From the NCBI RefSeq assembly GCF_013911085.1, contig NZ_JACERN010000003.1:1-64000 (forward strand): a stretch of 64,000 nucleotides of DNA. Direction: 5' to 3'. The DNA comes from Aquitalea aquatica (GTDB lineage: Bacteria; Pseudomonadota; Gammaproteobacteria; Burkholderiales; Chromobacteriaceae). Position 1 is the first letter of the stretch, and the number at the start of each line of letters is the position of its first letter. Below the pieces are notes generated by a model. That model searched no databases. It saw nothing but the letters and a program-made list of their open reading frames with translations, and was not told where the DNA came from. This document shows, piece by piece, positions 1-64,000 of this stretch. The position numbers were made by a program, and so were the translations under genes.

Positions 1-45
1 CCCGGCGTGACAGGCCGGTATTCTAACCAACTGAACTACCACTCC
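1..45 (-). tRNA. tRNA-Asp (GTC), partial at window edge
   Basis: The reverse complement begins GGAGTGGTAGTTCAGTTGG and runs through the D arm to an anticodon arm with loop CTGTCAC, anticodon GTC, which fits bacterial tRNA-Asp. The T arm and CCA end lie outside the window. It sits 6 nt from tRNA-Val on the same strand, so the two are probably co-transcribed. Confidence 0.9.
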
Positions 46-51
46 AAACCT

Positions 52-127
52 TGGTGGGCGTTGACGGAGTCGAACCGCCGACATTCTGCTTGTAAGGCAG
101 ACGCTCTACCAACTGAGCTAAACGCCC
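52..127 (-). tRNA. tRNA-Val (TAC)
   Basis: A complete 76-nt cloverleaf on the minus strand. The acceptor stem GGGCGTT pairs with AACGCCC, the D loop is followed by GAGC, the anticodon loop CTTACAA gives anticodon TAC (valine), the T loop is GGTTCGACTCC, and the 3' CCA is encoded. It is the upstream member of a tRNA-Val/tRNA-Asp pair. Confidence 0.95.
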
Positions 128-345
128 TGAAACCTTTTCGCTGTCTGCGTTTGCGTCTCAGCGAGGAGGCGAATTAAAGCACAGCCGTTTTTTCAGCGCA
201 AGGGGGTGGTTTCATTTTTTTGCATAAAACGGGCAAATCTCAAATCGACGGTTCATGCTGATTGAATTTTGTCAGACAGGGGCGTGACGGATTCTTTTGC
301 ACTCATGTATGATTGCCCGATTCGCTTAATCGGATGATGTGAATA

Positions 346-1311
346 ATGAAGCCGACCTTTCTCGATTTTGAGCAGCCGATTGCCGAGCTCGAGAACAAGA
401 TAGAAGAGCTGCGTTTCGTGCAGGATGACTCCGTACTGGATATCTCCGAAGAAATCGCACGCCTGCAAAAGAAGAGTCTGGAACTGACCAAGACTCTATA
501 TGCCAAACTGTCCCCCTCGCAGATCTCCCAGGTGGCTCGCCACCCGCAGCGTCCTTATACACTGGACTACCTGCGCAGCATCTTCACGGATTTCGAAGAG
601 CTGCATGGTGATCGATCCTTTGCCGACGACCCGGCAATCGTGGGTGGCTTGGCGCGTTTCAATGGCCAGTCTGTAATGGTGATTGGCCATCAGAAAGGCC
701 GTGACACCAAGGAAAAGATCTACCGCAATTTCGGCATGCCACGCCCGGAAGGCTATCGCAAGGCCCTGCGCCTGATGAAGCTGGCCGAAAAATTTGGCAT
801 TCCGATCATGACCTTCGTCGATACCCCGGGTGCTTATCCTGGTATTGGCGCAGAAGAGCGCGGCCAGTCTGAAGCCATTGGTCGTAATCTCTACGAGATG
901 GCCAGACTGCGTGTGCCTATCATCTGCACCATTATCGGTGAAGGTGGTTCTGGCGGTGCACTGGCGATTGCCGTGGGCGATCAGGTCAATATGCTGCAGT
1001 ACTCTACCTATTCGGTGATTTCACCCGAAGGCTGTGCTTCCATCCTGTGGAAAACAGCCGAGCGTGCATCCGAAGCGGCCGAGGCGCTGGGCATTACGGC
1101 CAATCGTCTGAAAACCCTCGGTCTGATTGACCGCGTGGTGAGCGAACCGGTTGGCGGTGCACATCGCGATCATGCGCAAATGATGAATGCCATGAAGCGC
1201 ATGCTGCAGGAGCAGTTGAAGGACTTTGCCAATCGACCGATCGAGGTGCTGCTGAAAGAGCGTTTCGAGCGTTTGATGAGTTATGGACGTTACAAGGAAG
1301 ATGCAGCCTGA
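346..1311 (+). CDS. accA: Acetyl-CoA carboxylase carboxyltransferase subunit alpha
   Basis: This cytoplasmic subunit, with AccD, moves the carboxyl group from carboxybiotin to acetyl-CoA to make malonyl-CoA, the first committed step of fatty acid synthesis. The protein has 321 residues, the usual AccA length, and opens with the typical [16 protein letters not shown]. The central carboxyltransferase core shows [12 protein letters not shown], the [16 protein letters not shown] stretch and the glycine-rich oxyanion region [15 protein letters not shown]. The start at 346 reproduces the conserved AccA N-terminus, although no strong ribosome binding site precedes it. The 3' end overlaps the start of tilS, implying translational coupling; the accA-tilS order is common in betaproteobacteria. 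Confidence 0.97.
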
Positions 1312-2632
1312 TCTGCTGGACGCCCTGTTAGCCCACTGGCCGGACAATTTGTCCGGCCTTTGTGCTTTTGAAGTCGGGCTGAGTGGTGGGCTCGACTCCA
1401 TGGTGCTGCTCTCGCTGCTGGCGCGGGCGCGTCAGTACCGACCGCAGCTGCAGCTGTCGGCAGTGCATGTGCATCATGGCTTGAACGCTGCCGCAGATGA
1501 TTGGGTGCTGCACTGTCAGGATGTGTGCCAACAGTTGGCCATTCCTCTGCGTGTGGAGCGGGTCGTCATTAATCGTGCTACCGGTGAAAGCCTGGAGGCG
1601 CAGGCAAGGCAGCAGCGCTACACGGTGTTTGCCCGGTCTGCGGCCGAGGTGCTAGTGCTGGCGCATCACCTGGATGATCAATCCGAAACCGTGCTGTTGC
1701 AGCTACTGCGCGGCGGTGGAGTGCGTGCGCTGTCAGGCATGCCGGTATTGCGCAGGCTGGAGAATCTGCAGCTGTGGCGACCATTGCTAGGTTTGACCCG
1801 GCAGCAACTGGAGCAGTATGCCAGCGAGCAGGGGTTAAGTTGGGTAGAGGATGACAGTAATGCTGACATAGCCTACCGTCGCAACTTATTGCGACACCGC
1901 ATCATGCCGCTGCTGCAGCAGCATGTTCCGTCTTATCGGCAACAGCTTGGACGCACTGCCTGGCATATGGCACAGGCATCGCAGCTGGTGGATGAGGTAG
2001 CGGCCGCCGATTTGGCCAGTTGCATGGCGGGTACTGCCCTGGATGTGGGGAGTATGTTGTCGCTGTCAGCCGTGCGGCAGGGTTTTTTGCTGATGGCTTG
2101 GTTGCGGAGTCTGGGGCAAGCGCAAGTGGCACCCGAGCAGCTGCAAGAGTTTCTACGCCAATTACGCGTGGCGGCTGCCGCCAGTCAGCCCTGTTTGCAC
2201 TTGCCAGAGATGGTCGTTGTGCGCTATCGCCAGCAACTGTATGCGGTGCCGGTGCTGTCGCAACAGTCGGCGTGTGTGTTGCGGTTTGATCCTGCTCAGT
2301 CAGTTTGTCTGCTGCCCGGCTGGGGGGGCAGTTTGCGCTGGAAACGGCGCGGTGGTTTGACTTTGCCGTCACTTGCTGGAAATCTGCAATTGCGTCCGCG
2401 CCTGGGGGGGGAGGTGTTGCAACAGATGGTGGGGCGCAAGCCGGTAAAGAAGCTGTTGCAGGAAGCGGGTATTCCACCCTTGCTGCGGCGGCAATGGCCC
2501 TTGTTGTATGCTGCGGACGGTCGCTTGCTGGCACTGCCTGGAGTGGCGGTGGCCAGTGATTGTTTCAGTCCAGAGGGTTATTGGCCTGATTGGCAGCCTG
2601 GATTGGACGATGAAAAAAAAGCGCCCCGGTAG
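1301..2632 (+). CDS. tilS: tRNA(Ile)-lysidine synthase
   Basis: TilS attaches lysine to C34 of the CAU-anticodon tRNA-Ile, switching it from methionine to isoleucine identity. About 443 residues. The N-terminal PP-loop ATPase motif SGGLDSM lies near residue 28, followed by a region with HHGLN and [19 protein letters not shown], both diagnostic of TilS; the C-terminal third contains the KPVKKLLQE signature of the TilS C-terminal tRNA-binding domain. The start at 1301 overlaps the last 11 nt of accA and has AAGGA just upstream, though very close; an in-frame ATG at 1283 is the alternative. The stop codon lies inside the terminator hairpin. Confidence 0.93.
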
Positions 2633-2643
2633 GGCGCTTTTTG
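2613..2643. terminator. Bidirectional intrinsic terminator
   Basis: A run of eight A, the stem GCGCCC/GGGCGC around a short CGGTA-type loop, and a run of five T. It serves tilS on the plus strand and, through the A-run, the convergent Bax-inhibitor gene on the minus strand. The tilS stop codon is in the loop. Confidence 0.85.
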
Positions 2644-2659
2644 CTTGAAGTGCTTGGGC

Positions 2660-3349
2660 TCAGTCACGCTCACCACTGAAAGCCATCAGCAATTGCAGCA
2701 AGCTGGTGAATAGATTGTAAATGCTGATATAGATCGACAGTGCAGCTGAAACATAGCTGGTTTCGCCGCCATCCACTACTACCTTGACCTGCCACAGAAT
2801 CATCAGCGAGCTGAACAGGGCAAAGGCGGCAGCAATGGCCAGCTGCATGCCAGGCATTTGCAGGAAGATGTTGGCCACCACGGCAACCATTAACACGATG
2901 GCACCGATGGTGAGGAAGCTACCCAGCGCGGACAGGTCGCGCTTGGTAGTGCTGGCGATACCGGCCATGACGACAAAAACCAGCGAAGTAGCGGCGCCGG
3001 CTGTCATGATCAGCTGACCACCATTGCTGAAGCGCAGTGCAAATTGCAGCAAGGGGCCCAGTAGCAGGCCCATCATGAAGGTAAAGCCCAGCATCAGGAA
3101 TACGCCCAGCGAGTTATTGCGATTTTTCTCGATGGCAAATACCAGGCCGTAAAAAACCGCCATGATGGCCAGCATGCCCATGATCGGACTGGCTGCCATG
3201 AAGGCAAAGTTAAGATGCGTGCCAATGAGGGCACCCATCACAGTGGGAATCATCGAAAGACCCAGCAGCGCATAAGTATTGCGTAGAACCTTGTTGCGTA
3301 GGCCGCTGGTGGTGCTGGTCTGGTAGGTATTGTGCAGGTCCGGTTGCAT
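2660..3349 (-). CDS. Bax inhibitor-1/YccA family membrane protein
   Basis: A 229-residue inner membrane protein with about seven hydrophobic segments and almost no soluble domain. The pattern of YALLGLSMIPTVMGALIG near the N-terminus, the central FMMGLLLGPLL and the C-terminal LYISIYNLFTSLLQLLMAF with following acidic tail match the bacterial BI-1/YccA (UPF0005) family, whose members modulate FtsH proteolysis or act as pH-sensitive Ca2+ leak channels. AGAGGG precedes the ATG at 3349 by a suitable distance. It is monocistronic, lying between the tilS terminator and the tRNA-Leu region. The family assignment is firm; the specific cellular role is not known. Confidence 0.88.
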   Translation of the reverse strand: MQPDLHNTYQTSTTSGLRNKVLRNTYALLGLSMIPTVMGALIGTHLNFAFMAASPIMGMLAIMAVFYGLVFAIEKNRNNSLGVFLMLGFTFMMGLLLGPLLQFALRFSNGGQLIMTAGAATSLVFVVMAGIASTTKRDLSALGSFLTIGAIVLMVAVVANIFLQMPGMQLAIAAAFALFSSLMILWQVKVVVDGGETSYVSAALSIYISIYNLFTSLLQLLMAFSGERD

Positions 3350-3515
3350 GCTGCCCTCTCTTGATTGGATGTTTGTCGTGCTGTTGTAAAGCTAATGTGC
3401 CTGCATTGTGACATGAAACCATGACAATGGTTCATTCGACATAGTGCTTGAACAGCGGGGAATCCTGAGGTATATTTGCCGCCTCTTTCGCGGTACTTTC
3501 TGGTACTGCTGATGG

Positions 3516-3600
3516 GCGAGCGTGGCGGAATTGGTAGACGCACTGGATTTAGGTTCCAGCGCCGCAAGGCGTGAGAGTTCGAGTCTCTCCGCTCGCACCA
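3516..3600 (+). tRNA. tRNA-Leu (TAG)
   Basis: An 85-nt class II tRNA starting GCGAGCGTGGCGGAATTGG, with anticodon loop containing TAG (leucine), a long variable arm CGCCGCAAGGCG, T loop GTTCGAGTC and an encoded CCA ending exactly at 3600. An integrase fragment follows 167 nt downstream, which suits a tRNA used as an integration site. Confidence 0.95.
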
Positions 3601-3766
3601 CAACTTGGTTTTAGTTTTTCTCTGTAGTCCCTCGACTTTCTCTATACCCCGCCAGTTATAGCTTTCCAGCTACCTGTCCTATAAGGCAGTACGCTGGTAT
3701 TTCCTTTTGTCCGACCATTTCCGCGTTCTCACTGTCCCACACTTGTCCCATGGAGTGGCCCGGAAA

Positions 3767-3868
3767 ATGGCTACATTCGAGCGTAGGGAAGGTACCTGGC
3801 GGGTGAAGGTGCGCAAGTCAGGTGTATCACGTTCTGCAACGTTTCGCACCAAGGCTGATCGAAGCTGA
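3767..3868 (+). pseudogene. Truncated N-terminus of a phage-type tyrosine recombinase
   Basis: Thirty-three codons read MATFERREGTWRVKVRKSG and continue SRSATFRTKADRS before a stop. This is the opening arm-type DNA-binding segment of many tyrosine integrases (pattern MATFrkR.gsWRv.VrrkG..rsaTFpTKaeA). The rest of the gene, including the catalytic domain, is missing. It lies 167 nt after tRNA-Leu in the same orientation, the classical arrangement of an integrase beside its attachment tRNA, so it is read as the scar of a lost genomic island or prophage. The 3601-4040 gap otherwise holds no gene. Confidence 0.65.
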
Positions 3869-3976
3869 AGGTAGCACGAGCACGGACGTTGCTGAGTTGG
3901 ACTCTAGGTCACGTGCTATCCAATATTAGGGAGCGCGGTGTGTCACATCGCTGCAAATAAGGGCTGGCAAGCTGTT

Positions 3977-4013
3977 CCGTCCTCTGTTGACGTCACCCGT
4001 TGGCAGAGGACGG
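3977..4013. other. Hairpin-forming inverted repeat
   Basis: Perfect 10-nt arms CCGTCCTCTG and CAGAGGACGG separated by 17 nt, 27 nt beyond the stop codon of the minus-strand nnrS gene. It has no clear T-run, so it may be a factor-assisted terminator or stabiliser for nnrS mRNA. Confidence 0.45.
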
Positions 4014-4040
4014 CAAGATGGTTTGATTAAACGGTTTGAT

Positions 4041-5237
4041 TCAACCAGCCTGCCCATCGGCGCGTGGCTTCAGGTAGAGACCGATCAGTTGCCGGCTCCA
4101 ACCCAGCAGTGCCAGCAGGCCAGTAAGGGCCACGGTGGCATACAGGCAGGCTACCCATGCTGGCGGAACAAAGTCAGCCACTACCCGAGTCAGCGCGACC
4201 ACATGTACTGCCAGATAAATGCGCCACAGCCATGTTCCTGCCTGCAGTGGCAAGCCGGCATGTCCCAGAGTCACGCGTGAGACAAAGGCGATGACCATGG
4301 TCATGAAGAAGCCCACCGTGATGGCGTGCAGCGGAGCCAGCCCCAGCGAGAGCGAGGGTAACAGACCGGCCAGGGTGTACAGGCCAAATGCCACGGCCAG
4401 CCAGGCAAAGGACAGGTGCAACATCCACAGCAGCTTGACCTTGCGCGCCGGTAGCAGGCCCCAGCGCCAGCTGGTGTAGCCAAACAGCAGGGTGAGCGGC
4501 AGGTCGGCCAGCAGGCTGCTGTGCTGGGTCAGCACCAGCAAGCCGTGCAGCCAGCTGCCAGCCACCATGGCGGCCAGCAGGGAGTAGGGGCGCCACGGCT
4601 GGTTCGCCGGCAACGCGCTGCTGGTGAAGAAAGGCAGCATGCGGTGGCACACGGTCAGGAATACCGGCAGCAAAAATCCCCACAAGGCCAGATCGCGCAT
4701 GATCAGCCAGTAAGCGCCATTGCCGCTGAACAGCCAGCAGCCGGCGGCCACGACACCGGCCAGTCCCAGCACAAAAGCGGCCAGAACCACCAGCGCATGG
4801 CGGCGATCCTGCTGCGGGCTGCGCCAGACCAGCCCGGCAAAGCATAAGGTGAGGCTGGCAAATCCCAGACCGTACAACAGCAGGCCGGTGAGCAGCCAGC
4901 TCTTGCCGAGCGCGAGGCCAGCCAGCCAGCCGGCCACGCCGGCAGCCAGCAGGCCAGGCGTCAGCAGATAGCGTGCCCTGCTGGGCGGGGCAACGCCCAG
5001 CCAGCGCGGGCCGGCGGTAAAGATGAAGCCGGTCATGAACAGCGGGAAAATGCCATACAGCATCAACAAGGCGTGGGCCATGACCGCAGGAATCAGTGGG
5101 GTGATGGTATGCGGGCCAAGCCGGGATGCCAGCTCGGCAAACCAGGCGGCGAACAGCAACAAGGCGCTGAGCATGCCCAGCAGGAAGGCCAGACGGTGCG
5201 GTGCACGCAGCAAGGCAGGGGGGAGGGTGTCAGGCAT
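4041..5237 (-). CDS. nnrS: NnrS family heme/copper membrane protein
   Basis: NnrS proteins are integral membrane proteins linked to nitric oxide stress and denitrification. With the ATG at 5237 the product has 398 residues, about twelve membrane segments and the family-typical beginning LLRAPHRLAFLLG, followed by AHALLMLYGIFPLFMTGFIFTA, HRMLPFFTSSALP and LHAITVGFFMTMVIAFVSRVTLGH, whose histidines are the conserved metal-ligand candidates. A TTG further upstream (5309) would add 24 residues but falls inside the putative regulator box, so 5237 is preferred. The gene has its own Dnr-like box and follows, on the same strand, an operon encoding a second protein of similar type. Confidence 0.88.
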   Translation of the reverse strand: MPDTLPPALLRAPHRLAFLLGMLSALLLFAAWFAELASRLGPHTITPLIPAVMAHALLMLYGIFPLFMTGFIFTAGPRWLGVAPPSRARYLLTPGLLAAGVAGWLAGLALGKSWLLTGLLLYGLGFASLTLCFAGLVWRSPQQDRRHALVVLAAFVLGLAGVVAAGCWLFSGNGAYWLIMRDLALWGFLLPVFLTVCHRMLPFFTSSALPANQPWRPYSLLAAMVAGSWLHGLLVLTQHSSLLADLPLTLLFGYTSWRWGLLPARKVKLLWMLHLSFAWLAVAFGLYTLAGLLPSLSLGLAPLHAITVGFFMTMVIAFVSRVTLGHAGLPLQAGTWLWRIYLAVHVVALTRVVADFVPPAWVACLYATVALTGLLALLGWSRQLIGLYLKPRADGQAG

Positions 5238-5295
5238 GATGGTCGGGCTCGCAGAAGGTGGTAGCCCAGTATCGGTGGCAGTCGTGCAAAACGGA

Positions 5296-5309
5296 ATGAT
5301 TCTCGTCAA
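5296..5309 (-). promoter_or_regulatory. Putative Dnr/Fnr-type box upstream of nnrS
   Basis: On the minus strand the site reads TTGACGAGAATCAT, differing from the TTGAT-N4-ATCAA consensus at one base per half. Its centre is about 65 nt upstream of the nnrS ATG. Confidence 0.55.
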
Positions 5310-5357
5310 GAAAATCCAGTCGTGTGGGGCCGGTGCGGCAGCAAGGCTGTTGGCTAG

Positions 5358-6638
5358 TCAGTGCGTCGCAGCCGTTGACACGGCGTCTTGCACCGCCCGG
5401 TAGCGTCGGGCGATTTTTCCACCCTGCCACAAGGCATAAGCCGCCAAGGCCAGCGTGGACAGGGCAAACAGGCCATGAAAGCGACCGGGCTGCCAGCACC
5501 ACAGCGTGCCGGCCAACAGCCACAGCTGATGCAGAAGCCGCACCCGGCGCTGGGCGGACTCGGGCAGAAAGCCATGGGTGGAGGGCAGCAGGCCACGTGG
5601 CGGATTCAGCCGCTTCAAATGCAGCCAGGCCAGAAAAGGCAGGATCTTGCCCAGCATGGCCAGCGTGGCACCCAGGCCCACACCACCCAGCCACCACAGG
5701 CCAGCCAGCAGGGGCAGGTTTGGCCATTCTGTCCACCTGCTGCACAGCCAGGCGGTGACACCACCCAGCAGCAGCCAGGCCATCACGCCTTGCCATTGCC
5801 ACCACAGCGGATCAGCCGGCCTCCGGCTTTGCCGCAGTAGTCGCCACGACTGCACGGCATATAGCACGACCGGGATCAGCAGCAGGCCGGCGGTTAGCCA
5901 TAGCTGGTCGGGCCAGAAAAACAGGGCCAGGCTGCAGGCCAGCAGCAATAGCAGCACGGCCCGGCCGGTGCTCAGCATCCAGGCCGGGTAGGGCGGGGTA
6001 ATCAGAAACATCGGAATCACGGTCTGGCTGACAGCCAGCAGCAACAGGAACAGCCAGCCCATCGCCGCCCACAGCACATGGCTGTGTAGCAGTGGCATGA
6101 GCGGCAGTGGCAGCAGGCCGCTCAGCGTCAGCACCAGTCCAAGCCCCAGCAGGGCGGTAATCAGCAGTGCCAACAAGGCCAGCGCCATGCCGCGGCTGCT
6201 GGCATCCCGCGCTGGGCTGCCGGCCAGGCCGGACAGGCCGTGCCAGGCCAGACGGAGGATGGCTGCGCATAGCAAGACTGCCGCCGCCTGCAGGGCGAGT
6301 GGGGCGAAACCAAACCAGAAACCGCCCACCAGCAAGGCTGTTCCTGCCTGCCACGGCAGGAAGATACCCAGTAGCAGGGTGGCTGCCCGGCTTGCCGGTA
6401 CGGCGCTGGCCACCGCCAGCATTTGCAGCAGGGCGCCGCTCATGATGTTGCCCAGTACTCCCAGTGCCAGGGCATGGGTAAGTGCCACCAGCTGCGGGTG
6501 GTAGCGGTTGGCAGTCGGCATGTCTGCGGGCAAGAGCAAGCAGCCCAGTGCCAGCAGCCATAGCAGGCCGGCAGCAAAAAAACTGGCGGGCAAGCGCAGT
6601 GGTGGGGCGGCGTCGTAGGAAAGCCAGGCCTGACTCAT
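5358..6638 (-). CDS. NnrS-like polytopic membrane protein of the denitrification island
   Basis: A 426-residue protein almost entirely made of hydrophobic helices (about twelve). Recurrent histidine-bearing helices such as LVALTHALALGVLGN, LLHSHVLWAAMGWLFLL and LPFLAWLHLKRL resemble heme-copper-oxidase subunit I-like and NnrS-like proteins often encoded next to nir/nor genes. It is the last gene of a three-gene unit: its ATG overlaps the DUF2249 stop codon by 4 nt. The sequence supports a role connected with NO or with assembly of denitrification enzymes, but the exact family was not recognised with certainty and no function is claimed. Confidence 0.6.
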   Translation of the reverse strand: MSQAWLSYDAAPPLRLPASFFAAGLLWLLALGCLLLPADMPTANRYHPQLVALTHALALGVLGNIMSGALLQMLAVASAVPASRAATLLLGIFLPWQAGTALLVGGFWFGFAPLALQAAAVLLCAAILRLAWHGLSGLAGSPARDASSRGMALALLALLITALLGLGLVLTLSGLLPLPLMPLLHSHVLWAAMGWLFLLLLAVSQTVIPMFLITPPYPAWMLSTGRAVLLLLLACSLALFFWPDQLWLTAGLLLIPVVLYAVQSWRLLRQSRRPADPLWWQWQGVMAWLLLGGVTAWLCSRWTEWPNLPLLAGLWWLGGVGLGATLAMLGKILPFLAWLHLKRLNPPRGLLPSTHGFLPESAQRRVRLLHQLWLLAGTLWCWQPGRFHGLFALSTLALAAYALWQGGKIARRYRAVQDAVSTAATH

Positions 6639-6847
6639 GCTTTGCTGATGTACAAAATCACCCCTCCATCGCCGGACAGTTCAAAGCGGTAGTCAATGCC
6701 CTGGGCGGTGAGCATGGGCAGCAGCGGCGTGGGGTGGTGCGGCAGAATCCAGGCCAGGGTTTGCTGGTCTTGCAACTGCTCGGCGGCATCCAGAATGATT
6801 TCCATCGGCTCGGGGGGGGCGAGGTGGCGCAGGTCGACCGGGCTCAT
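6635..6847 (-). CDS. DUF2249 domain protein
   Basis: A 70-residue soluble protein with the layout of DUF2249, a small TusA/SirA-like fold: VDLRHLAPPEPMEIILDAAEQL, then a DQQTLAWILPHHPTPLLPML stretch and a C-terminal beta strand GGVILYI. DUF2249 proteins are repeatedly found fused to or beside hemerythrin domains in denitrifiers and are suspected to take part in NO-related metal or electron handling. Here it overlaps the upstream hemerythrin gene and the downstream membrane protein gene by 4 nt each, so the three products should be made together. Confidence 0.8.
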   Translation of the reverse strand: MSPVDLRHLAPPEPMEIILDAAEQLQDQQTLAWILPHHPTPLLPMLTAQGIDYRFELSGDGGVILYISKA

Positions 6848-7272
6848 GCGCTGGCTCCTGCCATCACCATCTGTTCAAACCCGGCTATATGCTGGCTGCA
6901 CATGGGGTAGAGGATGTTTTCTTCTTTCATATTGTGTTGCTGGATGAGGATGAGCAGGGTTTCGGCGTGTCCCAGCCATGCGTTGGCATCGGTGGCCAGC
7001 AATGCGTCGTCCATGTCTTGCAGTAGCAGGCGGATTTCCTGGTGTTCGTTGCGCATCACCGCTGTGGGGCCGCTGTACATGCCGGTGGCGGCTTCGAAGG
7101 CCGGGAACAGCTGCTGTTCTTCCAGCTGGAAATGTTGTTCCAGGTCGGTGCCCAGGCGCAGGCATGTCCGCCCGGCGCTAGTCCAGTCGCCGTTACGTAC
7201 AGCCTGTTCGGCTTGGGCAAGAATGGCGTCGCAGTCTCGATGCTGCTGGGTGAGGCAGGCTATGGCGTTCAT
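6844..7272 (-). CDS. Hemerythrin HHE domain protein
   Basis: A 142-residue, single-domain protein of the hemerythrin-like family, four helices carrying a di-iron site. Candidate ligands are H11 in QQHRDCD, the HFQLEEQQLFP segment, the MRNEHQEI histidine and the C-terminal HNMKEENILYPM block. Such proteins in denitrifiers bind O2 or NO or help repair iron-sulfur centres. First gene of an operon with DUF2249 and an NnrS-like membrane protein, preceded by a Dnr-like box, so it is expected to be induced by NO under low oxygen. Its biochemical role is inferred from family and context. Confidence 0.87.
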   Translation of the reverse strand: MNAIACLTQQHRDCDAILAQAEQAVRNGDWTSAGRTCLRLGTDLEQHFQLEEQQLFPAFEAATGMYSGPTAVMRNEHQEIRLLLQDMDDALLATDANAWLGHAETLLILIQQHNMKEENILYPMCSQHIAGFEQMVMAGASA

Positions 7273-7340
7273 GGATGGTGTCCTGTGAAGCTGGGCTATC
7301 AGTAAAACCGCAGTATGCGGTGTTGCGGCTTGCCGTTTGA

Positions 7341-7354
7341 ATGACGCGGATCAA
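7341..7354 (-). promoter_or_regulatory. Putative Dnr/Fnr-type box upstream of the hemerythrin operon
   Basis: Minus-strand TTGATCCGCGTCAT: a perfect TTGAT half and a GTCAT half. Its centre is about 75 nt upstream of the hemerythrin start and it overlaps the stop codon of nirE/cobA. Confidence 0.6.
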
Positions 7355-8190
7355 GAACTTGCTGCTGCACGCTGCTGTGGCATGTAGGCCTGTAGTTTCT
7401 GATGCAGGGTGACGATCTGTCCAATGACCAACAGGGCGGGGGCGCTGATGTGTTCTTTCTCGATCAGGGTGGCCAGATGTTGCAAGGTGCCGCACAGGCA
7501 ACGCTGTTGGGCGGAGCAGGCATTTTCCACCACGGCGACCGGCGTATCGGCCGCCCGGCCGTGGGCCAGCAGCTGGCTGGCGATGCTGGCGGCTTCGCCC
7601 AGCCCCATATAGACCACAATGGTTTGCTCGGGCGTGCAGTGGCGGGTCCAGTCCAGCGTCTGCTGCCCCTGGCGGCGATGACCGGTGACAAAGCTGCAGC
7701 CCTGGGCGTAGTCGCGATGGGTCAGCGGCAGGCCGGCACTGGCAGCCGCCCCCAGCGCGGCGCTGATGCCGGGGACCACTTCACAGGGAATGCCGGCTGT
7801 GGCCAGTGCTTCCATCTCTTCGCCGCCACGGCCGAACAGCAGCGGATCGCCGCCCTTCAGCCGTACCACCCGCCGCCCCTGGCGGGCAAGGTTGACCAAT
7901 AACTGATTGATGTCCGCTTGCGGCAGGGAGTGGCGGCTGGCGCGTTTGCCCACGCAGAGGCGTTCGGCCGTGGCAGGGGCCAGCGCCAGAATGCTGCTGT
8001 CCAGCAGGTGGTCGTATAGCACGACATCTGCCTGTTGCAGGCGTTGCAGCGCACGCAGGGTGAGCAGGTCGGCGGCACCCGGCCCGGCCCCTACCAGGGC
8101 AACACTGCCAGGCCGGAATTCACCGCCGGGAATGATTGGTTTTTCCGGCGGAACAAGGGGCGTGTGCAGTACTTGATACGGGCTGTTCAT
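7351..8190 (-). CDS. nirE: Uroporphyrinogen-III C-methyltransferase (heme d1/siroheme pathway)
   Basis: This SAM-dependent enzyme methylates uroporphyrinogen III at C2 and C7 to precorrin-2, the entry to siroheme, heme d1 and cobalamin. 279 residues. SUMT signatures are present: VALVGAGPGAADLLTLRALQ, the ADVVLYDHLLD motif, VVRLKGGDPLLFGRGGEE, and GIPCEVVPGISAALGAAA with the LTHRDYAQG segment. The ATG at 8190 has a good AGAGGAG ribosome binding site; the open frame continues upstream but lacks homology there. It is divergent from norC and shares its Dnr-like box, so it is best read as the denitrification-dedicated NirE; a general CobA remains possible. No CysG-type dehydrogenase/ferrochelatase domain is fused to it. 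Confidence 0.88.
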   Translation of the reverse strand: MNSPYQVLHTPLVPPEKPIIPGGEFRPGSVALVGAGPGAADLLTLRALQRLQQADVVLYDHLLDSSILALAPATAERLCVGKRASRHSLPQADINQLLVNLARQGRRVVRLKGGDPLLFGRGGEEMEALATAGIPCEVVPGISAALGAAASAGLPLTHRDYAQGCSFVTGHRRQGQQTLDWTRHCTPEQTIVVYMGLGEAASIASQLLAHGRAADTPVAVVENACSAQQRCLCGTLQHLATLIEKEHISAPALLVIGQIVTLHQKLQAYMPQQRAAASS

Positions 8191-8256
8191 GCCGGCTCCT
8201 CTGGCTGGGCCTTGAATGTGATGCTGCCAGTGTGGAAGAGCGGGGGCTGGAAATCG

Positions 8257-8270
8257 TTGATTCGAATCAA
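8257..8270. promoter_or_regulatory. Perfect Dnr/Fnr-type box between nirE and norC
   Basis: The perfect palindrome TTGATTCGAATCAA lies in the divergent nirE-norC gap, centred about 84 nt before norC and 73 nt before nirE, so it could activate both directions. Confidence 0.8.
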
Positions 8271-8347
8271 TGCTATCGGGATGTCCGAAACCGTACATTT
8301 CGCCGCAGGTGCCGGGCTTGCCGGTACACGCAATTGAGGAGGACGTG

Positions 8348-10236
<1,889 letters not shown>

Positions 10237-10260
10237 TTAGCGGTTGAACGTAACGGCAAT

Positions 10261-10288
10261 GAGGCGGCTTGCGGGCCGCCTCTTTGAT
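10261..10288 (+). terminator. Terminator-like hairpin between norB and norE
   Basis: GAGGCGGC pairs with GCCGCCTC (8 bp, 6-nt loop), followed by TTTGATTTT. The interrupted T-run suggests partial termination, lowering expression of norE and later genes relative to norCB. Confidence 0.6.
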
Positions 10289-10301
10289 TTTGGAGGCAGG
10301 C

Positions 10302-10910
10302 ATGCGTGAACAAAGTCTGGCGTTGATCGAGGCGCAGCCAGCGCGCCATGTGCCAGAGCCCCATATACCGGGTGATCTGGCCATGTGGTTTTTCATCCTG
10401 GCGGAACTGGCGGTGTTCGGGGTGTTTTTCCTGGTGTACGGGGTATATCGCCGGCAGCAGCCGGCCTTGTTTGCCGAGGGCCAGACCCACCTGGATTTGC
10501 TGCTGCCCACGCTCAATACACTGCTGCTGATCGCCGGCAGTGCCTGCATGGTGGCGGCGGTGAGGCGGTTTGCCCAGGACCGGCAACGCGCGGCACGGCA
10601 ATCTCTGCTGCTGGCCATGGTGTTTGGCGGCGGTTTCCTGGTGTGCAAGCTGTATGAACTGGTGGGCAAATTCATGGCCGGCATCAGCTTGTCCAGCAAT
10701 GATTTCTGGATGTTCTACCTCTCGCTCACGGTGTTTCATTTCCTGCACGTGGTGCTGGGCATGGTGATTGTGGCTGCCGTTTGGTGGATGGCGCGTGATG
10801 GCCGCTATGGCCCGGGCCGGCTGGATGGCGTGGAAACCGCAGCGGCTTATTGGCATATGGTGGATCTGGTGTGGCTGGTGCTGTTTGCCCTGGTGTACGT
10901 GGCGCGCTAG
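10302..10910 (+). CDS. norE: NorE, cytochrome c oxidase subunit III-like protein
   Basis: A 202-residue membrane protein of the COX3/heme-copper-oxidase subunit III family with five to six helices. Characteristic parts are PGDLAMWFFILAELAVFGVFF, KLYELVGKF and the C-terminal TVFHFLHVVLGM plus AAAYWHMVDLVWLVLFALVYV. NorE helps full NO reductase activity in Paracoccus and Pseudomonas but is not part of the purified enzyme. The ATG at 10302 has GGAGG six nt upstream. It follows the norB hairpin and precedes norF. Confidence 0.88.
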   Translation: MREQSLALIEAQPARHVPEPHIPGDLAMWFFILAELAVFGVFFLVYGVYRRQQPALFAEGQTHLDLLLPTLNTLLLIAGSACMVAAVRRFAQDRQRAARQSLLLAMVFGGGFLVCKLYELVGKFMAGISLSSNDFWMFYLSLTVFHFLHVVLGMVIVAAVWWMARDGRYGPGRLDGVETAAAYWHMVDLVWLVLFALVYVAR

Positions 10911-10973
10911 CGCAGGTTCAAACCCTTATCCGGTATCAAGGATGCGGTGCTGCTTGCCCCCTATGCTGTGCAC

Positions 10974-11237
10974 ATGAACTATCCCGCACCTTCCCGTCAA
11001 TGGCTGTTGTGGCTCTGGCTGAGTGGCCTGACCCTGATGGCCGCACTGTTGGCCGAACAGGGCCTGTCGCTGGGGCAGGGCGCCCTGGCCCGGCTGGTGT
11101 TGCTGCTGGCCTGGGTCAAGGGCTTCACCGTGATCGAGCACTATATGGGCCTGCGCCACGCAACCCGCTGGCTGCGGCTGGTGGTGCATGGCTGGCTGCT
11201 GCTGGTGACGGGATTGCTGATCGTAAGTTTTTGCTGA
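10974..11237 (+). CDS. norF: NorF-like small membrane protein (COX4-type)
   Basis: An 87-residue protein with three hydrophobic helices and the motif LLAWVKGFTVIEHYMGLRHA, typical of prokaryotic cytochrome c oxidase subunit IV-like/NorF proteins. NorF contributes to NO reductase function together with NorE. The start is uncertain: ATG at 10974 gives the family-like N-terminus but has no clear ribosome binding site, whereas an in-frame GTG at 10947 is preceded by AAGGA. It lies between norE and norQ. Confidence 0.72.
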   Translation: MNYPAPSRQWLLWLWLSGLTLMAALLAEQGLSLGQGALARLVLLLAWVKGFTVIEHYMGLRHATRWLRLVVHGWLLLVTGLLIVSFC

Positions 11238-11246
11238 GGGCCGGAC

Positions 11247-12053
11247 ATGAATGCACCCGCACCCGCTGCTGTGGCAGCGCCGTTTTACCAGGCCCAGGGC
11301 GATGAATGCCGCCTGTTCGAAGCCGCCTGGCAACAGCAGTTGCCGGTATTGATCAAAGGCCCCACCGGCTGCGGCAAGACCCGCTTTGTTGCCCATATGG
11401 CGGCCCGGCTGGGGCTGCCGCTGATTACCGTTTCCTGCCATGACGATTTGTCCGCTGCCGATCTGGTGGGCCGCCACCTGATAGGAGATGGCCAGACAGT
11501 ATGGTGTGATGGCCCGCTGACCCGTGCCCTGCGCCAGGGCGGCATTTGCTATCTGGATGAAGTGGTGGAAGCGCGCAAGGACACCACCGTGGTGCTGCAC
11601 CCGCTTACCGACGACCGGCGCATGCTGCCTATCGAGCGCACTGGCGAACTGCTGGAAGCGCCGCCTTCCTTCATGCTGGTGGTGTCGTACAACCCGGGCT
11701 ACCAGCATGTGCTGAAAACCCTCAAGCCCAGTACCCGCCAGCGTTTTGTTGCCATGAGCTTTGATTTTCCCGCCCCGGATGTGGAACTGGCGGTGCTGAT
11801 GCAGGAAACCGGCATCGCAGAAAGCCAGGCGCGTCAGCTGGTGACGCTGGCAGGGCAGTTGCGCCGCCTGACTGGTTACGATCTGGATGAGTCGGTCAGC
11901 ACCCGTCTGCTGGTGTATGCCGCCAAGCTGATGATGTCCGGCATGTCGCCGCAGCAGGCCTGCCGCACTGCACTGGCCGAGCCGCTGAGCGATGAGGCCG
12001 ATACCATTGCCGCGCTGCTGGCCGTGATCGACACCCAGTTTCCCGCCAGGTAG
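11247..12053 (+). CDS. norQ: NorQ, MoxR-type AAA+ ATPase
   Basis: A 268-residue member of the CbbQ/NirQ/NorQ branch of AAA+ ATPases, which with a VWA-domain partner inserts or activates the metal centre of NorB. The Walker A GPTGCGKT lies near residue 40, the Walker B region is ICYLDEVVEAR, and sensor/arginine regions follow in SYNPGYQ and STRQRFVAM. It is followed 8 nt later by norD, its cognate VWA protein, and overlaps no neighbour. Assignment is strong from motif set and context. Confidence 0.93.
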   Translation: MNAPAPAAVAAPFYQAQGDECRLFEAAWQQQLPVLIKGPTGCGKTRFVAHMAARLGLPLITVSCHDDLSAADLVGRHLIGDGQTVWCDGPLTRALRQGGICYLDEVVEARKDTTVVLHPLTDDRRMLPIERTGELLEAPPSFMLVVSYNPGYQHVLKTLKPSTRQRFVAMSFDFPAPDVELAVLMQETGIAESQARQLVTLAGQLRRLTGYDLDESVSTRLLVYAAKLMMSGMSPQQACRTALAEPLSDEADTIAALLAVIDTQFPAR

Positions 12054-12060
12054 CGCGCTC

Positions 12061-13890
12061 ATGGAAGACATCGTAGGGGGCTGGTGGGACCGGCTGGTGC
12101 GCCGCGCGGCATACCGTGGCTACCCTGCCGCTGTCGTGGAGCTGGAAAGCATCGCCGGGCAGGCCCCGCTGTTTTTCCGTGCCATGGGCGGTGATCCGGC
12201 ACTGGTATTGCGCTCTACCGTTGGCACCGAACATGGCGCACGGCGGCGGCTGATCGAGCGGCTGGCCGGCACCGGCACCAAGGTGGAACTGGCCTGGCGC
12301 GACAGCCAGGCTTTTTATCTGCCGGACAAGCTGGACCTGTACCCGGATCCGGCACTGAATCGCCAGCTGTATTTCTGGCTGATGGCCCTGGCCGCCACCC
12401 CGGTGCCACCAGGCGACTGGCTGAACCGCAACCGCGCCGCCACCGCTGCTTGCCTGGCCGCCATGCCTGGGCTGGCGCTGGTTTACCAGCGGCTGCTGAC
12501 GGCCTTGCTGCCCATGCGTCCAGATCCGGCCAAGTTGCCCGAGGCCGAGGCCGCGCTCGAGCGTGCCATTCAGGCGGCCTTGCGCCAGCCGGATATCGAA
12601 CAGATTTTGCCGGCCATTGCCCAGCCGCCACTGCCGGTGCCGCTGTGGCTGCATCCGGCACCGCCGCTGGTGGATCAGGCGGGCGCGGCAGCGCAGCATG
12701 AAGCACAAAACCCGCAAGGCAAGCGGCCCGACCAGCGCTCACGCCGTCGTCGCTACCGCGCCCAGCGCGTGGCGCAGGACGAACGGAAAAACGGCATGCT
12801 GCTGGTGTTTCGCGCCGAAAGCCTGTTTACCTGGGACGAGTACGTCAAGGTCAACCGCCATACCGAAGAAGACGACGACAACAATGGCGAGGCGGCGGCA
12901 GAGGACATGAACCGCCTGTCGATCGCACAGGATGCCCATACCAAGTCCAGCAAGCTGAAGTTTGATCTGGACCTGCCAGCGGCGGCGTACGATGACAGCC
13001 CGTTGGGGCCGGGCCTGAAGTTGCCGGAGTGGAACTGGAAACAGCAAAGACTGGTGGAAGACCACTGCATCATCAAGCCCATGCTGCCGCGCGATGCTCA
13101 TCCGGCTGCCTTGCCCGACCGCCTGCTGCCACTGGCCCGGCGTCTGCGCCGCCAGTTCCAGGCGCTGGCTCCGGAACGGGTGCGGCGCAGCGGAGAAGCC
13201 AGCGGCCCGGATATCGATATTGATCGTGTCATCCGTTTCATGTCCGAGCGCATGAGCGGCGTGGCCATCGCCGAGCCCGCGCTCTACCAGGCGTGGCCGC
13301 CCGGTGAGCGCAGCCTGGCCTGTCTCACGCTGGCTGACCTGTCGCTGTCTACCGAAAGCTGGGTAGGGGAGTCCGGGCGAGTGATCGATGTGATACGCGA
13401 CAGCCTGCTGTTGTTTGCCGAAGCGCTATCGGCCAGTGGCGACGCCTTTGGCCTGTACGGTTTTTCCTCGATCCGTCGTCAGGAAGTGCGTTTGCAGGTG
13501 TTGAAGGACTTTGCCGAACGCTACGACGACAACACCCGTGGCCGCATCATCGCCATTCGCCCCGGCTATTACACCCGTATGGGCGCGGCCATTCGCCAGA
13601 GCAGCCGCATCCTGTTGCAACAGCCGGCAGCCCGCCGCCTGCTGCTGATCATTTCCGATGGCAAGCCCAATGACCTGGATCACTACGAAGGCCGCTACGG
13701 CATCGAGGATACTCGCCAGGCCATTCTGGAAGCACGCCGCGACGGTCTGCTGCCCTTTTGCGTGACGGTGGACCGCGAGGCCGGTGACTACCTGCCACAT
13801 TTGTTTGGCCATCGTGGCTATGTTGTCGTGCAGCAAGCGCAGACCCTGCCGCAGGTGCTCACCCGCCTGTACGCTGGCTTTACCCGCTGA
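12061..13890 (+). CDS. norD: NorD, VWA-domain NO reductase activation protein
   Basis: A 609-residue cytoplasmic protein. The C-terminal third is a von Willebrand factor A domain with an intact MIDAS start DLSLS in TLADLSLSTESW and the downstream ISDGKPNDLDHYEG segment, highly typical of NorD/CbbO. The middle contains an acidic linker (EEDDDNNGEAAAEDMNR), and the N-terminal part is helical. NorD works with the NorQ ATPase to mature NO reductase. It ends the nor gene run, followed by two consecutive terminator hairpins. Confidence 0.93.
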   Translation: MEDIVGGWWDRLVRRAAYRGYPAAVVELESIAGQAPLFFRAMGGDPALVLRSTVGTEHGARRRLIERLAGTGTKVELAWRDSQAFYLPDKLDLYPDPALNRQLYFWLMALAATPVPPGDWLNRNRAATAACLAAMPGLALVYQRLLTALLPMRPDPAKLPEAEAALERAIQAALRQPDIEQILPAIAQPPLPVPLWLHPAPPLVDQAGAAAQHEAQNPQGKRPDQRSRRRRYRAQRVAQDERKNGMLLVFRAESLFTWDEYVKVNRHTEEDDDNNGEAAAEDMNRLSIAQDAHTKSSKLKFDLDLPAAAYDDSPLGPGLKLPEWNWKQQRLVEDHCIIKPMLPRDAHPAALPDRLLPLARRLRRQFQALAPERVRRSGEASGPDIDIDRVIRFMSERMSGVAIAEPALYQAWPPGERSLACLTLADLSLSTESWVGESGRVIDVIRDSLLLFAEALSASGDAFGLYGFSSIRRQEVRLQVLKDFAERYDDNTRGRIIAIRPGYYTRMGAAIRQSSRILLQQPAARRLLLIISDGKPNDLDHYEGRYGIEDTRQAILEARRDGLLPFCVTVDREAGDYLPHLFGHRGYVVVQQAQTLPQVLTRLYAGFTR

Positions 13891-13920
13891 GCTTGCTGCA
13901 GCTTTCTTGACCAGTACTCC

Positions 13921-13968
13921 AAGGTGTACGCACCTTTTTCTCCCGGCCCTGGTGGCCGGGATTTTTTT
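13921..13968 (+). terminator. Tandem terminator after norD
   Basis: Two hairpins in series: AAGGTG/CACCTT with a TTTC tail (13921-13939), then CCCGGCC/GGCCGGG with a 5-nt loop and seven T (13942-13968). The second is a strong intrinsic terminator. Confidence 0.85.
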
Positions 13969-14035
13969 GGTAGGGGCCGGATGATTTCTTGATATGCATC
14001 CATGAGCGGCTTTGGCCGGGCCGGAATAATGGTAC

Positions 14036-14251
14036 ATGGCTAAAAAATTCCCGCTGAATCCACCGCACCCGGAGCGCATCTGCTGGGGCTGCGACAAATA
14101 CTGCCCTGCCGACTCCCTGCAATGCGGCAATGGCTCCGGCCGTACCCAGCATCCGGCGGAGGTGCTGGGGGACGACTGGTATGAATACGGCGACTGGGGG
14201 CTGGAGGTGGAGCCGGAACAGAAATCGCTGAGCTTGCCGGAAAAGAAATGA
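14036..14251 (+). CDS. DUF3079 family small cysteine-containing protein
   Basis: A 71-residue protein beginning MAKKFPLNPPHPERICWGC, with DKYCPADSLQCGNGS and TQHPAEVLGDDW, the recognisable pattern of DUF3079. Its cysteines (CWGC..YC..C) suggest metal or redox binding, but no function is established. It is a free-standing gene between the norD terminator and the nirS promoter, and carries no obvious Dnr box of its own. The highly charged C-terminus (EQKSLSLPEKK) is probably disordered. Confidence 0.75.
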   Translation: MAKKFPLNPPHPERICWGCDKYCPADSLQCGNGSGRTQHPAEVLGDDWYEYGDWGLEVEPEQKSLSLPEKK

Positions 14252-14323
14252 ATCTCCCCCTGAATAGCGTCGCGGTTTGTGGGCGGCGCTGCTTTGTTTA
14301 AACCATTTCCGCCCTGTGGTTAA

Positions 14324-16138
<1,815 letters not shown>

Positions 16139-16175
16139 TCTGGGATAAGTCCTTCCTGACATTCCACTGTTGAAA

Positions 16176-16203
16176 TCCGGCAGACAGCATATGGTCTGCC
16201 GGA
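16176..16203 (+). other. Intercistronic hairpin between nirS and nirM
   Basis: Perfect 10-bp stem TCCGGCAGAC/GTCTGCCGGA with an 8-nt loop and no T-run, ending just before the AAGGAGA of nirM. Probably an mRNA stabiliser or processing element rather than a terminator. Confidence 0.55.
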
Positions 16204-16217
16204 CCAAGGAGAATTCG

Positions 16218-16526
16218 ATGAAGCAGCTACTGATTGCCCTGGCCCTGGGTGGGCTGATGACGGCCGGGCTGGCCCAGGCGGCCAGCGGGCCGGAACTGGC
16301 CAAGCAATACAACTGCCTGGCCTGCCACAGCGTGGATGCCAAGCTGGTTGGCCCGTCCTACAAGCAGGTGGCGGCCAAATACAAGGGCCAGGATGTCACG
16401 GCCAAACTGATGCAGAAGGTAAAGGCGGGTGGTTCCGGCAGCTTTGGTGCCATTCCGATGTCGCCTAATCCGCAAGTGCCGGATGCCGATCTCAAGCAGC
16501 TGGTGGCATGGATTCTGGCCCAGTAA
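16218..16526 (+). CDS. nirM: Cytochrome c-551 (electron donor to NirS)
   Basis: A 102-residue periplasmic cytochrome c. The signal peptide MKQLLIALALGGLMTAGLAQA is followed by a mature domain of about 80 residues with C33-L-A-C36-H37 and the methionine ligand in AIPMSPNPQVPD, both classical for c-551/c8 cytochromes. These proteins carry electrons from the bc1 complex to nitrite reductase. The ATG at 16218 has an AAGGAGA ribosome binding site. It follows nirS and its 3' end overlaps nirC by 19 nt. Confidence 0.93.
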   Translation: MKQLLIALALGGLMTAGLAQAASGPELAKQYNCLACHSVDAKLVGPSYKQVAAKYKGQDVTAKLMQKVKAGGSGSFGAIPMSPNPQVPDADLKQLVAWILAQ

Positions 16527-16846
16527 GGCGTGGCCTGTGGCTGCTGGTGCTACTGGCGGCCAGCTTCTGCCAGCAGGCCGCAGCAGCACCACCGGCCGAG
16601 CCCCGTGCCGGTGAGCTGTTGCAGTTGCTGCATAAGGATTGCGGTGCCTGTCACGGTCTCAGCCTCAAGGGCGGGCTGGGCAGCCCGCTCACCCCCCAGG
16701 CGCTGGCCGGCAAGCCGGCCGACAGCCTGGTGGCCACCATTCTCAATGGCCGCCCCGGCACCCCGATGCCGCCATGGCGGCCTTTCCTTTCCGAAGAAGA
16801 AGCGCAATGGCTGGTTCAACTTTTGCAACAGGGCGGCGCACGCTAG
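16508..16846 (+). CDS. nirC: NirC, small periplasmic cytochrome c
   Basis: A 112-residue c-type cytochrome with signal sequence RRGLWLLVLLAASFCQQAAA and a single heme motif C45-G-A-C48-H49, followed by the family segment GLGSPLTPQALAGKPADSL and the methionine ligand candidate in PGTPMPPWRPFLSEEEAQWL. NirC can supply electrons to NirS and is implicated in heme d1 maturation. It overlaps nirM at its start and nirF at its end (40 nt), showing translational coupling. Confidence 0.88.
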   Translation: MDSGPVRRGLWLLVLLAASFCQQAAAAPPAEPRAGELLQLLHKDCGACHGLSLKGGLGSPLTPQALAGKPADSLVATILNGRPGTPMPPWRPFLSEEEAQWLVQLLQQGGAR

Positions 16847-18009
16847 CCCGTCTGCTGGCACCGCTGCTGTGTCTGGCCCTGGCTGGCTGTGCCAGCACGC
16901 CGCTGCGCGGCACTGGCGACCTGGGCGTGGTGATCGAACGCGCCAGCGGCAGCGTGCAGATTGTCGATAACAGTCATGCACAATCGCTGGCGCGAGTGCA
17001 GGGTCTGGGTGATCTGTCGCATGCCTCGGTGGTGTTCTCGCGTGATGCCCGCTATGCCTATGTGTTTGGCCGCGACGGTGCCATCAGCAAGGTGGACCTG
17101 CTTGCCGCCCGGCTGGTGAAACGGGTGGAACAGGCTAGCAACAGCATAGGTGGTGCCATTTCCAGTGATGGCCGAGTGATTGCCGCGCAAAACTACAGCC
17201 CCGGAGGGGTGAAGCTGTTTGATGCTGACAACCTGCAGCTATTGTCCAGCGTCAGCACGGCGGCCTTTGGCGGTGGCGAATCCAAGGTGGTGGGCCTAGC
17301 CGACATGCCGGGTAACCGCTTTGCCTTTGCCCTGTACGACAGCGGGGAAATCTGGCTGCTGGATGCCAGCACGCCCAGCGCGCCCAAGGTCCAGCGTTTC
17401 GAGCACATCGGCAAGCAGCCTTACGATGGCCTGGCCAGCAGTGATGGCCGCTATTTCATTGCCGGACTATATGGCGAAGATGGCTTGGCCTTGTTTGATA
17501 GCTGGCATGCCGACGCTGGTGTGCGGCGCATTCTGGCCGGTTATGGCCGTGGCCGGCAGGCCTTGCCGGTGTACAAGATGCCGCATTTGCGTGGCTGGTC
17601 GATTGCCGGCGACTACGCCTTCCTGCCCGCCATTGGCCAGCACGAGGTATTGGTGGCCGACAACCGCAGCTGGGCGCAGGTCGCCACGGTGCCGGTGCTG
17701 GGCCAGCCGGTATTCGTGATGGCCGAACCGGGCGGGCGGCGGGTGTGGGTCAACTTTGCCTTCCCCGACAATGACAAGGTACAGGTGATTGATGTGCCGA
17801 CCCGGCAGGTGATCAAGACCCTGCAACCGGGCCGCGCCATCCTGCACATGGAATTCACCCCCCGTGGCGATGCGGTGTGGCTGTCCAGCCGCGACGACAA
17901 CAAGCTCCTGGTGATCGACACCGCCACGCTCACCGTGCGCCGCACGCTGCCGGCGCTGGAGCCGTCCGGCATTTTCTTCAGCAGCCGCGCCAGCAGGATG
18001 GGGATGTGA
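16807..18009 (+). CDS. nirF: NirF, heme d1 biosynthesis protein
   Basis: A 400-residue periplasmic beta-propeller protein related to the d1 domain of NirS and required for a late step of heme d1 synthesis. The N-terminus has a twin-arginine-like RR and a lipobox LALAGC with C28, so it is predicted to be an outer- or inner-membrane lipoprotein. The body shows the repeating propeller pattern (YAYVFGRDGAISKVDL, VIAAQNYSPGGVKLFD) and the NirF ending TLPALEPSGIFF. The ATG at 16807 lies inside the nirC 3' end. Its stop codon overlaps the start of nirDL (ATGA). Confidence 0.92.
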   Translation: MAGSTFATGRRTLARLLAPLLCLALAGCASTPLRGTGDLGVVIERASGSVQIVDNSHAQSLARVQGLGDLSHASVVFSRDARYAYVFGRDGAISKVDLLAARLVKRVEQASNSIGGAISSDGRVIAAQNYSPGGVKLFDADNLQLLSSVSTAAFGGGESKVVGLADMPGNRFAFALYDSGEIWLLDASTPSAPKVQRFEHIGKQPYDGLASSDGRYFIAGLYGEDGLALFDSWHADAGVRRILAGYGRGRQALPVYKMPHLRGWSIAGDYAFLPAIGQHEVLVADNRSWAQVATVPVLGQPVFVMAEPGGRRVWVNFAFPDNDKVQVIDVPTRQVIKTLQPGRAILHMEFTPRGDAVWLSSRDDNKLLVIDTATLTVRRTLPALEPSGIFFSSRASRMGM

Positions 18010-19013
18010 TGCCAAACCAGCCAAGCCCGTCCGCGCTGCCGCCGCGCAGCCTGCATGCCCTGGACCGTTGCCAGAAGCAGTTTCCGCTCAGCGCCACGCC
18101 CTTTGCCGACATGGCCGCCCTGTTGGGGGGTGGCTGGACGGCCAATGCCCTGCTGCAACTGCTGCAGTCGGCCCAGCAAGCTGGCCTGCTGTCGCGCTTG
18201 GGCGCAGTGTTTGCCCCCAATACCGTGGGCAGCAGCACGCTGGCCGCACTGGCCGTGCCACCGGAGCGGCTGGATGCGGTGGCTGCCTTTGTCAGCAGCC
18301 ATGCCGAGGTCAACCATAACTACCAGCGCGACCACCACTTCAATCTGTGGTTTGTGGTAACCGCCAGCGATGCCGCCGCCGTGGCCGAGGTGCTGTCGCG
18401 CATCCATCTGGCCACCGGTCTGGTGCCGCTGAACCTGCCCTTGCTGCGCGAATACCATATTGATCTGGGCTTTGCGCTGGATGGCAGCAGCGCCGTGCGT
18501 CAGCCCCAACGGCAGCCGGACCCGATCCGTCCGGACTGGCGTCAGCAACGCCTGCTGGCCGCGCTGCGTGGCGGCCTGCCGCTGCAATTGCATCCTTTCC
18601 AGCTGCTGGCCAGTGGCTGCGGCCTGACCGAGCAGGAAGTGCTGCGGCAATTGCAGGAGTGGCAGGTGCAGGGCGTGTTGCGGCGCTTTGGCGCGGTACT
18701 GCGCCATGCCGAGCTGGGCTATCGCCACAATGCCATGTGCGTGTGGCAGATCGACGATGCCGCCACGCGCGAGCGCATTGCCCGGCAACTGGCTGGCGAG
18801 GCGGCGGTGACGCTGTGTTACGAGCGCCCGGCGCGGCCACCGCACTGGCCTTACCAGCTGCTTTGCATGATTCACGCCAGCGATGCCGCCAGCCTGCAGG
18901 CCGCGCTGGAACAGCTCATCCAGCGCCATGGCCTGCAGCCTTATCCGCATGCGGTATTGCCCTCACTCAAACGCTACACCCAACGTGGAGCCTGTTATGG
19001 CCATCACGCATAG
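18009..19013 (+). CDS. nirD: Fused siroheme decarboxylase NirDL
   Basis: Siroheme decarboxylase removes the acetate carboxyls at C12 and C18 of siroheme to give 12,18-didecarboxysiroheme in heme d1 synthesis. 334 residues composed of two AsnC/Lrp-like halves: residues about 1-160 with VNHNYQRDHHFNLWFV and a second half from about 175 with a winged-helix region (LLRQ-type GVLRRFGAVLRH) and PARPPHWPYQLLCMIH. In Pseudomonas the NirD and NirL partners are separate genes; here they are fused. The ATG overlaps the nirF stop. A second fused paralogue of identical length follows. Confidence 0.87.
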   Translation: MPNQPSPSALPPRSLHALDRCQKQFPLSATPFADMAALLGGGWTANALLQLLQSAQQAGLLSRLGAVFAPNTVGSSTLAALAVPPERLDAVAAFVSSHAEVNHNYQRDHHFNLWFVVTASDAAAVAEVLSRIHLATGLVPLNLPLLREYHIDLGFALDGSSAVRQPQRQPDPIRPDWRQQRLLAALRGGLPLQLHPFQLLASGCGLTEQEVLRQLQEWQVQGVLRRFGAVLRHAELGYRHNAMCVWQIDDAATRERIARQLAGEAAVTLCYERPARPPHWPYQLLCMIHASDAASLQAALEQLIQRHGLQPYPHAVLPSLKRYTQRGACYGHHA

Positions 19014-20001
19014 CCAGGCTACGCTCAACCCGCTGGAAACCAGCATCGTCAACCAGCTGCAAGGCGGCTTTCCGCTGGATAGCAATCCCTTTGCCAGCGC
19101 CGCCGCCGTACTGGGTTGCAGCGAGCGGGCCTTGCTGCAGGGGCTGGATGGCCTGCTGCAGCGTCAGGTGCTCACCCGTTTTGGCCCGCTCTACCAGATA
19201 GAACGCATGGGCGGCTGCTTTGTGCTGGCCGCACTGGCGGTGCCGCCGGCCCGTTTCGACGAGGTCGCGGCGGCGGTCAACAGCCTGCCTGCGGTGGCGC
19301 ACAACTACCAGCGCAGCCACAAGCTGAACATGTGGTTTGTACTGGCCGCCTCCAGTCAGGCCGGGATTTCCGCCGCTTGCAGTGCCATCGAACTGCTCAC
19401 CGGCCTGACCGTGCATGCCTTCCCCAAACAGCGCGAATACTTTGTCGGCATGCGCTTTACCGTGGGTGGCCAGGCGGCAGTGGGACAGCTCAGTGCCGGG
19501 CGTACCTGCAAGGACGACAGCCACACGCCACCACTGGACGAAGACGACTGGCGGCTGATCCGCGCCACCCAGGCCGGGCTGCCGCTGGTGGCGCAGCCTT
19601 ATCGCCAGCTGGCCGACAGCCTGCAACTGCCGGAGGACATGGTGCTGGCGCGGCTGGGGAGCATGCTGGAGCAGGGGGTGATCCGCCGCATCGGCGCAGT
19701 GCCCAATCATTACGCCATCGGCTACCGCGCCAACGGCATGGCGGTGTTCGATGTGGCGGACGAGCTGGTGGATGAACTGGGCCAGCAACTGGGCCAGCTG
19801 GATTGCGTCAGCCACTGCTATCGCCGCCCGCGTCATTTGCCGCACTGGCCGTACAACCTGTTTGCCATGGTGCATTCCAGCAGCCGGCGGGCGGTGCGCG
19901 AGCAGCAGGGCCAGCTATTGCAGCTGCTGGGCCCGGCCTGCCGCCGCCATGCCGTGCTGTTTTCCACCCGTATCCTGAAAAAATCCGGTCTGCGGGTGTA
20001 A
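18997..20001 (+). CDS. nirG: Fused siroheme decarboxylase paralogue (NirGH type)
   Basis: A 334-residue, two-domain relative of the preceding gene with the same landmarks: VAHNYQRSHKLNMWFV in the first half and PRHLPHWPYNLFAMVH in the second, each on an AsnC/Lrp-like fold. By analogy with nirDLGH clusters it should form, with the NirDL fusion, the complete siroheme decarboxylase. The ATG at 18997 has GGAG upstream and overlaps nirDL by 17 nt. Which of the two fusions corresponds to NirD-L and which to NirG-H is inferred from order only. Confidence 0.85.
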   Translation: MAITHSQATLNPLETSIVNQLQGGFPLDSNPFASAAAVLGCSERALLQGLDGLLQRQVLTRFGPLYQIERMGGCFVLAALAVPPARFDEVAAAVNSLPAVAHNYQRSHKLNMWFVLAASSQAGISAACSAIELLTGLTVHAFPKQREYFVGMRFTVGGQAAVGQLSAGRTCKDDSHTPPLDEDDWRLIRATQAGLPLVAQPYRQLADSLQLPEDMVLARLGSMLEQGVIRRIGAVPNHYAIGYRANGMAVFDVADELVDELGQQLGQLDCVSHCYRRPRHLPHWPYNLFAMVHSSSRRAVREQQGQLLQLLGPACRRHAVLFSTRILKKSGLRV

Positions 20002-20017
20002 GCCGGGATTGATCCCG

Positions 20018-20031
20018 TTGATACGGGTCAA
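20018..20031 (+). promoter_or_regulatory. Putative Dnr/Fnr-type box upstream of nirJ
   Basis: TTGATACGGGTCAA matches TTGAT-N4-ATCAA with one change. Its centre is about 65 nt before the nirJ start, suggesting a second promoter inside the nir cluster. Confidence 0.65.
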
Positions 20032-20089
20032 GGAGCGCTGCCTGCATGTCCCCGCACACTGTCTGCCGTCACCATTGCCGGAGCCTTTC

Positions 20090-21286
20090 ATGCTGCGCCT
20101 GACACCCTATCTGCAAAGCCTGCTCGACCCGGCAGCCGCGCCCGCACGCGGCGGCAAGCCCAGCGGCCCGGTGGTGATCTGGAACCTGATCCGCCGCTGT
20201 AACCTTACCTGTCAGCACTGTTATTCCACCTCGGCCAACAAGGACTTCCTGGGCGAGTTGTCCACTGCCGAAGCCTGTACAGTGATGGACGATCTGTATG
20301 CCTTTGGCGTGCGGGTGCTGATTCTGTCCGGTGGCGAGCCACTGCTGCGGCCGGATATTTTCGAACTGGCCGCCCGCGCCAAGGCCATGGGCTTTTATGT
20401 TGGCCTATCCAGCAATGGCACGCTGATTGATGAGTGCAATATCTCCGCGCTGGCGGCAGTGGGCTTTGATTATGTCGGGGTCAGCCTGGATGGCATCGGT
20501 GCCACCCACGACCGCTTCCGCCGCCTGGCCGGTGGCTACGAGCTGGCCTTGCGCGGCATGCGGCTGGCACGGGATGCTGGCCTCAAGGTGGGCCTGCGCT
20601 ACACCATGACCGAGGACAATGCCGACGACCTGCCGGCCCTGCTGCAATTGCTGGCCGTGGAAGACATAGCCAAGTTTTACTTCTCCCATCTCAACTACGC
20701 CGGACGTGGCAACAAGCACCGTGCCGATGATGCACGCCAGCCACGCACGCGCTGGGCGATGGACTTGCTGATCGAGGCTTGTTTGCAGCACATCCGCGCT
20801 GGCCAGCCGCGCGATTTTGTTACCGGCAACAACGATGCTGATGCGGTCTACCTGCTGCACTGGGCTGCGCGTCATTACCCGGCACAGGCCGCGCAGTTGC
20901 GCCAGCGCTTGCTGGCCTGGGGGGGTAACGCCAGCGGAGTGAACGTGGCCAATATCGACAATCTGGGCAATGTGCATCCTGACACCATGTGGTGGAAGGT
21001 GACGCTGGGCAATGTGCGCGAGCGGCCGTTTTCCGCCATCTGGCGGGATGAGTCTCATCCCTTGATGGCCGGACTGCGCCAGTCGCCACGGCCGGTGGAA
21101 GGGCGCTGCGCCGCCTGTCAGCATCTGGCCATCTGCAATGGCAATACCCGGGTGCGCGCCTGGGAGCTGACCGGCAACTTCTGGGCGGCGGACCCGGCCT
21201 GTTATCTGAGCGATGAAGAAGTAGGCGTGGCCAGCGGCGTGCATGCGCTGGCACCGCTGACGCCATGGCAGAGGGAGACAGCATGA
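20090..21286 (+). CDS. nirJ: NirJ, radical SAM heme d1 synthase
   Basis: NirJ converts 12,18-didecarboxysiroheme by replacing the C3 and C8 propionates with oxo groups. 398 residues. The radical SAM [4Fe-4S] motif is C37-NLT-C41-QH-C44, followed by LILSGGEPLLRPD and GVSLDGIGATHDRFR. The C-terminal SPASM-like cluster-binding region contains GRCAACQHLAICNGN and DPACYLSDEE. The start at 20090 has GGAG upstream; reading farther upstream would run through the regulator box. The stop overlaps nirN (ATGA). Confidence 0.94.
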   Translation: MLRLTPYLQSLLDPAAAPARGGKPSGPVVIWNLIRRCNLTCQHCYSTSANKDFLGELSTAEACTVMDDLYAFGVRVLILSGGEPLLRPDIFELAARAKAMGFYVGLSSNGTLIDECNISALAAVGFDYVGVSLDGIGATHDRFRRLAGGYELALRGMRLARDAGLKVGLRYTMTEDNADDLPALLQLLAVEDIAKFYFSHLNYAGRGNKHRADDARQPRTRWAMDLLIEACLQHIRAGQPRDFVTGNNDADAVYLLHWAARHYPAQAAQLRQRLLAWGGNASGVNVANIDNLGNVHPDTMWWKVTLGNVRERPFSAIWRDESHPLMAGLRQSPRPVEGRCAACQHLAICNGNTRVRAWELTGNFWAADPACYLSDEEVGVASGVHALAPLTPWQRETA

Positions 21287-22959
21287 TGAAGCTCTGGCTT
21301 GTTTTATTCGCCATGGCGCTTAGAGCCGCTAACAAAAACCCTGCTGCTACGTTGCGCCTCCTTGCCGTACCCTTGTACTGTCTGCGTCGGCGCGCCTTGC
21401 CCCAGGGACGCTACGCTATTTTGTTAGCCGCTCTTGGCCTGCCGCTGCAGGCTGCTCCCGCGGCAGACATGGATTCATCCGCTGCCGCGCAGTTATACGG
21501 CCAGCATTGCCAAAGCTGTCACGGGGCTGACCGCTTGGGCGGCATGGGCCCGGCCTTGCTGCCGGAAAGCCTGGAGCGGCTGAAAAGCGCCGAAATCAGC
21601 AATACCATCCGTCAGGGGCGCAGCGCCACCCAGATGGCCGGTTTTGCCGGCCAGCTGACGGATGAACAGATCAGCCAGCTCACCGCTTATGTACAAAGCG
21701 CTCCGGCCACGCCACCGCGCTGGAGCGATGCCGACATGCGTGCTTCGCACCGCCAGCCGGTGGCGCTCTCCAGCCTGCCGGCCAGGCCGCAATACACAGC
21801 CAATCCGCTCAACCTGTTTGTGGTGGTGGAGGCGGGCGATCACCATGTCACGGTGCTGGATGGCGACCGCTTCCGGCCTATCACCCGCTTTGCCAGCCAC
21901 TATGCGGTGCATGGCGGGCCCAAGTTTTCCCCCGATGGCCGCTTTGTCTATTTTTCCAGCCGCGATGGCTGGGTGACCCAGTACGACCTGTACAGCCTGC
22001 AAGTTGTGGCGGACATCCGCGTGGGCCTGAATACCCGCAATATCGCGGTATCGGATGACGGTAACTGGATTCTGGCCGGCAACACCCTGCCGCAAACGCT
22101 GGTGCTGCTGGACGCCCATGGCCTGGCCCCGGTGAAAACCATTGCGGTGCGCGATGCTGCCGGTCGCCCGTCGCGGGTGTCTGCCGTGTACGAAGCCGCA
22201 CCGCGCCACAGCTTTGTGGTGGCGTTAAAAGATGTGCCGGAGCTGTGGGAAATCAGCTACGACCGCCACGCCGCACCGGTTTACCCGGGTCTGGTGCATG
22301 ACTACCAGATGGGCGAGGCGCTGGGTCAGCCGGGCTTTCTTACCCCGCGCGTGACGCCGCTATCCATGGTGCTGGACGACTTTTACTTCGACCCGTCTTA
22401 TCAGCATGTGCTGGGTGCTTCACGCAGCGGTCAGGCGCAGGTGATCAGCCTGGATGCGCGCAGCAAGGTGGCGGACCTGCCGCTGGATGGCATGCCGCAT
22501 CTGGGGTCGGGCATCAGCTTCGAGCGTGATGGCCACCGCATCATGGCCACGCCCAATCTCAAGGGCGGCCAGCTCAGCTTTGTCGACATGGACAGCTGGC
22601 AGTTGATCAGGCAGGTGCAGCTGCCGGGGCCGGGATTTTTCCTGCGCAGCCACGAAAATACGCCCTATGCCTGGGCCGATTCCATGATGAGCGCGCACAA
22701 GGACACGCTGTCCATCATCGACAAGCGCACTCTCAGCGTGGTGCGCCAGCTGGTGTTGCGGCCGGGCAAGACTACCGCCCATGTCGAGTTCACCCGCGAT
22801 GGCCGTTATGCGCTGGTATCGGTGATGGAGAATCCGGGCGAGCTGATCGTGGTGGATGCGCAGACCCTGCGTGAAGTGGCGGCGCTGCCCATGGCCAAGC
22901 CCATCGGCAAATACAATGTGTTCAACAAGGTAAACCGTTCGGAGGGTACCAGCCACTAG
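21283..22959 (+). CDS. nirN: NirN, cytochrome c/d1-binding dehydrogenase with interrupted signal peptide
   Basis: NirN, a paralogue of NirS, oxidises dihydro-heme d1 and hands d1 to NirS in the periplasm. 558 residues: a cytochrome c domain with C76-Q-S-C79-H80, then an eight-bladed d1-type propeller with SHYAVHGGPKFSPDGRF, LLDAHGLAP and KPIGKYNVFNKV at the end. The signal peptide is broken by residues 14-51, encoded by a palindromic repeat. Removing 114 nt restores MMKLWLVLFAMALGLPLQA, a normal signal. The inserted part carries RRR followed by a hydrophobic run, so export from the later segment is still conceivable. Confidence 0.9.
   Translation: MMKLWLVLFAMALRAANKNPAATLRLLAVPLYCLRRRALPQGRYAILLAALGLPLQAAPAADMDSSAAAQLYGQHCQSCHGADRLGGMGPALLPESLERLKSAEISNTIRQGRSATQMAGFAGQLTDEQISQLTAYVQSAPATPPRWSDADMRASHRQPVALSSLPARPQYTANPLNLFVVVEAGDHHVTVLDGDRFRPITRFASHYAVHGGPKFSPDGRFVYFSSRDGWVTQYDLYSLQVVADIRVGLNTRNIAVSDDGNWILAGNTLPQTLVLLDAHGLAPVKTIAVRDAAGRPSRVSAVYEAAPRHSFVVALKDVPELWEISYDRHAAPVYPGLVHDYQMGEALGQPGFLTPRVTPLSMVLDDFYFDPSYQHVLGASRSGQAQVISLDARSKVADLPLDGMPHLGSGISFERDGHRIMATPNLKGGQLSFVDMDSWQLIRQVQLPGPGFFLRSHENTPYAWADSMMSAHKDTLSIIDKRTLSVVRQLVLRPGKTTAHVEFTRDGRYALVSVMENPGELIVVDAQTLREVAALPMAKPIGKYNVFNKVNRSEGTSH
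21322..21434 (+). repeat. MITE-like palindromic repeat inside the nirN signal peptide
   Basis: Terminal inverted repeats AGAGCCGCTAACAAAA and TTTTGTTAGCCGCTCT match at 15 of 16 positions and enclose about 80 nt of GC-rich sequence without a gene. CTT occurs on both outer sides, compatible with a short target duplication. The element plus one CTT is 114 nt, a multiple of three, and the inserted reading frame is open, so nirN stays in frame. No second copy was seen in this window. That it belongs to a mobile or dispersed repeat family is inference. Confidence 0.65.
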
Positions 22960-23012
22960 CGCGCACCACGGCCAGAAGCCTGATCCGGCCGTGTGCTTGC
23001 TTGCCGGGCCAG

Positions 23013-23054
23013 GTTGGGCGAACTGGGTCGGTCGAACTAGGTCGGTTGAACTAG
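23013..23054. repeat. Three tandem 14-nt repeats upstream of dnr
   Basis: GTCGGTCGAACTAG (23027-23040) is followed by GTCGGTTGAACTAG with one change and preceded by a weaker copy GTTGGGCGAACTGG with three. They lie in the 222-nt gap between nirN and dnr; otherwise that gap shows only a hairpin without T-run just after nirN. Confidence 0.6.
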
Positions 23055-23181
23055 TTTCCTCCCTGCTTACAGCGCATGGTGGCTTTAAGGCCAGTGGCCT
23101 ATAGTCGCCAGCGTGGGCGGTATCGGCCGGCTGGACGTGGCACCGCTTGTTATCCACCCGGTTTGGCATACGGAAATGACC

Positions 23182-23862
23182 ATGGCTACTGTTGATATCC
23201 CTTCTTTCTTGCGTCACCAGCCGCTGTTTCAGGAATTGTCTGAAGCGCAGATCCAGGCATTGGTGCCGTTCACCCATGAAGTGCGAGGGGGTAAGGGGCA
23301 GGTTGTGTTCCAGAAGGGCGACCCGTGCGATGGCATGTTTCTGGTGGTGTATGGCCGGGTAAAGCTGGCCATTTCCTCATCGCAGGGCAGTGAAAAGGTG
23401 ATGGAGATCATTCATCCGGGCCAGAGCTTTGCCGAAGCGGTGATGTTTCTGGGCCGTCCCTGCCCGGTGATGGCACAGTTTCTGGAGGACGGCTTTTTGC
23501 TGAAGGTGGAGGCACAGGCCATTTATCAGGCGATTGAGCGCGATGCCGCATTTGCCCGCCGCTTGCTGGCTGGCCTGGCCATGCGCCTGCATGGCCTGGT
23601 GCGGGACGTGGAGCGCTACTCCATCGAAAACTCCCTGCAGCGGGTAACTGGCTATTTGCTGCAAAATGTCGATCCGCAGCGCGGGCCACTACCGCTGGTG
23701 ACGCTGCCGGTCAACAAGAACCTGATTGCTTCCCGGCTCAATCTGACGCCGGAAACCTTCTCGCGCATGCTGCACCAGCTGAGCGAGGCCGGGCTGATCG
23801 AAGTCAATGGCCGTGAAATTGTGCTCTTGGACGCTGACCGCCTGCAGGGCGCGGCCGACTGA
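23182..23862 (+). CDS. dnr: Crp/Fnr family regulator, Dnr type
   Basis: A 226-residue transcription factor with an N-terminal cyclic-nucleotide-binding-like sensor domain (about residues 15-130, VFQKGDPCDGMFLVVYGRVKL) and a C-terminal winged helix whose recognition helix lies in NLIASRLNLTPETFSRML. The E-xx-S-R pattern (ETFSR) fits factors that bind TTGAT-N4-ATCAA. There is no Fnr-type N-terminal cysteine cluster, so heme-based NO sensing as in Dnr is more likely than oxygen sensing. ATG at 23182 is preferred for its GGAA site; one at 23176 adds two residues. The boxes around the island are its probable targets. Confidence 0.9.
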   Translation: MATVDIPSFLRHQPLFQELSEAQIQALVPFTHEVRGGKGQVVFQKGDPCDGMFLVVYGRVKLAISSSQGSEKVMEIIHPGQSFAEAVMFLGRPCPVMAQFLEDGFLLKVEAQAIYQAIERDAAFARRLLAGLAMRLHGLVRDVERYSIENSLQRVTGYLLQNVDPQRGPLPLVTLPVNKNLIASRLNLTPETFSRMLHQLSEAGLIEVNGREIVLLDADRLQGAAD

Positions 23863-23863
23863 A

Positions 23864-24970
23864 TCAGTTTTTCAGCAGGATGGCGATCAGGTCAGACTGG
23901 GTAATGATGCCGCACAGCTTGCCATCAGCATCCACCACCGGCATGTGATGCAGGCCACCATCAGAAAAAGCCTGGCTCAGCGCGGTAATCGGCTGCAAGG
24001 CGGCAACATGGCGCACCGGGCTGGTCATGATGTCGGCCACCGTGCTGCTGTCCCAGCCTGCGCTGCCGGGCAGGTGGGCTGCTTGCCCATCACGCGGCAG
24101 GAAGAAATCATGCAATGACACAATGCCGGTCAGCGTTTGCGCAGGGTTGATGACTGGTAGCGCCTTGATCTTGTGATGGGCCAGCTTGTCCCAGGCCTCC
24201 TGCAAACTGGCCTCTGCGCCTATGCTCACCACATCGCGCGACATGATGTCCGCGCAGTGAATACCCCCCAGCCGGCGCTGCTGTGCCTGCTCCTCTGCCG
24301 CCGTCAGAATGGCGAGCAAATCCTCTTCGCTGATATCCAGTACCTCGCCATGTGCGGCCAGTGCCTGGTGCAAATCCTGCTGGCTGATGGCGCGGCGCTG
24401 GCTGGGCAGGGGGTCGGCGGTATGGTGAGCGTTGCTCGCAGGTTGAGGCCGGTGTGGATAGCCGCGGCGCAAGGCATTGTTGAACAGCAGGGCCATGCCC
24501 AGCATGAGGGCAGAGTTGACCGCTACCGGCCACAACACAAACTGGTAACCCAGGGCGCTGATGGCCGGCCCGCCCAGGACGGCGGTAATGGCGACTGCCC
24601 CGCCAGGCGGGTGCAGGCAGCGCAGTTGAAACATGGCAGCAATGGCCAGCGCACCAGCCAGGCTGGCGGCCAGCGCCGGGTCGCCAATGTAGCGGGCACA
24701 GCTGACGCCAATGGCCGCCGACAGCATATTGCCGCCGATGATGGACCAGGGCTGGGCCAATGGGCTGAACGGCACGGCAAACAGCAAGACGGCGGATGCC
24801 CCCATGGGGGCAATGAACCACGGATTGACCTGACCCAGAATCAGGTGGCTCAACAATGCGGTCACTTGCAGGCCCAGGCCGGCGCCAATACAGCCATAGA
24901 GACGTTCGCGGCGCCCAGCGCCCAAGGGGGGCGGAATAAAGCCCTGCAGGTAGTTAAGGATTGGGTTCAT
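23864..24970 (-). CDS. HPP family membrane protein with CBS domain pair
   Basis: A 368-residue protein. Residues about 1-165 form a four-helix HPP domain with the name-giving CLHPPGGAVAITAVLGG; residues about 235-368 form two CBS domains (IMSRDVVSIGAEASLQEAW; DIMTSPVRHVAALQPI) that usually bind adenylates. Plant HPP proteins move nitrite across chloroplast membranes, and bacterial homologues often sit near nitrogen genes, so anion transport is a reasonable guess. The ATG at 24970 begins the conserved domain. Its stop is one nucleotide from that of convergent dnr. The operator at 25013-25028 precedes it. Confidence 0.83.
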   Translation of the reverse strand: MNPILNYLQGFIPPPLGAGRRERLYGCIGAGLGLQVTALLSHLILGQVNPWFIAPMGASAVLLFAVPFSPLAQPWSIIGGNMLSAAIGVSCARYIGDPALAASLAGALAIAAMFQLRCLHPPGGAVAITAVLGGPAISALGYQFVLWPVAVNSALMLGMALLFNNALRRGYPHRPQPASNAHHTADPLPSQRRAISQQDLHQALAAHGEVLDISEEDLLAILTAAEEQAQQRRLGGIHCADIMSRDVVSIGAEASLQEAWDKLAHHKIKALPVINPAQTLTGIVSLHDFFLPRDGQAAHLPGSAGWDSSTVADIMTSPVRHVAALQPITALSQAFSDGGLHHMPVVDADGKLCGIITQSDLIAILLKN

Positions 24971-25012
24971 GAAATCAGGCGCAGTCACAGCCAGGATGGG
25001 AGGGGATTTATA

Positions 25013-25028
25013 ATATCGCATTGCGATA
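25013..25028. promoter_or_regulatory. Candidate MarR operator upstream of the HPP gene
   Basis: ATATCGCATTGCGATA: 7-bp arms TATCGCA/TGCGATA around one T, 43 nt before the HPP start and followed by CAAATG. The same core occurs at 26158-26176. Confidence 0.65.
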
Positions 25029-25047
25029 CAAATGACTTGCCTGATTA

Positions 25048-25485
25048 TTACCCGGTCTTGAGTGCTTGCTGGATATTCAGCAGCAAATCGGCCGATGGGC
25101 TGTCTGCCAGATCCTTGAGCAGCAACAATTCATCACGATGGGCCTGGGCCAGTTTTTCCACCAGCTCCAGCCCCTTGGGCAGCAGGCTGATTTCCACCTG
25201 CCGGCCATCGTTTCTGCCGGGGGATTTACGCACCAGTTGCTGAGACTCACAGCGATTGATCAATCCCACCACGCTGTGATGGTGGGATTGCAGCCTTTCG
25301 GCCAATTCGGCCACCGTGGCCCAGTCCCGGTCTGGATAGCCTTGTACCTGCAACAGCAACTGGTATTGCAAGGGCGTGATGCCATGGCTTTGCGCCAGCT
25401 CCTCGCTGAAACGCAAGAACTGGCGCAAACGGTAACGAAAATCGGCCAGGCATTCAAAATCCTGTTTACAAAGCGGGCTGGACAT
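25048..25485 (-). CDS. MarR family transcriptional regulator
   Basis: A 145-residue winged-helix regulator: helical dimer region at the start, then ITPLQYQLLLQVQGY, the recognition helix area LAERLQSHHHSVVGLINRCE, the wing with RKSPGRNDGRQVEISLLPKG, and a C-terminal dimerisation helix. The ATG at 25485 is preferred over one 15 nt upstream as the MarR-like part starts soon after. It lies between the two membrane genes on the same strand, 77 nt upstream of HPP, and is the natural candidate for binding the paired operators. The ligand is unknown. Confidence 0.87.
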   Translation of the reverse strand: MSSPLCKQDFECLADFRYRLRQFLRFSEELAQSHGITPLQYQLLLQVQGYPDRDWATVAELAERLQSHHHSVVGLINRCESQQLVRKSPGRNDGRQVEISLLPKGLELVEKLAQAHRDELLLLKDLADSPSADLLLNIQQALKTG

Positions 25486-25555
25486 GGGCGGGCAGGGCAA
25501 TGGTAATGCGCTACCTTAACATATCCAAGCCGCTGCCAAACTGCCGACAGCTGAC

Positions 25556-26119
25556 CTACACCAGCGGCATCATCAGCAAGGCCGCCACGAACAGCCATAC
25601 CAAGGCCCCTACCGAAAACACCGTGTAGGCCATGGACTGGGTGCTGACTGAGTCGTCATGTTCAAACAAGGCATCCAGACCGTGATAGAGCAGCAGGCCC
25701 GATGCCAGCAGGCCAATCAGTCCGCACGCCATATTGAACAGCGGCGAAGGCAGCAACAAGGTGAGCGTGGATAGCCAGATGGGAAGCGGCGCAATGGCAG
25801 CCAGGCGATAGCAATCAGCAAAGGCTGGCCGCGATGGTGCATGCACCGACTGGCGGATGACCCAGGCCATCAGCGGCACCGCCAGCCAATTGGTCACCAT
25901 GAATAGCAGGCTTACCACTACCCAGTGGGCAAAGGAAACCTCTGGTCCATAAACGTCACCATGAAAACTGGCGGCAAACAGAATCATCGCCGTACCCAGC
26001 AGCGAACCGGGCAAGACCAGACGATAGAAACTGGCAGCGAGCGTGGGATGGGATTGGGACAGATTGTCCCAGCTGTGGCCGGACGACCATAACATGCGCA
26101 AGGGGCTAAGTGGACTCAT
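25556..26119 (-). CDS. Yip1-like inner membrane protein
   Basis: A 187-residue protein with five hydrophobic helices and a short cytoplasmic N-terminus (MLWSSGHSWDNLSQSHPTLAASFYRLVLPGSLLG...), similar in design to the Yip1 family, for which E. coli YohC is a bacterial example. AAGGAGA stands just before the ATG at 26119. Its promoter region contains the second copy of the palindromic operator, indicating co-regulation with the HPP-CBS gene by the intervening MarR protein. The family call rests on topology and overall pattern; the function is unknown. Confidence 0.65.
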   Translation of the reverse strand: MSPLSPLRMLWSSGHSWDNLSQSHPTLAASFYRLVLPGSLLGTAMILFAASFHGDVYGPEVSFAHWVVVSLLFMVTNWLAVPLMAWVIRQSVHAPSRPAFADCYRLAAIAPLPIWLSTLTLLLPSPLFNMACGLIGLLASGLLLYHGLDALFEHDDSVSTQSMAYTVFSVGALVWLFVAALLMMPLV

Positions 26120-26157
26120 GGCAATCTCCTTGATAAGCAGCAGTGCTGTGATTCAAA

Positions 26158-26176
26158 TATATCGCATTACGATATA
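26158..26176. promoter_or_regulatory. Candidate MarR operator upstream of the Yip1-like gene
   Basis: TATATCGCATTACGATATA: perfect 7-bp arms TATATCG/CGATATA with centre CATTA, followed by AATG as at the other operator. Shared core TATCGCATTRCGATA. It is 39 nt before the gene. Confidence 0.65.
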
Positions 26177-26180
26177 AATG

Positions 26181-26584
26181 CAATGCCGATTTGCAGATAA
26201 GTGCATCTGGGGAAACGCCACCGGTTTCCCGCTGAGGGTTGTGGCACGGTATGGCGGGTGCGGTTACCCCTGTCGCAATACCGGAGTGGCGCGGGGAAAG
26301 TCATCCCGGCATGCTGCCGCGCTGGTGGTGGATGGGGGTACATCTGCAGTAGCAAGGGCTGCCCGCGATGGGGCTTTGTGAGGTGGCCGAAGCCGTGTGG
26401 ATCGACATATGAACTTGAGAGCCGGTTTACGCTCCAGGAGAGGATGGGTCAGGCAAGGCGACTGGGCGTGAAAAAGCGCAATGCGCATGGAGCCCATGCG
26501 CATATTGAAGGTCGTTTCGACGCAAGATCAGCCGCGTAGCGCACAGGGTAAACAGGCTCTGGGGCTAGCGGCGCTGCACTTGCT
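26181..26584. other. 404-nt gene-free interval with a strong hairpin
   Basis: Between the Yip1-like promoter and the end of cbiO no convincing gene was found. It contains the perfect hairpin ATGCGCATGG/CCATGCGCAT (26481-26503, 3-nt loop), which lacks a T-run, and GC-rich sequence with open frames of low-quality composition. It could be decayed coding sequence or a structured 3' region of the cbi transcript. Confidence 0.4.
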
Positions 26585-27445
26585 TCATCCGGCAGTTTGG
26601 CAAGCAGTGGGCTGCTGGTGGCTGAACAGTGCCATGATGTCGTGGTCGGTGCGTGGCATGGTGGCATCGGCGGCCAGCAGGCCCTTGTCCTGTGCCAATG
26701 CCACCATTTGCAGCAGTAAGGAAGGGCTGAGTTTGGCGGCCAGCAGCATCTCGCGGTCCAGCAAGATCTGGCTGCGCTCGCCAAAACCGATGACCCGGCC
26801 CGCCGCAAACAGGGCGATATCATCCGCCAGGCGACAGGCCAGATCGACATCGTGGGTGGAAAACACGATGGTGATGCCTTGTTGCATCAGGCTGTGCAAG
26901 ATCGCAATCAGCTGGGCAATGCCTTCGTGATCCAGCCCGGCGGTGGGTTCATCCAGCAGCAGCACCTCCGGGGCCATGGCCAATGCCCCGGCAATGGCTA
27001 CCCGTTTCTTTTGTCCACCGGAGAGCATGTGTGGTGGGCGATTTTCCAGCCCGACCAGGCCCATGGCCTGCATGGCCTGCTCAACCCTTTGCCTGGCAGC
27101 ATCAGCAGCAAGCCCCTGGTTCAATGGGCCGAAGGAAATGTCTTCAAATACCGAGGCAGCAAACAGCTGGTCGTCGGCATCCTGCAACACCAGGCCCACC
27201 TTGCTGCGCAAGCGGTTCAGCCCCTGGCGCGAGTAGGAGACGGCTTCCTGCTCCAGAAACACGCTGCCTTGATTCGGCTGCAAACTGCCATTCAGATGTT
27301 GCAGAAAAGTGCTCTTGCCCGAGCCATTTGGCCCGAGCAAGGCCAGGCAGCGGCCTTGCTGTATGGAAAGATTGATGCCTGACAGTGCAATGACATGGCC
27401 AGGAAAGGTATAGCCCAGCTGCTGGACACTGAGAATGGTGTTCAT
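26585..27445 (-). CDS. cbiO: Cobalt ECF transporter ATP-binding protein
   Basis: The ATPase of the CbiMNQO energy-coupling-factor cobalt importer. 286 residues. Walker A GPNGSGKST lies near residue 39, the Q-loop is VLQDADDQLF, the signature is LSGGQKKRVAIAGALA, Walker B is VLLLDEPTAGLD and the switch histidine is in FSTHDVD; the QDADDQLF pattern is typical of ECF ATPases. A C-terminal extension of about 50 residues beyond the ATPase core is present. It overlaps cbiQ by 4 nt and is the last gene of the riboswitch-controlled operon. Confidence 0.93.
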   Translation of the reverse strand: MNTILSVQQLGYTFPGHVIALSGINLSIQQGRCLALLGPNGSGKSTFLQHLNGSLQPNQGSVFLEQEAVSYSRQGLNRLRSKVGLVLQDADDQLFAASVFEDISFGPLNQGLAADAARQRVEQAMQAMGLVGLENRPPHMLSGGQKKRVAIAGALAMAPEVLLLDEPTAGLDHEGIAQLIAILHSLMQQGITIVFSTHDVDLACRLADDIALFAAGRVIGFGERSQILLDREMLLAAKLSPSLLLQMVALAQDKGLLAADATMPRTDHDIMALFSHQQPTACQTAG

Positions 27446-28176
27446 GAAAAAAGGCTTCCGATCAGCAATACGCTACCCAGCAACAGGCTGGTCCATGTCA
27501 GGCGTGTCGGGGACAGCGGCTGGGTGCGCCGCAGGACGTTGAATTCGCCATTCCAGCCACGGGCGGCCAGGCCGTTTTCCATCCTGCTGGCCCGGTCCAT
27601 GGCGCGTGGAAACAGATTGGCCAGCAGCAGGCCTAGTGCGCGCAGCTGTTGCCTGCGATTGCTGTGCCCCAGTCGTGCGGCCTGGGCGGTATGCATGGCG
27701 CTGGCGGTGTCCAGCAGCAGAAACACCAGCCGGTACATGATCAAGCTGATTTCGGCGATCTCGCGCGGCAGGCCGATTGCGCGCAGGCTGGCCAGGATAT
27801 CGGTCACCGGGGTGGTCAGGGCAAACAGCAGCAGGCAGCAGATACCCGCGAACGATCTGAGCAGCAGGCCGCATACGACGGGCAGCCCCGCGGGCGAGAG
27901 GCTCAGGCCATGACGCCCGACGTCAAACAGCATGGTCAGCCCGGCAGTCAGCAAGAAGCCAGCGGGGATCAGGGCATAGCGCAGCCAGAGTTGCAGCGGC
28001 ACCCTGGCACCCAGCAGCGTCACGCCCAGCACGCAGGCGATGATGCAAGGAGCGCTCGGGAGGGGCGGCAGGCTGACGGCCAGCAACAGCATGCCGATAG
28101 CCAGCAGGGCTTTTTCCAGTACCGGCCTTTCCCGCCAGCGACTCAGATGCGCATATTGATCAATGCTCAGCGTCAT
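27442..28176 (-). CDS. cbiQ: Cobalt ECF transporter transmembrane protein
   Basis: The T component coupling CbiO to the substrate unit. 244 residues with several membrane helices and the family hallmark cytoplasmic helices containing ALGLLLANLFPRAMDRASRM and ENGLAARGWNG, where the Ala-Arg-Gly motif contacts CbiO. The chosen ATG at 28176 (MTLSIDQYAHLSRWRERP) begins the conserved CbiQ N-terminus; the open frame continues upstream without homology because it runs through cbiN in another frame. Overlaps cbiN by 17 nt and cbiO by 4 nt. Confidence 0.9.
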   Translation of the reverse strand: MTLSIDQYAHLSRWRERPVLEKALLAIGMLLLAVSLPPLPSAPCIIACVLGVTLLGARVPLQLWLRYALIPAGFLLTAGLTMLFDVGRHGLSLSPAGLPVVCGLLLRSFAGICCLLLFALTTPVTDILASLRAIGLPREIAEISLIMYRLVFLLLDTASAMHTAQAARLGHSNRRQQLRALGLLLANLFPRAMDRASRMENGLAARGWNGEFNVLRRTQPLSPTRLTWTSLLLGSVLLIGSLFS

Positions 28177-28450
28177 CGCGGGCGGCCAGTCCCTGGCGTT
28201 TGCCGATGACATAGCCGATGACGCCGGCTCCAATGGCTGCCTGCAAGGCAAACAGCAGGCTTTCCACTTCGCCGCTTGGCGGCTCCCAGATGGGGGAGAA
28301 CCAGGGCTGGTAGCCCGGCTTGGCGTGGGTAATGGCCGCTGTGGCCTGGTCGTCCGAGCCTGCAAACTTGCCTTCGACCAGCAGCAGCGGTAGCACCACC
28401 AGCGCGACTGTGCCCAGCAGCAGCCATTTGCTACGGGATGACTTGGCCAT
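28160..28450 (-). CDS. cbiN: Cobalt transport protein CbiN
   Basis: A 96-residue protein with two membrane helices (about residues 8-25 and 66-83) separated by a periplasmic loop that includes GSDDQATAAI and YQPWFSPIWEPPSGEVESLLFALQ, the conserved CbiN loop that helps load cobalt into CbiM. The gene touches cbiM (shared nucleotide at 28450) and overlaps cbiQ. Its presence marks the importer as the cobalt CbiMNQO type. Confidence 0.92.
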   Translation of the reverse strand: MAKSSRSKWLLLGTVALVVLPLLLVEGKFAGSDDQATAAITHAKPGYQPWFSPIWEPPSGEVESLLFALQAAIGAGVIGYVIGKRQGLAARDDAEH

Positions 28451-29118
28451 TAGCGTGTCTCCCCGGCAAGAATGCTGACTTTCCTGATATCGGCCACCTT
28501 ACCGGCCAGCGCATCCATCACCACTACTGTCAGCATGCCCTCGGCAATGGCCAATGGCACTTGCGTCAGCGCGAAAATGCCACCGAACTTGATGGCGGCA
28601 GTCATGAAGCCACCCACCGGGTCCGGATAGGCCAGCGCCAGCTGGATCGAGGTGGTGATGTAGGTAGCCAGATCCCCCAGCGCCGCGGCAAGAAACATCG
28701 ACACGGCCACCGACAAGCCAAGACGTTGCCCCAGCTTCCATAAGCCATAGCTGACCCAGGGGCCGACGATGGCCATGGAGAACAGGTTGGCCCCGAGCGT
28801 GGTCAGGCCGCCATGTGCGAGCAGCAAAGCCTGGAACAGCAAGACCATGGCCCCCAGTACCGCCATGACGGCTGGCCCGAACACCACCGCGCCAAAGCCG
28901 GTACCGGTAGGGTGGGAGCAAGACCCGGTTACGCTGGGCATTTTCAGGGCGGACAAGACAAAGGCAAAGGCCCCGGCAGCGGCCAGATTCATTCTGGCTT
29001 GCGGACGTTCCGCCAGGATTTTGCGAATGCGCCAGACACCGCCGGCAAAGAAGGGAGCAGAAACGGAATACCAGGCAAGACAGTGCTTGGCCGGCAAATA
29101 GCCTTCCATGATGTGCAT
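28450..29118 (-). CDS. cbiM: Cobalt ECF transporter substrate-binding protein
   Basis: The S component that binds Co2+. 222 residues, about seven helices. The mature N-terminus MHIMEGYLP supplies the invariant His2 of the ATCUN-like metal site, which fixes the start at 29118; further metal-site residues lie in [21 protein letters not shown]. First gene of cbiMNQO, 80 nt downstream of a cobalamin riboswitch, so it is expected to be repressed by adenosylcobalamin. No strong ribosome binding site is visible, which is consistent with riboswitch control of translation. Confidence 0.94.
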
Positions 29119-29197
29119 GATGATGACCCACTGTGAAAGTGGCGCGGACTCTGCATATTGCCCCCCGGCAGCATGACAGGCGCGCTCACAAACGCTG

Positions 29198-29378
29198 ATG
29201 GCAGGTCTCCTGACTTCCGGCTCCAGCAGCTTTGCTCGTCTTCCCGGCTTGGTGTCTTGCTGGTGGATGCAGCCAAGACAGCCAGTGACATGATGCGCAA
29301 AGCCTAACCGATTACAGTTGCGGGGGCAGTTGCAGCCTTGCACTGCATTCCCTTTTCACCGGCGATGCCGGCACCATC
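29198..29378 (-). promoter_or_regulatory. Cobalamin riboswitch controlling cbiMNQO
   Basis: On the minus strand the leader has all the expected blocks in order: GGTGCC at the 5' end, the GAAAAGGGAAT segment, GCCCCCGCAACTGTAA, GGGAAGACGAG, GGAGCCGGAAGTCAGGAGAC and the B12 box ending ACCTGCC (29200-29216). Boundaries are approximate. Confidence 0.93.
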
Positions 29379-29384
29379 AATGGC

Positions 29385-30091
29385 CGTCAGGATACGCCAA
29401 GTTCATGCCCTGCGCAAAATGACCACGCCCCGGTGCCCGGCATGGTGCAGGCCTGGCGGCTTGGCACATTGCCCGCCTCGTACGGGCTGCCGGCCAGCGA
29501 TTCTGACAAAGGTAGGCATCATTAGTATTTGGGTACGGCCGCCTTGCTTGCGACGAGAAAGTCATCATTTTGTTGTGCATTGCATTTCAGCTCATCCCCC
29601 GGCCTTCATCATCTATTTTGCATATATTCCCTCTTATCCCTCTTTGCCAAACGTATCCGCACAGGTGGCGGAGTAGCGACATCACGGCGAGTATCTGCGG
29701 TTGCCCGGTGTCGTTCCGGGTAACTGTATAAATTATTTGATTAAAAATAGACCAGTTTAAATAAATCTCCTGCTTGCAGTACCTGTCAGTGCGCTGCTTT
29801 TTTCTCCATTTAATAAGAAAAATTACAACACTTTCAAGAAATGTCTTCCCATCAAACAAATGTCGAGTTTACAATTGTAAATAACAACAGCTTAAACGTT
29901 TGGTATCTAATGCGCTCGACACCATGGCTGTGGTGCCGGTGCGGGTGGCAAGGCTGTTGCGGGTGGTTTGCGAGTGTTCTGGCTGGCTGTGCCTGGCACA
30001 GCCGTGAGGGAAGCTTGCAGGGAAGGGCGCTAGGACTGGCGTCCTGTCTGGGGCAGTGTGCTGCCCTGTTAATGTGATGGAGTTTTAGAAA
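29385..30091. other. Gene-free AT-rich regulatory interval between cbi and fimbrial operons
   Basis: About 700 nt without a credible gene. The centre (about 29560-29920) is much richer in A+T than its surroundings. It contains the perfect 14-bp palindrome TTTACAATTGTAAA (29868-29881) and, in the fimbrial leader, two hairpins: GGCTGTGCC/GGCACAGCC (29985-30003) and GGGCAG/CTGCCC (about 30051-30066). It probably holds divergent promoters and the control region of the fimbrial genes. Confidence 0.5.
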
Positions 30092-30625
30092 ATGAAAAAG
30101 ATTGTTTCGGTTTTGGTAATCGGGTTGGGCATCTACTCTGCTGGCGCGCTGGCAGCGGATGGCACCATTACCATCAATGGCAAGATCACTGCCAATACCT
30201 GCACCATCACCGGCACCAGTGGCAGCAATGTCACCGTGACCCTGCCGACGGTGTCGACTTCTGCGCTGGCTACTGCCGGTCAGGTTGCCGGTGTCACCCC
30301 GTTTGCGCTGAACCTGAGCAACTGTAACGGCACCAGTGCCCAGACCCATTTCGAACTGGGCGCCACTGTCGACCAGAGCACGGGCAACCTGTTCAATGCC
30401 AGCGGTTCCGGCATGGCCACCAATGTGGAAGTTCAGCTGCTGAACAATACCTTCCAGCCGATCAATGTCGCCACCAGCGCCAACTCGCAGACCGTTACCT
30501 TGTCTGGCAGCTCGCCGAACAAGACCGGCACCATGAACTACTACGCACAGTACATCGCCACCGGTGGTGCATCCACCGCGGGTACGGTGAATACCAGTGT
30601 GCAGTACTCGATGATTTACAACTAA
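30092..30625 (+). CDS. Major fimbrial subunit (chaperone-usher pilin)
   Basis: A 177-residue exported pilin. The signal peptide MKKIVSVLVIGLGIYSAGALA is followed by a mature domain starting ADGTITINGKITANTCTITG with the first cysteine of the pilin disulfide, the second being in LNLSNCNGTSAQ. The C-terminus NTSVQYSMIYN has the penultimate tyrosine and alternating hydrophobic residues read by PapD-type chaperones. The middle is rich in Ser/Thr/Asn/Gly, as in pilins. First gene of the four-gene fimbrial operon. Confidence 0.9.
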   Translation: MKKIVSVLVIGLGIYSAGALAADGTITINGKITANTCTITGTSGSNVTVTLPTVSTSALATAGQVAGVTPFALNLSNCNGTSAQTHFELGATVDQSTGNLFNASGSGMATNVEVQLLNNTFQPINVATSANSQTVTLSGSSPNKTGTMNYYAQYIATGGASTAGTVNTSVQYSMIYN

Positions 30626-30695
30626 GCAGTACCCGCCCGGTGGTCTGGGGAATGCCTCCCCGGATCGCCAGGGCAATCGTTGAGGCAGGTGCAGA

Positions 30696-31445
30696 ATGAA
30701 AAAAATAGCAAAATTCGGGGCAGTCGTATTCACCAGCATGGCCATGCTGCTGGTATCCGCCGCGCAGGCTAATGTGGTGATTACCGGGACACGCATCATC
30801 TATAAGTCAGATGATCGCGAAGTCACCATCAAGATGGACAATGTTGGCCATGACCCGGCGCTGGTACAGGTCTGGGCTGACCGTGGCAATGAAAAGTCCG
30901 AGCCCACCACGGCCGATGCGCCCTTCCTGATCATGCCGCCGATTTTTCGGGTCGACCCGGCCAAGGCGCAAACCGTGCGCCTGACCTTTACCGGCGATAG
31001 CGTGCCGCAAGATCGGGAGTCGGTATTCTGGCTGAATATCCTGGATATTCCACCCCTGCCCAAGGTGAATAATGAGCAGCACAACTATGTGCAGGTGGCC
31101 TTCCGTTCCCGCCTCAAGTTGTTCTACCGCCCGGCCGGCCTGCCCGGTAATCCGGATGATGCGGCAGACAAACTCAGCTGGCAGCTGGTGTCCCTTGGCG
31201 GGAATCTTGGCTACGCCTTGCGTGCCAGCAATGCCAGCGCCTTTCATGTCTCGCTCAATTTCAGTGCCATCCAGCTGGGTGGCCATGAATACCGCAGCGA
31301 AGGCGGCATGGTTGCACCCGGCGGCAGTAGCGATTTCAAGCTGAAAGGGCTCAATGTGCGCCCCAGCGGCGAAACGACGCTGCACTATGAAAGCATCAAT
31401 GATTTTGGTGCTCCGGTTGCGCACAGCCTGCCGCTGAAACCTTGA
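30696..31445 (+). CDS. Fimbrial periplasmic chaperone (PapD/FimC family)
   Basis: A 249-residue periplasmic chaperone with signal peptide (ending SAAQA), then two immunoglobulin-like domains. Domain 1 has VVITGTRIIYKSDDREVTIKMDN, PFLIMPPIFRVDPAKAQTVRL and the conserved DRESVFWLNILDIPP; RLKLFYRP closes it. Domain 2 ends GAPVAHSLPLKP. It donates a beta strand to unfolded pilins and delivers them to the usher. Located between the pilin and usher genes, all on one strand. Confidence 0.93.
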   Translation: MKKIAKFGAVVFTSMAMLLVSAAQANVVITGTRIIYKSDDREVTIKMDNVGHDPALVQVWADRGNEKSEPTTADAPFLIMPPIFRVDPAKAQTVRLTFTGDSVPQDRESVFWLNILDIPPLPKVNNEQHNYVQVAFRSRLKLFYRPAGLPGNPDDAADKLSWQLVSLGGNLGYALRASNASAFHVSLNFSAIQLGGHEYRSEGGMVAPGGSSDFKLKGLNVRPSGETTLHYESINDFGAPVAHSLPLKP

Positions 31446-31515
31446 TCAATCAGGACCGGGCAGCACGACGCGATGTCGTCGTTCCTGCCGGGTTCATGCC
31501 AGATAGCGTGCTGCC

Positions 31516-34104
31516 ATGATTAAAAATCCTAGCCGACAGGCATCGGCCTGCTGGATGCTCAAACCATTGAGCCTGATGCTGATTGCCGTGTTCAGTCCGG
31601 CTGCGGCATGGGCGGTCGATGCCAATCCGGCCGACGGTGCTGTGGCATTGAACGATGTACAGTTCAATCCGGCTTTCCTGGGGCAGACTCCGGATGGCAA
31701 GCCGCTGGACCTGTCGCGCTTCAGTGGTAGCGGCGCAGCCCTGCCGGGGACTTATCGTGCCGATGTTTTCGTCAATATGGGCTGGCTGGGCCGGCGCGAT
31801 GTTGTCCTGCGCGAGCGGGATGATCACAAGGTGGTAGCCTGTTTTAACCGCGCCATGCTGGACGACATGGGTGTGGACTTCAGCCGGCTGCAAGAAAGCG
31901 ACGCACTGACACGGCAAGACGCCAGCGCTTGCCATGAAATCGGTGCCATCGTGCCGGGTGCGCTCAGCAGTTTCAATGCTTCCGATCTGAAACTGGATGT
32001 CAGCATTCCCCAGCTTTATGTCCACAGCCATGCCCGTGGTTATGTTGACCCGCAATACTGGGATGCCGGTGCACCCTTTGCCGGTTTCATCAACTACAAC
32101 GCCAATGCCTATCGCTATGACAACGGCAGCGCCGGCAAGACGACCCAGTATTACCTAGGCAGCAATGCCGGGTTGAATATCGGTGAGTGGCGGCTGCGCT
32201 ATAACGCAGCGCTGACCCAGCAAAACTATGCCAACCAGACGGGTGATGCGCGCCATTATCAGAATATTTCCACCTATGCCCAGCACGACCTGACAGCATG
32301 GAAATCAGTACTGACGCTAGGCGACAGCTTTACCCCGTCCGATCTGTTCAGCTCGGTAGGCTTTCGCGGGGCTCAGATCAATTCTGACGACCGCATGCTG
32401 CCGGAATCAATGCAGGGCTATGCGCCTGTTGTGCGCGGTGTGGCCGAGACCAATGCCCGAGTGTCGATTCGCCAGAATGGCAATCTGATCTATGAAAACA
32501 CCGTGCCGCCCGGCGAGTTCCAGATCAACGACCTGTACAACACCGGCTATGCCGGTGATCTGAATGTCACGGTTACCGAAGCCGATGGCCGTACCCGCCA
32601 GTTCGTGGTGCCGTATGCCGCAGTGCCCCAGCTGCTGCGTGCCAGTCAGTCGCGCTACAGCATCACGGCAGGCCAGCTGCGTGATGAAAGCCTCAATACC
32701 CGGCCAAACTTTATCCAGGCTACTTATCAGCGTGGCTTGAACAATACGGTCACCCTCTATGGTGGGGTGATCGCGGCCGAACACTATCAGGCCGGCATGC
32801 TGGGGGTGGCGCTGAATACGCCGTTTGGCGCGCTAGCCACCGATGTAACCCAGTCACAAGCCCACAATCTGCCCAGCATGGCAGGGTTAGGCTCGGAGCT
32901 GACCGGTCAGAGTTATCGCGTCACCTATAGCAAGCTGCTGGAGTCCACTCGCACCAACTTCACCGTGGCGGCTTACCGTTATTCGACCGAGGGCTATCTG
33001 GAGTTCAACAGCTATGCCGCGCTGATCAATCAGGGCAGCGTGGTTTACCGCACGCGCAACAAGTTCCAGCTTAATGTCGATCAGCCACTGGCCGAGGGCT
33101 GGGGCCATGTGTTCGTCAGCGGATCGACCCAGGACTACTGGAACCAGCCCGGACGTGACCTGCTATACCAGGCCGGCTATTCCAATAGCTACAAATGGGG
33201 CAGTTTCAGCGTGTCGGCTGGCCGCAGCAAAGACTCCCAGAACAACAACACCACCCAGTACATGCTCAGCATATCGATTCCGCTGGGCAAGCAGCCTACT
33301 TCGCCCTTGCTCACTGCCAGCGTTACCCGCGACAGCATGCACAATGGCAGCGAGCAGCTGTCGCTGAGCGGCTCGGCCGGCGAAATGCGCAATATCAGTT
33401 ACAACGCCTATGCCAGTGCCAACCAGTTCAATGGCAGAGAGGGCAGCACAGGTGGCGGTGGCAATCTGCAATACGCCACCTCGGCCGCCACCTTCTCGGC
33501 CGGTGCCAGCAGCATGGGTGACACCTCGCAGCAATCGCTGGGAGTGAGTGGGGCGCTGGTGTTCCATCCGGGTGGGGTGACAGCAGCCCAGTCGCTGGGC
33601 GAATCCATTGCGGTGATCGAAGCCCCTGGTGCGGAAGGTGCCATGGTCAATAACGTCAACGGGGTTCGGGTCAACCACAACGGCTATGCCGTGGTGACCA
33701 ACCTGATGCCCTATCGGCAAAACGACATCACGCTCGACCCCAAGGGCATGAATGAAGACGTGGAATTGCAGGAAACATCCAGCAAGCTGGCACCGCGCTC
33801 CGGCGCCATTGCCATGGTGAAATTCCCTACCCAACAGGGCAAACCGATGATCGTCCGCTTGCGGCAGGCCAATGGCGACAATCTGCCGGTAGGCGCCAGC
33901 GTACAGCAGGCCGATGGCACCGAACTGGCCATGGTGGGGCAGGGTGGACGTACCTTCCTGCGTGGTCAGGAAGGCAAGCCGCTGCGTGTTAGCTGGGGTG
34001 CACAGGCCAAGCAGCAGTGCAGCTTCAGCTACGCCAGTCCAGTGCAAGAAACCGGCACCCGCAAGAACAAGGGCTATCTGCAGACTGACGCGGTATGCCA
34101 GTAG
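31516..34104 (+). CDS. Outer-membrane fimbrial usher
   Basis: An 862-residue PapC/FimD family usher that secretes and polymerises pilins. The signal peptide (ending AWA near residue 33) is followed by the N-terminal chaperone-binding domain (VQFNPAFLGQ, GSGAALPGTYRADVFVNMGW), a 24-strand beta barrel with plug domain (residues about 140-680: DDRMLPESMQGYAPVVRGVA, PPGEFQINDLYNTGYAGDL) and C-terminal plug-like domains ending in LQTDAVCQ with paired cysteines. A short GC hairpin region lies in the 70-nt gap after the chaperone gene. The size and order are standard. Confidence 0.95.
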   Translation: MIKNPSRQASACWMLKPLSLMLIAVFSPAAAWAVDANPADGAVALNDVQFNPAFLGQTPDGKPLDLSRFSGSGAALPGTYRADVFVNMGWLGRRDVVLRERDDHKVVACFNRAMLDDMGVDFSRLQESDALTRQDASACHEIGAIVPGALSSFNASDLKLDVSIPQLYVHSHARGYVDPQYWDAGAPFAGFINYNANAYRYDNGSAGKTTQYYLGSNAGLNIGEWRLRYNAALTQQNYANQTGDARHYQNISTYAQHDLTAWKSVLTLGDSFTPSDLFSSVGFRGAQINSDDRMLPESMQGYAPVVRGVAETNARVSIRQNGNLIYENTVPPGEFQINDLYNTGYAGDLNVTVTEADGRTRQFVVPYAAVPQLLRASQSRYSITAGQLRDESLNTRPNFIQATYQRGLNNTVTLYGGVIAAEHYQAGMLGVALNTPFGALATDVTQSQAHNLPSMAGLGSELTGQSYRVTYSKLLESTRTNFTVAAYRYSTEGYLEFNSYAALINQGSVVYRTRNKFQLNVDQPLAEGWGHVFVSGSTQDYWNQPGRDLLYQAGYSNSYKWGSFSVSAGRSKDSQNNNTTQYMLSISIPLGKQPTSPLLTASVTRDSMHNGSEQLSLSGSAGEMRNISYNAYASANQFNGREGSTGGGGNLQYATSAATFSAGASSMGDTSQQSLGVSGALVFHPGGVTAAQSLGESIAVIEAPGAEGAMVNNVNGVRVNHNGYAVVTNLMPYRQNDITLDPKGMNEDVELQETSSKLAPRSGAIAMVKFPTQQGKPMIVRLRQANGDNLPVGASVQQADGTELAMVGQGGRTFLRGQEGKPLRVSWGAQAKQQCSFSYASPVQETGTRKNKGYLQTDAVCQ

Positions 34105-34174
34105 TCACCCGACGGAGCGGGCTGCCTGTCCTGATACATGGCACGCCGGCGATCTGTCCCTTACTGAAATGGTT

Positions 34175-35137
34175 ATGAATATGCGCAAGTACCTGCAACA
34201 GACATTCGCAGCTCTGGCTTTGCTGCTGTTATTGCTGCCCAATGCCAGCCACGCGCTGGGCTGCTGGTTGAACCAGTCCGGCGGGCCGCTGAGCAGCACA
34301 TTGACGCTGCCGAATAATGTGTATATTTCCTCGATTGCGCCAACCGGAACGGTCATCTGGCAGTCTCCGCTGCAAAGCATTTCGGTGTACTGCACGCAGA
34401 GTGTGGGAGAGAACGTCTATTTCTGGGTCAACCCGACAAATCAGACGCTGGCAGCCGGTGTCCAGATCGGCATCATTTTCAATGGCGTGACTTATACCCA
34501 GACCAGCGGTGCCATCAATACCGGTATTTATGTGCCGCAAGGCGGACAGGTCACCAGTAATCTGCAGTACTCCATTGTGATATTGAAGTCGTCTAATTCA
34601 CCCAGCAGTGGCGTAGTCAACATCAATAGCTACCCGGTATTCCAGCTGGATGGCAAGGGCGGCCTGAATAATGTGCCGATTAATTTTAATCAGCTGCTGA
34701 ACGGCAGTGTCACCTTTACCCCGGGTGGTACTTGTGCGCTCAGTGCTGCCGATGTCAATCGCAGCATCACCCTGCCCAATGCTTCGACCTTTAATTTCCC
34801 CAGCGTCGGCAGCACCTTTGGCCGGACCTATTTCACCATTACCGCCAGCAATTGTTCGACCGGGGTAAATACCGCGACTTTCCGTTTTTCTGGTACGCCT
34901 GATAGCAATATTGCAACCGAGTTTGCCAATAACGGTACGGCTACTGGGGTGGCGGTCAATATGGCATCGGCTGGCGACGGGCTGAATATCGGTGCCAATT
35001 CGACCAACAATACCCGGGTGGTGAATGTGCAATCGCAGATGGCGCAGCTGCCGCTTTATGTCGAGTACTACCGGACCGCTGCCATGGTGCCGGGCACCGT
35101 GCAGTCGATTGTCAGCGTCACCATGTTGTATCAATAG
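34175..35137 (+). CDS. Fimbrial tip adhesin/minor subunit
   Basis: A 320-residue two-domain fimbrial protein: signal peptide (MRKYLQQTFAALALLLLLLP, ending SHA), an N-terminal receptor-binding-like domain of about 150 residues with cysteines in ALGCWLNQSGG and VYCTQSVGE, and a C-terminal pilin domain beginning near VTFTPGGTCALSAADV and ending IVSVTMLYQ, with the chaperone-recognition pattern. This architecture is that of tip adhesins such as FimH, whose ligand cannot be inferred. The start could also be ATG 34169 or 34181. It ends the operon before a strong terminator. Confidence 0.83.
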   Translation: MNMRKYLQQTFAALALLLLLLPNASHALGCWLNQSGGPLSSTLTLPNNVYISSIAPTGTVIWQSPLQSISVYCTQSVGENVYFWVNPTNQTLAAGVQIGIIFNGVTYTQTSGAINTGIYVPQGGQVTSNLQYSIVILKSSNSPSSGVVNINSYPVFQLDGKGGLNNVPINFNQLLNGSVTFTPGGTCALSAADVNRSITLPNASTFNFPSVGSTFGRTYFTITASNCSTGVNTATFRFSGTPDSNIATEFANNGTATGVAVNMASAGDGLNIGANSTNNTRVVNVQSQMAQLPLYVEYYRTAAMVPGTVQSIVSVTMLYQ

Positions 35138-35173
35138 CGCGCAGGTCTGCGCCCGTGCGGGCTGCTCCACATG

Positions 35174-35211
35174 AAAAAACCAGCAACTGGAATCAGGCTG
35201 CTGGTTTTTTT
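35174..35211. terminator. Bidirectional intrinsic terminator between the fimbrial operon and mini-fimbrin
   Basis: AAAAAACCAGCA pairs with TGCTGGTTTTTTT across a 13-nt loop. It serves the adhesin gene on the plus strand and, through the A-run, the convergent small gene. Confidence 0.82.
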
Positions 35212-35243
35212 CGTTTTGGCGGACAGTCGTCCGCTGGGGCGTA

Positions 35244-35537
35244 TCAGTTGTAGACAATATTGACGATGCCGTTACCCGTGGTAGTACCTTGCACTTTGCT
35301 CAAGGTCAGCGACTGGGTGTTGTCCATGCCAGCGCAGGAGGGGCCGGAGACTTGTTGGCGTGCTGCCTGATACAGACGCGGCTGACTGGCGTAAGCCAGC
35401 AGGGTGGCCGCAGGAATGGCGCAGGGGCTCTTGGCGATTTGCCCAGAAAAATCGATACGACCGCCGTTGTCGGCGCTGGCAATGTTTGCTTGCAGGCAGG
35501 CCAGGGTAATCATCACACCAATCATTTTCTTCATCAC
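35244..35537 (-). CDS. Small fimbrin-like exported protein (97 residues)
   Basis: A short exported protein with signal peptide MMKKMIGVMITLACLQANIASA and a mature part of about 75 residues. The mature start GGRIDFSGQIAKSPCAIPA resembles a pilin N-terminal extension plus first strand with its cysteine; a second cysteine is in SGPSCAGMDN and the end, GIVNIVYN, repeats the -VYN/-IYN ending of the major pilin with a penultimate tyrosine. It is half the length of a normal pilin. AGGAGG precedes the start. It is convergent with the fimbrial operon, so it may be a terminator-like minor subunit or regulator of pilus length; no known family was recognised. Confidence 0.65.
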   Translation of the reverse strand: MMKKMIGVMITLACLQANIASADNGGRIDFSGQIAKSPCAIPAATLLAYASQPRLYQAARQQVSGPSCAGMDNTQSLTLSKVQGTTTGNGIVNIVYN

Positions 35538-35806
35538 ACACCTCCTGCACTCATTCGGAGCGGCATATTTTGAATCGCATAATGTGATTTAAAATAAAGC
35601 CATTCATTTGTAAGTAAACCGTGCTTGCAGTGTAGGAGTCGTGTGCTTGAAAAGCAATACTGGCAATAGTTGATATATTTAAAACAAGAATTATCAAATC
35701 AAGCAGTAGGCTGACTGCGAGGCCGTTTCAGTCTACGGATGGCCATCAGGCCTTGCCTGGCGGGGATGTCGACGGCCGGCTGGCGGCCGTTGCAGAGGGG
35801 GCGTGC

Positions 35807-36274
35807 TTAGTCTGGTTGTTCCAGATTGGTTTTTATCTGTTGCAATAATCGCAACAGCTCACTGCGTTGCTGGGCGGCGATGCCATCCATGGCTTTGGCG
35901 GCCAGCTGACGACCCTGCTGGCGCAAGGTGCTGTGTAGGGCCTGGCCGTCTGCTGTCAGCGTCAGGCGTACCGTGCGGCGGTCGCGCGTGTCGGCATGGG
36001 CTTGCAGCAGCCCGGCTTCCTTCAGGCGAGCAATCAGCCGGGTAAGCTGGGCCTTGTCACGCCCCGAGTGCAGGGCCAGATCGCTTTGGCTGGCTCCAGG
36101 GTGGCGAGAAAAATAGCCCAGCACCTTGCCCTCCATATGCGTCAAACCGAGCTCGTCCGCACGGATGGCAGCAAACTGCAGCGCGCGATATTGATGCATC
36201 AGCGTGTGAATGGATTCGAAAATCTGCTCGGCGGTGTCGTCAACTTGGTTGACAAGGTCAACTTTATTTTGCAT
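35807..36274 (-). CDS. MarR family transcriptional regulator
   Basis: A 155-residue winged-helix repressor-type protein: helices from about residue 20, LTHMEGKVLGYFSRHPGASQSDLALHSGRDKAQLTRLIARL for the DNA-binding core, the wing with DTRDRRTVRLTLTADG, and a C-terminal dimerisation helix. The ATG at 36274 begins MQNKVDLVNQVDD; a TTG 18 nt upstream is less likely. It is divergent from the siderophore-interacting protein gene with only 33 nt between starts, so it probably controls that gene and itself. Confidence 0.85.
   Translation of the reverse strand: MQNKVDLVNQVDDTAEQIFESIHTLMHQYRALQFAAIRADELGLTHMEGKVLGYFSRHPGASQSDLALHSGRDKAQLTRLIARLKEAGLLQAHADTRDRRTVRLTLTADGQALHSTLRQQGRQLAAKAMDGIAAQQRSELLRLLQQIKTNLEQPD
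36239..36262. promoter_or_regulatory. Array of GTCAAC half-sites at the marR start
   Basis: GTCAAC-TTG-GTTGAC-AAG-GTCAAC: three alternately oriented six-mers spaced by 3 nt, within the first codons of the regulator; a GTCAAT lies at 36288. Candidate autoregulatory operator, though the codons for VDLVNQVDD alone could create the pattern. Confidence 0.35.
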
Positions 36275-36307
36275 ATTAGGTGATATTGTCAATTAATTGG
36301 AGTGACT

Positions 36308-37045
36308 ATGTCTAGCATTTTGCCGCAACACCGCATCGAGCGGGTCAGATATGAACTGATCAAGCGCAAGGTAACCGTCAGCAAGGTCGAGCGCGCTGGC
36401 GATGGCTTTGCCCGTATCAGCTTTACCGGGGACGATCTGGCTGGCTTCCAGTCCCTGTCTTTTGATGACCACATCAAGTTCATCTTCAGCAATGCGCAGG
36501 GTGAAACCATACTGCGCGATTACACCCCCAGTCATTGGGATGCGGCTCAGGGTGTACTGGTACTGGAGTTCGCCCTGCATGGTGCGGGTGCTGCTGCCAC
36601 TTGGGCGGAACAGGCTGCGGTGGGCATGATGGCCATGATAGGCGGCCCCAAGGGTTCGATGATCATTCATTCGCAACAAGACTGGCATCTGCTGGTGGGT
36701 GATGATTCGGCTCTGCCGGCCATTCGCCGCCGCCTGGCCGAGCTGCCGGTATCCACCCACGCCGATGTCTTATTGCTGCGCCCGGCCGGGTTAGATGCCT
36801 GGTCCGTGCCGCGTCAACAAGAATGGCAGCTGCAGCAAGTAACAGCCCCGGCCGCCGTACTGACTGCCCTGCGCCAGTGGCAAGCCCCTGCGGGTAATGG
36901 CTTTGCCTGGTGCGCCGGCGAGGGTGGGCTGATGCGTCAGGTTCGCAGTATTCTGCTGGAGGAAAAAGCCCTGCCACGGGAAGGTGTACGAGTGGCGGCG
37001 TACTGGCGGCAGGGCGAGGCTGATTTTCACGAACGACTGGTTTGA
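36308..37045 (+). CDS. Siderophore-interacting protein (FAD-dependent ferric reductase family)
   Basis: A 245-residue flavoprotein of the ViuB/SIP family that reduces ferric siderophore complexes in the cytoplasm. The N-terminal beta-barrel has RDYTPSHWD, the flavin-binding motif equivalent to RxYTxR, and the C-terminal half has GGPKGSMIIHSQQDWHLLVGDDSALPAI and FAWCAGEGGLMRQVRSILLEE. The ATG at 36308 follows GGAG by 5 nt. It is divergent from a MarR gene. Immediately after its stop an IS3 transposase remnant begins, so the last few residues (ADFHERLV) might have been altered. Confidence 0.9.
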   Translation: MSSILPQHRIERVRYELIKRKVTVSKVERAGDGFARISFTGDDLAGFQSLSFDDHIKFIFSNAQGETILRDYTPSHWDAAQGVLVLEFALHGAGAAATWAEQAAVGMMAMIGGPKGSMIIHSQQDWHLLVGDDSALPAIRRRLAELPVSTHADVLLLRPAGLDAWSVPRQQEWQLQQVTAPAAVLTALRQWQAPAGNGFAWCAGEGGLMRQVRSILLEEKALPREGVRVAAYWRQGEADFHERLV

Positions 37046-37055
37046 GGTGAGGCTG

Positions 37056-37292
37056 GTATTGAAGTCCAGCATGAGTCGGCCACGATAATGCCATGGCGGA
37101 GAGGTTCTCCCGTTGCTGAAGCGGGAGCGTATCAAGCGAAAAACCGATGATGACCAGGAGGAGGTCTGCCGAGACCTTGTCAATTACGTCGAGGTATTTT
37201 ATAACCCGAGGCCCCGACATAGTTCCGCAAATGGGCTATCAGCAGTAGCGTTTGCGAAACAATATCTCCAGCGGCTCAAGCGTGCCTGGTAA
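37056..37292 (+). pseudogene. Degenerate C-terminus of an IS3-family transposase
   Basis: Reading across frames gives LKSSMSR, then HDNAMAERF, then LLKRERIKRK and VCRDLVNYVEVFYNPRPRHSS with AFAKQYLQRLKRAW before a stop. This is the end of an IS3-type OrfB integrase domain, including the final catalytic glutamate region (NAMAERF) and the YNP-RRH-like tail. Frames change near 37086 and 37110, so it is a decayed fragment. No terminal repeats or OrfA were found nearby. Confidence 0.75.
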
Positions 37293-37364
37293 AACTGGGG
37301 CGATTCATTTTTTCTGGGAAATGAAACAAAACCACTTCCCTGGTGTGTTTCGAGAGCCCTGTTT

Positions 37365-38036
37365 TTAATGGCCGGCAGCCAGTAGCAGCAATCGAGTTAG
37401 TCCCATGCCGGCAACCAGCAAGCCAGCCAGCAGGCGCACCAGCCTTTGCTGCAGCCATTGGCGCAAGGTATCGGCAAATACGCCCATCAGCAGCAGATTG
37501 GGCAAGGTCCCCAAGCCGAAGGCCAGCATCAGCAAACCGCCCTGAGTGGCTTTGCCGCTGGCCAGGGCAGACAATGATGCACTGTATACCAGACCGCATG
37601 GCAGCCAGCCCCACAGCGTGCCAGCCAGTAGTGCGCCGCGTGGGCTGCGGATGGGTAGCAGGCGTGCCAGCAAGGGCTGCAGGCGGGCCCACACCGGTCG
37701 GCCCAGTTTTTCCAGTGCGGTAATGGCGGAGGACAGGCCGGCCAGATACAAGCCCATGGCGATCAGCATCAGGTTGGCCAACACCAACAGGGCGAGTTGT
37801 GCCGGCCGTGCCGTCAGCAAGCTGAGGCCGGCACCAGCCAGGCCGCCAAGCATGGTGCCAATCAATACATAGCTGCCAATCCGGCCGACATTGTAGGAAA
37901 GCAGGATCAGCCAGCGCTGTTGTCCGGCAGGCAGGTTTAGCGTAAGCGCGGTGATGATGCCGCCGCACATGCCCATGCAATGTCCGCCACCGAGCAGGCC
38001 AGTCAGGAAAATGATCCAGAAATTTGTTTCTAACAT
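37365..38036 (-). CDS. TauE/SafE-like membrane protein (DsbD-type cysteine motif)
   Basis: A 223-residue inner membrane protein with six helices. Two cysteine-bearing signatures, TGLLGGGHCMGMCGGIITALT near the N-terminus and LWGWLPCGLVYSASLSALASG in the second half, identify the sulfite exporter TauE/SafE (UreH-like transmembrane) family, whose members often accompany copper handling or cytochrome oxidase assembly. It stands alone on the minus strand, between the IS remnant and the enoyl-CoA hydratase gene, so no substrate can be inferred. Confidence 0.78.
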   Translation of the reverse strand: MLETNFWIIFLTGLLGGGHCMGMCGGIITALTLNLPAGQQRWLILLSYNVGRIGSYVLIGTMLGGLAGAGLSLLTARPAQLALLVLANLMLIAMGLYLAGLSSAITALEKLGRPVWARLQPLLARLLPIRSPRGALLAGTLWGWLPCGLVYSASLSALASGKATQGGLLMLAFGLGTLPNLLLMGVFADTLRQWLQQRLVRLLAGLLVAGMGLTRLLLLAAGH

Positions 38037-38335
38037 GCGACAGCCTGTTGCTTAAACCTCTATTCTAACAGAGCGGCTAATTGCCCGGATTGCCTCAATA
38101 ATAGGCAAATTGTGACATGGTAATTGTAAAATAATCTCAAATTCTGTTTGGCATTTATGCGCGCAGCCATCTAGAAAAAAAGTTGAGCATATTGGCAATC
38201 CGCGCTGGAAAAAGGCGGTGCAAGCCCTGAGAATGCTCATTCTTTCCTGTCGGTATCGGGGATGGTCTGGTTAACAAGGCCACGCGGGCAGGAGCCGCAA
38301 TGTGTAACGACCCATAGAGAAACTGAGGAAACTAC

Positions 38336-39115
38336 ATGGCCAAGTATTTGACGCTTGAACATCTGGGCCAGTCTGCAATCATCACTATCAATCATCCTCC
38401 CGCTAACTTGTGGACCATCGCCAGCCTGCAAGAGCTGGCTGAGCTGATGTTAGCCCTGCAGTCGGACAAGAGCGTGCGCTCGGTAGTGATTACCGGTGCG
38501 GGCGAAGCCTTTTTCTGTGCAGGTGCCGACCTGAAGCTGTTTGCTACCGGCAGCAAACAGGAGGCCGAGGCACTGCTGGATGCTTTTGCGGCGGCTTTTG
38601 CTGCCGTGCGCGGCTACACAGGAGTGACCGTGGCTGCCATTAATGGTTATGCGCTGGGTGGTGGCTTGGAATGCGCGCTGATGTGCGACTACATGGTGGT
38701 AGAACGTGGTGCCAGGCTGGGTTTGCCGGAGGCCAAGGTTGGCCTGTTGCCAGCAGGTGGCGGCTGCAAGAGGTTAGCTGACAAGGTGGGGGTATCCTGG
38801 GCTAAGCGCATGATTCTGGGCGGTGAGATTGTCGACGCGCAAAAGGCCTACGATATTGGTCTGGCCGAAGAAATTGTCGACCCCGGCTTTGCCAAGATCA
38901 TCGCAGTCAGTCTGGCAGGCAAAGTAGCCAACCAGGCTCCGCTGGCGGTGGCGCGCGCTCGGCAGCTTATCGAAGACAGCGTGACCCTGTCGCTGGAGCA
39001 GCATCTGCAGCAGGGGCGGGCCGCCTTGCTGGATCTGGTGGGTGAGCAGGAGCAACTGGAAGGTGTGGCGGCCTTTCTGGGCAAGCGCGCACCGGGTTGG
39101 TCCGACGAGGACTGA
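38336..39115 (+). CDS. Enoyl-CoA hydratase/isomerase family protein
   Basis: A 259-residue crotonase-fold enzyme. The oxyanion-hole segment GEAFFCAGADLKLF, the first catalytic region GYALGGGLECALMCDY with its glutamate, and GLPEAKVGLLPAGGGCKRLADKVG with the second glutamate are all intact, fitting hydration of trans-2-enoyl-CoA in beta-oxidation. The remainder, AKRMILGGEIVDAQKAYDIGLAEEIV, is standard. A GAGGAAAC site precedes the ATG. No other fatty-acid genes adjoin it, so substrate chain length is open. The 38037-38335 gap upstream shows nothing recognisable. Confidence 0.88.
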   Translation: MAKYLTLEHLGQSAIITINHPPANLWTIASLQELAELMLALQSDKSVRSVVITGAGEAFFCAGADLKLFATGSKQEAEALLDAFAAAFAAVRGYTGVTVAAINGYALGGGLECALMCDYMVVERGARLGLPEAKVGLLPAGGGCKRLADKVGVSWAKRMILGGEIVDAQKAYDIGLAEEIVDPGFAKIIAVSLAGKVANQAPLAVARARQLIEDSVTLSLEQHLQQGRAALLDLVGEQEQLEGVAAFLGKRAPGWSDED

Positions 39116-39136
39116 TGCGGCCAGAGGCAAGCCAGT

Positions 39137-39166
39137 AAAAAAGGGATGCGCGAGCATCCCTTTTTT
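39137..39166. terminator. Bidirectional intrinsic terminator
   Basis: AAAAAAGGGATGC / GCATCCCTTTTTT with a GCGA tetraloop between the convergent enoyl-CoA hydratase and PpiC genes. Confidence 0.9.
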
Positions 39167-39201
39167 ATGTGCATCAGCCGATAAGCTGGGCCGATGATTG
39201 A

Positions 39202-39984
39202 TTACTGCTGGATCTTGGCCTGGGCTTTCAGGTCGCCCACGTATTTTTCAATACGTGCGCCCATGATGCGCTGCGTCAGTTGCGGACGGGCATCGTCCAG
39301 CGACGGCACATTGCGTTCGGTACGCACGTCATCCAGCTTGATGATGTGCCAGCCGAACTGGGTTTTCACCGGCTTGGCAGTGACCTGGCCCTTGCTCAGC
39401 TTGGCCATGGCATCAGAGAACTCCGGTACGAAAGTACCAGCTTCTTGCCAGCCCAGATCGCCACCAGTGGCCTTGCTACCCGGATCCTTGGATTTTTCCT
39501 TGGCCAGCAGGTCGAAGGCCTTGCCCTTGCGCAGGGATTCGATCACGGCCTTGGCTTCAGCTTCGCTGGCTACCAGGATGTGGCGAGCGTGGTACTGCTT
39601 GGTTTCCGGAACCGAGGCCACCAGCTTGTCGTATTCCGCTTTCAGCTGGTCGTCAGTTACCGGATTGGCTTTCTGGAAGTCCTTGATTACGCGGTTGGCC
39701 AGGGCCATGGCTTCCATGTTCTGCAGTTCGGCCTTGAAGTCGGCAGCTTTGTCGATGCCCTTCTTGATGGCTTCCTGGCGCAGTACTTCAGCAGTAATCA
39801 GCTGATCCTTGACCATGTCCTTGGTCTTGTCGTCCGCTGCCTGACCTTGGGCGGCCATCATTTGCACGACGGCATCGATGCGGGCCTGGGAGATTTCATT
39901 GCCATTTACGGACGGGCCGGCAGCCAGTACGACGGTGGTGCTCAGGGCGGCCAGCAGGGCGCTTGCCAGCAAAGTCTTGCGCAT
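39202..39984 (-). CDS. Periplasmic parvulin-type peptidyl-prolyl isomerase (copy 1)
   Basis: A 260-residue exported foldase. Signal peptide MRKTLLASALLAALSTTVVLA, a SurA-like N-terminal chaperone part (VNGNEISQARIDAVVQMM; VKDQLITAEVLRQEAIKKG), and a C-terminal parvulin domain (HARHILVASEAEAKAVIESL, TGGDLGWQEAGTFVPEFSDAM, KTQFGWHIIKLDDVR) with the conserved histidines. It assists folding of periplasmic or outer-membrane proteins. Last of a same-strand series yciB-yciI-bolA-ppiC-ppiC; a related paralogue lies just upstream. Confidence 0.9.
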   Translation of the reverse strand: MRKTLLASALLAALSTTVVLAAGPSVNGNEISQARIDAVVQMMAAQGQAADDKTKDMVKDQLITAEVLRQEAIKKGIDKAADFKAELQNMEAMALANRVIKDFQKANPVTDDQLKAEYDKLVASVPETKQYHARHILVASEAEAKAVIESLRKGKAFDLLAKEKSKDPGSKATGGDLGWQEAGTFVPEFSDAMAKLSKGQVTAKPVKTQFGWHIIKLDDVRTERNVPSLDDARPQLTQRIMGARIEKYVGDLKAQAKIQQ

Positions 39985-40019
39985 GATGTATTCCTGTTGT
40001 TACTTGCAGTGGTGTGGTG

Positions 40020-40808
40020 TTACTGGATTTTCGCCTTGCCGCGCAGATCTTCCACGGCCTTGCCGATGGCTTCTTCCTGCAGCTGACGCTCGATTTGCGG
40101 TTTTACTTCTTCCAGCGGCGGCAGCTTGGCATCGCGTACATCATCAACCTTGAACACGATCCAGCCTACGCGGGTCTGCAGCGGCTTGCTGCTGATCTGA
40201 CCCTTGTTCAGACCCTTCAGCATCTCCGCCAGTTGCGGTTCCATGCGGGCCAGATTGCCCCAGCCCATGTCGCCGCCATTTTGCTTGGCGGCCGGGTCGA
40301 GCGAGCGGCTCTTGGCCAGCTCTTCGAACTTGCCGCCCTTTTTCAGGCTGTCGATGATTTTCTGTGCTTCAGCTTCGCTTGCCACGGTGATCTGGTGCGC
40401 ATGTACGTCCTTGGTGCCAGCGAACTTGCTCTGGGTCTGGGCGTAGCGTTCCTGCAGCTGGGTATCGCTGATTTTCACTTGCTTGAGCAGGTCGGCAAAC
40501 AGCGCTTCACGCAGCATGTCCTGGCGTATTTCGTCCAGGCGCTTGGTAAAGGCCGGTTGCTGGTCCAGCTTGCGGCTCTGGGCTTCCTGCAGGATTACTT
40601 CGCGATTGATCAGCGTGTCTTTCACTTGCTGGCGCAGTGCCGGGGAGTCTTGCACATTGCCATTGCTGTTCTGCACGACCAGCGCAACGGCAGCGTCCAG
40701 ATCGGTCTTGTCGATGGCCTTGCCATTGACCATGGCAATGGATTCGGCCATGGCCGGAATACTGATGCTGGCTGCCAGCAGCAGGGCAGCGATACGGGAG
40801 TTTTTCAT
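40020..40808 (-). CDS. Periplasmic parvulin-type peptidyl-prolyl isomerase (copy 2)
   Basis: A 262-residue paralogue of the neighbouring foldase: signal peptide (MKNSRIAALLLAASISIPAMA), VNGKAIDKTDLDAAVALVV, the helical VKDTLINREVILQEAQSRK region, then a parvulin domain with HAHQITVASEAEAQKIIDSL, GGDMGWGNLARMEPQLAEML and QTRVGWIVFKVDDVR. In this copy the first histidine pair reads HAHQ rather than HARH and the end is GWIVFK instead of GWHIIK, so one active-site histidine is missing and catalysis may be weak. Downstream of bolA by about 20 nt. Confidence 0.87.
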   Translation of the reverse strand: MKNSRIAALLLAASISIPAMAESIAMVNGKAIDKTDLDAAVALVVQNSNGNVQDSPALRQQVKDTLINREVILQEAQSRKLDQQPAFTKRLDEIRQDMLREALFADLLKQVKISDTQLQERYAQTQSKFAGTKDVHAHQITVASEAEAQKIIDSLKKGGKFEELAKSRSLDPAAKQNGGDMGWGNLARMEPQLAEMLKGLNKGQISSKPLQTRVGWIVFKVDDVRDAKLPPLEEVKPQIERQLQEEAIGKAVEDLRGKAKIQ

Positions 40809-40827
40809 GGATAACTCTTTCTCGAAG

Positions 40828-41094
40828 TCAAAGTTCGTCGGGTGTCAGTGCGCGAATGGCCAGCGCATGCACCTTGGTTTTCATCAGATCGCCGAGTGTG
40901 GCGTAAACCAGCCGGTGGCGGGCCACGCTGCCAAGCCCGGCAAAATGGCTGGAGACAATCAGCACATTGTAGTGGCCGCCGCCGGAGCGGGCGCCAGCAT
41001 GGCCAGCATGGGCCGCACTGTCATCCTCGATTTCCAGATGTTCGGGTTGCAGTGCCTGCAAGGCAGCTTGCAGCAGGGCGACATCATCACTCAT
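40828..41094 (-). CDS. bolA: BolA family protein
   Basis: An 88-residue small cytoplasmic protein with the BolA fold: [66 protein letters not shown] contains the family helix-turn and the SxxFxGxxxVxRHRxVY motif with the conserved histidine used with monothiol glutaredoxins for iron-sulfur handling. It overlaps yciI by 4 nt, and the yciB-yciI-bolA-ppiC order is conserved in betaproteobacteria. Confidence 0.93.
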
Positions 41095-41393
41095 GCGGGG
41101 AATACCTTGCGGAAGGGCTTCACTTCCACGGCAGCGTACACGCCTGCGGCAACGTAGGGGTCGGCATCGGCCCAGTTGCGGGCTTCTTCCAGGCTGGAGA
41201 ATTCCGCCACGATCAGGCTGCCGCTAAAGCCGGCGCTGCCCGGGTCAATGCTGTCGATGGCCGGACAGGGGCCTGCCAGTACCAGGCGGCCTTGTTCCTG
41301 CAGGGCGGAAAGACGAGCCAGATGTTCAGGACGGGAGGCCAGCCGCTTGTCCAGACTGCCGGGATGATCCTGGCCGCTGATGATGTACAGCAT
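41091..41393 (-). CDS. yciI: YciI family protein
   Basis: A 100-residue protein with the YciI ferredoxin-like fold: [41 protein letters not shown] with the conserved histidine, and a central [18 protein letters not shown] with an Asp near the presumed active site, ending [10 protein letters not shown]. The molecular function of the family is still uncertain. It shares its first nucleotide with the yciB stop and overlaps bolA. Confidence 0.92.
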
Positions 41394-41926
41394 TATTTTT
41401 TATCCTCGATGTATTTGGACAGGAACAGGCTTTGCGCGATGACGAATACCACCATCAGGCCCAGACTGCCGAACAGCTTGAAGCTCAGCCAGATTTCACG
41501 GCTGAAGTTGAAGGCAACATACAGATTCAGTGCGCCCATGGCGCTGAAGAAGGTGGCCCAGGCATAGGCCAGCTTGCGCCAGATGACTTGCGGTAGCTGG
41601 ATTTGCTCACCCATCAGCAGTTTCAGGCCGTTCTTGCCCAGCAGGTCGCTGACCAGCAGAGCAATGGCCATCAGCCAGTACAGTACGGTGAATTTCCAGA
41701 TGATGAACAGATCGTTGTGCGAAATCACGGTTGCCGCACCCAGCACCACGCTGAGGATCAGGTTGATCCACTGCATGGCGTCCACCTTGCGGTGTTTGAA
41801 CCATGTCCAGGCGAACAGCAAGGTGGTGGCTGCAACCAGCACCTTGGTGGCGAGGAACATGTCGTGGGTGATCAGGTAACTGCCGAAAAACAGGGCTACC
41901 GGAAGGAAGTCGGATAAAAATTTCAT
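41393..41926 (-). CDS. yciB: Septation/inner membrane protein YciB
   Basis: A 177-residue inner membrane protein with five helices, the YciB (IspZ) family, which contributes to envelope integrity and cell division. It starts [18 protein letters not shown] and holds [40 protein letters not shown] and [22 protein letters not shown], all landmarks. The ATG at 41926 reproduces the conserved beginning; the longer frame upstream has no support. First gene of the yciB-yciI-bolA block. Confidence 0.94.
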
Positions 41927-41994
41927 GCGGCTGATTATGGGGGCAGCCTGCCCGTTATACAAGATAGGGCAAGGCTGCAGTCAGGTTGGAAATG

Positions 41995-42936
41995 TTAACG
42001 ATTGCTTTGTTTCACTACGCTTAAGGCGGTGGCCACCAGCGAGCTGACATCGGCCACATTGGCCGGCAGGATGACGGTGTTGTTCTGCTTGGCCAGCTGG
42101 GCAAAGGCGGCGACATATTGTTCTGCCACCTTCAGATTGACCGCTTCGATGCCGCCGTCCACCTTGATCGATTCGGCCACGCGGCGCACGGCATCGGCGG
42201 TGGCGTCCGCCACCAGGCGTAGTGCTTCGGCCTCGCCTTGCGCCTTGTTGATGGCGGCCTGCTTGTTGCCTTCGGAATTATTGATGGTGGCTTGCATCTC
42301 GCCCTGCGATTTCTGGATGGCTGCTTCGCGTGCACCGTTGGCCAGGTTGATCTGCTCCATTTTCACCCCTTCGGACTGGGCGATACGGGCGCGCTTTTCC
42401 CGTTCGGCGGTGATCTGGGCCTGCATGGAGTGCAGGATGTCCTGCGGCGGCACCAGGTCCTTGATTTCATAGCGCAATACCTTCACCCCCCAGTTGATGG
42501 CGGCTTCATCGAGCGAGGCCACCACGATCTGGTTGATTTCATCACGCTCCTCGAAGGTTTTGTCCAGTTCCATCTTGCCGATGACCGAGCGCAGCGTGGT
42601 CTGCGACAGCTGGGTGATGGCCAGCAGGTAGTCGCTGGTGCCGTAAGAGGCGCGTTGCGGGTCGGTTACCTGGAAGTACAGGATGCCATCCACTTTCAGC
42701 TGGGTATTGTCGCGGGTGATGCAGATCTGGCTGGGGACATCCAGCGGGACTTCCTTCAGGCTGTGCTTGTAGGCCAGGCGGTCGATGAAGGGGATCAGGA
42801 TGTTCAGGCCTGGTGTCAGTGTGGCGTGATAACGACCGAGGCGTTCGACAATATAGGCATGCTGCTGCGGGACGACCTTGACTGACTTAATGATGAATAC
42901 CACCACGGCCAGGAACAGAATGATGACGAATTCCAT
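41995..42936 (-). CDS. qmcA: SPFH/Band 7 membrane protein (QmcA family)
   Basis: A 313-residue stomatin-like protein with one N-terminal membrane helix and a cytoplasmic or periplasmic SPFH domain: VKVVPQQHAYIVERLGRYHATLTPGLN, PLDVPSQICITRDNTQL, VDGILYFQVTDPQRA and ELDKTFEERDEINQ, then a long coiled coil (REAAIQKSQGEMQATINNSEG...AEALRLVADATADAV). QmcA-type proteins organise membrane domains and are coded with an NfeD partner. Its ATG follows the stop of nfeD by 2 nt. Confidence 0.92.
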   Translation of the reverse strand: MEFVIILFLAVVVFIIKSVKVVPQQHAYIVERLGRYHATLTPGLNILIPFIDRLAYKHSLKEVPLDVPSQICITRDNTQLKVDGILYFQVTDPQRASYGTSDYLLAITQLSQTTLRSVIGKMELDKTFEERDEINQIVVASLDEAAINWGVKVLRYEIKDLVPPQDILHSMQAQITAEREKRARIAQSEGVKMEQINLANGAREAAIQKSQGEMQATINNSEGNKQAAINKAQGEAEALRLVADATADAVRRVAESIKVDGGIEAVNLKVAEQYVAAFAQLAKQNNTVILPANVADVSSLVATALSVVKQSNR

Positions 42937-42938
42937 GA

Positions 42939-43376
42939 TTATCGGGTTTCCGTTTGCTTGAGAGAAAGAATCAGCACATTGCCGTCGCGGCTATGAATGT
43001 AGGCCTGCATGCCGGCCTGCCATGGGCCATCACCGTTTAAGCGGGCCTGCCATTCCGTGCCGCGATAGTGGACGCGGGCAAGCCCGTCATCCAGCAGCGC
43101 ACTGATGCGTACTGTTTGGCCAATGTCAGGATCATCCGCCGGCCTGGCAGTGTGATTGCTGCTACGCTGGCGGGAGCGCCAGCGTGCTACCCCGAACACC
43201 CCTATGCTGCCGCTGAGGCTGGCTAGCAACCAGCAAATTGCCTCGCTGGCTCCCGCCAGGCTGCCGATGCCGGCTACTGCCAAGGCTACTGCCAGCACCA
43301 GCAGGTAAAAGGTGCCGGTCATGAACTCTGCAATCAGTGCCAGCAGGGCTGCGACCAGCCAGATGGTATGGGTCAA
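42939..43376 (-). CDS. NfeD-like membrane protein
   Basis: About 145 residues: two or three hydrophobic helices (THTIWLVAALLALIAEFMTGTFYLLVLAVALAVAGI and AICWLLASLSGSIGVFG) followed by a C-terminal beta-barrel OB-like domain (DIGQTVRISALLDDGLARVHYRGTEWQARL). This is the short NfeD/YbbJ type that partners QmcA. No in-frame ATG fits the beginning; a TTG at 43376 gives the expected N-terminus and is used here with reserve. Confidence 0.8.
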   Translation of the reverse strand: MTHTIWLVAALLALIAEFMTGTFYLLVLAVALAVAGIGSLAGASEAICWLLASLSGSIGVFGVARWRSRQRSSNHTARPADDPDIGQTVRISALLDDGLARVHYRGTEWQARLNGDGPWQAGMQAYIHSRDGNVLILSLKQTETR

Positions 43377-43443
43377 GGTTAAGCATCTTTCATGACGATG
43401 GATTTGGCATTCTCGTGCCGAATGCGGCGACTGACAACTGCTT

Positions 43444-43572
43444 TCAGCAGTGATCACGGTCAGGTAGGTGTCTGGCCAGCACGGCTTCTTGTTCCATATC
43501 AAGCCAGCACTTGTCCAGTGCCAGCCACAGGGCTTCCAGTAATAGGACCAGGACAATCAGCAGGGCTTGCAT
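43444..43572 (-). CDS. Possible small membrane protein (42 residues)
   Basis: MQALLIVLVLLLEALWLALDK forms a single membrane helix followed by a charged tail with two cysteines. AAGGAG stands 7 nt before the ATG. It lies upstream of nfeD-qmcA on the same strand. No homologue is recognised; the coding status is tentative. Confidence 0.4.
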   Translation of the reverse strand: MQALLIVLVLLLEALWLALDKCWLDMEQEAVLARHLPDRDHC

Positions 43573-43693
43573 GGTATGGCTCCTTGTGTGGCGTGGTGGT
43601 GGGGCAGGGTCGGCTTGTTTGCGCAGGCAGCTAGTGTGGAATGGCGTTACCATGCAGGCCAGTCCATCAGCTTTGACCATGGAAAGCGTAATA

Positions 43694-44284
43694 ATGTTTC
43701 AACTGGCAGCGCCTGTCGTGGCGGAAATAGAAATCAAGAAAAGCCGTTTCATCGCCGCTTTGTATCCGGTGCAGAGCCGGGATGAAGCGATGTTGCAACT
43801 GGCGGCCCTGCGAAGGGAATGGCCCGATGCCCGCCATTATTGTGCGGTGCTGCTGGTGAGTGGTGATTCCATGCTGGACGATGATGGTGAGCCGTCCGGT
43901 ACTGCGGCCCGCCCCATGTACAACGTGCTGATGCATAAGCAGTTGCACAATGTACTGGCGGTGGTGGTGCGTTACTTTGGCGGGATCAAACTGGGGGCGG
44001 GTGGCTTGGTGCGTGCCTATACTCAGGCCGTCAACACGGCATTGCAAACGGCACAGTTGCAGCCGGTGGTGCTAATGCAAAGCTGTCTGGCCCGGGTGGG
44101 TTTTGCCAGTGAATCCCGTCTGCGTCATTGCTGTGCCGAACTGGCCATCAGCGTGGGGGCGGCCGAATACGGCGAGCATGTGGTGCTGGCCTTGATGATG
44201 CCGCAAGCGCAGTGCCAGGCGCTGCAAACTCGCTTGTACGATCTGCTGGCGGGTGAGGTATATTTCATGACGGATGAGAGTTGA
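43694..44284 (+). CDS. yigZ: YigZ/IMPACT family protein
   Basis: A 196-residue protein. The N-terminal IMPACT (UPF0029) domain has KKSRFIAALYPV, HYCAVLLVSGDSMLDDDGEPSGTAARPMYNVL and VVVRYFGGIKLGAGGLVRAYTQAV, which form its signature; a ferredoxin-like domain (YigZ C-terminal) follows. Homologues interact with the translation machinery, but the bacterial function is unsettled. ATG 43694 is used because the preceding GGAAAG is well placed; a start at 43679 would add five residues. Confidence 0.88.
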   Translation: MFQLAAPVVAEIEIKKSRFIAALYPVQSRDEAMLQLAALRREWPDARHYCAVLLVSGDSMLDDDGEPSGTAARPMYNVLMHKQLHNVLAVVVRYFGGIKLGAGGLVRAYTQAVNTALQTAQLQPVVLMQSCLARVGFASESRLRHCCAELAISVGAAEYGEHVVLALMMPQAQCQALQTRLYDLLAGEVYFMTDES

Positions 44285-44350
44285 TGCTGCCTGTCACCGT
44301 GGGGTGACGGGTGTGTGTAGCGGGTATGTTTTGATCTCGGGGAGAGAATA

Positions 44351-45280
44351 ATGTCGCAACAGCAATACCGCCTGGTGACGCGCAGTGATTTCGACGGCCT
44401 GGTCTGTGCCGTGCTGCTGAACGAACTGGGCATGGTGAATGAAATCAAGTTTGTTCACCCCAAGGATATGCAGGATGGCAAGGTGGAAATCACCGAGCGC
44501 GATATCACCACCAATCTGCCATATGTGCCGGGTGCCTATCTGGCCTTCGATCACCATCTGTCGGAAACGCTGCGCAATGGTCAGCACGACAACCACATTA
44601 TCGATCCGGCAGCCCCATCCGCTGCACGCGTGGTGTATGACCATTTCGGTGGCAAGCAGATTTTTACCCGTATCAGCGACGAAATGATGGACGCGGTGGA
44701 CAAGGCTGATTCGGCCCAGTTTTCCCGTGATGAAATCCTCAATCCCACTGGCTGGGTATTGCTCAACTATCTGATGGATGCCCGCACCGGGCTGGGCCGT
44801 TTCCGCAATTTCACCGTCAGCAACTATCAACTGATGATGGACCTGATCGGCTATTGTCGCGATCACAGTATCGAAGAAATCCTGGCCTTGCCGGACGTCA
44901 AGGAGCGAGTTGATCTCTATCGACAATACGAAGAGCAGGCGCGCGAGCAGATCCAGCGCTGTGCCCAAGTGCACGACAATCTGCTGCTGCTTGATCTGCT
45001 GCAGGAAGAAACCATTTACCCGGCTAACCGCTTTCTGGTCTATGCCATGTATCCGCAGTGCAATATCTCCATCCACATGATGTGGGGTCTGAACAAGCAG
45101 AACGTCGTGTTTGCCACTGGCAAGTCGATTATTGATCGCGGCTGCCGCACCAATGTTGGTGCGCTGATGTTGCAATACGGTGGCGGTGGCCACGAGGCAG
45201 CCGGTACTTGCCAGATTGGCATTGAGCAGTATGAACAGGTGCGGGACGAGCTGATCGCCCGCATTTGCGCCGAGGCTTGA
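44351..45280 (+). CDS. DHH-family phosphoesterase (exopolyphosphatase-like)
   Basis: A 309-residue metal-dependent phosphoesterase. The DHH domain starts VTRSDFDGLVCAVLLNE (motif I), with LAFDHHLSET for the DHH motif; the C-terminal DHHA1 part has RGCRTNVGALMLQYGGGGHEAAGTCQI, the substrate-binding GGGGHxxAG signature. Members hydrolyse nucleotide or polyphosphate substrates; which one is used here is not determined. It follows yigZ by 66 nt, with a small GTCACC/GGTGAC hairpin between, and ends before a strong terminator. Confidence 0.85.
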   Translation: MSQQQYRLVTRSDFDGLVCAVLLNELGMVNEIKFVHPKDMQDGKVEITERDITTNLPYVPGAYLAFDHHLSETLRNGQHDNHIIDPAAPSAARVVYDHFGGKQIFTRISDEMMDAVDKADSAQFSRDEILNPTGWVLLNYLMDARTGLGRFRNFTVSNYQLMMDLIGYCRDHSIEEILALPDVKERVDLYRQYEEQAREQIQRCAQVHDNLLLLDLLQEETIYPANRFLVYAMYPQCNISIHMMWGLNKQNVVFATGKSIIDRGCRTNVGALMLQYGGGGHEAAGTCQIGIEQYEQVRDELIARICAEA

Positions 45281-45297
45281 TCGCCAGCAGGCATGCA

Positions 45298-45330
45298 AAG
45301 GGCCGCTGCATTGCAGCGGCCCTTATTTGT
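45298..45330. terminator. Intrinsic terminator between the DHH and HAD genes
   Basis: A 13-bp stem AAGGGCCGCTGCA/TGCAGCGGCCCTT with a minimal loop, then ATTTGTT. Serves the plus-strand DHH gene and the convergent HAD gene. Confidence 0.85.
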
Positions 45331-45343
45331 TGGGGCGGGTGGT

Positions 45344-46003
45344 TTACAGTGTCTGCAGCAGCTTTAGTGCCTGGTGCAGGTCTTCACAGACGGCCAGTGC
45401 GTTTGTTGTTTCGTGTGCGGACGGTTTTACCATGTCCGGCACTAGAATCACCCGCATGCCAGCCGCCAGTGCCGCTTGCATGCCAATCAACGAATCCTCC
45501 AGCACCACGCAGGCGGCCGGTGCAACATCCAGCAGAGCTGCTGCCGCCAGATAGACATCCGGAGCTGGTTTGGTATTGGCTACTTCGTCGCCGGCAACGG
45601 TGTGCTGGAAATAAGGCCCCAGCCCGGTACGTTGCAGCTTGATGTCACACATCAGGCGCTGGGTGGAGGTGGCCACCGCATGCGGAATGGCCTGGCTTTG
45701 CACCCAGTCCAGCACCTCGATGATGCCCGCCTTGAGCTTGAGCTCACCCGTGCTCATCAGCTCATGGTAATGGTGCCGGCAGCGCTGGCTCAGTTTCTCG
45801 GCAAGGTTGCGGTCCTGAAAATGTGCAGCGACATGGTCGAGGCTCTTGTTTACCGATAGCCCGACCATGCCCAGAATGACGTGTTCAGGGATGGGTACGC
45901 CGATTTCGGCAGCAGCGCGCAACCAAGCGTGGCCACTGACGCTCTCGGTGTCGATCATCAGTCCATCCATGTCGAACAGGACGGCTTGCATGTTTGAATT
46001 CAT
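45344..46003 (-). CDS. HAD-family hydrolase (beta-phosphoglucomutase-like)
   Basis: A 219-residue phosphatase of the haloacid dehalogenase superfamily, subclass with an alpha-helical cap. Motif I is FDMDGLMIDTES (nucleophile Asp and acid/base Asp), motif II VATST, motif III NTKPAPDVY, motif IV VLEDSLIGMQAALAAGM. Typical substrates are small sugar phosphates or nucleotides; the exact one cannot be told. GGAGG precedes the ATG at 46003. Monocistronic, divergent from parA. Confidence 0.88.
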   Translation of the reverse strand: MNSNMQAVLFDMDGLMIDTESVSGHAWLRAAAEIGVPIPEHVILGMVGLSVNKSLDHVAAHFQDRNLAEKLSQRCRHHYHELMSTGELKLKAGIIEVLDWVQSQAIPHAVATSTQRLMCDIKLQRTGLGPYFQHTVAGDEVANTKPAPDVYLAAAALLDVAPAACVVLEDSLIGMQAALAAGMRVILVPDMVKPSAHETTNALAVCEDLHQALKLLQTL

Positions 46004-46107
46004 TGGTTTGCTTTCCTCCAGCGCGTCAGCCTAATGTGGCAAGCCCCTGCCTGCAAGCATGATGACTCTGGTATAGTGGATCGATCACCAAGTGAGCGAG
46101 GTCCATT

Positions 46108-46758
46108 GTGCAGTCTGTGCTGGTAGCGAATCCGAAGGGTGGTAGTGGCAAATCAACTTTAGCCACCAATCTGGCAGGTTACTTTGCCTGTTCCGGCCGA
46201 AATGTCATGCTGGGCGACGTGGATCGGCAGCAATCTTCTTTGCGCTGGTTGCAGGAACGGGCTCCGGCATTGCCGGCCATTCAGGGCTGGGAAGTGTCTG
46301 CCGGTACACCGGCCAAACCCCCCAAGGGCACGGAAGTGATTGTGCTGGATAGTGGTGCCGGCTTGCATGGCAAAAAAATGGCCTCCCTGATTGCCCGGGT
46401 CGAGCGCATCATCATTCCGATTCAGCCTTCTCCCTTCGATATGTGGGCCAGTGGTGAGTTTTTTGAACAGCTGCTGGCAGAGAAAGCGGTACGCAAAAAC
46501 AAGGTATTCATGGCGGTGGTCGGCATGCGGGTTGATCCGCGCACTCGCTCGGCCAAAGAGCTGGAGCGTTTCCTGGCCGAGCACGATGTGCCGGTGCTCA
46601 GCTGGTTGCGTGATACCCAGTTGTACGTGCAGGCGGCTGCTTCAGGGATGACCTTGTTTGACTTGCCTGCCTCGCGCACCCAGAAAGACCGTGATGCCTG
46701 GAAGCCTATTCTGCAGTGGTTGGGTGAGCCACAGGATGGCTGCTGGTTCGATAAATAA
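46108..46758 (+). CDS. ParA family ATPase
   Basis: A 216-residue MinD/ParA-type P-loop ATPase. The deviant Walker A KGGSGKST is close to the N-terminus (residues 10-17), Walker A' is GDVDRQQSSLRWL, and Walker B is EVIVLDSGAGLHG. The end of the protein (TLFDLPASRTQKDRDAWKPIL) resembles short chromosomal ParA paralogues used to position other cargo rather than the origin. The start is a GTG at 46108 with GCGAGG upstream. There is no parB next to it, so its cargo is unknown. Confidence 0.88.
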   Translation: MQSVLVANPKGGSGKSTLATNLAGYFACSGRNVMLGDVDRQQSSLRWLQERAPALPAIQGWEVSAGTPAKPPKGTEVIVLDSGAGLHGKKMASLIARVERIIIPIQPSPFDMWASGEFFEQLLAEKAVRKNKVFMAVVGMRVDPRTRSAKELERFLAEHDVPVLSWLRDTQLYVQAAASGMTLFDLPASRTQKDRDAWKPILQWLGEPQDGCWFDK

Positions 46759-46782
46759 ATCTCCATATGAAGAAATTATTGC

Positions 46783-46811
46783 TTGACGTGAAGATAGTGC
46801 AGGCGTAGATT
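46783..46811 (+). promoter_or_regulatory. Predicted sigma-70 promoter in front of guaC
   Basis: -35 TTGACG and -10 TAGATT with a 17-nt spacer, 130 nt before the guaC start. The predicted transcription start is near 46818. Confidence 0.6.
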
Positions 46812-46816
46812 CGACC

Positions 46817-46862
46817 GGTAATTACGTGCGAGCCCATCGATGGCGACGCAGGAGAATCCGTA
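46817..46862 (+). ncRNA. Candidate structured leader or small RNA before guaC
   Basis: Between the predicted start and the terminator hairpin, the RNA can fold TGCG-A-GCC...GGC-GA-CGCA (about 46827-46850). With the following terminator it would give a transcript of about 75 nt, or an attenuator for guaC. Confidence 0.35.
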
Positions 46863-46892
46863 AGCGGGAGCCCATGTGGCTCCCGCTTTTTA
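46863..46892 (+). terminator. Intrinsic terminator ahead of guaC
   Basis: AGCGGGAGCC/GGCTCCCGCT with a 5-nt loop and TTTTATT. It lies after the predicted promoter and 49 nt before the guaC start, so it may attenuate guaC. Confidence 0.75.
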
Positions 46893-46940
46893 TTGGGGCC
46901 CCTGCATTTTTATCGACTACAGCCTGAAGGGAATACTTGC

Positions 46941-47891
46941 ATGATTACTACCGAACTGAACTATGGCGACGTCTACCTCGTCCCCAAGAAAACCGTTGTG
47001 GACAGCCGCAAGGAGTGCGATACCTCGGTGCAATTCGGGCCGCGCCGTTTTGACATGCCGATCTACCCTTCCAATATGAAATCGGTGGTCGATGAGGAAA
47101 CCTGCGAAGCGTTTGCCCGCCTGGGCTGGTTCTACACCATGCACCGCTTCAATGTGGACGCCTGCCGCTTTACCGCGGCCATGCAGGAAAAAGGGCTGTT
47201 TGCCTCCATCAGTGTCGGTGTCAACGACGACACCTTGCAGCAGTTGGCTGAACTGAAAGCCGCCGGCCTGACGCCGGAGTACATTACCCTGGATGTGGCC
47301 AATGCCTGGTGCGTCAAGGCCGAGCGCATGATCAAACATATCAAGCAGCAATTTCCCGGCAGCTTTCTGATCGGCGGCAATATCGCCACGGCCGAAGCCG
47401 CGCGTGATCTGGAGAGCTGGGGCTGCGATGCCATCAAGGCCGGGATTGCCGGTGGTCGTGTTTGCATTACCAAGAACAAAACCGGCTTTCACCGCCCCAT
47501 GGTGAGTACAGTCAAGGATTGTGCCGCTGCAGTACAGGTGCCGGTGATTGCCGATGGCGGCATCGTCGAACACGGTGATATGGCCAAGGCGCTGGCCTGC
47601 GGTGCCAGCATGATCATGGCGGGCTCGCTGTTTGCCGGTTATGACGAGTCGGCCGGTGAAATCGTCGAAATCAACGGCAAGCATTACAAGGAATACTTTG
47701 GCAGTGCCTCGCAGTTCAACAAGGGGGCTTATGTGAATGTCGAGGGCAAGAAGATACTGGTGGAATACAAGGGCAGCATCGGTAAGTTGCTGCGTGAGCT
47801 GAAGGAAGACCTGCAGTCATCGGTCAGCTATGCCGGTGGTCGTGATCTGGCTGCCTTGAAAAGCGCAGCCATGATCCAGGTTTATCGCTGA
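46941..47891 (+). CDS. guaC: GMP reductase
   Basis: GuaC converts GMP to IMP with NADPH, feeding purine salvage. 316 residues with a TIM-barrel IMPDH/GMPR domain: NYGDVYLVPKKTVV at the start, DIPIYPSNMKSVVDEETCEAF-like opening, GGNIATAEAARDLESWGCDAIKAGIAGGRVCITKNKTGFHRP with the catalytic cysteine, VIADGGIVEHGDMAKAL and the GASMIMAGSLFAGYDES flap. No CBS pair is present, separating it from GuaB. The ATG at 46941 follows AAGGGA. Transcribed from a promoter with an intervening terminator. Confidence 0.9.
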   Translation: MITTELNYGDVYLVPKKTVVDSRKECDTSVQFGPRRFDMPIYPSNMKSVVDEETCEAFARLGWFYTMHRFNVDACRFTAAMQEKGLFASISVGVNDDTLQQLAELKAAGLTPEYITLDVANAWCVKAERMIKHIKQQFPGSFLIGGNIATAEAARDLESWGCDAIKAGIAGGRVCITKNKTGFHRPMVSTVKDCAAAVQVPVIADGGIVEHGDMAKALACGASMIMAGSLFAGYDESAGEIVEINGKHYKEYFGSASQFNKGAYVNVEGKKILVEYKGSIGKLLRELKEDLQSSVSYAGGRDLAALKSAAMIQVYR

Positions 47892-47953
47892 CACGAGTGT
47901 TTGGTTAAGGTCGCCAGTACTGTTGCTGGCGCTCAATGCATGCTGTAAATCCT

Positions 47954-47978
47954 ACCCGCCATGTGCGGGTTTTTATTT
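47954..47978 (+). terminator. Intrinsic terminator after guaC
   Basis: ACCCGC/GCGGGT with a 5-nt loop followed by TTTTATTT. The remaining gap to the chemoreceptor gene shows only an AT-rich promoter-like stretch. Confidence 0.8.
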
Positions 47979-48099
47979 GCGCACGCGGCTGGTAATCGGT
48001 GTCAGGTTTCATATGCTAAGGCTAGTGCTTTGTTGTTAGAATGGTGAGATTAAATCATTTGTTTTAAATAATTAAAATCAGAGTAAGAAAACACATCAA

Positions 48100-49707
48100 A
48101 TGAAGATCAATCTGCCGGTCACCACCACCGAGTTGAGCGTCGATCCTGTCAACCCCATCGTCACCAAGACCGATGTGAAGGGCAGTATCACTTACGCCAA
48201 CCGTGCCTTCATTGAAATCAGCGGCTTTAGCGAAGCCGAGTTGCTGGGCAAGAACCACAATATGGTGCGGCATCCGGACATGCCGCCCGCTGCCTTCGCT
48301 GATCTGTGGGATACGGTAAAGACAGGCAAACCCTGGCGCGGCATTGTGAAAAACCGCGCCAAAAACGGTGATTTCTACTGGGTGGAAGCCTATGTGACAC
48401 CGATTACCGAGCATGGCCGTATCGTCGGCTATATGTCTGTGCGCTCCAGGCCGTCACGACAGGATGTGGATGCGGTCGCCGCGTTGTACCGGCAGGTCAT
48501 GGACAAACAGGCCGCCCTGCCTTCCACCTTGCAGCGTTATGCCAAGCAGCGCGATGTGCTGAAGATCGCTCCGGTGCTGGCCCTGTTTGGGTCGGTAGTA
48601 GCCGTGGTTTCATTCTTTCTGCCTGACTCCATGCAACTGGTGCGTGAAGCAGTTGGCGTGAGCGGCAGCCTGCTGGCCCTGGCGGGCGGGGCCTGGGGCT
48701 GGTTGCGCATGCGTTCTGCGCTGGCGGTGCTGGATGGCCGTTTTCAGGACTTGCAGGAAGGTCGCCTGGATCATGCGATCCAGGCGCAGGAGGGCGGCTT
48801 GTTGGGCAAAGTATTGGCTTCGCTGGAAGCGTTGCGCATTCATTACCGCGCCACTATTGCCGATGTGATGCGTGCCAGCCATTACACCAAGCAGCAGGCA
48901 CATGGGCTGCTGGATGACATGCATGCGCTGCAGGCGCGCTCGGTCGAGCAGCGCCAGGGCTTGAATCAGATCAGCCACAATATGGAATCACTCAGCCTGG
49001 CGGTGCAGGATGTGGTGCGCCTGGCCGAGCACAATCAGCAAGACTCGCAACACACCCAGCAGGTGGCGCGCGAAGGGCGGCAGACCATGGATGCGGCCAC
49101 TACGGCGGCGCAACGGGCAGTGAGTGTGGTGTCGCAGTCACGTGGTGCCATGGTTGAGCTGGACGAAGCCATGGTCCGTATCCGCAGCATGACCAGCCTG
49201 ATTCGTGAGATTGCCGATCAAACCAATCTGCTGGCGCTGAACGCTGCGATTGAGGCCGCCCGAGCCGGAGAGATGGGGCGCGGCTTTGCCGTGGTGGCTG
49301 ATGAAGTCAGAAAGCTGGCCGAGCGTACCACCAAGACCACGGACTCGATTGGCGACATTGTCGAAGAAATTGGCAAGATTACCCATTCTGCCGTCAGCAG
49401 CATGGATGCCACGGTGGAGGAGGTGGACGAGGTCAATGGCCAGATCCGTCTGTCATCCGGCAATCTGCAGGGTCTGATCGAGGCGGCGGAACAATCCAGT
49501 CAGCAAGCGCAGCAACTGGCGCAGGAGATGGGTAGCAAGTCTGATTCCATCAATGTGATGGCGGCGGCGCTGGAGCAACTGAATGCGCTGTCCGAGCAGG
49601 ACCTGCAAACCACGCAGTCGATTGGTGACAGTGCCAGTCACCTGGCTGAAACCTCGGTCGATTTGGCGCAGCTCACCGATACCTTTAGTAAATGGCAGCA
49701 GCGCTGA
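48100..49707 (+). CDS. Aer-like PAS-domain methyl-accepting chemotaxis protein
   Basis: A 535-residue chemoreceptor without a periplasmic sensor domain. Residues about 20-125 form a PAS domain of the Aer type ([44 protein letters not shown]), usually binding FAD to sense redox or energy state. Two membrane-spanning stretches near residues 150-195 are followed by a HAMP-like linker and a signalling domain with the hairpin tip [42 protein letters not shown]. It would drive energy taxis, fitting a facultative denitrifier. Monocistronic with its own terminator. Confidence 0.92.
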
Positions 49708-49732
49708 GCGGCCGCTGACGCTGGCCGAGTAT

Positions 49733-49771
49733 GAAAAAACCTGCCCTCCCTTGCGGACGGCAGGTTTTTTC
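49733..49771. terminator. Bidirectional terminator
   Basis: GAAAAAACCTGCC / GGCAGGTTTTTTC around a 13-nt loop, between the chemoreceptor and the convergent MaoC gene. Confidence 0.88.
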
Positions 49772-49791
49772 ATGTGCAGGCCGGGTGGTGA

Positions 49792-50241
49792 TCAGGAGGT
49801 GGGGCGGCAGGCAACCCAGATTGAGGTTTCCAGCTGCATGGCGATTTCGTCGCGCTGGTTGAGGGTGGTCCAGCGCAGTTGCACCACGCCAAAGCCAGGC
49901 TGGCTGCTTGAGCGTTTGCCTGTCAGCACTTCGATTTCCGCACGCAGGGTATCGCCTGGACGGGTGGGCCGCGGCCAGCGCATGTCCTTGATACCCATGC
50001 CGATCAGACCGTTAGCCACGTTTCTCAGTTCGCTGGCGGTGATCAGGCTCATGGTTAGGCTGCTGGTATGCCAGCCGGAGGCGGCCAGTCCATCGAATAC
50101 GCTGGCCTTGGCTGCTTCCGGATCGGTATGGAAGGGTTGTGGGTCGAACTGGCGGGCAAAACTGATGATTTCGTCCTGGGTAATGGTATGGCTGGCGCTG
50201 TGAAACAAGCGGCCGGGTGTCAGGTCTTCGAAGTAGAGCAT
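49792..50241 (-). CDS. MaoC-like dehydratase domain protein
   Basis: A 149-residue hot-dog-fold protein. The hydratase 2 motif is seen in DEIISFARQFDPQPFHTDPEAAKASVFDGLAASGWHTSS with the catalytic Asp and His; the rest (NGLIGMGIKDMRWPRPTRPGDTLRAEIEVL) is standard for MaoC proteins that hydrate (R)-specific enoyl-CoA or a related thioester. The substrate is not inferable. Downstream of glnD in the same direction with 96 nt between, so probably separately transcribed or a distal gene. Confidence 0.87.
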   Translation of the reverse strand: MLYFEDLTPGRLFHSASHTITQDEIISFARQFDPQPFHTDPEAAKASVFDGLAASGWHTSSLTMSLITASELRNVANGLIGMGIKDMRWPRPTRPGDTLRAEIEVLTGKRSSSQPGFGVVQLRWTTLNQRDEIAMQLETSIWVACRPTS

Positions 50242-50337
50242 GGCATTACGTTTGCGTAAGTTGACGCTGCAGCATACGGTGGCGCAAGCGCCCAGTCAAA
50301 GCCTGTGCCGGGCTGCCGTTGGCAACCCGGCGATGTT

Positions 50338-52908
50338 TCAGATGCGTAAGGCGGCGATCAATGCACTTTCCAGTGCCAGTACGGTCTTGTCGTCCTTGAG
50401 GCCGGGGCCACTGATCAGGAAGGAGTCTTCCGCACGGCTGCCCAAGGTCATGATCTTGGCTGACTGCACGCTCAGGCGGTAGTCGGCCAGCACCTTGGCA
50501 ATGCGCGCCAGCAGGCCGGGGCGGTCGCCAGCCACGATGGACAGTACATAGTAATTGTCCTTGTCATCCGGTCGGATCAGCACTTGCGGCGCAATCGGGA
50601 AGTGCTTCAGGTGGCGGCTGATGCGGCCATTGGCTGGTGGTGGCGGCGGTGTTTCCAGTCGCAGGCATTCGGCCAGCTCGAATTCGATGAAGTTGATCAT
50701 GTCGCGGTAATCCCCATCGTGATGCTCGGGGATGAAGACATGAAAGGTGTCCAGTGCATAGCCGTGGCGGGTGGTGTAGACCTTGGCATCGGCAATGCTG
50801 TAGTTGGTGCGGCCGAAAAAGGCACAGGTACGGGCGAATAGCTCTGGCTTGTCCGGGGTGTAGACCAGTACCTGGATGCCTTCGTGGTCGTCCGACAGCC
50901 GGGCGCGCACCATGGGTGTTTCGATGTTGACGAAACGGTTGAGAATGCGTGCGTGCCAGGCGATTTCGCGCGCTTCGTGGCGCAGGAAGTACACCATGTC
51001 CAGCTGCGACCACAGCTTTTGCTCCACGCCGGCAGGCACGGCATACAGCCGCAGTAGGCTGAGCGCCTGGGTCTTGCGTTCTTCCAGTTCCGAATTCAGA
51101 TCGACTTCGCCGCCGCGCAGCAGTACGCGCAGAGTGGCGTTGTACAGATCTTCCAGTAGCTTGGCTTTCCAGGCGTTCCATACCTTGGGGCTGGTGCCGC
51201 GGATATCGGCCACCGACAGCAAATACAGCGCTGCCAGCCGGCGCGGAGTCTGGGTCAGTTCGGCAAAGCGCTGGATGATGTCGGGGTCGTAGATGTCCTG
51301 CTTCTGCGCGATGCTGGACATGGTCAGGTGCTGCCCCACCAGCCATACCACCAGCTCGGTATCTTCGGCCGACAGTTCGTGCTGTTCGCAGAATTCGCGC
51401 GCGTCGACCATGCCCAAGGTGGAGTGGTCGCCGCCACGACCCTTGGCGATGTCATGAAACAGCCCGGCTACATACAGCACTTCCGGCCGTTCGAAGTCGT
51501 TGATCAGCCGCGACAGGAAAGGGTACTCGTGGTTGAAGGCGCTGATGGCGAAGCGGCGCAGGTTGCGCACTACCATCAGGATGTGTTCGTCCACGGTGTA
51601 GACATGGAACAGGTCATGCTGCATCTGGCCCACAATGCGGCCAAAGCCCGGCAGATAACGCCCTAACACACCATACAGATTCATGCGGCGCAGGCAGCGG
51701 GTGAGTCCGGGTTCGCGCAGCATCTGCATGAACAGGCGACGGTTTTCCGGGTTCTTACGGAAACGGTCGTTGATGTGGCTGCGGCCATGCCACAGCGCGC
51801 GCAGCATGCGCGGGGCAAAGCCGGTGAGCTCCGGATTGCGCTGCAACATCAGGAAGGCTTCCAGGATCGCCGATGGTTCTTTTTCGAATACATCGGGGCG
51901 GCGAATGCCCAGCATGCCGTTGACCGAGTAAAAGCGTTCGTTCAGGTTCTGGGTGATGCGTGGTACTTGCGAATACAGCCGGGCGCGCAGATTGGGCAGC
52001 AGAATGCCATTGAGCTGGCTTACCGTCTTGGCTGCGCGGAAGTAGAGCTGCATCACCTGTTCGCTGGCGCGCTTGGCTGGTGTGTCCTGCAAGCCCCAGG
52101 CCAAGCCCATACTTTGCTGCAGATCGAAAATCAGCCGGTCTTCGCGCCGGCGCGCCAGAATGTGCAGGTCGATGCGCAGCCGCTGCAGCTGGCGGTCGCT
52201 GTGATGGATCAGCCGCGCTTCGGCCTGGGTCAGGATGCCGCGCTGGACCAGATCGCTCCAGTTTTCGCCCAGCCCGATGGCCTTGCTGATCCACAAAATG
52301 GTGTGCAGATCACGCAGCCCGCCCGGGCTTTCCTTGATATTGGGTTCCAGATTATTGGTGACGCCAAAGTGGCGGTTGTGGCGCTGCTGCTGCTCCAGGG
52401 TCTTGCCCTCGAAGAAGGCGAGCGGGTCGCGCTGGCAGTCCAGTCGGGAAATCAGCTGGCGGTAGGGCGCTGCTGCACCGGCAATCAGGCGGTTTTCCAG
52501 CAGGTTGGTTTCGATGGTGATGTCTGCGGCAGCTTCCTGCAGGCATTCTTCAATGGTGCGTACGCTGTGGCCGACTTCCAGCCCGATATCCCACATACGG
52601 CTGATCAGTGCTGCCACGCGTTCTGGCAGTGCCGCCGGAGTGGGGGTGGGCAGCAAGACCAGCACGTCGATATCCGAGCAGGGAAATAGCTGACCACGGC
52701 CATAACCGCCAACGGCAATCAGGGTGGCATCGCTCCCCAGCCCTGCCTGTTGCCATAGCTGCTGCAGGATATGGTCCACCGCCAGACTATGCTGAGCCAG
52801 GTAATGCTGCGGATCGCGCTCACCCAGATAGTGTTCAACCAGCTGCTGGCGCTGGGTGGCCAGCTGTTTGCGCAGGTCCTGGGTCAGGTCGGAGGTGGAT
52901 TCTTGCAT
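50338..52908 (-). CDS. glnD: [Protein-PII] uridylyltransferase/uridylyl-removing enzyme
   Basis: GlnD senses glutamine and (de)uridylylates PII proteins, setting nitrogen assimilation. 856 residues. Domains in order: a nucleotidyltransferase with GGYGRGQLFPCSDIDVLVLL (residues 67-86), a helical region, an HD hydrolase domain with AGLFHDIAKGRGGDHS, and two C-terminal ACT domains (VLVYTPDKPELFARTCAFF; SIVAGDRPGLLARIAKVLADY) for glutamine binding. The length is within the family norm. The start is 1 nt from the lptG stop, so it is probably read together with lptFG. Confidence 0.96.
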   Translation of the reverse strand: MQESTSDLTQDLRKQLATQRQQLVEHYLGERDPQHYLAQHSLAVDHILQQLWQQAGLGSDATLIAVGGYGRGQLFPCSDIDVLVLLPTPTPAALPERVAALISRMWDIGLEVGHSVRTIEECLQEAAADITIETNLLENRLIAGAAAPYRQLISRLDCQRDPLAFFEGKTLEQQQRHNRHFGVTNNLEPNIKESPGGLRDLHTILWISKAIGLGENWSDLVQRGILTQAEARLIHHSDRQLQRLRIDLHILARRREDRLIFDLQQSMGLAWGLQDTPAKRASEQVMQLYFRAAKTVSQLNGILLPNLRARLYSQVPRITQNLNERFYSVNGMLGIRRPDVFEKEPSAILEAFLMLQRNPELTGFAPRMLRALWHGRSHINDRFRKNPENRRLFMQMLREPGLTRCLRRMNLYGVLGRYLPGFGRIVGQMQHDLFHVYTVDEHILMVVRNLRRFAISAFNHEYPFLSRLINDFERPEVLYVAGLFHDIAKGRGGDHSTLGMVDAREFCEQHELSAEDTELVVWLVGQHLTMSSIAQKQDIYDPDIIQRFAELTQTPRRLAALYLLSVADIRGTSPKVWNAWKAKLLEDLYNATLRVLLRGGEVDLNSELEERKTQALSLLRLYAVPAGVEQKLWSQLDMVYFLRHEAREIAWHARILNRFVNIETPMVRARLSDDHEGIQVLVYTPDKPELFARTCAFFGRTNYSIADAKVYTTRHGYALDTFHVFIPEHHDGDYRDMINFIEFELAECLRLETPPPPPANGRISRHLKHFPIAPQVLIRPDDKDNYYVLSIVAGDRPGLLARIAKVLADYRLSVQSAKIMTLGSRAEDSFLISGPGLKDDKTVLALESALIAALRI

Positions 52909-52909
52909 G

Positions 52910-53986
52910 TCAGCGTCTTTCCTGTTTCAGGATGAGGGCGATGCCGGCGAACAGAAACAGCAAGGTGGGCACCGTGGCCGAAATCACCGGGTTCCAGCTG
53001 TATAGCAAACCCAGGTGACCGAACAGGCGGTTGATGAAGTGGAAGCCCACCCCCAGACAGATGCCGGCAAACAGCTTGAGGCCGAGCTGGCCGTGGCGAC
53101 GCTGCTGCGGCGTGAACGCCAGGGCCACCAGTGCCATCGATACACAGGCCAGTGGGTAGAACAGCTTACCCCACAGGGCGATGTCGTAGCGCTGGGTTTG
53201 CTGCTTGTTGGCACTCAGGTGTTCGATGTATTTGACCAAGCTCATGGCCGACATCTGTTCCGGCACCACCAGCAGCACATTCAGGATGTCGGGTTCGATG
53301 ATGGAGGTCCATTGCGCCAGCGGCACCGACTTGCTTTCGGTGTGGTCGGCATACAGATGGGTTTCCACCACATTGCTCAGCTGCCAGATATGGGTGCCGC
53401 GCAAGAAACTGCCGCGCTCGGCATAGCGGGTGGTCACCAGCTGGTAGTTGTCATCATAGGTGTAGATGCGCACGCCCAGCAGGGTGGTGTCTGGCAGCAT
53501 CTCATGCACATTGATGAAATTATTGTTGTCCTTGACCCAGATGCCGGAACGGAACTCCTGTGCCACCATTGAGCGCATGGCCGACAGTTTCATGCGTTCG
53601 GCCTGTTGCAGCGAGTAGGGGCTGATGAATTCGCCCAGTGCGGTGGTCAGAATGGCGAAGCCCAGCCCAAACAGCAGCAGGGTGCGGGCAATCTGGCCCA
53701 GGGTGATGCCGCAGGTGCGGATGACCGTGTATTCGCTGGAGCTGGCTAGCTGGGTCATCGCCACCATACCGCCAATCAACACCGCCAGCGGCATTAGCTC
53801 GTAGGCATGGCCGGGGGCCTGCAGGGCGATATAGGCCAGCATCTTGCCGATGTGGTAGCCACCCTGGTTCAGGTCTGGCACTTCATGGATGATGTCGAAA
53901 AAACCATAAAGGCCCAGCAGGGCTGCCAGGGTAAACAGCGTGGACTGGGTTAGCGCGCTGATGATGTAGCGATAAATCAGTTTCAT
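52910..53986 (-). CDS. lptG: LPS export ABC transporter permease LptG
   Basis: LptG with LptF forms the membrane part of LptB2FG, which extracts lipopolysaccharide from the inner membrane. 358 residues: helices 1-3 (YIISALTQSTLFTLAALLGLYGFFDI, HAYELMPLAVLIGGMVAMTQLASSSEYTVIRTCG), a periplasmic beta-jellyroll domain (YTYDDNYQLVTTRYAERGSFL), and three further helices with the conserved HFINRLFGHLGLLYSWNPVISA. It overlaps the upstream lptF by 4 nt. Confidence 0.94.
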   Translation of the reverse strand: MKLIYRYIISALTQSTLFTLAALLGLYGFFDIIHEVPDLNQGGYHIGKMLAYIALQAPGHAYELMPLAVLIGGMVAMTQLASSSEYTVIRTCGITLGQIARTLLLFGLGFAILTTALGEFISPYSLQQAERMKLSAMRSMVAQEFRSGIWVKDNNNFINVHEMLPDTTLLGVRIYTYDDNYQLVTTRYAERGSFLRGTHIWQLSNVVETHLYADHTESKSVPLAQWTSIIEPDILNVLLVVPEQMSAMSLVKYIEHLSANKQQTQRYDIALWGKLFYPLACVSMALVALAFTPQQRRHGQLGLKLFAGICLGVGFHFINRLFGHLGLLYSWNPVISATVPTLLFLFAGIALILKQERR

Positions 53987-55092
53987 CGGGCTCTGTGCTT
54001 GTGCAGGAAGTATTTCAGGGTCTGGCGCACGGTATTGGCCGGGCGGTCGCGGTATTTCAGCAGTAAAACGGCAATGATCAGCACAATGACATGCACCACC
54101 AGAATGCTGGCCATGCCCACCTTGCCCTGAGTAATCCAGTTGCGTACCAGGGTCAGGCTGTTCTGGTACAGGAAGAAGCCGAGTAGGGCGACGACCAGAT
54201 TATGGGCATGGCCGCTGCGTGGATTGTAGTAGGACAAGGGAATGGCCAGGAAAGCGAGGACCAGGCAGCTCAGCGGCATGGACAAGCGCCATACCAGCTC
54301 CGAGCGATAGGCTGGGTCACTGCTGCCAATCAGCGTGCTTGTGCTTTGTGCCTGACGGTTGTTCGGGCGTGATGCCAGCTTCTGGTTATTGCCCACAACC
54401 ACGCTATAGCGTTTGAAACTGCCAACTTCGTAGTTGGACTGGCCTGGCTCGCCCACGTAACGCCGGCCATCTTCCAGCACCAGTACCCGTTCGTTGTCGT
54501 CATTAACGGTAATGTAACCACGCTTGGCAAAGATGCTGGAAACCTTGCCCTCACTCATGTCCTGCATGAAGATATTGGTGGCAGAGCCATGCTCGCCGCC
54601 ATAGCTTTCAATGAAATACACCTTGCTGCCCGAGCCGCTTTCCTTGAATACGCCCGGCGCAATGGCGCTGATCTCTTCGCGCCGTTTGAGAATTTCGGCA
54701 TAGACCTGGCTGCGTTCTTCAGCCCAGGGCGCGATATACAGCGATACGATACCCACCAGCAGGGCCAGCGGAATGGTGAAGCGCATCACCGGCCATACCC
54801 AGTCGCGTAGCGACAGGCCAGAAGACAACCAGACCGCCATTTCGTGATCGCGCCAGATACGGGTCAGCACCACCAGAACGGTGACGAAAACGGTAAGGAT
54901 CATCAGCAGCGGAAACAGACCAAGCGCCCAGAAACCGATCAGGGCAGTCACCGCTTCATTGGCGATTTGCCCTTCGGCGGCGCGGCCCAGCAAATTGATC
55001 GCCTGGGTGGAGAGAATGATGGCCAGCAGGACGACAAATACGCCCAAGGCGGTAAAAGTCAATTCTCGGGTCAGGCTTTTACGAAAAACCAT
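53983..55092 (-). CDS. lptF: LPS export ABC transporter permease LptF
   Basis: The partner permease of the LptB2FG lipopolysaccharide extractor. 369 residues with the same plan as LptG: VFRKSLTRELTFTALGVFVVLLAIILSTQ, the coupling-helix region DHEMAVWLSSGLSLRDWVWPVMRF, a periplasmic domain (GSGSKVYFIESYGGEHGSATNIFM), and C-terminal helices VLAFLAIPLSYYNPRSGHAHNLV. It is divergent from pepA, an arrangement common to gammaproteobacteria and betaproteobacteria. The ATG at 55092 starts the conserved MVFRKSL. Confidence 0.94.
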   Translation of the reverse strand: MVFRKSLTRELTFTALGVFVVLLAIILSTQAINLLGRAAEGQIANEAVTALIGFWALGLFPLLMILTVFVTVLVVLTRIWRDHEMAVWLSSGLSLRDWVWPVMRFTIPLALLVGIVSLYIAPWAEERSQVYAEILKRREEISAIAPGVFKESGSGSKVYFIESYGGEHGSATNIFMQDMSEGKVSSIFAKRGYITVNDDNERVLVLEDGRRYVGEPGQSNYEVGSFKRYSVVVGNNQKLASRPNNRQAQSTSTLIGSSDPAYRSELVWRLSMPLSCLVLAFLAIPLSYYNPRSGHAHNLVVALLGFFLYQNSLTLVRNWITQGKVGMASILVVHVIVLIIAVLLLKYRDRPANTVRQTLKYFLHKHRAR

Positions 55093-55295
55093 TTATCAGT
55101 GCCTTTTTGACTTTTTGTGACTAGCGTAGTGATAATTTGATTTGATAACTCTGAAACGCCGTTTTCGGCAAATTTCGGGATGGACGCAGCTTCTGTCTTC
55201 GCCTGCTACAGGCAGGGCTTTCCGGCACAAAAAACGGTGCAGACAGCCTGTCAAGAAGTGGAACAACTGACACTCGCATTACACGGGAGTACAAG

Positions 55296-56861
55296 ATGGA
55301 ATTTAACATAAAAAGCGGCAGCCCGGAAAAACAGCGCGTTGCCTGCGTGATAGTAGGTGTCTATGAATCGCGCAAGCTGACCTTTGCCGCCGATTTGCTG
55401 GATCGCATCTCCAATGGCTTCATCAGCGATGTGATTCGCCGTGGCGACATGGAAGGCAAGCTGGGCAGCACATTGCTGCTGCATTCGGTGCCGCATACCC
55501 TGTGCGACCGTGTGATGCTGGTGGGTCTGGGCAAGGAGCGCGATTTCCGAGCCAAGGAATACCGCGAAGCGGTACGCAGCTCCATCCGCAGCCTGACCCA
55601 GACCTCGGCCACCGAGGCCGTCAGCTATCTGACCGAACTCACCGTCAAGAAACACGATGTCGAGTGGATGATCGAGCAGGCCACCGTGGTCACGCTGGAC
55701 GTGCTCTACCGGTTTGATCGCTTCAAGAGCAAGCAGGACGAAAGCGTGCGCGAGCCGCGCAAACTGACGCTGGCGGTGCCGCGTCGCAGCGATCTGGCGG
55801 ATGGTGAGAAAGGCCTGCTGCGCGGCCTGGCCATTGGCAATGGCATGAAGCTGGCCAAGGATCTGGGCAATCTGCCGCCCAATGTTTGCACCCCCACTTA
55901 TCTGGCGGCCGAGGCTGAGCGCATTGCCGCCGACTTTGGCTGCGGTGTGGAAATCTATGGCCAGACACAGCTGGAAGAGCTGGGCCTGGCGTCTTTCCTG
56001 TCGGTAGCTCGTGGCAGCGTGCAGGAACCCAAGCTGATCGTGCTGCAATATCAAGGGGCCAAGGACAAGAACGACCGTCCGCTGACGCTGGTCGGCAAGG
56101 GCATCACCTTTGATTCCGGCGGCATTTCGCTCAAGCCGGGCGAAGGCATGGATGAGATGAAGTACGATATGTGCGGTGCAGCTTCGGTACTGGGCGCTTT
56201 CCGTGCCGCAGTGGAAATGAAGCTGCCGATCAATCTGGTGGCCATCGTGCCGGCCTGCGAAAACATGCCGGCTGGTAATGCGGTCAAGCCTGGCGACATC
56301 ATCACCAGCCTGTCCGGCCAGACCATCGAAGTACTGAATACCGACGCCGAAGGCCGGCTGATCCTGTGCGATGCGCTGACCTTCGCCGAGCGGTTTAATC
56401 CGGATACCGTGATTGATGTCGCCACCCTGACCGGTGCCTGCGTCATCGCCCTGGGCCACGTCGCCACCGGCCTCTACAGCAACCAGGACAGTCTGGCGCG
56501 TGAACTGCTTGCCGCCGGCGAAGAAGTGGCCGACCGCGCCTGGCACATGCCGCTGTGGGACGAGTATCAGGAATTGCTCAAGAGCCCGTTTGCCGACATG
56601 GCCAATATCGGCGGCCGACCGGGTGGCAGTATTACCGCCGCCTGCTTCCTGTCGCGCTTTGCCAAGGCCTACGACTGGGCACATCTGGATATCGCCGGCA
56701 CCGCCTGGAAGAGCGGCAAGGACAAGGGTGCCACCGGTCGTCCGGTGCCACTCCTGGTGCAGTTCCTGCAGGATAGAGCCGACATCGCCCTGGGCAATGT
56801 AGTGCGTCGAGGCCGCCCGCGCCGTGAATCCCCAGAAATTGTTGAAGATGACGCGGATTGA
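55296..56861 (+). CDS. pepA: Leucyl aminopeptidase
   Basis: A cytoplasmic M17 metallopeptidase that removes N-terminal residues, hexameric with two metal ions. 521 residues: N-terminal domain (about 1-160) and a C-terminal catalytic domain with GKGITFDSGGISLKPGEGMDEMKYDMCGAA and the signature NTDAEGRLIL; the catalytic Lys and Arg are intact. The final 20 residues (RRGRPRRESPEIVEDDAD) are a charged tail beyond the usual end. GGGAG lies before the ATG. Its 3' end overlaps holC by 14 nt. Confidence 0.95.
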   Translation: MEFNIKSGSPEKQRVACVIVGVYESRKLTFAADLLDRISNGFISDVIRRGDMEGKLGSTLLLHSVPHTLCDRVMLVGLGKERDFRAKEYREAVRSSIRSLTQTSATEAVSYLTELTVKKHDVEWMIEQATVVTLDVLYRFDRFKSKQDESVREPRKLTLAVPRRSDLADGEKGLLRGLAIGNGMKLAKDLGNLPPNVCTPTYLAAEAERIAADFGCGVEIYGQTQLEELGLASFLSVARGSVQEPKLIVLQYQGAKDKNDRPLTLVGKGITFDSGGISLKPGEGMDEMKYDMCGAASVLGAFRAAVEMKLPINLVAIVPACENMPAGNAVKPGDIITSLSGQTIEVLNTDAEGRLILCDALTFAERFNPDTVIDVATLTGACVIALGHVATGLYSNQDSLARELLAAGEEVADRAWHMPLWDEYQELLKSPFADMANIGGRPGGSITAACFLSRFAKAYDWAHLDIAGTAWKSGKDKGATGRPVPLLVQFLQDRADIALGNVVRRGRPRRESPEIVEDDAD

Positions 56862-57270
56862 TTTTTATACCAATGTGGCCCAGCCGCAGGAGTTCGCCTG
56901 CAAGCTGGCCGCAACGGTATTCCGCAAGCAAGAGCGCCTGCTGGTGTGGCTGGAAGACGAGCGGGCGCTGGACACCTTCAGCAACCGGCTGTGGTGTCTG
57001 GGCGATACCGAGTTCATTGCCCATTGCCGGCTGGATGCTGCCGAAGCGGCACAAACGCCAATCTGGCTGACGGCCGAACTGCCGCCTACACTGCAGCATC
57101 CGGTATTGCTCAACCTGGGGGTGGAATTACCAGCCGCACCACAGCATTTTTCCCGTATTCTGGAGATAGTGGGAACCGACGAGGCGGCTTTGGCCACCGC
57201 GCGCCACCGCTTCAAGGCCTATCGAACTCTGGGCTATGAAATTCACCATCACGACATGAGCCACAAGTGA
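56848..57270 (+). CDS. holC: DNA polymerase III chi subunit
   Basis: HolC links the clamp loader to SSB at the replication fork. 140 residues starting MTRIDFYTNVAQPQEFACKLA, with ERLLVWLEDERALDTFSNRLWCLGDTEFIAHCR and QHPVLLNLGVELP, the normal landmarks for chi. The pepA-holC coupling, with the start inside pepA, is the classical arrangement. The next gene begins at its stop codon. Confidence 0.92.
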   Translation: MTRIDFYTNVAQPQEFACKLAATVFRKQERLLVWLEDERALDTFSNRLWCLGDTEFIAHCRLDAAEAAQTPIWLTAELPPTLQHPVLLNLGVELPAAPQHFSRILEIVGTDEAALATARHRFKAYRTLGYEIHHHDMSHK

Positions 57271-57272
57271 CC

Positions 57273-59123
57273 ATGAACGAGTCGCCAATGCCTGATCTGC
57301 CCTCCTGGGACGAGCTGGACCTGCCGGTACTGGATGAAGTGGTGGATGAGTCCGCCGTGCCAGTGCTGGCCGAGGAAGTGCTGGATGTACCGGATTTTGA
57401 CTTTTCCAGCGAACTGGACGTGATGCAGCAAAGCTTGGTATCGCCAGATCACGGGATGGCGGAACTGGAGATTCCAGAACTGACACTGGAGGATCTGGAC
57501 GTCGCCAGCCCGGCGGTCACGCCAGCCGCTGCTGGCCTGGATCTGACCGCCTTGCCGTCGCTCGATCTGGATGAGCCCTTGGCTGAAGAGCTGTCACTGC
57601 AACAGGTTCTGCCAGAAGCTCTCGCCGCTATGCCGGAAGTGGCTGCGCCGCAGCCTGCTATGCAACCGGAAACCCCTGTGGTGGCGGTGGATGGCTTCGA
57701 ATTCATGCTGGATAGCCATGCCCCGGTAGAGTCCGTGCCGGACAATCTGCCCGAACAGTCGTGGCCGAGCGCCGTCTCTGCCGATTCGCTCCCAGCCGAT
57801 TTGACTGCTCCGCAGCAACTGGCCGAGCGCCTGGCGCAGGTGTGGCAAACGCCGGTCGAGCCGCCTGTGGCTACCGATGATGAGATGCCCGCGGCACCGT
57901 CGGTCGCATCCCCGCCGGCTTTGCCAAGTGGCTTGTCCATTGCGCTGGATAGTCTGCCCGACGGTGTGCTGGGTGGTGGCGTGGGCAAGGTAGAAGAGGC
58001 CACGCCATCTGCTGCCGAATTGCTGGCGCGGGCGCAGGCCTTGGTCGCGGCTACCCCGGGTTCTCTAGATGAGGTATTACACGCGGCCGAGTTGGCATTG
58101 GCCCAGGAAGAAAGCTTGCAGCGTTTTCATGCTGCTCCTGCGGCGGCCCAGCAAACCTTTGCTTCGCTGGGTGAGGCCGAGTTGCAAGCCGCCATGGCGG
58201 ACTTGCCGGGAGCCGTCGCAGCAGATAGCCAGGAAGAAGATTGGCCCAGTCTGGGCGATGTCGATCGCTTGAACGAAACCGAAGTGGAGTTGCCGGATGA
58301 GGCTACGGTGCAGGAGGCTGCACCGCTGCTGCAAGCTGAATGGCAGGATGAGCCGCCGGAGCATGTCACGCTGGATCCCGTGGCGGCCTTGCCCGTGCTG
58401 GAGCAGGAGGAAGGCTGGCCCAGTCTGGGTGAGATAGACAAGGATAGCGAAACCGAGGTGGATGGTGAGCCGGAGGTACTGGCAGTTAAACCTGCTGCAT
58501 CTACTGTGCAGGGCTTGTTTGCCGAGTCGCCTTTTGCCAGCGAGCGGCAGTCGCCCGTACCGCCGGACGCCCCGGCTATTCCCGCTTTGCTAGACGAAGT
58601 GCAGACCGAACCGCAGGCAGTGGCAACCCAGCCAGCGCCGGCAGCCGAGCCAGTATTGCAGTCTGCAGCTGAGCCAGTCATCGAACCACCTTTGCTGGAA
58701 GAACTGGCCGGTGCCAGTTTTGCCGCAGCCATGCCGCAAACCGTCGCTCTGCCTGCTGCTGAAGCCGGCAAGGCGGTGGCGGTGCTCAATGTTGCCGCAG
58801 TGACCACCGCCACTGCCGCTTCCGCGCTGATGAACCCACAGCCCAAACCGGATGCAACCGTGGCAGTGGTGGACGAGCGTGCGCTGGTGGAGGCGATGTA
58901 CGAAAAGCTGCTGCCACGGATGAAGGTGGAGCTGTCCTTGTGGCTACAAGATGCACTGGAGCTGCAGGCCAAGAACATGCTGTCCGGTGTGATGCAACAA
59001 TTGAAAGAAGACTACGACATGTTGTTTGGTGAAACGCTCAAAGAAAGCCTGCGCCAGGCCATTCTGGCGCTGGGGCGCGAGCAGCAGGGGCAGCATGATG
59101 CCCCACGCGGGGAGCAAGACTGA
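57273..59123 (+). CDS. Large acidic, low-complexity protein of unknown function
   Basis: A 616-residue protein, strongly acidic and rich in Ala, Pro, Glu, Leu and Val. No catalytic family was recognised. Most of it should be disordered. Two copies of a motif (about residues 321-343 and 378-400) read EEDWPSLGDVDRLNETEVE and EEGWPSLGEIDKDSETEVD. The last 85 residues (from VDERALVEAMYEKLLPRMK) are predicted alpha-helical. An acidic disordered body plus a helical C-terminal oligomerisation-like domain recalls polar organising scaffolds such as PopZ, but this is only an architectural resemblance. It overlaps the following adenosyltransferase gene and nearly abuts holC; ATG 57273 or GTG 57267 could start it. 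Confidence 0.7.
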   Translation: MNESPMPDLPSWDELDLPVLDEVVDESAVPVLAEEVLDVPDFDFSSELDVMQQSLVSPDHGMAELEIPELTLEDLDVASPAVTPAAAGLDLTALPSLDLDEPLAEELSLQQVLPEALAAMPEVAAPQPAMQPETPVVAVDGFEFMLDSHAPVESVPDNLPEQSWPSAVSADSLPADLTAPQQLAERLAQVWQTPVEPPVATDDEMPAAPSVASPPALPSGLSIALDSLPDGVLGGGVGKVEEATPSAAELLARAQALVAATPGSLDEVLHAAELALAQEESLQRFHAAPAAAQQTFASLGEAELQAAMADLPGAVAADSQEEDWPSLGDVDRLNETEVELPDEATVQEAAPLLQAEWQDEPPEHVTLDPVAALPVLEQEEGWPSLGEIDKDSETEVDGEPEVLAVKPAASTVQGLFAESPFASERQSPVPPDAPAIPALLDEVQTEPQAVATQPAPAAEPVLQSAAEPVIEPPLLEELAGASFAAAMPQTVALPAAEAGKAVAVLNVAAVTTATAASALMNPQPKPDATVAVVDERALVEAMYEKLLPRMKVELSLWLQDALELQAKNMLSGVMQQLKEDYDMLFGETLKESLRQAILALGREQQGQHDAPRGEQD

Positions 59124-59674
59124 TGGGGCATCGATTGTCACGCATTGTCACCCGTACCGGGGACGATGGCAGTACCGGACTGGGTGATGGCAGCCGCGTG
59201 GGCAAGGATAGCCCGCGTGTGCGCGCACTGGGAGATGTGGATGAGCTGAACTCGGTGATCGGCGTGCTGTTGGCGGAAGAGCTGCCGGATGAGGTTGCAC
59301 AGCGCTTGCTGGCGGTGCAGCATGATTTGTTTGATCTGGGTTCCGAGCTGGCTGTGCCGGGTTATGCTGCACTCAAGCCCGAGCATGTTGCTATGTTGGA
59401 AGAGTGGGTCGAAACCATGAATGCAGACCTGCCTATGCTCAAGGAATTCATCCTGCCGGGTGGCTCGCGTCAGGCTGGTCTGGCCCATCAGGCACGCTCG
59501 GTATGCCGCCGTGCCGAGCGCGCCGTGGTGACTGCCGCGCATGACAGCGAGGTGTCTACTGCAGCGCGCCAGTATCTCAACCGCCTGTCTGATGCCCTGT
59601 TTGTACTGGCCCGCCATCTGAATAAGGCACTGGGGCGCCCCGACGTACTTTGGCAGCCACATCGGCGCGACTGA
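59123..59674 (+). CDS. Cob(I)alamin adenosyltransferase (PduO type)
   Basis: It adenosylates cob(I)alamin to coenzyme B12. 183 residues with the N-terminal ATP-binding signature TRTGDDGSTGLGDGSRVGKDS, the helical bundle, and the conserved CRRAERAVVTAA and NRLSDALFVLARHLNKALG. It starts at the stop codon of the acidic protein gene (ATGA overlap). Together with the riboswitch-linked cobalt importer, it implies that this organism uses and regulates B12. Confidence 0.92.
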   Translation: MGHRLSRIVTRTGDDGSTGLGDGSRVGKDSPRVRALGDVDELNSVIGVLLAEELPDEVAQRLLAVQHDLFDLGSELAVPGYAALKPEHVAMLEEWVETMNADLPMLKEFILPGGSRQAGLAHQARSVCRRAERAVVTAAHDSEVSTAARQYLNRLSDALFVLARHLNKALGRPDVLWQPHRRD

Positions 59675-59690
59675 GTGCGCTTATGAGCAG

Positions 59691-59724
59691 AAAAAAAGCC
59701 GCGAGACTCCTCGCGGCTTTTTTT
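59691..59724. terminator. Bidirectional intrinsic terminator
   Basis: AAAAAAAGCCGCGAG / CTCGCGGCTTTTTTT with a 4-nt loop, between the adenosyltransferase and the convergent hydrolase gene. Confidence 0.92.
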
Positions 59725-59738
59725 CATGCAGGCGGCGC

Positions 59739-60572
59739 TTAGGCCGGTACGTGGCAGCTGTGTTCTGCTGACGCTGGCTGATGCAGGGTGTCCAACCATT
59801 GCAGCAGCCGTTCGGCAGTGCGCTCCCAGCGGGTGTCCAGCATCATCATGTGGCCCATGTGTGGCAGGATTTCCGCACTGACATCCAGCCGCTCGGCGGT
59901 GGCCACCACATCTTCCGGTGAAATCAGCATGTCTTCCGCTGCCCCCAGCACCAGAGCGGGCAGTGGTCGGATGGGGCGGATGGCCAGCGGATTGACCAGG
60001 GTCATGTCCATGACCGCGCGCTGACTTTCCTGCTGGCAGCACTGCGTCAGCAGGGCTGTCGTTGCATCTGGCGCATCGTGCGACAGCAGCAGGTCGCGCA
60101 GCTCGCTTTCTGCCGGATTGTAACTGCCTTGCTGATACAGGTTCAGGTTTAGCAGCAGTCCCGGTGCCTGGGTCAGCAGGCGCAGGCTGGACGACGCCAG
60201 GCCCGTGGGCGGAACCGAGGCGAGAAAGGCGGCAGCCGGCAGGGTGTGGCTGGTCAGGTATTGCTGCAGCACGAAACCACCCATGGAGTGGCCGATCATG
60301 ATGGGTGTGCGCTTGATGCGTTTGACCACCGCACTCAGATTATGCACATAGTCATCAATGCTGATGGCGGACAGGTATTGATGGCCGTCGCTGTCGCCGT
60401 GGCCTTCCAGACTGATGGCCCAGCAGTCGAAGCCCTGTCGGGCAAACCAGGGCAGGAAAGTGCGCTGCCAGCACCAGGCGGCGCAAAACGCGCCGTGGAC
60501 AAACAAAAGGGGCGGAGCGTCGCGCTCCGTCCCTTGAGCTGCCTCATGGATCAATTCGAGGCGTGGATGCAT
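59739..60572 (-). CDS. Alpha/beta hydrolase
   Basis: A 277-residue serine hydrolase of the alpha/beta fold. LLFVHGAFCAAWCWQ carries the oxyanion HG motif, IMIGHSMGGFVLQQYL the nucleophile elbow with Ser, LGAAEDMLISPEDV the probable acidic residue and MGHMMMLD the catalytic histidine. The substrate is unknown; such proteins include esterases and lactonases. Downstream of phoH on the same strand, only 4 nt apart, so likely co-transcribed. Confidence 0.85.
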   Translation of the reverse strand: MHPRLELIHEAAQGTERDAPPLLFVHGAFCAAWCWQRTFLPWFARQGFDCWAISLEGHGDSDGHQYLSAISIDDYVHNLSAVVKRIKRTPIMIGHSMGGFVLQQYLTSHTLPAAAFLASVPPTGLASSSLRLLTQAPGLLLNLNLYQQGSYNPAESELRDLLLSHDAPDATTALLTQCCQQESQRAVMDMTLVNPLAIRPIRPLPALVLGAAEDMLISPEDVVATAERLDVSAEILPHMGHMMMLDTRWERTAERLLQWLDTLHQPASAEHSCHVPA

Positions 60573-60576
60573 TTAG

Positions 60577-61980
60577 TCAAAGTACCTCACCAGCATGATC
60601 TGCCAGACGTGAACGTTCCCCGCGTTGCAGGGTGATATGGCCGGAATGCTCCCAGCCCTTGAAACGGTCGACCACATAGGTCAGACCGGAACTGCCCTCT
60701 GTCAGGTAGGGGGTGTCGATTTGCGAAATATTACCCAGACAGACTACCTTGGTTCCCGGACCTGCACGAGTGATCAGTGTTTTCATCTGCTTGGGCGTCA
60801 GGTTCTGCGCCTCGTCGATGATCAGGTATTTGTTGAGGAAGGTGCGGCCGCGCATGAAGTTGAGCGATTTGACCTTGATGCGCGAACGCACCAGATCGCG
60901 GGTAGCGGCACGGCCCCAGTCGCCGCCATCATCATCGCTCTTGTTGAGCACGTCGAGGTTGTCTTCCAGCGCGCCCATCCAGGGTGCCATCTTTTCCTCT
61001 TCCGTCCCAGGCAGGAAGCCGATGTCTTCACCTACCGGCACGGTCACCCGGGTCATGATGATTTCCGAATACAGCTTCTGCTCCAGTGTCATCGCCAGGC
61101 CGGCGGCCAGGGTGAGCAGGGTTTTGCCGGTACCGGCCTGACCGAGCAGGGTGATGAAGTCCACTTCCGGATCCATCAGCAGATTGAGGGCGAAGTTCTG
61201 TTCGCGGTTGCGTGCGGTAATGCCCCAGACATTGTTCTTGTGGTGGCTGTAGTCTTTCAGCGTCTGCAGCACGGCGACCTTGCCTTCTACCTTGCTGACG
61301 CGCGCTTGTAGTGGCTGCGGGCCATCCTGCCACAGCATCTGGTTGATGTGCAGATTGGGCACATCCGGGCCTTTGAGCTGGTAATAGCTGCGGCCTTGTT
61401 CCTGCCAGGACTTCATGTCCTTGCCATTGCGTTCCCAGAAAGTCTGGTCGACTTCGCGGGTGCCGGTATAGAGCAGGTCGGAATCCTGCAGCACCTTGTC
61501 GTTGAAATAATCTTCGGCATCCAGCCCCAGTGCACGGGCCTTGATGCGCATATTGATGTCCTTGGACACCAGGATGACCGAGCGCTCCGGGTGCAGCTCC
61601 TTCAGCGCCATCACGATGCCAAGAATCTGGTTGTCGGCCTTGCCGACCGGCAGTGAGGCGGGGAGTACGCTATGGATGGCCTGGGTTTGCAGGATGAGTT
61701 TGCCGGTAGCCGCTTCACGGCTGGCGTTTTTCAGGGTAATGCCGGCTTCGATCTTGGTTTCGCAACCGCTGACGATGTCGTCGAGGAAGCGGCTGGTCTG
61801 GCGTGCATTGCGCGCCACTTCGGACATGCCGCTCTTGTGCGCGTCCAGCTCTTCCAGGGTGATGATGGGGATGAAAACGTCGTGCTCTTCAAAGCGGTAC
61901 AAGCTGGTAGGGTCGTGCAGCAATACATTGGTGTCCAGAACGAACAGCTTGGTGGTTTTGCTTTTTTTACGGCTTACCAT
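60577..61980 (-). CDS. phoH: PIN-PhoH fusion ATPase
   Basis: A 467-residue PhoH-type protein with two parts. The N-terminal PIN domain has KLFVLDTNVLLHDP with its first acidic residues and VILVSKDINMRIKA with later ones; the C-terminal PhoH ATPase has Walker A GQAGTGKT and the Walker B/helicase-like LIIDEAQNLTP. Such PIN-PhoH proteins (PhoH2) act as RNA helicase/ribonucleases; in bacteria they can be part of toxin-antitoxin pairs, but no small antitoxin gene is visible next to this one. It lies between bcp and the hydrolase gene. Confidence 0.9.
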   Translation of the reverse strand: MVSRKKSKTTKLFVLDTNVLLHDPTSLYRFEEHDVFIPIITLEELDAHKSGMSEVARNARQTSRFLDDIVSGCETKIEAGITLKNASREAATGKLILQTQAIHSVLPASLPVGKADNQILGIVMALKELHPERSVILVSKDINMRIKARALGLDAEDYFNDKVLQDSDLLYTGTREVDQTFWERNGKDMKSWQEQGRSYYQLKGPDVPNLHINQMLWQDGPQPLQARVSKVEGKVAVLQTLKDYSHHKNNVWGITARNREQNFALNLLMDPEVDFITLLGQAGTGKTLLTLAAGLAMTLEQKLYSEIIMTRVTVPVGEDIGFLPGTEEEKMAPWMGALEDNLDVLNKSDDDGGDWGRAATRDLVRSRIKVKSLNFMRGRTFLNKYLIIDEAQNLTPKQMKTLITRAGPGTKVVCLGNISQIDTPYLTEGSSGLTYVVDRFKGWEHSGHITLQRGERSRLADHAGEVL

Positions 61981-62031
61981 GATGGACCCCTTGGTGATGC
62001 AGGGCCCGGTCGGCAGACCGGGGCACTGCGT

Positions 62032-62484
62032 TTAGAGAGTGTTTACAAAGGCAAGAACTTCAGCGGCGTGGCCGGGCACTTTGACCTTGCGCCACTCACG
62101 AATAATCATGCCGGCAGCATCGATCACGAAGGTGCTGCGCTCGATGCCCCTTACCTGTTTGCCGTACATGTTTTTCATTTTGATGACATCAAACAGGGTG
62201 CAAACCGTTTCCTCCGTATCGGATAGCAATTCAAACGGCAGTTCCAGCTTGGTTTTGAAGTTTTCGTGTGACTTCAGGCTGTCGCGGGAAATACCGACAA
62301 TGCTGACGCCTGCGGCAGCAAACTGGCTGTGCAGGTCACGAAAATCCATGGTTTCATTGGTGCAGCCAGGGGTGCTGTCCTTGGGATAGAAGTAAATCAC
62401 CAGTGGCTTGGGGGCGGCAGACAGGGAAAGCGTGGTGCCGGCGGTGCCGGACAGGGTGAAGTCGGGGCAGGCGATACCTGACAT
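62032..62484 (-). CDS. bcp: Thiol peroxidase, Bcp/PrxQ family
   Basis: A 150-residue peroxiredoxin that reduces peroxides. The peroxidatic cysteine is in PKDSTPGCTNETMDFRD with the conserved P, T and C; the usual second cysteine five residues later is replaced by Met, so this is a 1-Cys-type Bcp lacking that resolving residue. The remainder (VVGISRDSLKSHENF, FVIDAAGMIIREW) is normal. The ATG at 62484 has AGGAG 6 nt upstream. Confidence 0.92.
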   Translation of the reverse strand: MSGIACPDFTLSGTAGTTLSLSAAPKPLVIYFYPKDSTPGCTNETMDFRDLHSQFAAAGVSIVGISRDSLKSHENFKTKLELPFELLSDTEETVCTLFDVIKMKNMYGKQVRGIERSTFVIDAAGMIIREWRKVKVPGHAAEVLAFVNTL

Positions 62485-62560
62485 GCAAGACTCCTGAAGG
62501 TGGTGGTTGATGGGAATGCAACCGCCTTGCTTTGAGCTTAGCGGAAATTTCTTACTATTG

Positions 62561-63199
62561 TCATCCGGATTCTGAGCCGTATTCCTCGTGCTGGCCACGG
62601 CGTATCAGTACCAGCAGCGCGCCGTCTCCCCCCATCTCCTCACTGGCCTGACAAAATGCCAGTACCTCCGGGTGATGACTGAGCCAGGAACGCACCAGTT
62701 TTTTCAATATTGGCTGGCCGTTGGAACCAAAACCCTTGCCGTGGATGATGCGCAGGCAAGGGCCGCGCCGACGGGCGCGATGCAAGAATAGCGCCAACGC
62801 ATCCTGTGCTTGGTAGCGGTCCATGCCGTGCAGGTCCAGCTGACAGGCTACTGGCCAGTGGCCATTGCGCAGGCGCTTCAGCGTCTGGCTGGGCATGCCG
62901 CTGCGACAGAACTGCCCTAGCTGCTCAGCCGGTTCGAACAGGCCAACCATATGGCGCAGCATTTCCATTTCGGAGAGTGTGGAGAGCCGGTGTTGGGCGT
63001 GCCGGTGTTTCGGGTGCGGGCTGGGTTTCTTGGGCTGATGAACATGACGCGGCGGGCTTTTCAGCGGAGTGACATCGCTGAACAGCTGTTTGAAGTCGGG
63101 TTCGGGCGGGGGCGGCGGAGGCGATGCGGGCGCGGCAGACGTGTCACGTTGACGCGTCTGCCGGCGGATTTCCTTCAATGTGTCCTTGAAGGCCTTCAA
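62561..63199 (-). CDS. Smr domain protein
   Basis: A 212-residue protein. The first 100 residues are basic and low complexity (SAAPASPPPPPPEPD, HQPKKPSPHPKHRHAQHR); the C-terminal half is an Smr nuclease domain with QLDLHGMDRYQAQDAL, CLRIIHGKGFGSNG and GDGALLVLIRR. Smr proteins act on branched or stalled nucleic acids, including ribosome rescue. It follows trxB by 4 nt and is likely co-transcribed with it. Confidence 0.87.
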   Translation of the reverse strand: MKAFKDTLKEIRRQTRQRDTSAAPASPPPPPPEPDFKQLFSDVTPLKSPPRHVHQPKKPSPHPKHRHAQHRLSTLSEMEMLRHMVGLFEPAEQLGQFCRSGMPSQTLKRLRNGHWPVACQLDLHGMDRYQAQDALALFLHRARRRGPCLRIIHGKGFGSNGQPILKKLVRSWLSHHPEVLAFCQASEEMGGDGALLVLIRRGQHEEYGSESG

Positions 63200-63203
63200 G
63201 ATA

Positions 63204-64000
<797 letters not shown>

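Follow-up and report, generated by a model that had tools for sequence, protein, structure and literature searches.

The insertion of a MITE in frame into a gene is a known kind of event, and the locus described here is a neat example of a known mechanism, with an unusual patchwork distribution over three genomes. The repeat resembles the MITEs of the IS5 family (IS427-like): it is short and gene-free, has terminal inverted repeats (TIRs), is flanked by a TNA-like duplication of 3 bp and exists in many copies, including internally deleted ones of 76 bp. For the IS427 group (PMC3281130), the ISs listed are 832–865 bp long, some having two overlapping frames, and the duplications are mostly of 2 bp, whereas we find 3 bp. 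As judged from split frames and lengths, the IS427 subgroup is a likeness only, and no named IS is assigned.

Other systems were compared by description. The Rickettsia palindromic elements (RPEs) are palindromic repeats of about 150 bp which lie in frame in protein genes, and they are described as often found in genes (PMC10969869); for the present repeat nirN is, by our screen, the only such gene among 51 genome copies, and the frequent in-frame genic location that characterizes RPEs is not observed. The Correia elements of Neisseria, also short MITEs in many copies, are given a length of 204 bp in the same review (PMC10969869), as against 111–112 bp here. The enterobacterial RU-1 and RU-2 repeats have in common with our case that they are MITE-like and read as protein, but they are described with TA duplications and other lengths, which sets them apart. 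Among titles and abstract openings of the openly licensed literature, we found none that deals with the repeat in either Aquitalea or Chromobacterium, nor any on an insertion in nirN.

A 111-bp insertion in the signal-peptide codons of nirN

The window, i.e. the 64 000-nt stretch of Aquitalea aquatica DNA that was analysed, contains the gene named nirN by a first-pass annotation made from the sequence. The name fits the cytochrome c and cytochrome d1 domains of the product (Pfam Cytochrome_CBB3, 4.5e-13, and Cytochrom_D1, 7.2e-100). Its ATG overlaps the stop codon of the upstream gene, which we take to be nirJ from its position and from the known gene order. Shine-Dalgarno pairing for this start amounts to -8.5 kcal/mol, a value equalled by the ATG at 21286, while the other codons scored are weaker. 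Attachment of haem c takes place in the periplasm, and the CQSCH motif of mature NirN therefore implies a periplasmic protein; denitrifiers are not known to depend strictly on NirN. One of the related genomes, G007, has a second nirN-like gene (L058/L080; 74% identity to the query protein) besides the interrupted one discussed below.

The N-terminus of the window's NirN consists of MMKLWLVLFAMAL, 38 additional residues and GLPLQAAPAAD, all in one open frame. Ten Aquitalea genomes, of which G000 is that of the window, were compared at nirN: the insertion is present in three (G000, G002 and G007) and absent from seven. A matching uninterrupted signal peptide was found in five of the element-free genomes (G001, G003, G004, G005 and G006), and removal of 114 nt from the filled allele restores a signal peptide of this kind, as the first-pass annotation had predicted; the remaining two, G008 and G009, are more distant, have different signal peptides and lack the element in nirN. 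Each of the eight closer alleles carries the element complete or lacks its residues altogether. The two findings that would have refuted the first-pass reading, namely relatives with these residues but no palindrome and an absence of other copies, were thus looked for, and neither was made.

Since filled and empty alleles differ by 111 bp plus one TTA, the mobile unit is of 111 bp. The target site reads TTA/TTA in G002 and G007, TTA/TTG in the window, and the five empty alleles have one trinucleotide there, TTA or TCA. The first-pass annotation had described a 113-nt element bounded by a palindrome, with CTT on both outer sides. The palindrome stands, arms 21322–21337 and 21419–21434 being complementary at 15 of 16 positions as claimed (14/15 for the 15-bp arms of the element proper, without the one outer base), but the length has to be corrected, and CTT was rejected as the duplication because TTA suits both the filled and the empty alleles. 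An exact 3-mer duplication at the offset of TTA is found in 10 of the 51 copies of G000, versus 0–2 of 51 at 11 other offsets. Coordinates are given in Table 1.

Table 1. Features of the interrupted nirN gene, in positions of the window
Feature	Position	Strand	Basis or remark
nirN	21283..22959	+	cytochrome c domain and cytochrome d1-type propeller; signal-peptide codons interrupted
First 13 codons of the original signal peptide (MMKLWLVLFAMAL)	21283..21321	+	alignment with five empty-site congeners
Left copy of the target-site duplication, 3 bp, TTA	21320..21322	+	filled/empty comparison and offset count
IS5-type MITE, 111 bp	21323..21433	+	51 copies in own genome; same insertion in G002 and G007
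Left TIR, GAGCCGCTAACAAAA, 15 bp	21323..21337	+	resembles IS5-family element ends
Right TIR, GAGCGGCTAACAAAA on minus strand	21419..21433	-	resembles IS5-family element ends
Right copy of the target duplication	21434..21436	+	TTG in the window, TTA in G002 and G007; filled/empty comparison
Remainder of the original signal peptide (GLPLQAAPA)	21436..21462	+	filled/empty comparison
Site of haem c attachment in mature NirN (CQSCH)	21508..21522	+	sequence

The arms pair well throughout the family: when the 15 arm pairs were scored in 81 distinct copies, 1048 of 1207 cells showed pairing. A 119-nt stretch folds better than its dinucleotide shuffles on both strands (z = -3.28 on the plus strand, for which 1 of 200 shuffles was equally good, and z = -3.45 on the minus strand). 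A conserved RNA structure was nevertheless discarded as a candidate, for the alifold consensus of the 81 distinct copies reaches only -2.5 kcal/mol, with covariation next to nil, a weakness that sits oddly with the single-sequence folds and the arm pairing. A known RNA family was likewise rejected (two weak Rfam matches, far under the gathering scores), and so was a phage origin, a phage collection being without any match. We read the arms as putative transposase-binding sites.

The repeat family and its IS5-family relatives

A profile of the element has 51 matches, two of them weak, in 50 stretches of its own genome, 30 stretches coming from a first search and 20 from a later one; the first search by itself listed at least 45 matches, with 40 of 75 first-look candidates scored. 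The TIR pattern, with up to two mismatches allowed, occurs 97 times in the genome as compared to 16 times for a reversed control pattern. Both results argue that the element is not a product of chance and, together with the empty alleles of the relatives, they bear out the earlier proposal of a dispersed short palindromic repeat, with further copies in the genome, inserted in nirN. With no transposase gene, multiple dispersed copies, TIRs and a target-site duplication, the element has the properties of a MITE.

When the ends are extrapolated, 22 of the G000 copies measure 112 bp, nine 111 bp, and eight 76 bp, the lengths of the remaining 12 being different. The eight 76-bp copies (L152, L154, L156, L157, L159, L169, L170 and L171) are internally deleted, mostly with well-kept TIRs. 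From 92 loci of eight Aquitalea genomes we obtained 84 near-complete copies; the trinucleotide on the left is TNA in at least 60 of them, and the flanks are otherwise many and different. One copy with common flanks is identical at 112/112 positions in G000, G001 and G002 (L004, L183 and L188). The family is widespread within the bacterial family searched, with matches in 46 of 61 genomes, own genome included.

IS5-family ISs of other Burkholderiales have TIRs of the same kind and mostly TTA or TAA duplications. A congener, G009, contains a decayed IS5-type sequence, the left end of which is TAA followed by GAGCGGCTAACAAAA. A search with this sequence in 399 genomes of the order, where at most two candidates were scored per genome, gave matches at E up to 1e-20 in at least eight genomes. 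Eleven IS loci were examined: two such TIRs, 864–875 bp apart, are present in six of them (L249–L254), and L255 has a diverged pair. Five of the six, L249–L253 (864–867 bp; genomes G023, G318, G303, G156 and G291), are ISs with ends of type GARYNGCTAACAAAA, the copies of G156 and G291 looking like one IS; in three of the five, GAGCNGCTAACAAAA is found at both ends, with duplications TTA/TTA, TAA/TAA and TTA/TTA. Over all these loci, the duplication is exact in L251 and L253 (TTA/TTA) and in L252 and L254 (TAA/TAA), and unequal in L249 (TAA/TTA), L250 (TTG/TTA) and L255 (TAA/CAA). L254 (875 bp) is a related IS in which ACACCA replaces ACAAAA in the TIR. It has one frame of 280 aa, whereas the frames of the others are split, and its protein clears the threshold of the NCBIfam model NF033580, IS5 family transposase (2.1e-68). 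Matches to Pfam PF13340 or PF01609 were obtained for this protein, which passes both, and for pieces of the L249 and L252 products. Ends and duplication are thus common to the element and to autonomous IS5-family elements.

The reading we favour for the element is that of an IS5-type MITE, which an IS5-family transposase acting on the same ends would have moved in trans. In the window's own genome, no inward-facing TIR pair was detected at a distance of 700–1000 bp with up to two mismatches, the PF13340 search gave no match, the G009 IS sequence gave none among the 2 of 42 candidates scored, and the three PF01609 transposase matches have no matching TIR pair. Among the ten Aquitalea genomes, PF13340 is matched in two and PF01609 in six, and of 19 transposase loci L147 alone has a suitably placed matching TIR. 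As a partner IS was not found in G000, we can only infer mobilisation in trans. The insertion would have taken place in one Aquitalea lineage, at a TTA site within the signal-peptide codons of nirN, with duplication of 3 bp.

Reading frame, altered signal peptide and probable export

The first-pass annotation was right that the insertion is in frame and stop-free: 111 + 3 = 114 nt, or 38 codons exactly. Among the 84 near-complete copies, 44 are of 112 bp, 20 of 111 bp and 20 of other lengths. Of these a frame is preserved by the 111-bp copies alone, and the commonest length would therefore shift it. In the phase of nirN 71 of the 84 copies are stop-free, 19 are both stop-free and frame-keeping, and in two of the six phases no copy is open; the nirN copy lies in the orientation and phase that most often give a copy without stops. 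It is of the 111-bp length class, so that element plus duplication keep the frame. There is no need to invoke a 1-nt deletion restoring the frame after insertion, since the 111-bp form with its 4-nt loop is present in other copies. The surviving insertion is the expected leftover of a filter against broken nirN genes.

A screen for other coding insertions covered the 51 copies of G000 and part of the matches listed from the 61 genomes. In G000, as judged from open frames, GC by codon position and inspection of ten frames by eye, only the nirN copy lies inside a clear coding frame; of the ten spanning frames, those of L153, L164 and L168 probably start only after the element, and the others seemed non-coding or doubtful by eye. 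When the 38-residue peptide was compared to the 61 genomes, the matches listed included no copy in a frame of more than 500 aa other than the three of nirN. Nine more loci, mostly picked for longer frames (in six, a frame extends for 400 nt or more next to the element), showed no additional clear coding insertion by eye: the element is upstream of the likely start in L285, in L286 and in one of the L289 frames, while L288, L275, L268 and the second L289 frame seem to be non-coding.

Hydropathy was calculated in a 10-residue window, and three hydrophobic stretches appear in the filled precursors. The core adjoining the cleavage region is ILLAALGLPL in the window (2.51) and ILLAALSLPL in G002 and G007 (2.47), the cores of the empty alleles being at 2.33–2.73. 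Net charge before this new core is +3, +3 and +2 in the three filled precursors (+3 in the window), and the cleavage region is the original one. The old first hydrophobic stretch is retained (in the window LWLVLFAMAL, at 2.68; 2.0 in G002 and 1.9 in G007). Considering Sec features, hydropathy and charge suit the new core while the old stretch also remains; in the window the latter is even the more hydrophobic of the two, and it could compete with the new core or anchor NirN.

The 3′ half of the element (RRRALPQGRYAILLAAL) would thus supply the positive charges and a new hydrophobic core, joined to the old cleavage region. Since this core is as hydrophobic as those of the empty alleles, with positive charge before it and the original cleavage region after it, export of NirN probably continues, from a precursor 38 residues longer to the same mature protein. 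A restart of translation within the element was dismissed, as its TTG and ATT codons pair more weakly with the Shine-Dalgarno sequence (best -4.8) than does the nirN start.

Could the insertion instead have harmed export, nirN being on its way to a pseudogene? The original hydrophobic core is split, an RNA hairpin begins 40 nt after the start codon and G007 does have its second nirN-like gene. Yet the three filled nirN genes, with open frames of 580, 635 and 580 aa, are free of stops and frameshifts, despite the four changes in the G007 element, and a new core with positive charges has formed; we therefore consider such decay unlikely. The dN/dS values, 0.057–0.083 among filled pairs and 0.048–0.093 among empty pairs, mostly reflect divergence that preceded the insertion and say little about function afterwards.

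History of the insertion allele

The element profile was searched in 108 nirN loci (28 + 80, in overlapping sets), a few of which begin near the gene and may miss its start. The element is found at the start of nirN in four loci from three genomes (L031, L038, L034 and L067, the last two being records of apparently one genome); in L035 and L033 a copy lies elsewhere in the nirN locus.

The copy of G002 is identical to that of G000 (111/111), and the copy of G007 matches at 107/111. G007 differs from both at the same number of sites, four, all of them residue-changing, so that the element sequence is apparently without strong constraint. The first-pass annotation had called the insertion recent, which agrees with the identity of the G000 and G002 copies, but not with the presence of the same insertion in three genomes and the divergence of the G007 copy. 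All three nirN copies have an A at alignment column 26, found in 0 of 81 other copies, and in a FastTree of the copies the G007 one stands apart from those of G000 and G002.

The flanks tell of a different age. Between G000 and G002 the identity of the 30-nt flanks is 24/30 and 27/30, and nirN after the signal peptide gives a dS of 0.392 and a dN of 0.027; we estimate that a neutral 111-nt stretch would show some thirty differences at dS 0.39. The identical tract passes the element ends by 11 nt on the left and 2 nt on the right. Directly left of the G000 element, GGCGCTTA has the same bases as in the other filled alleles, and it is one base off the empty G001 and G003 alleles, which makes it weak evidence for a donor; the wider G000 flanks are nearest to G004–G006. 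The nearest neighbour changes along the two genes, which suggests much recombination at the nirN locus, and identity of the element at such a dS suggests short-tract recombination between species.

One insertion, followed by transfer in short recombination tracts, is the best account: the insertion allele would have reached other Aquitalea genomes later, most likely by homologous recombination over short tracts. For the reading as a whole (an IS5-type MITE that moved in trans into a TTA, kept the frame, probably left export working and spread by recombination) we estimate a probability of about 85%. The rivals address parts of it and are not mutually exclusive. The locus offers a clean natural experiment: among closely related genomes, the export signal of nirN occurs both intact and interrupted by a mobile element, and the empty site, the target duplication and the likely type of transposase are all available for comparison. 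Two questions can thus be addressed, namely how large an insertion can be accommodated by a Sec signal and by what route insertion alleles pass from one recombining species to another.

What speaks against recombination is that the identical tract is very short for a homologous event and that the tree of the copies does not unite all three. Two or three independent insertions at the same nirN site, from a common source copy, would account for an element identical in G000 and G002 within diverged flanks and for a tract stopping almost at the element boundaries. They would, however, have had to hit the same nucleotide in the same orientation in all three genomes, although the many different flanks of the family, with their TNA-like preference only, do not lead one to expect a hotspot; the private base common to the three also argues against them, though an unsampled source could have it. 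Such repeated insertion seems improbable to us. We are similarly doubtful of a reading in which the MITE is a portable signal-peptide module that rebuilds the signal it splits, spread via tracts of nearly element length or by repeated insertion at the same site; if it held true, the 3′ end of the MITE would encode charges and a hydrophobic core.

Lower still do we rate the chance that the insertion has been kept as adaptive, the long signal peptide altering the targeting or amount of NirN. Three genomes have it in nirN and the other screened copies are outside clear coding frames, but 4/4 changes between the G007 and G000 elements alter residues, as expected without sequence constraint, and five of the eight close relatives do without it. 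Hardly credible is a single ancestral insertion inherited vertically and lost elsewhere by precise deletion or replacement, which would fit the private base, the common site and orientation and the sharing of other, intergenic copies by several species, but is contradicted by the lack of any G000–G002 difference in the element at that dS and would need several losses, with only three genomes carrying it at nirN among the 108 loci.

Further arrangements of the repeat were observed outside nirN. In G004, three copies in the same orientation lie inside 343 bases (C1:4340645–4340987). Five plasmid records, from Eleftheria, Cupriavidus and Undibacterium, contain the repeat. On the Eleftheria terrae plasmid (L149:2501–2612) it extends into the 3′ end of a gene annotated as enoyl-CoA hydratase (2575–3282, minus strand), and may supply the C-terminus of that enzyme.
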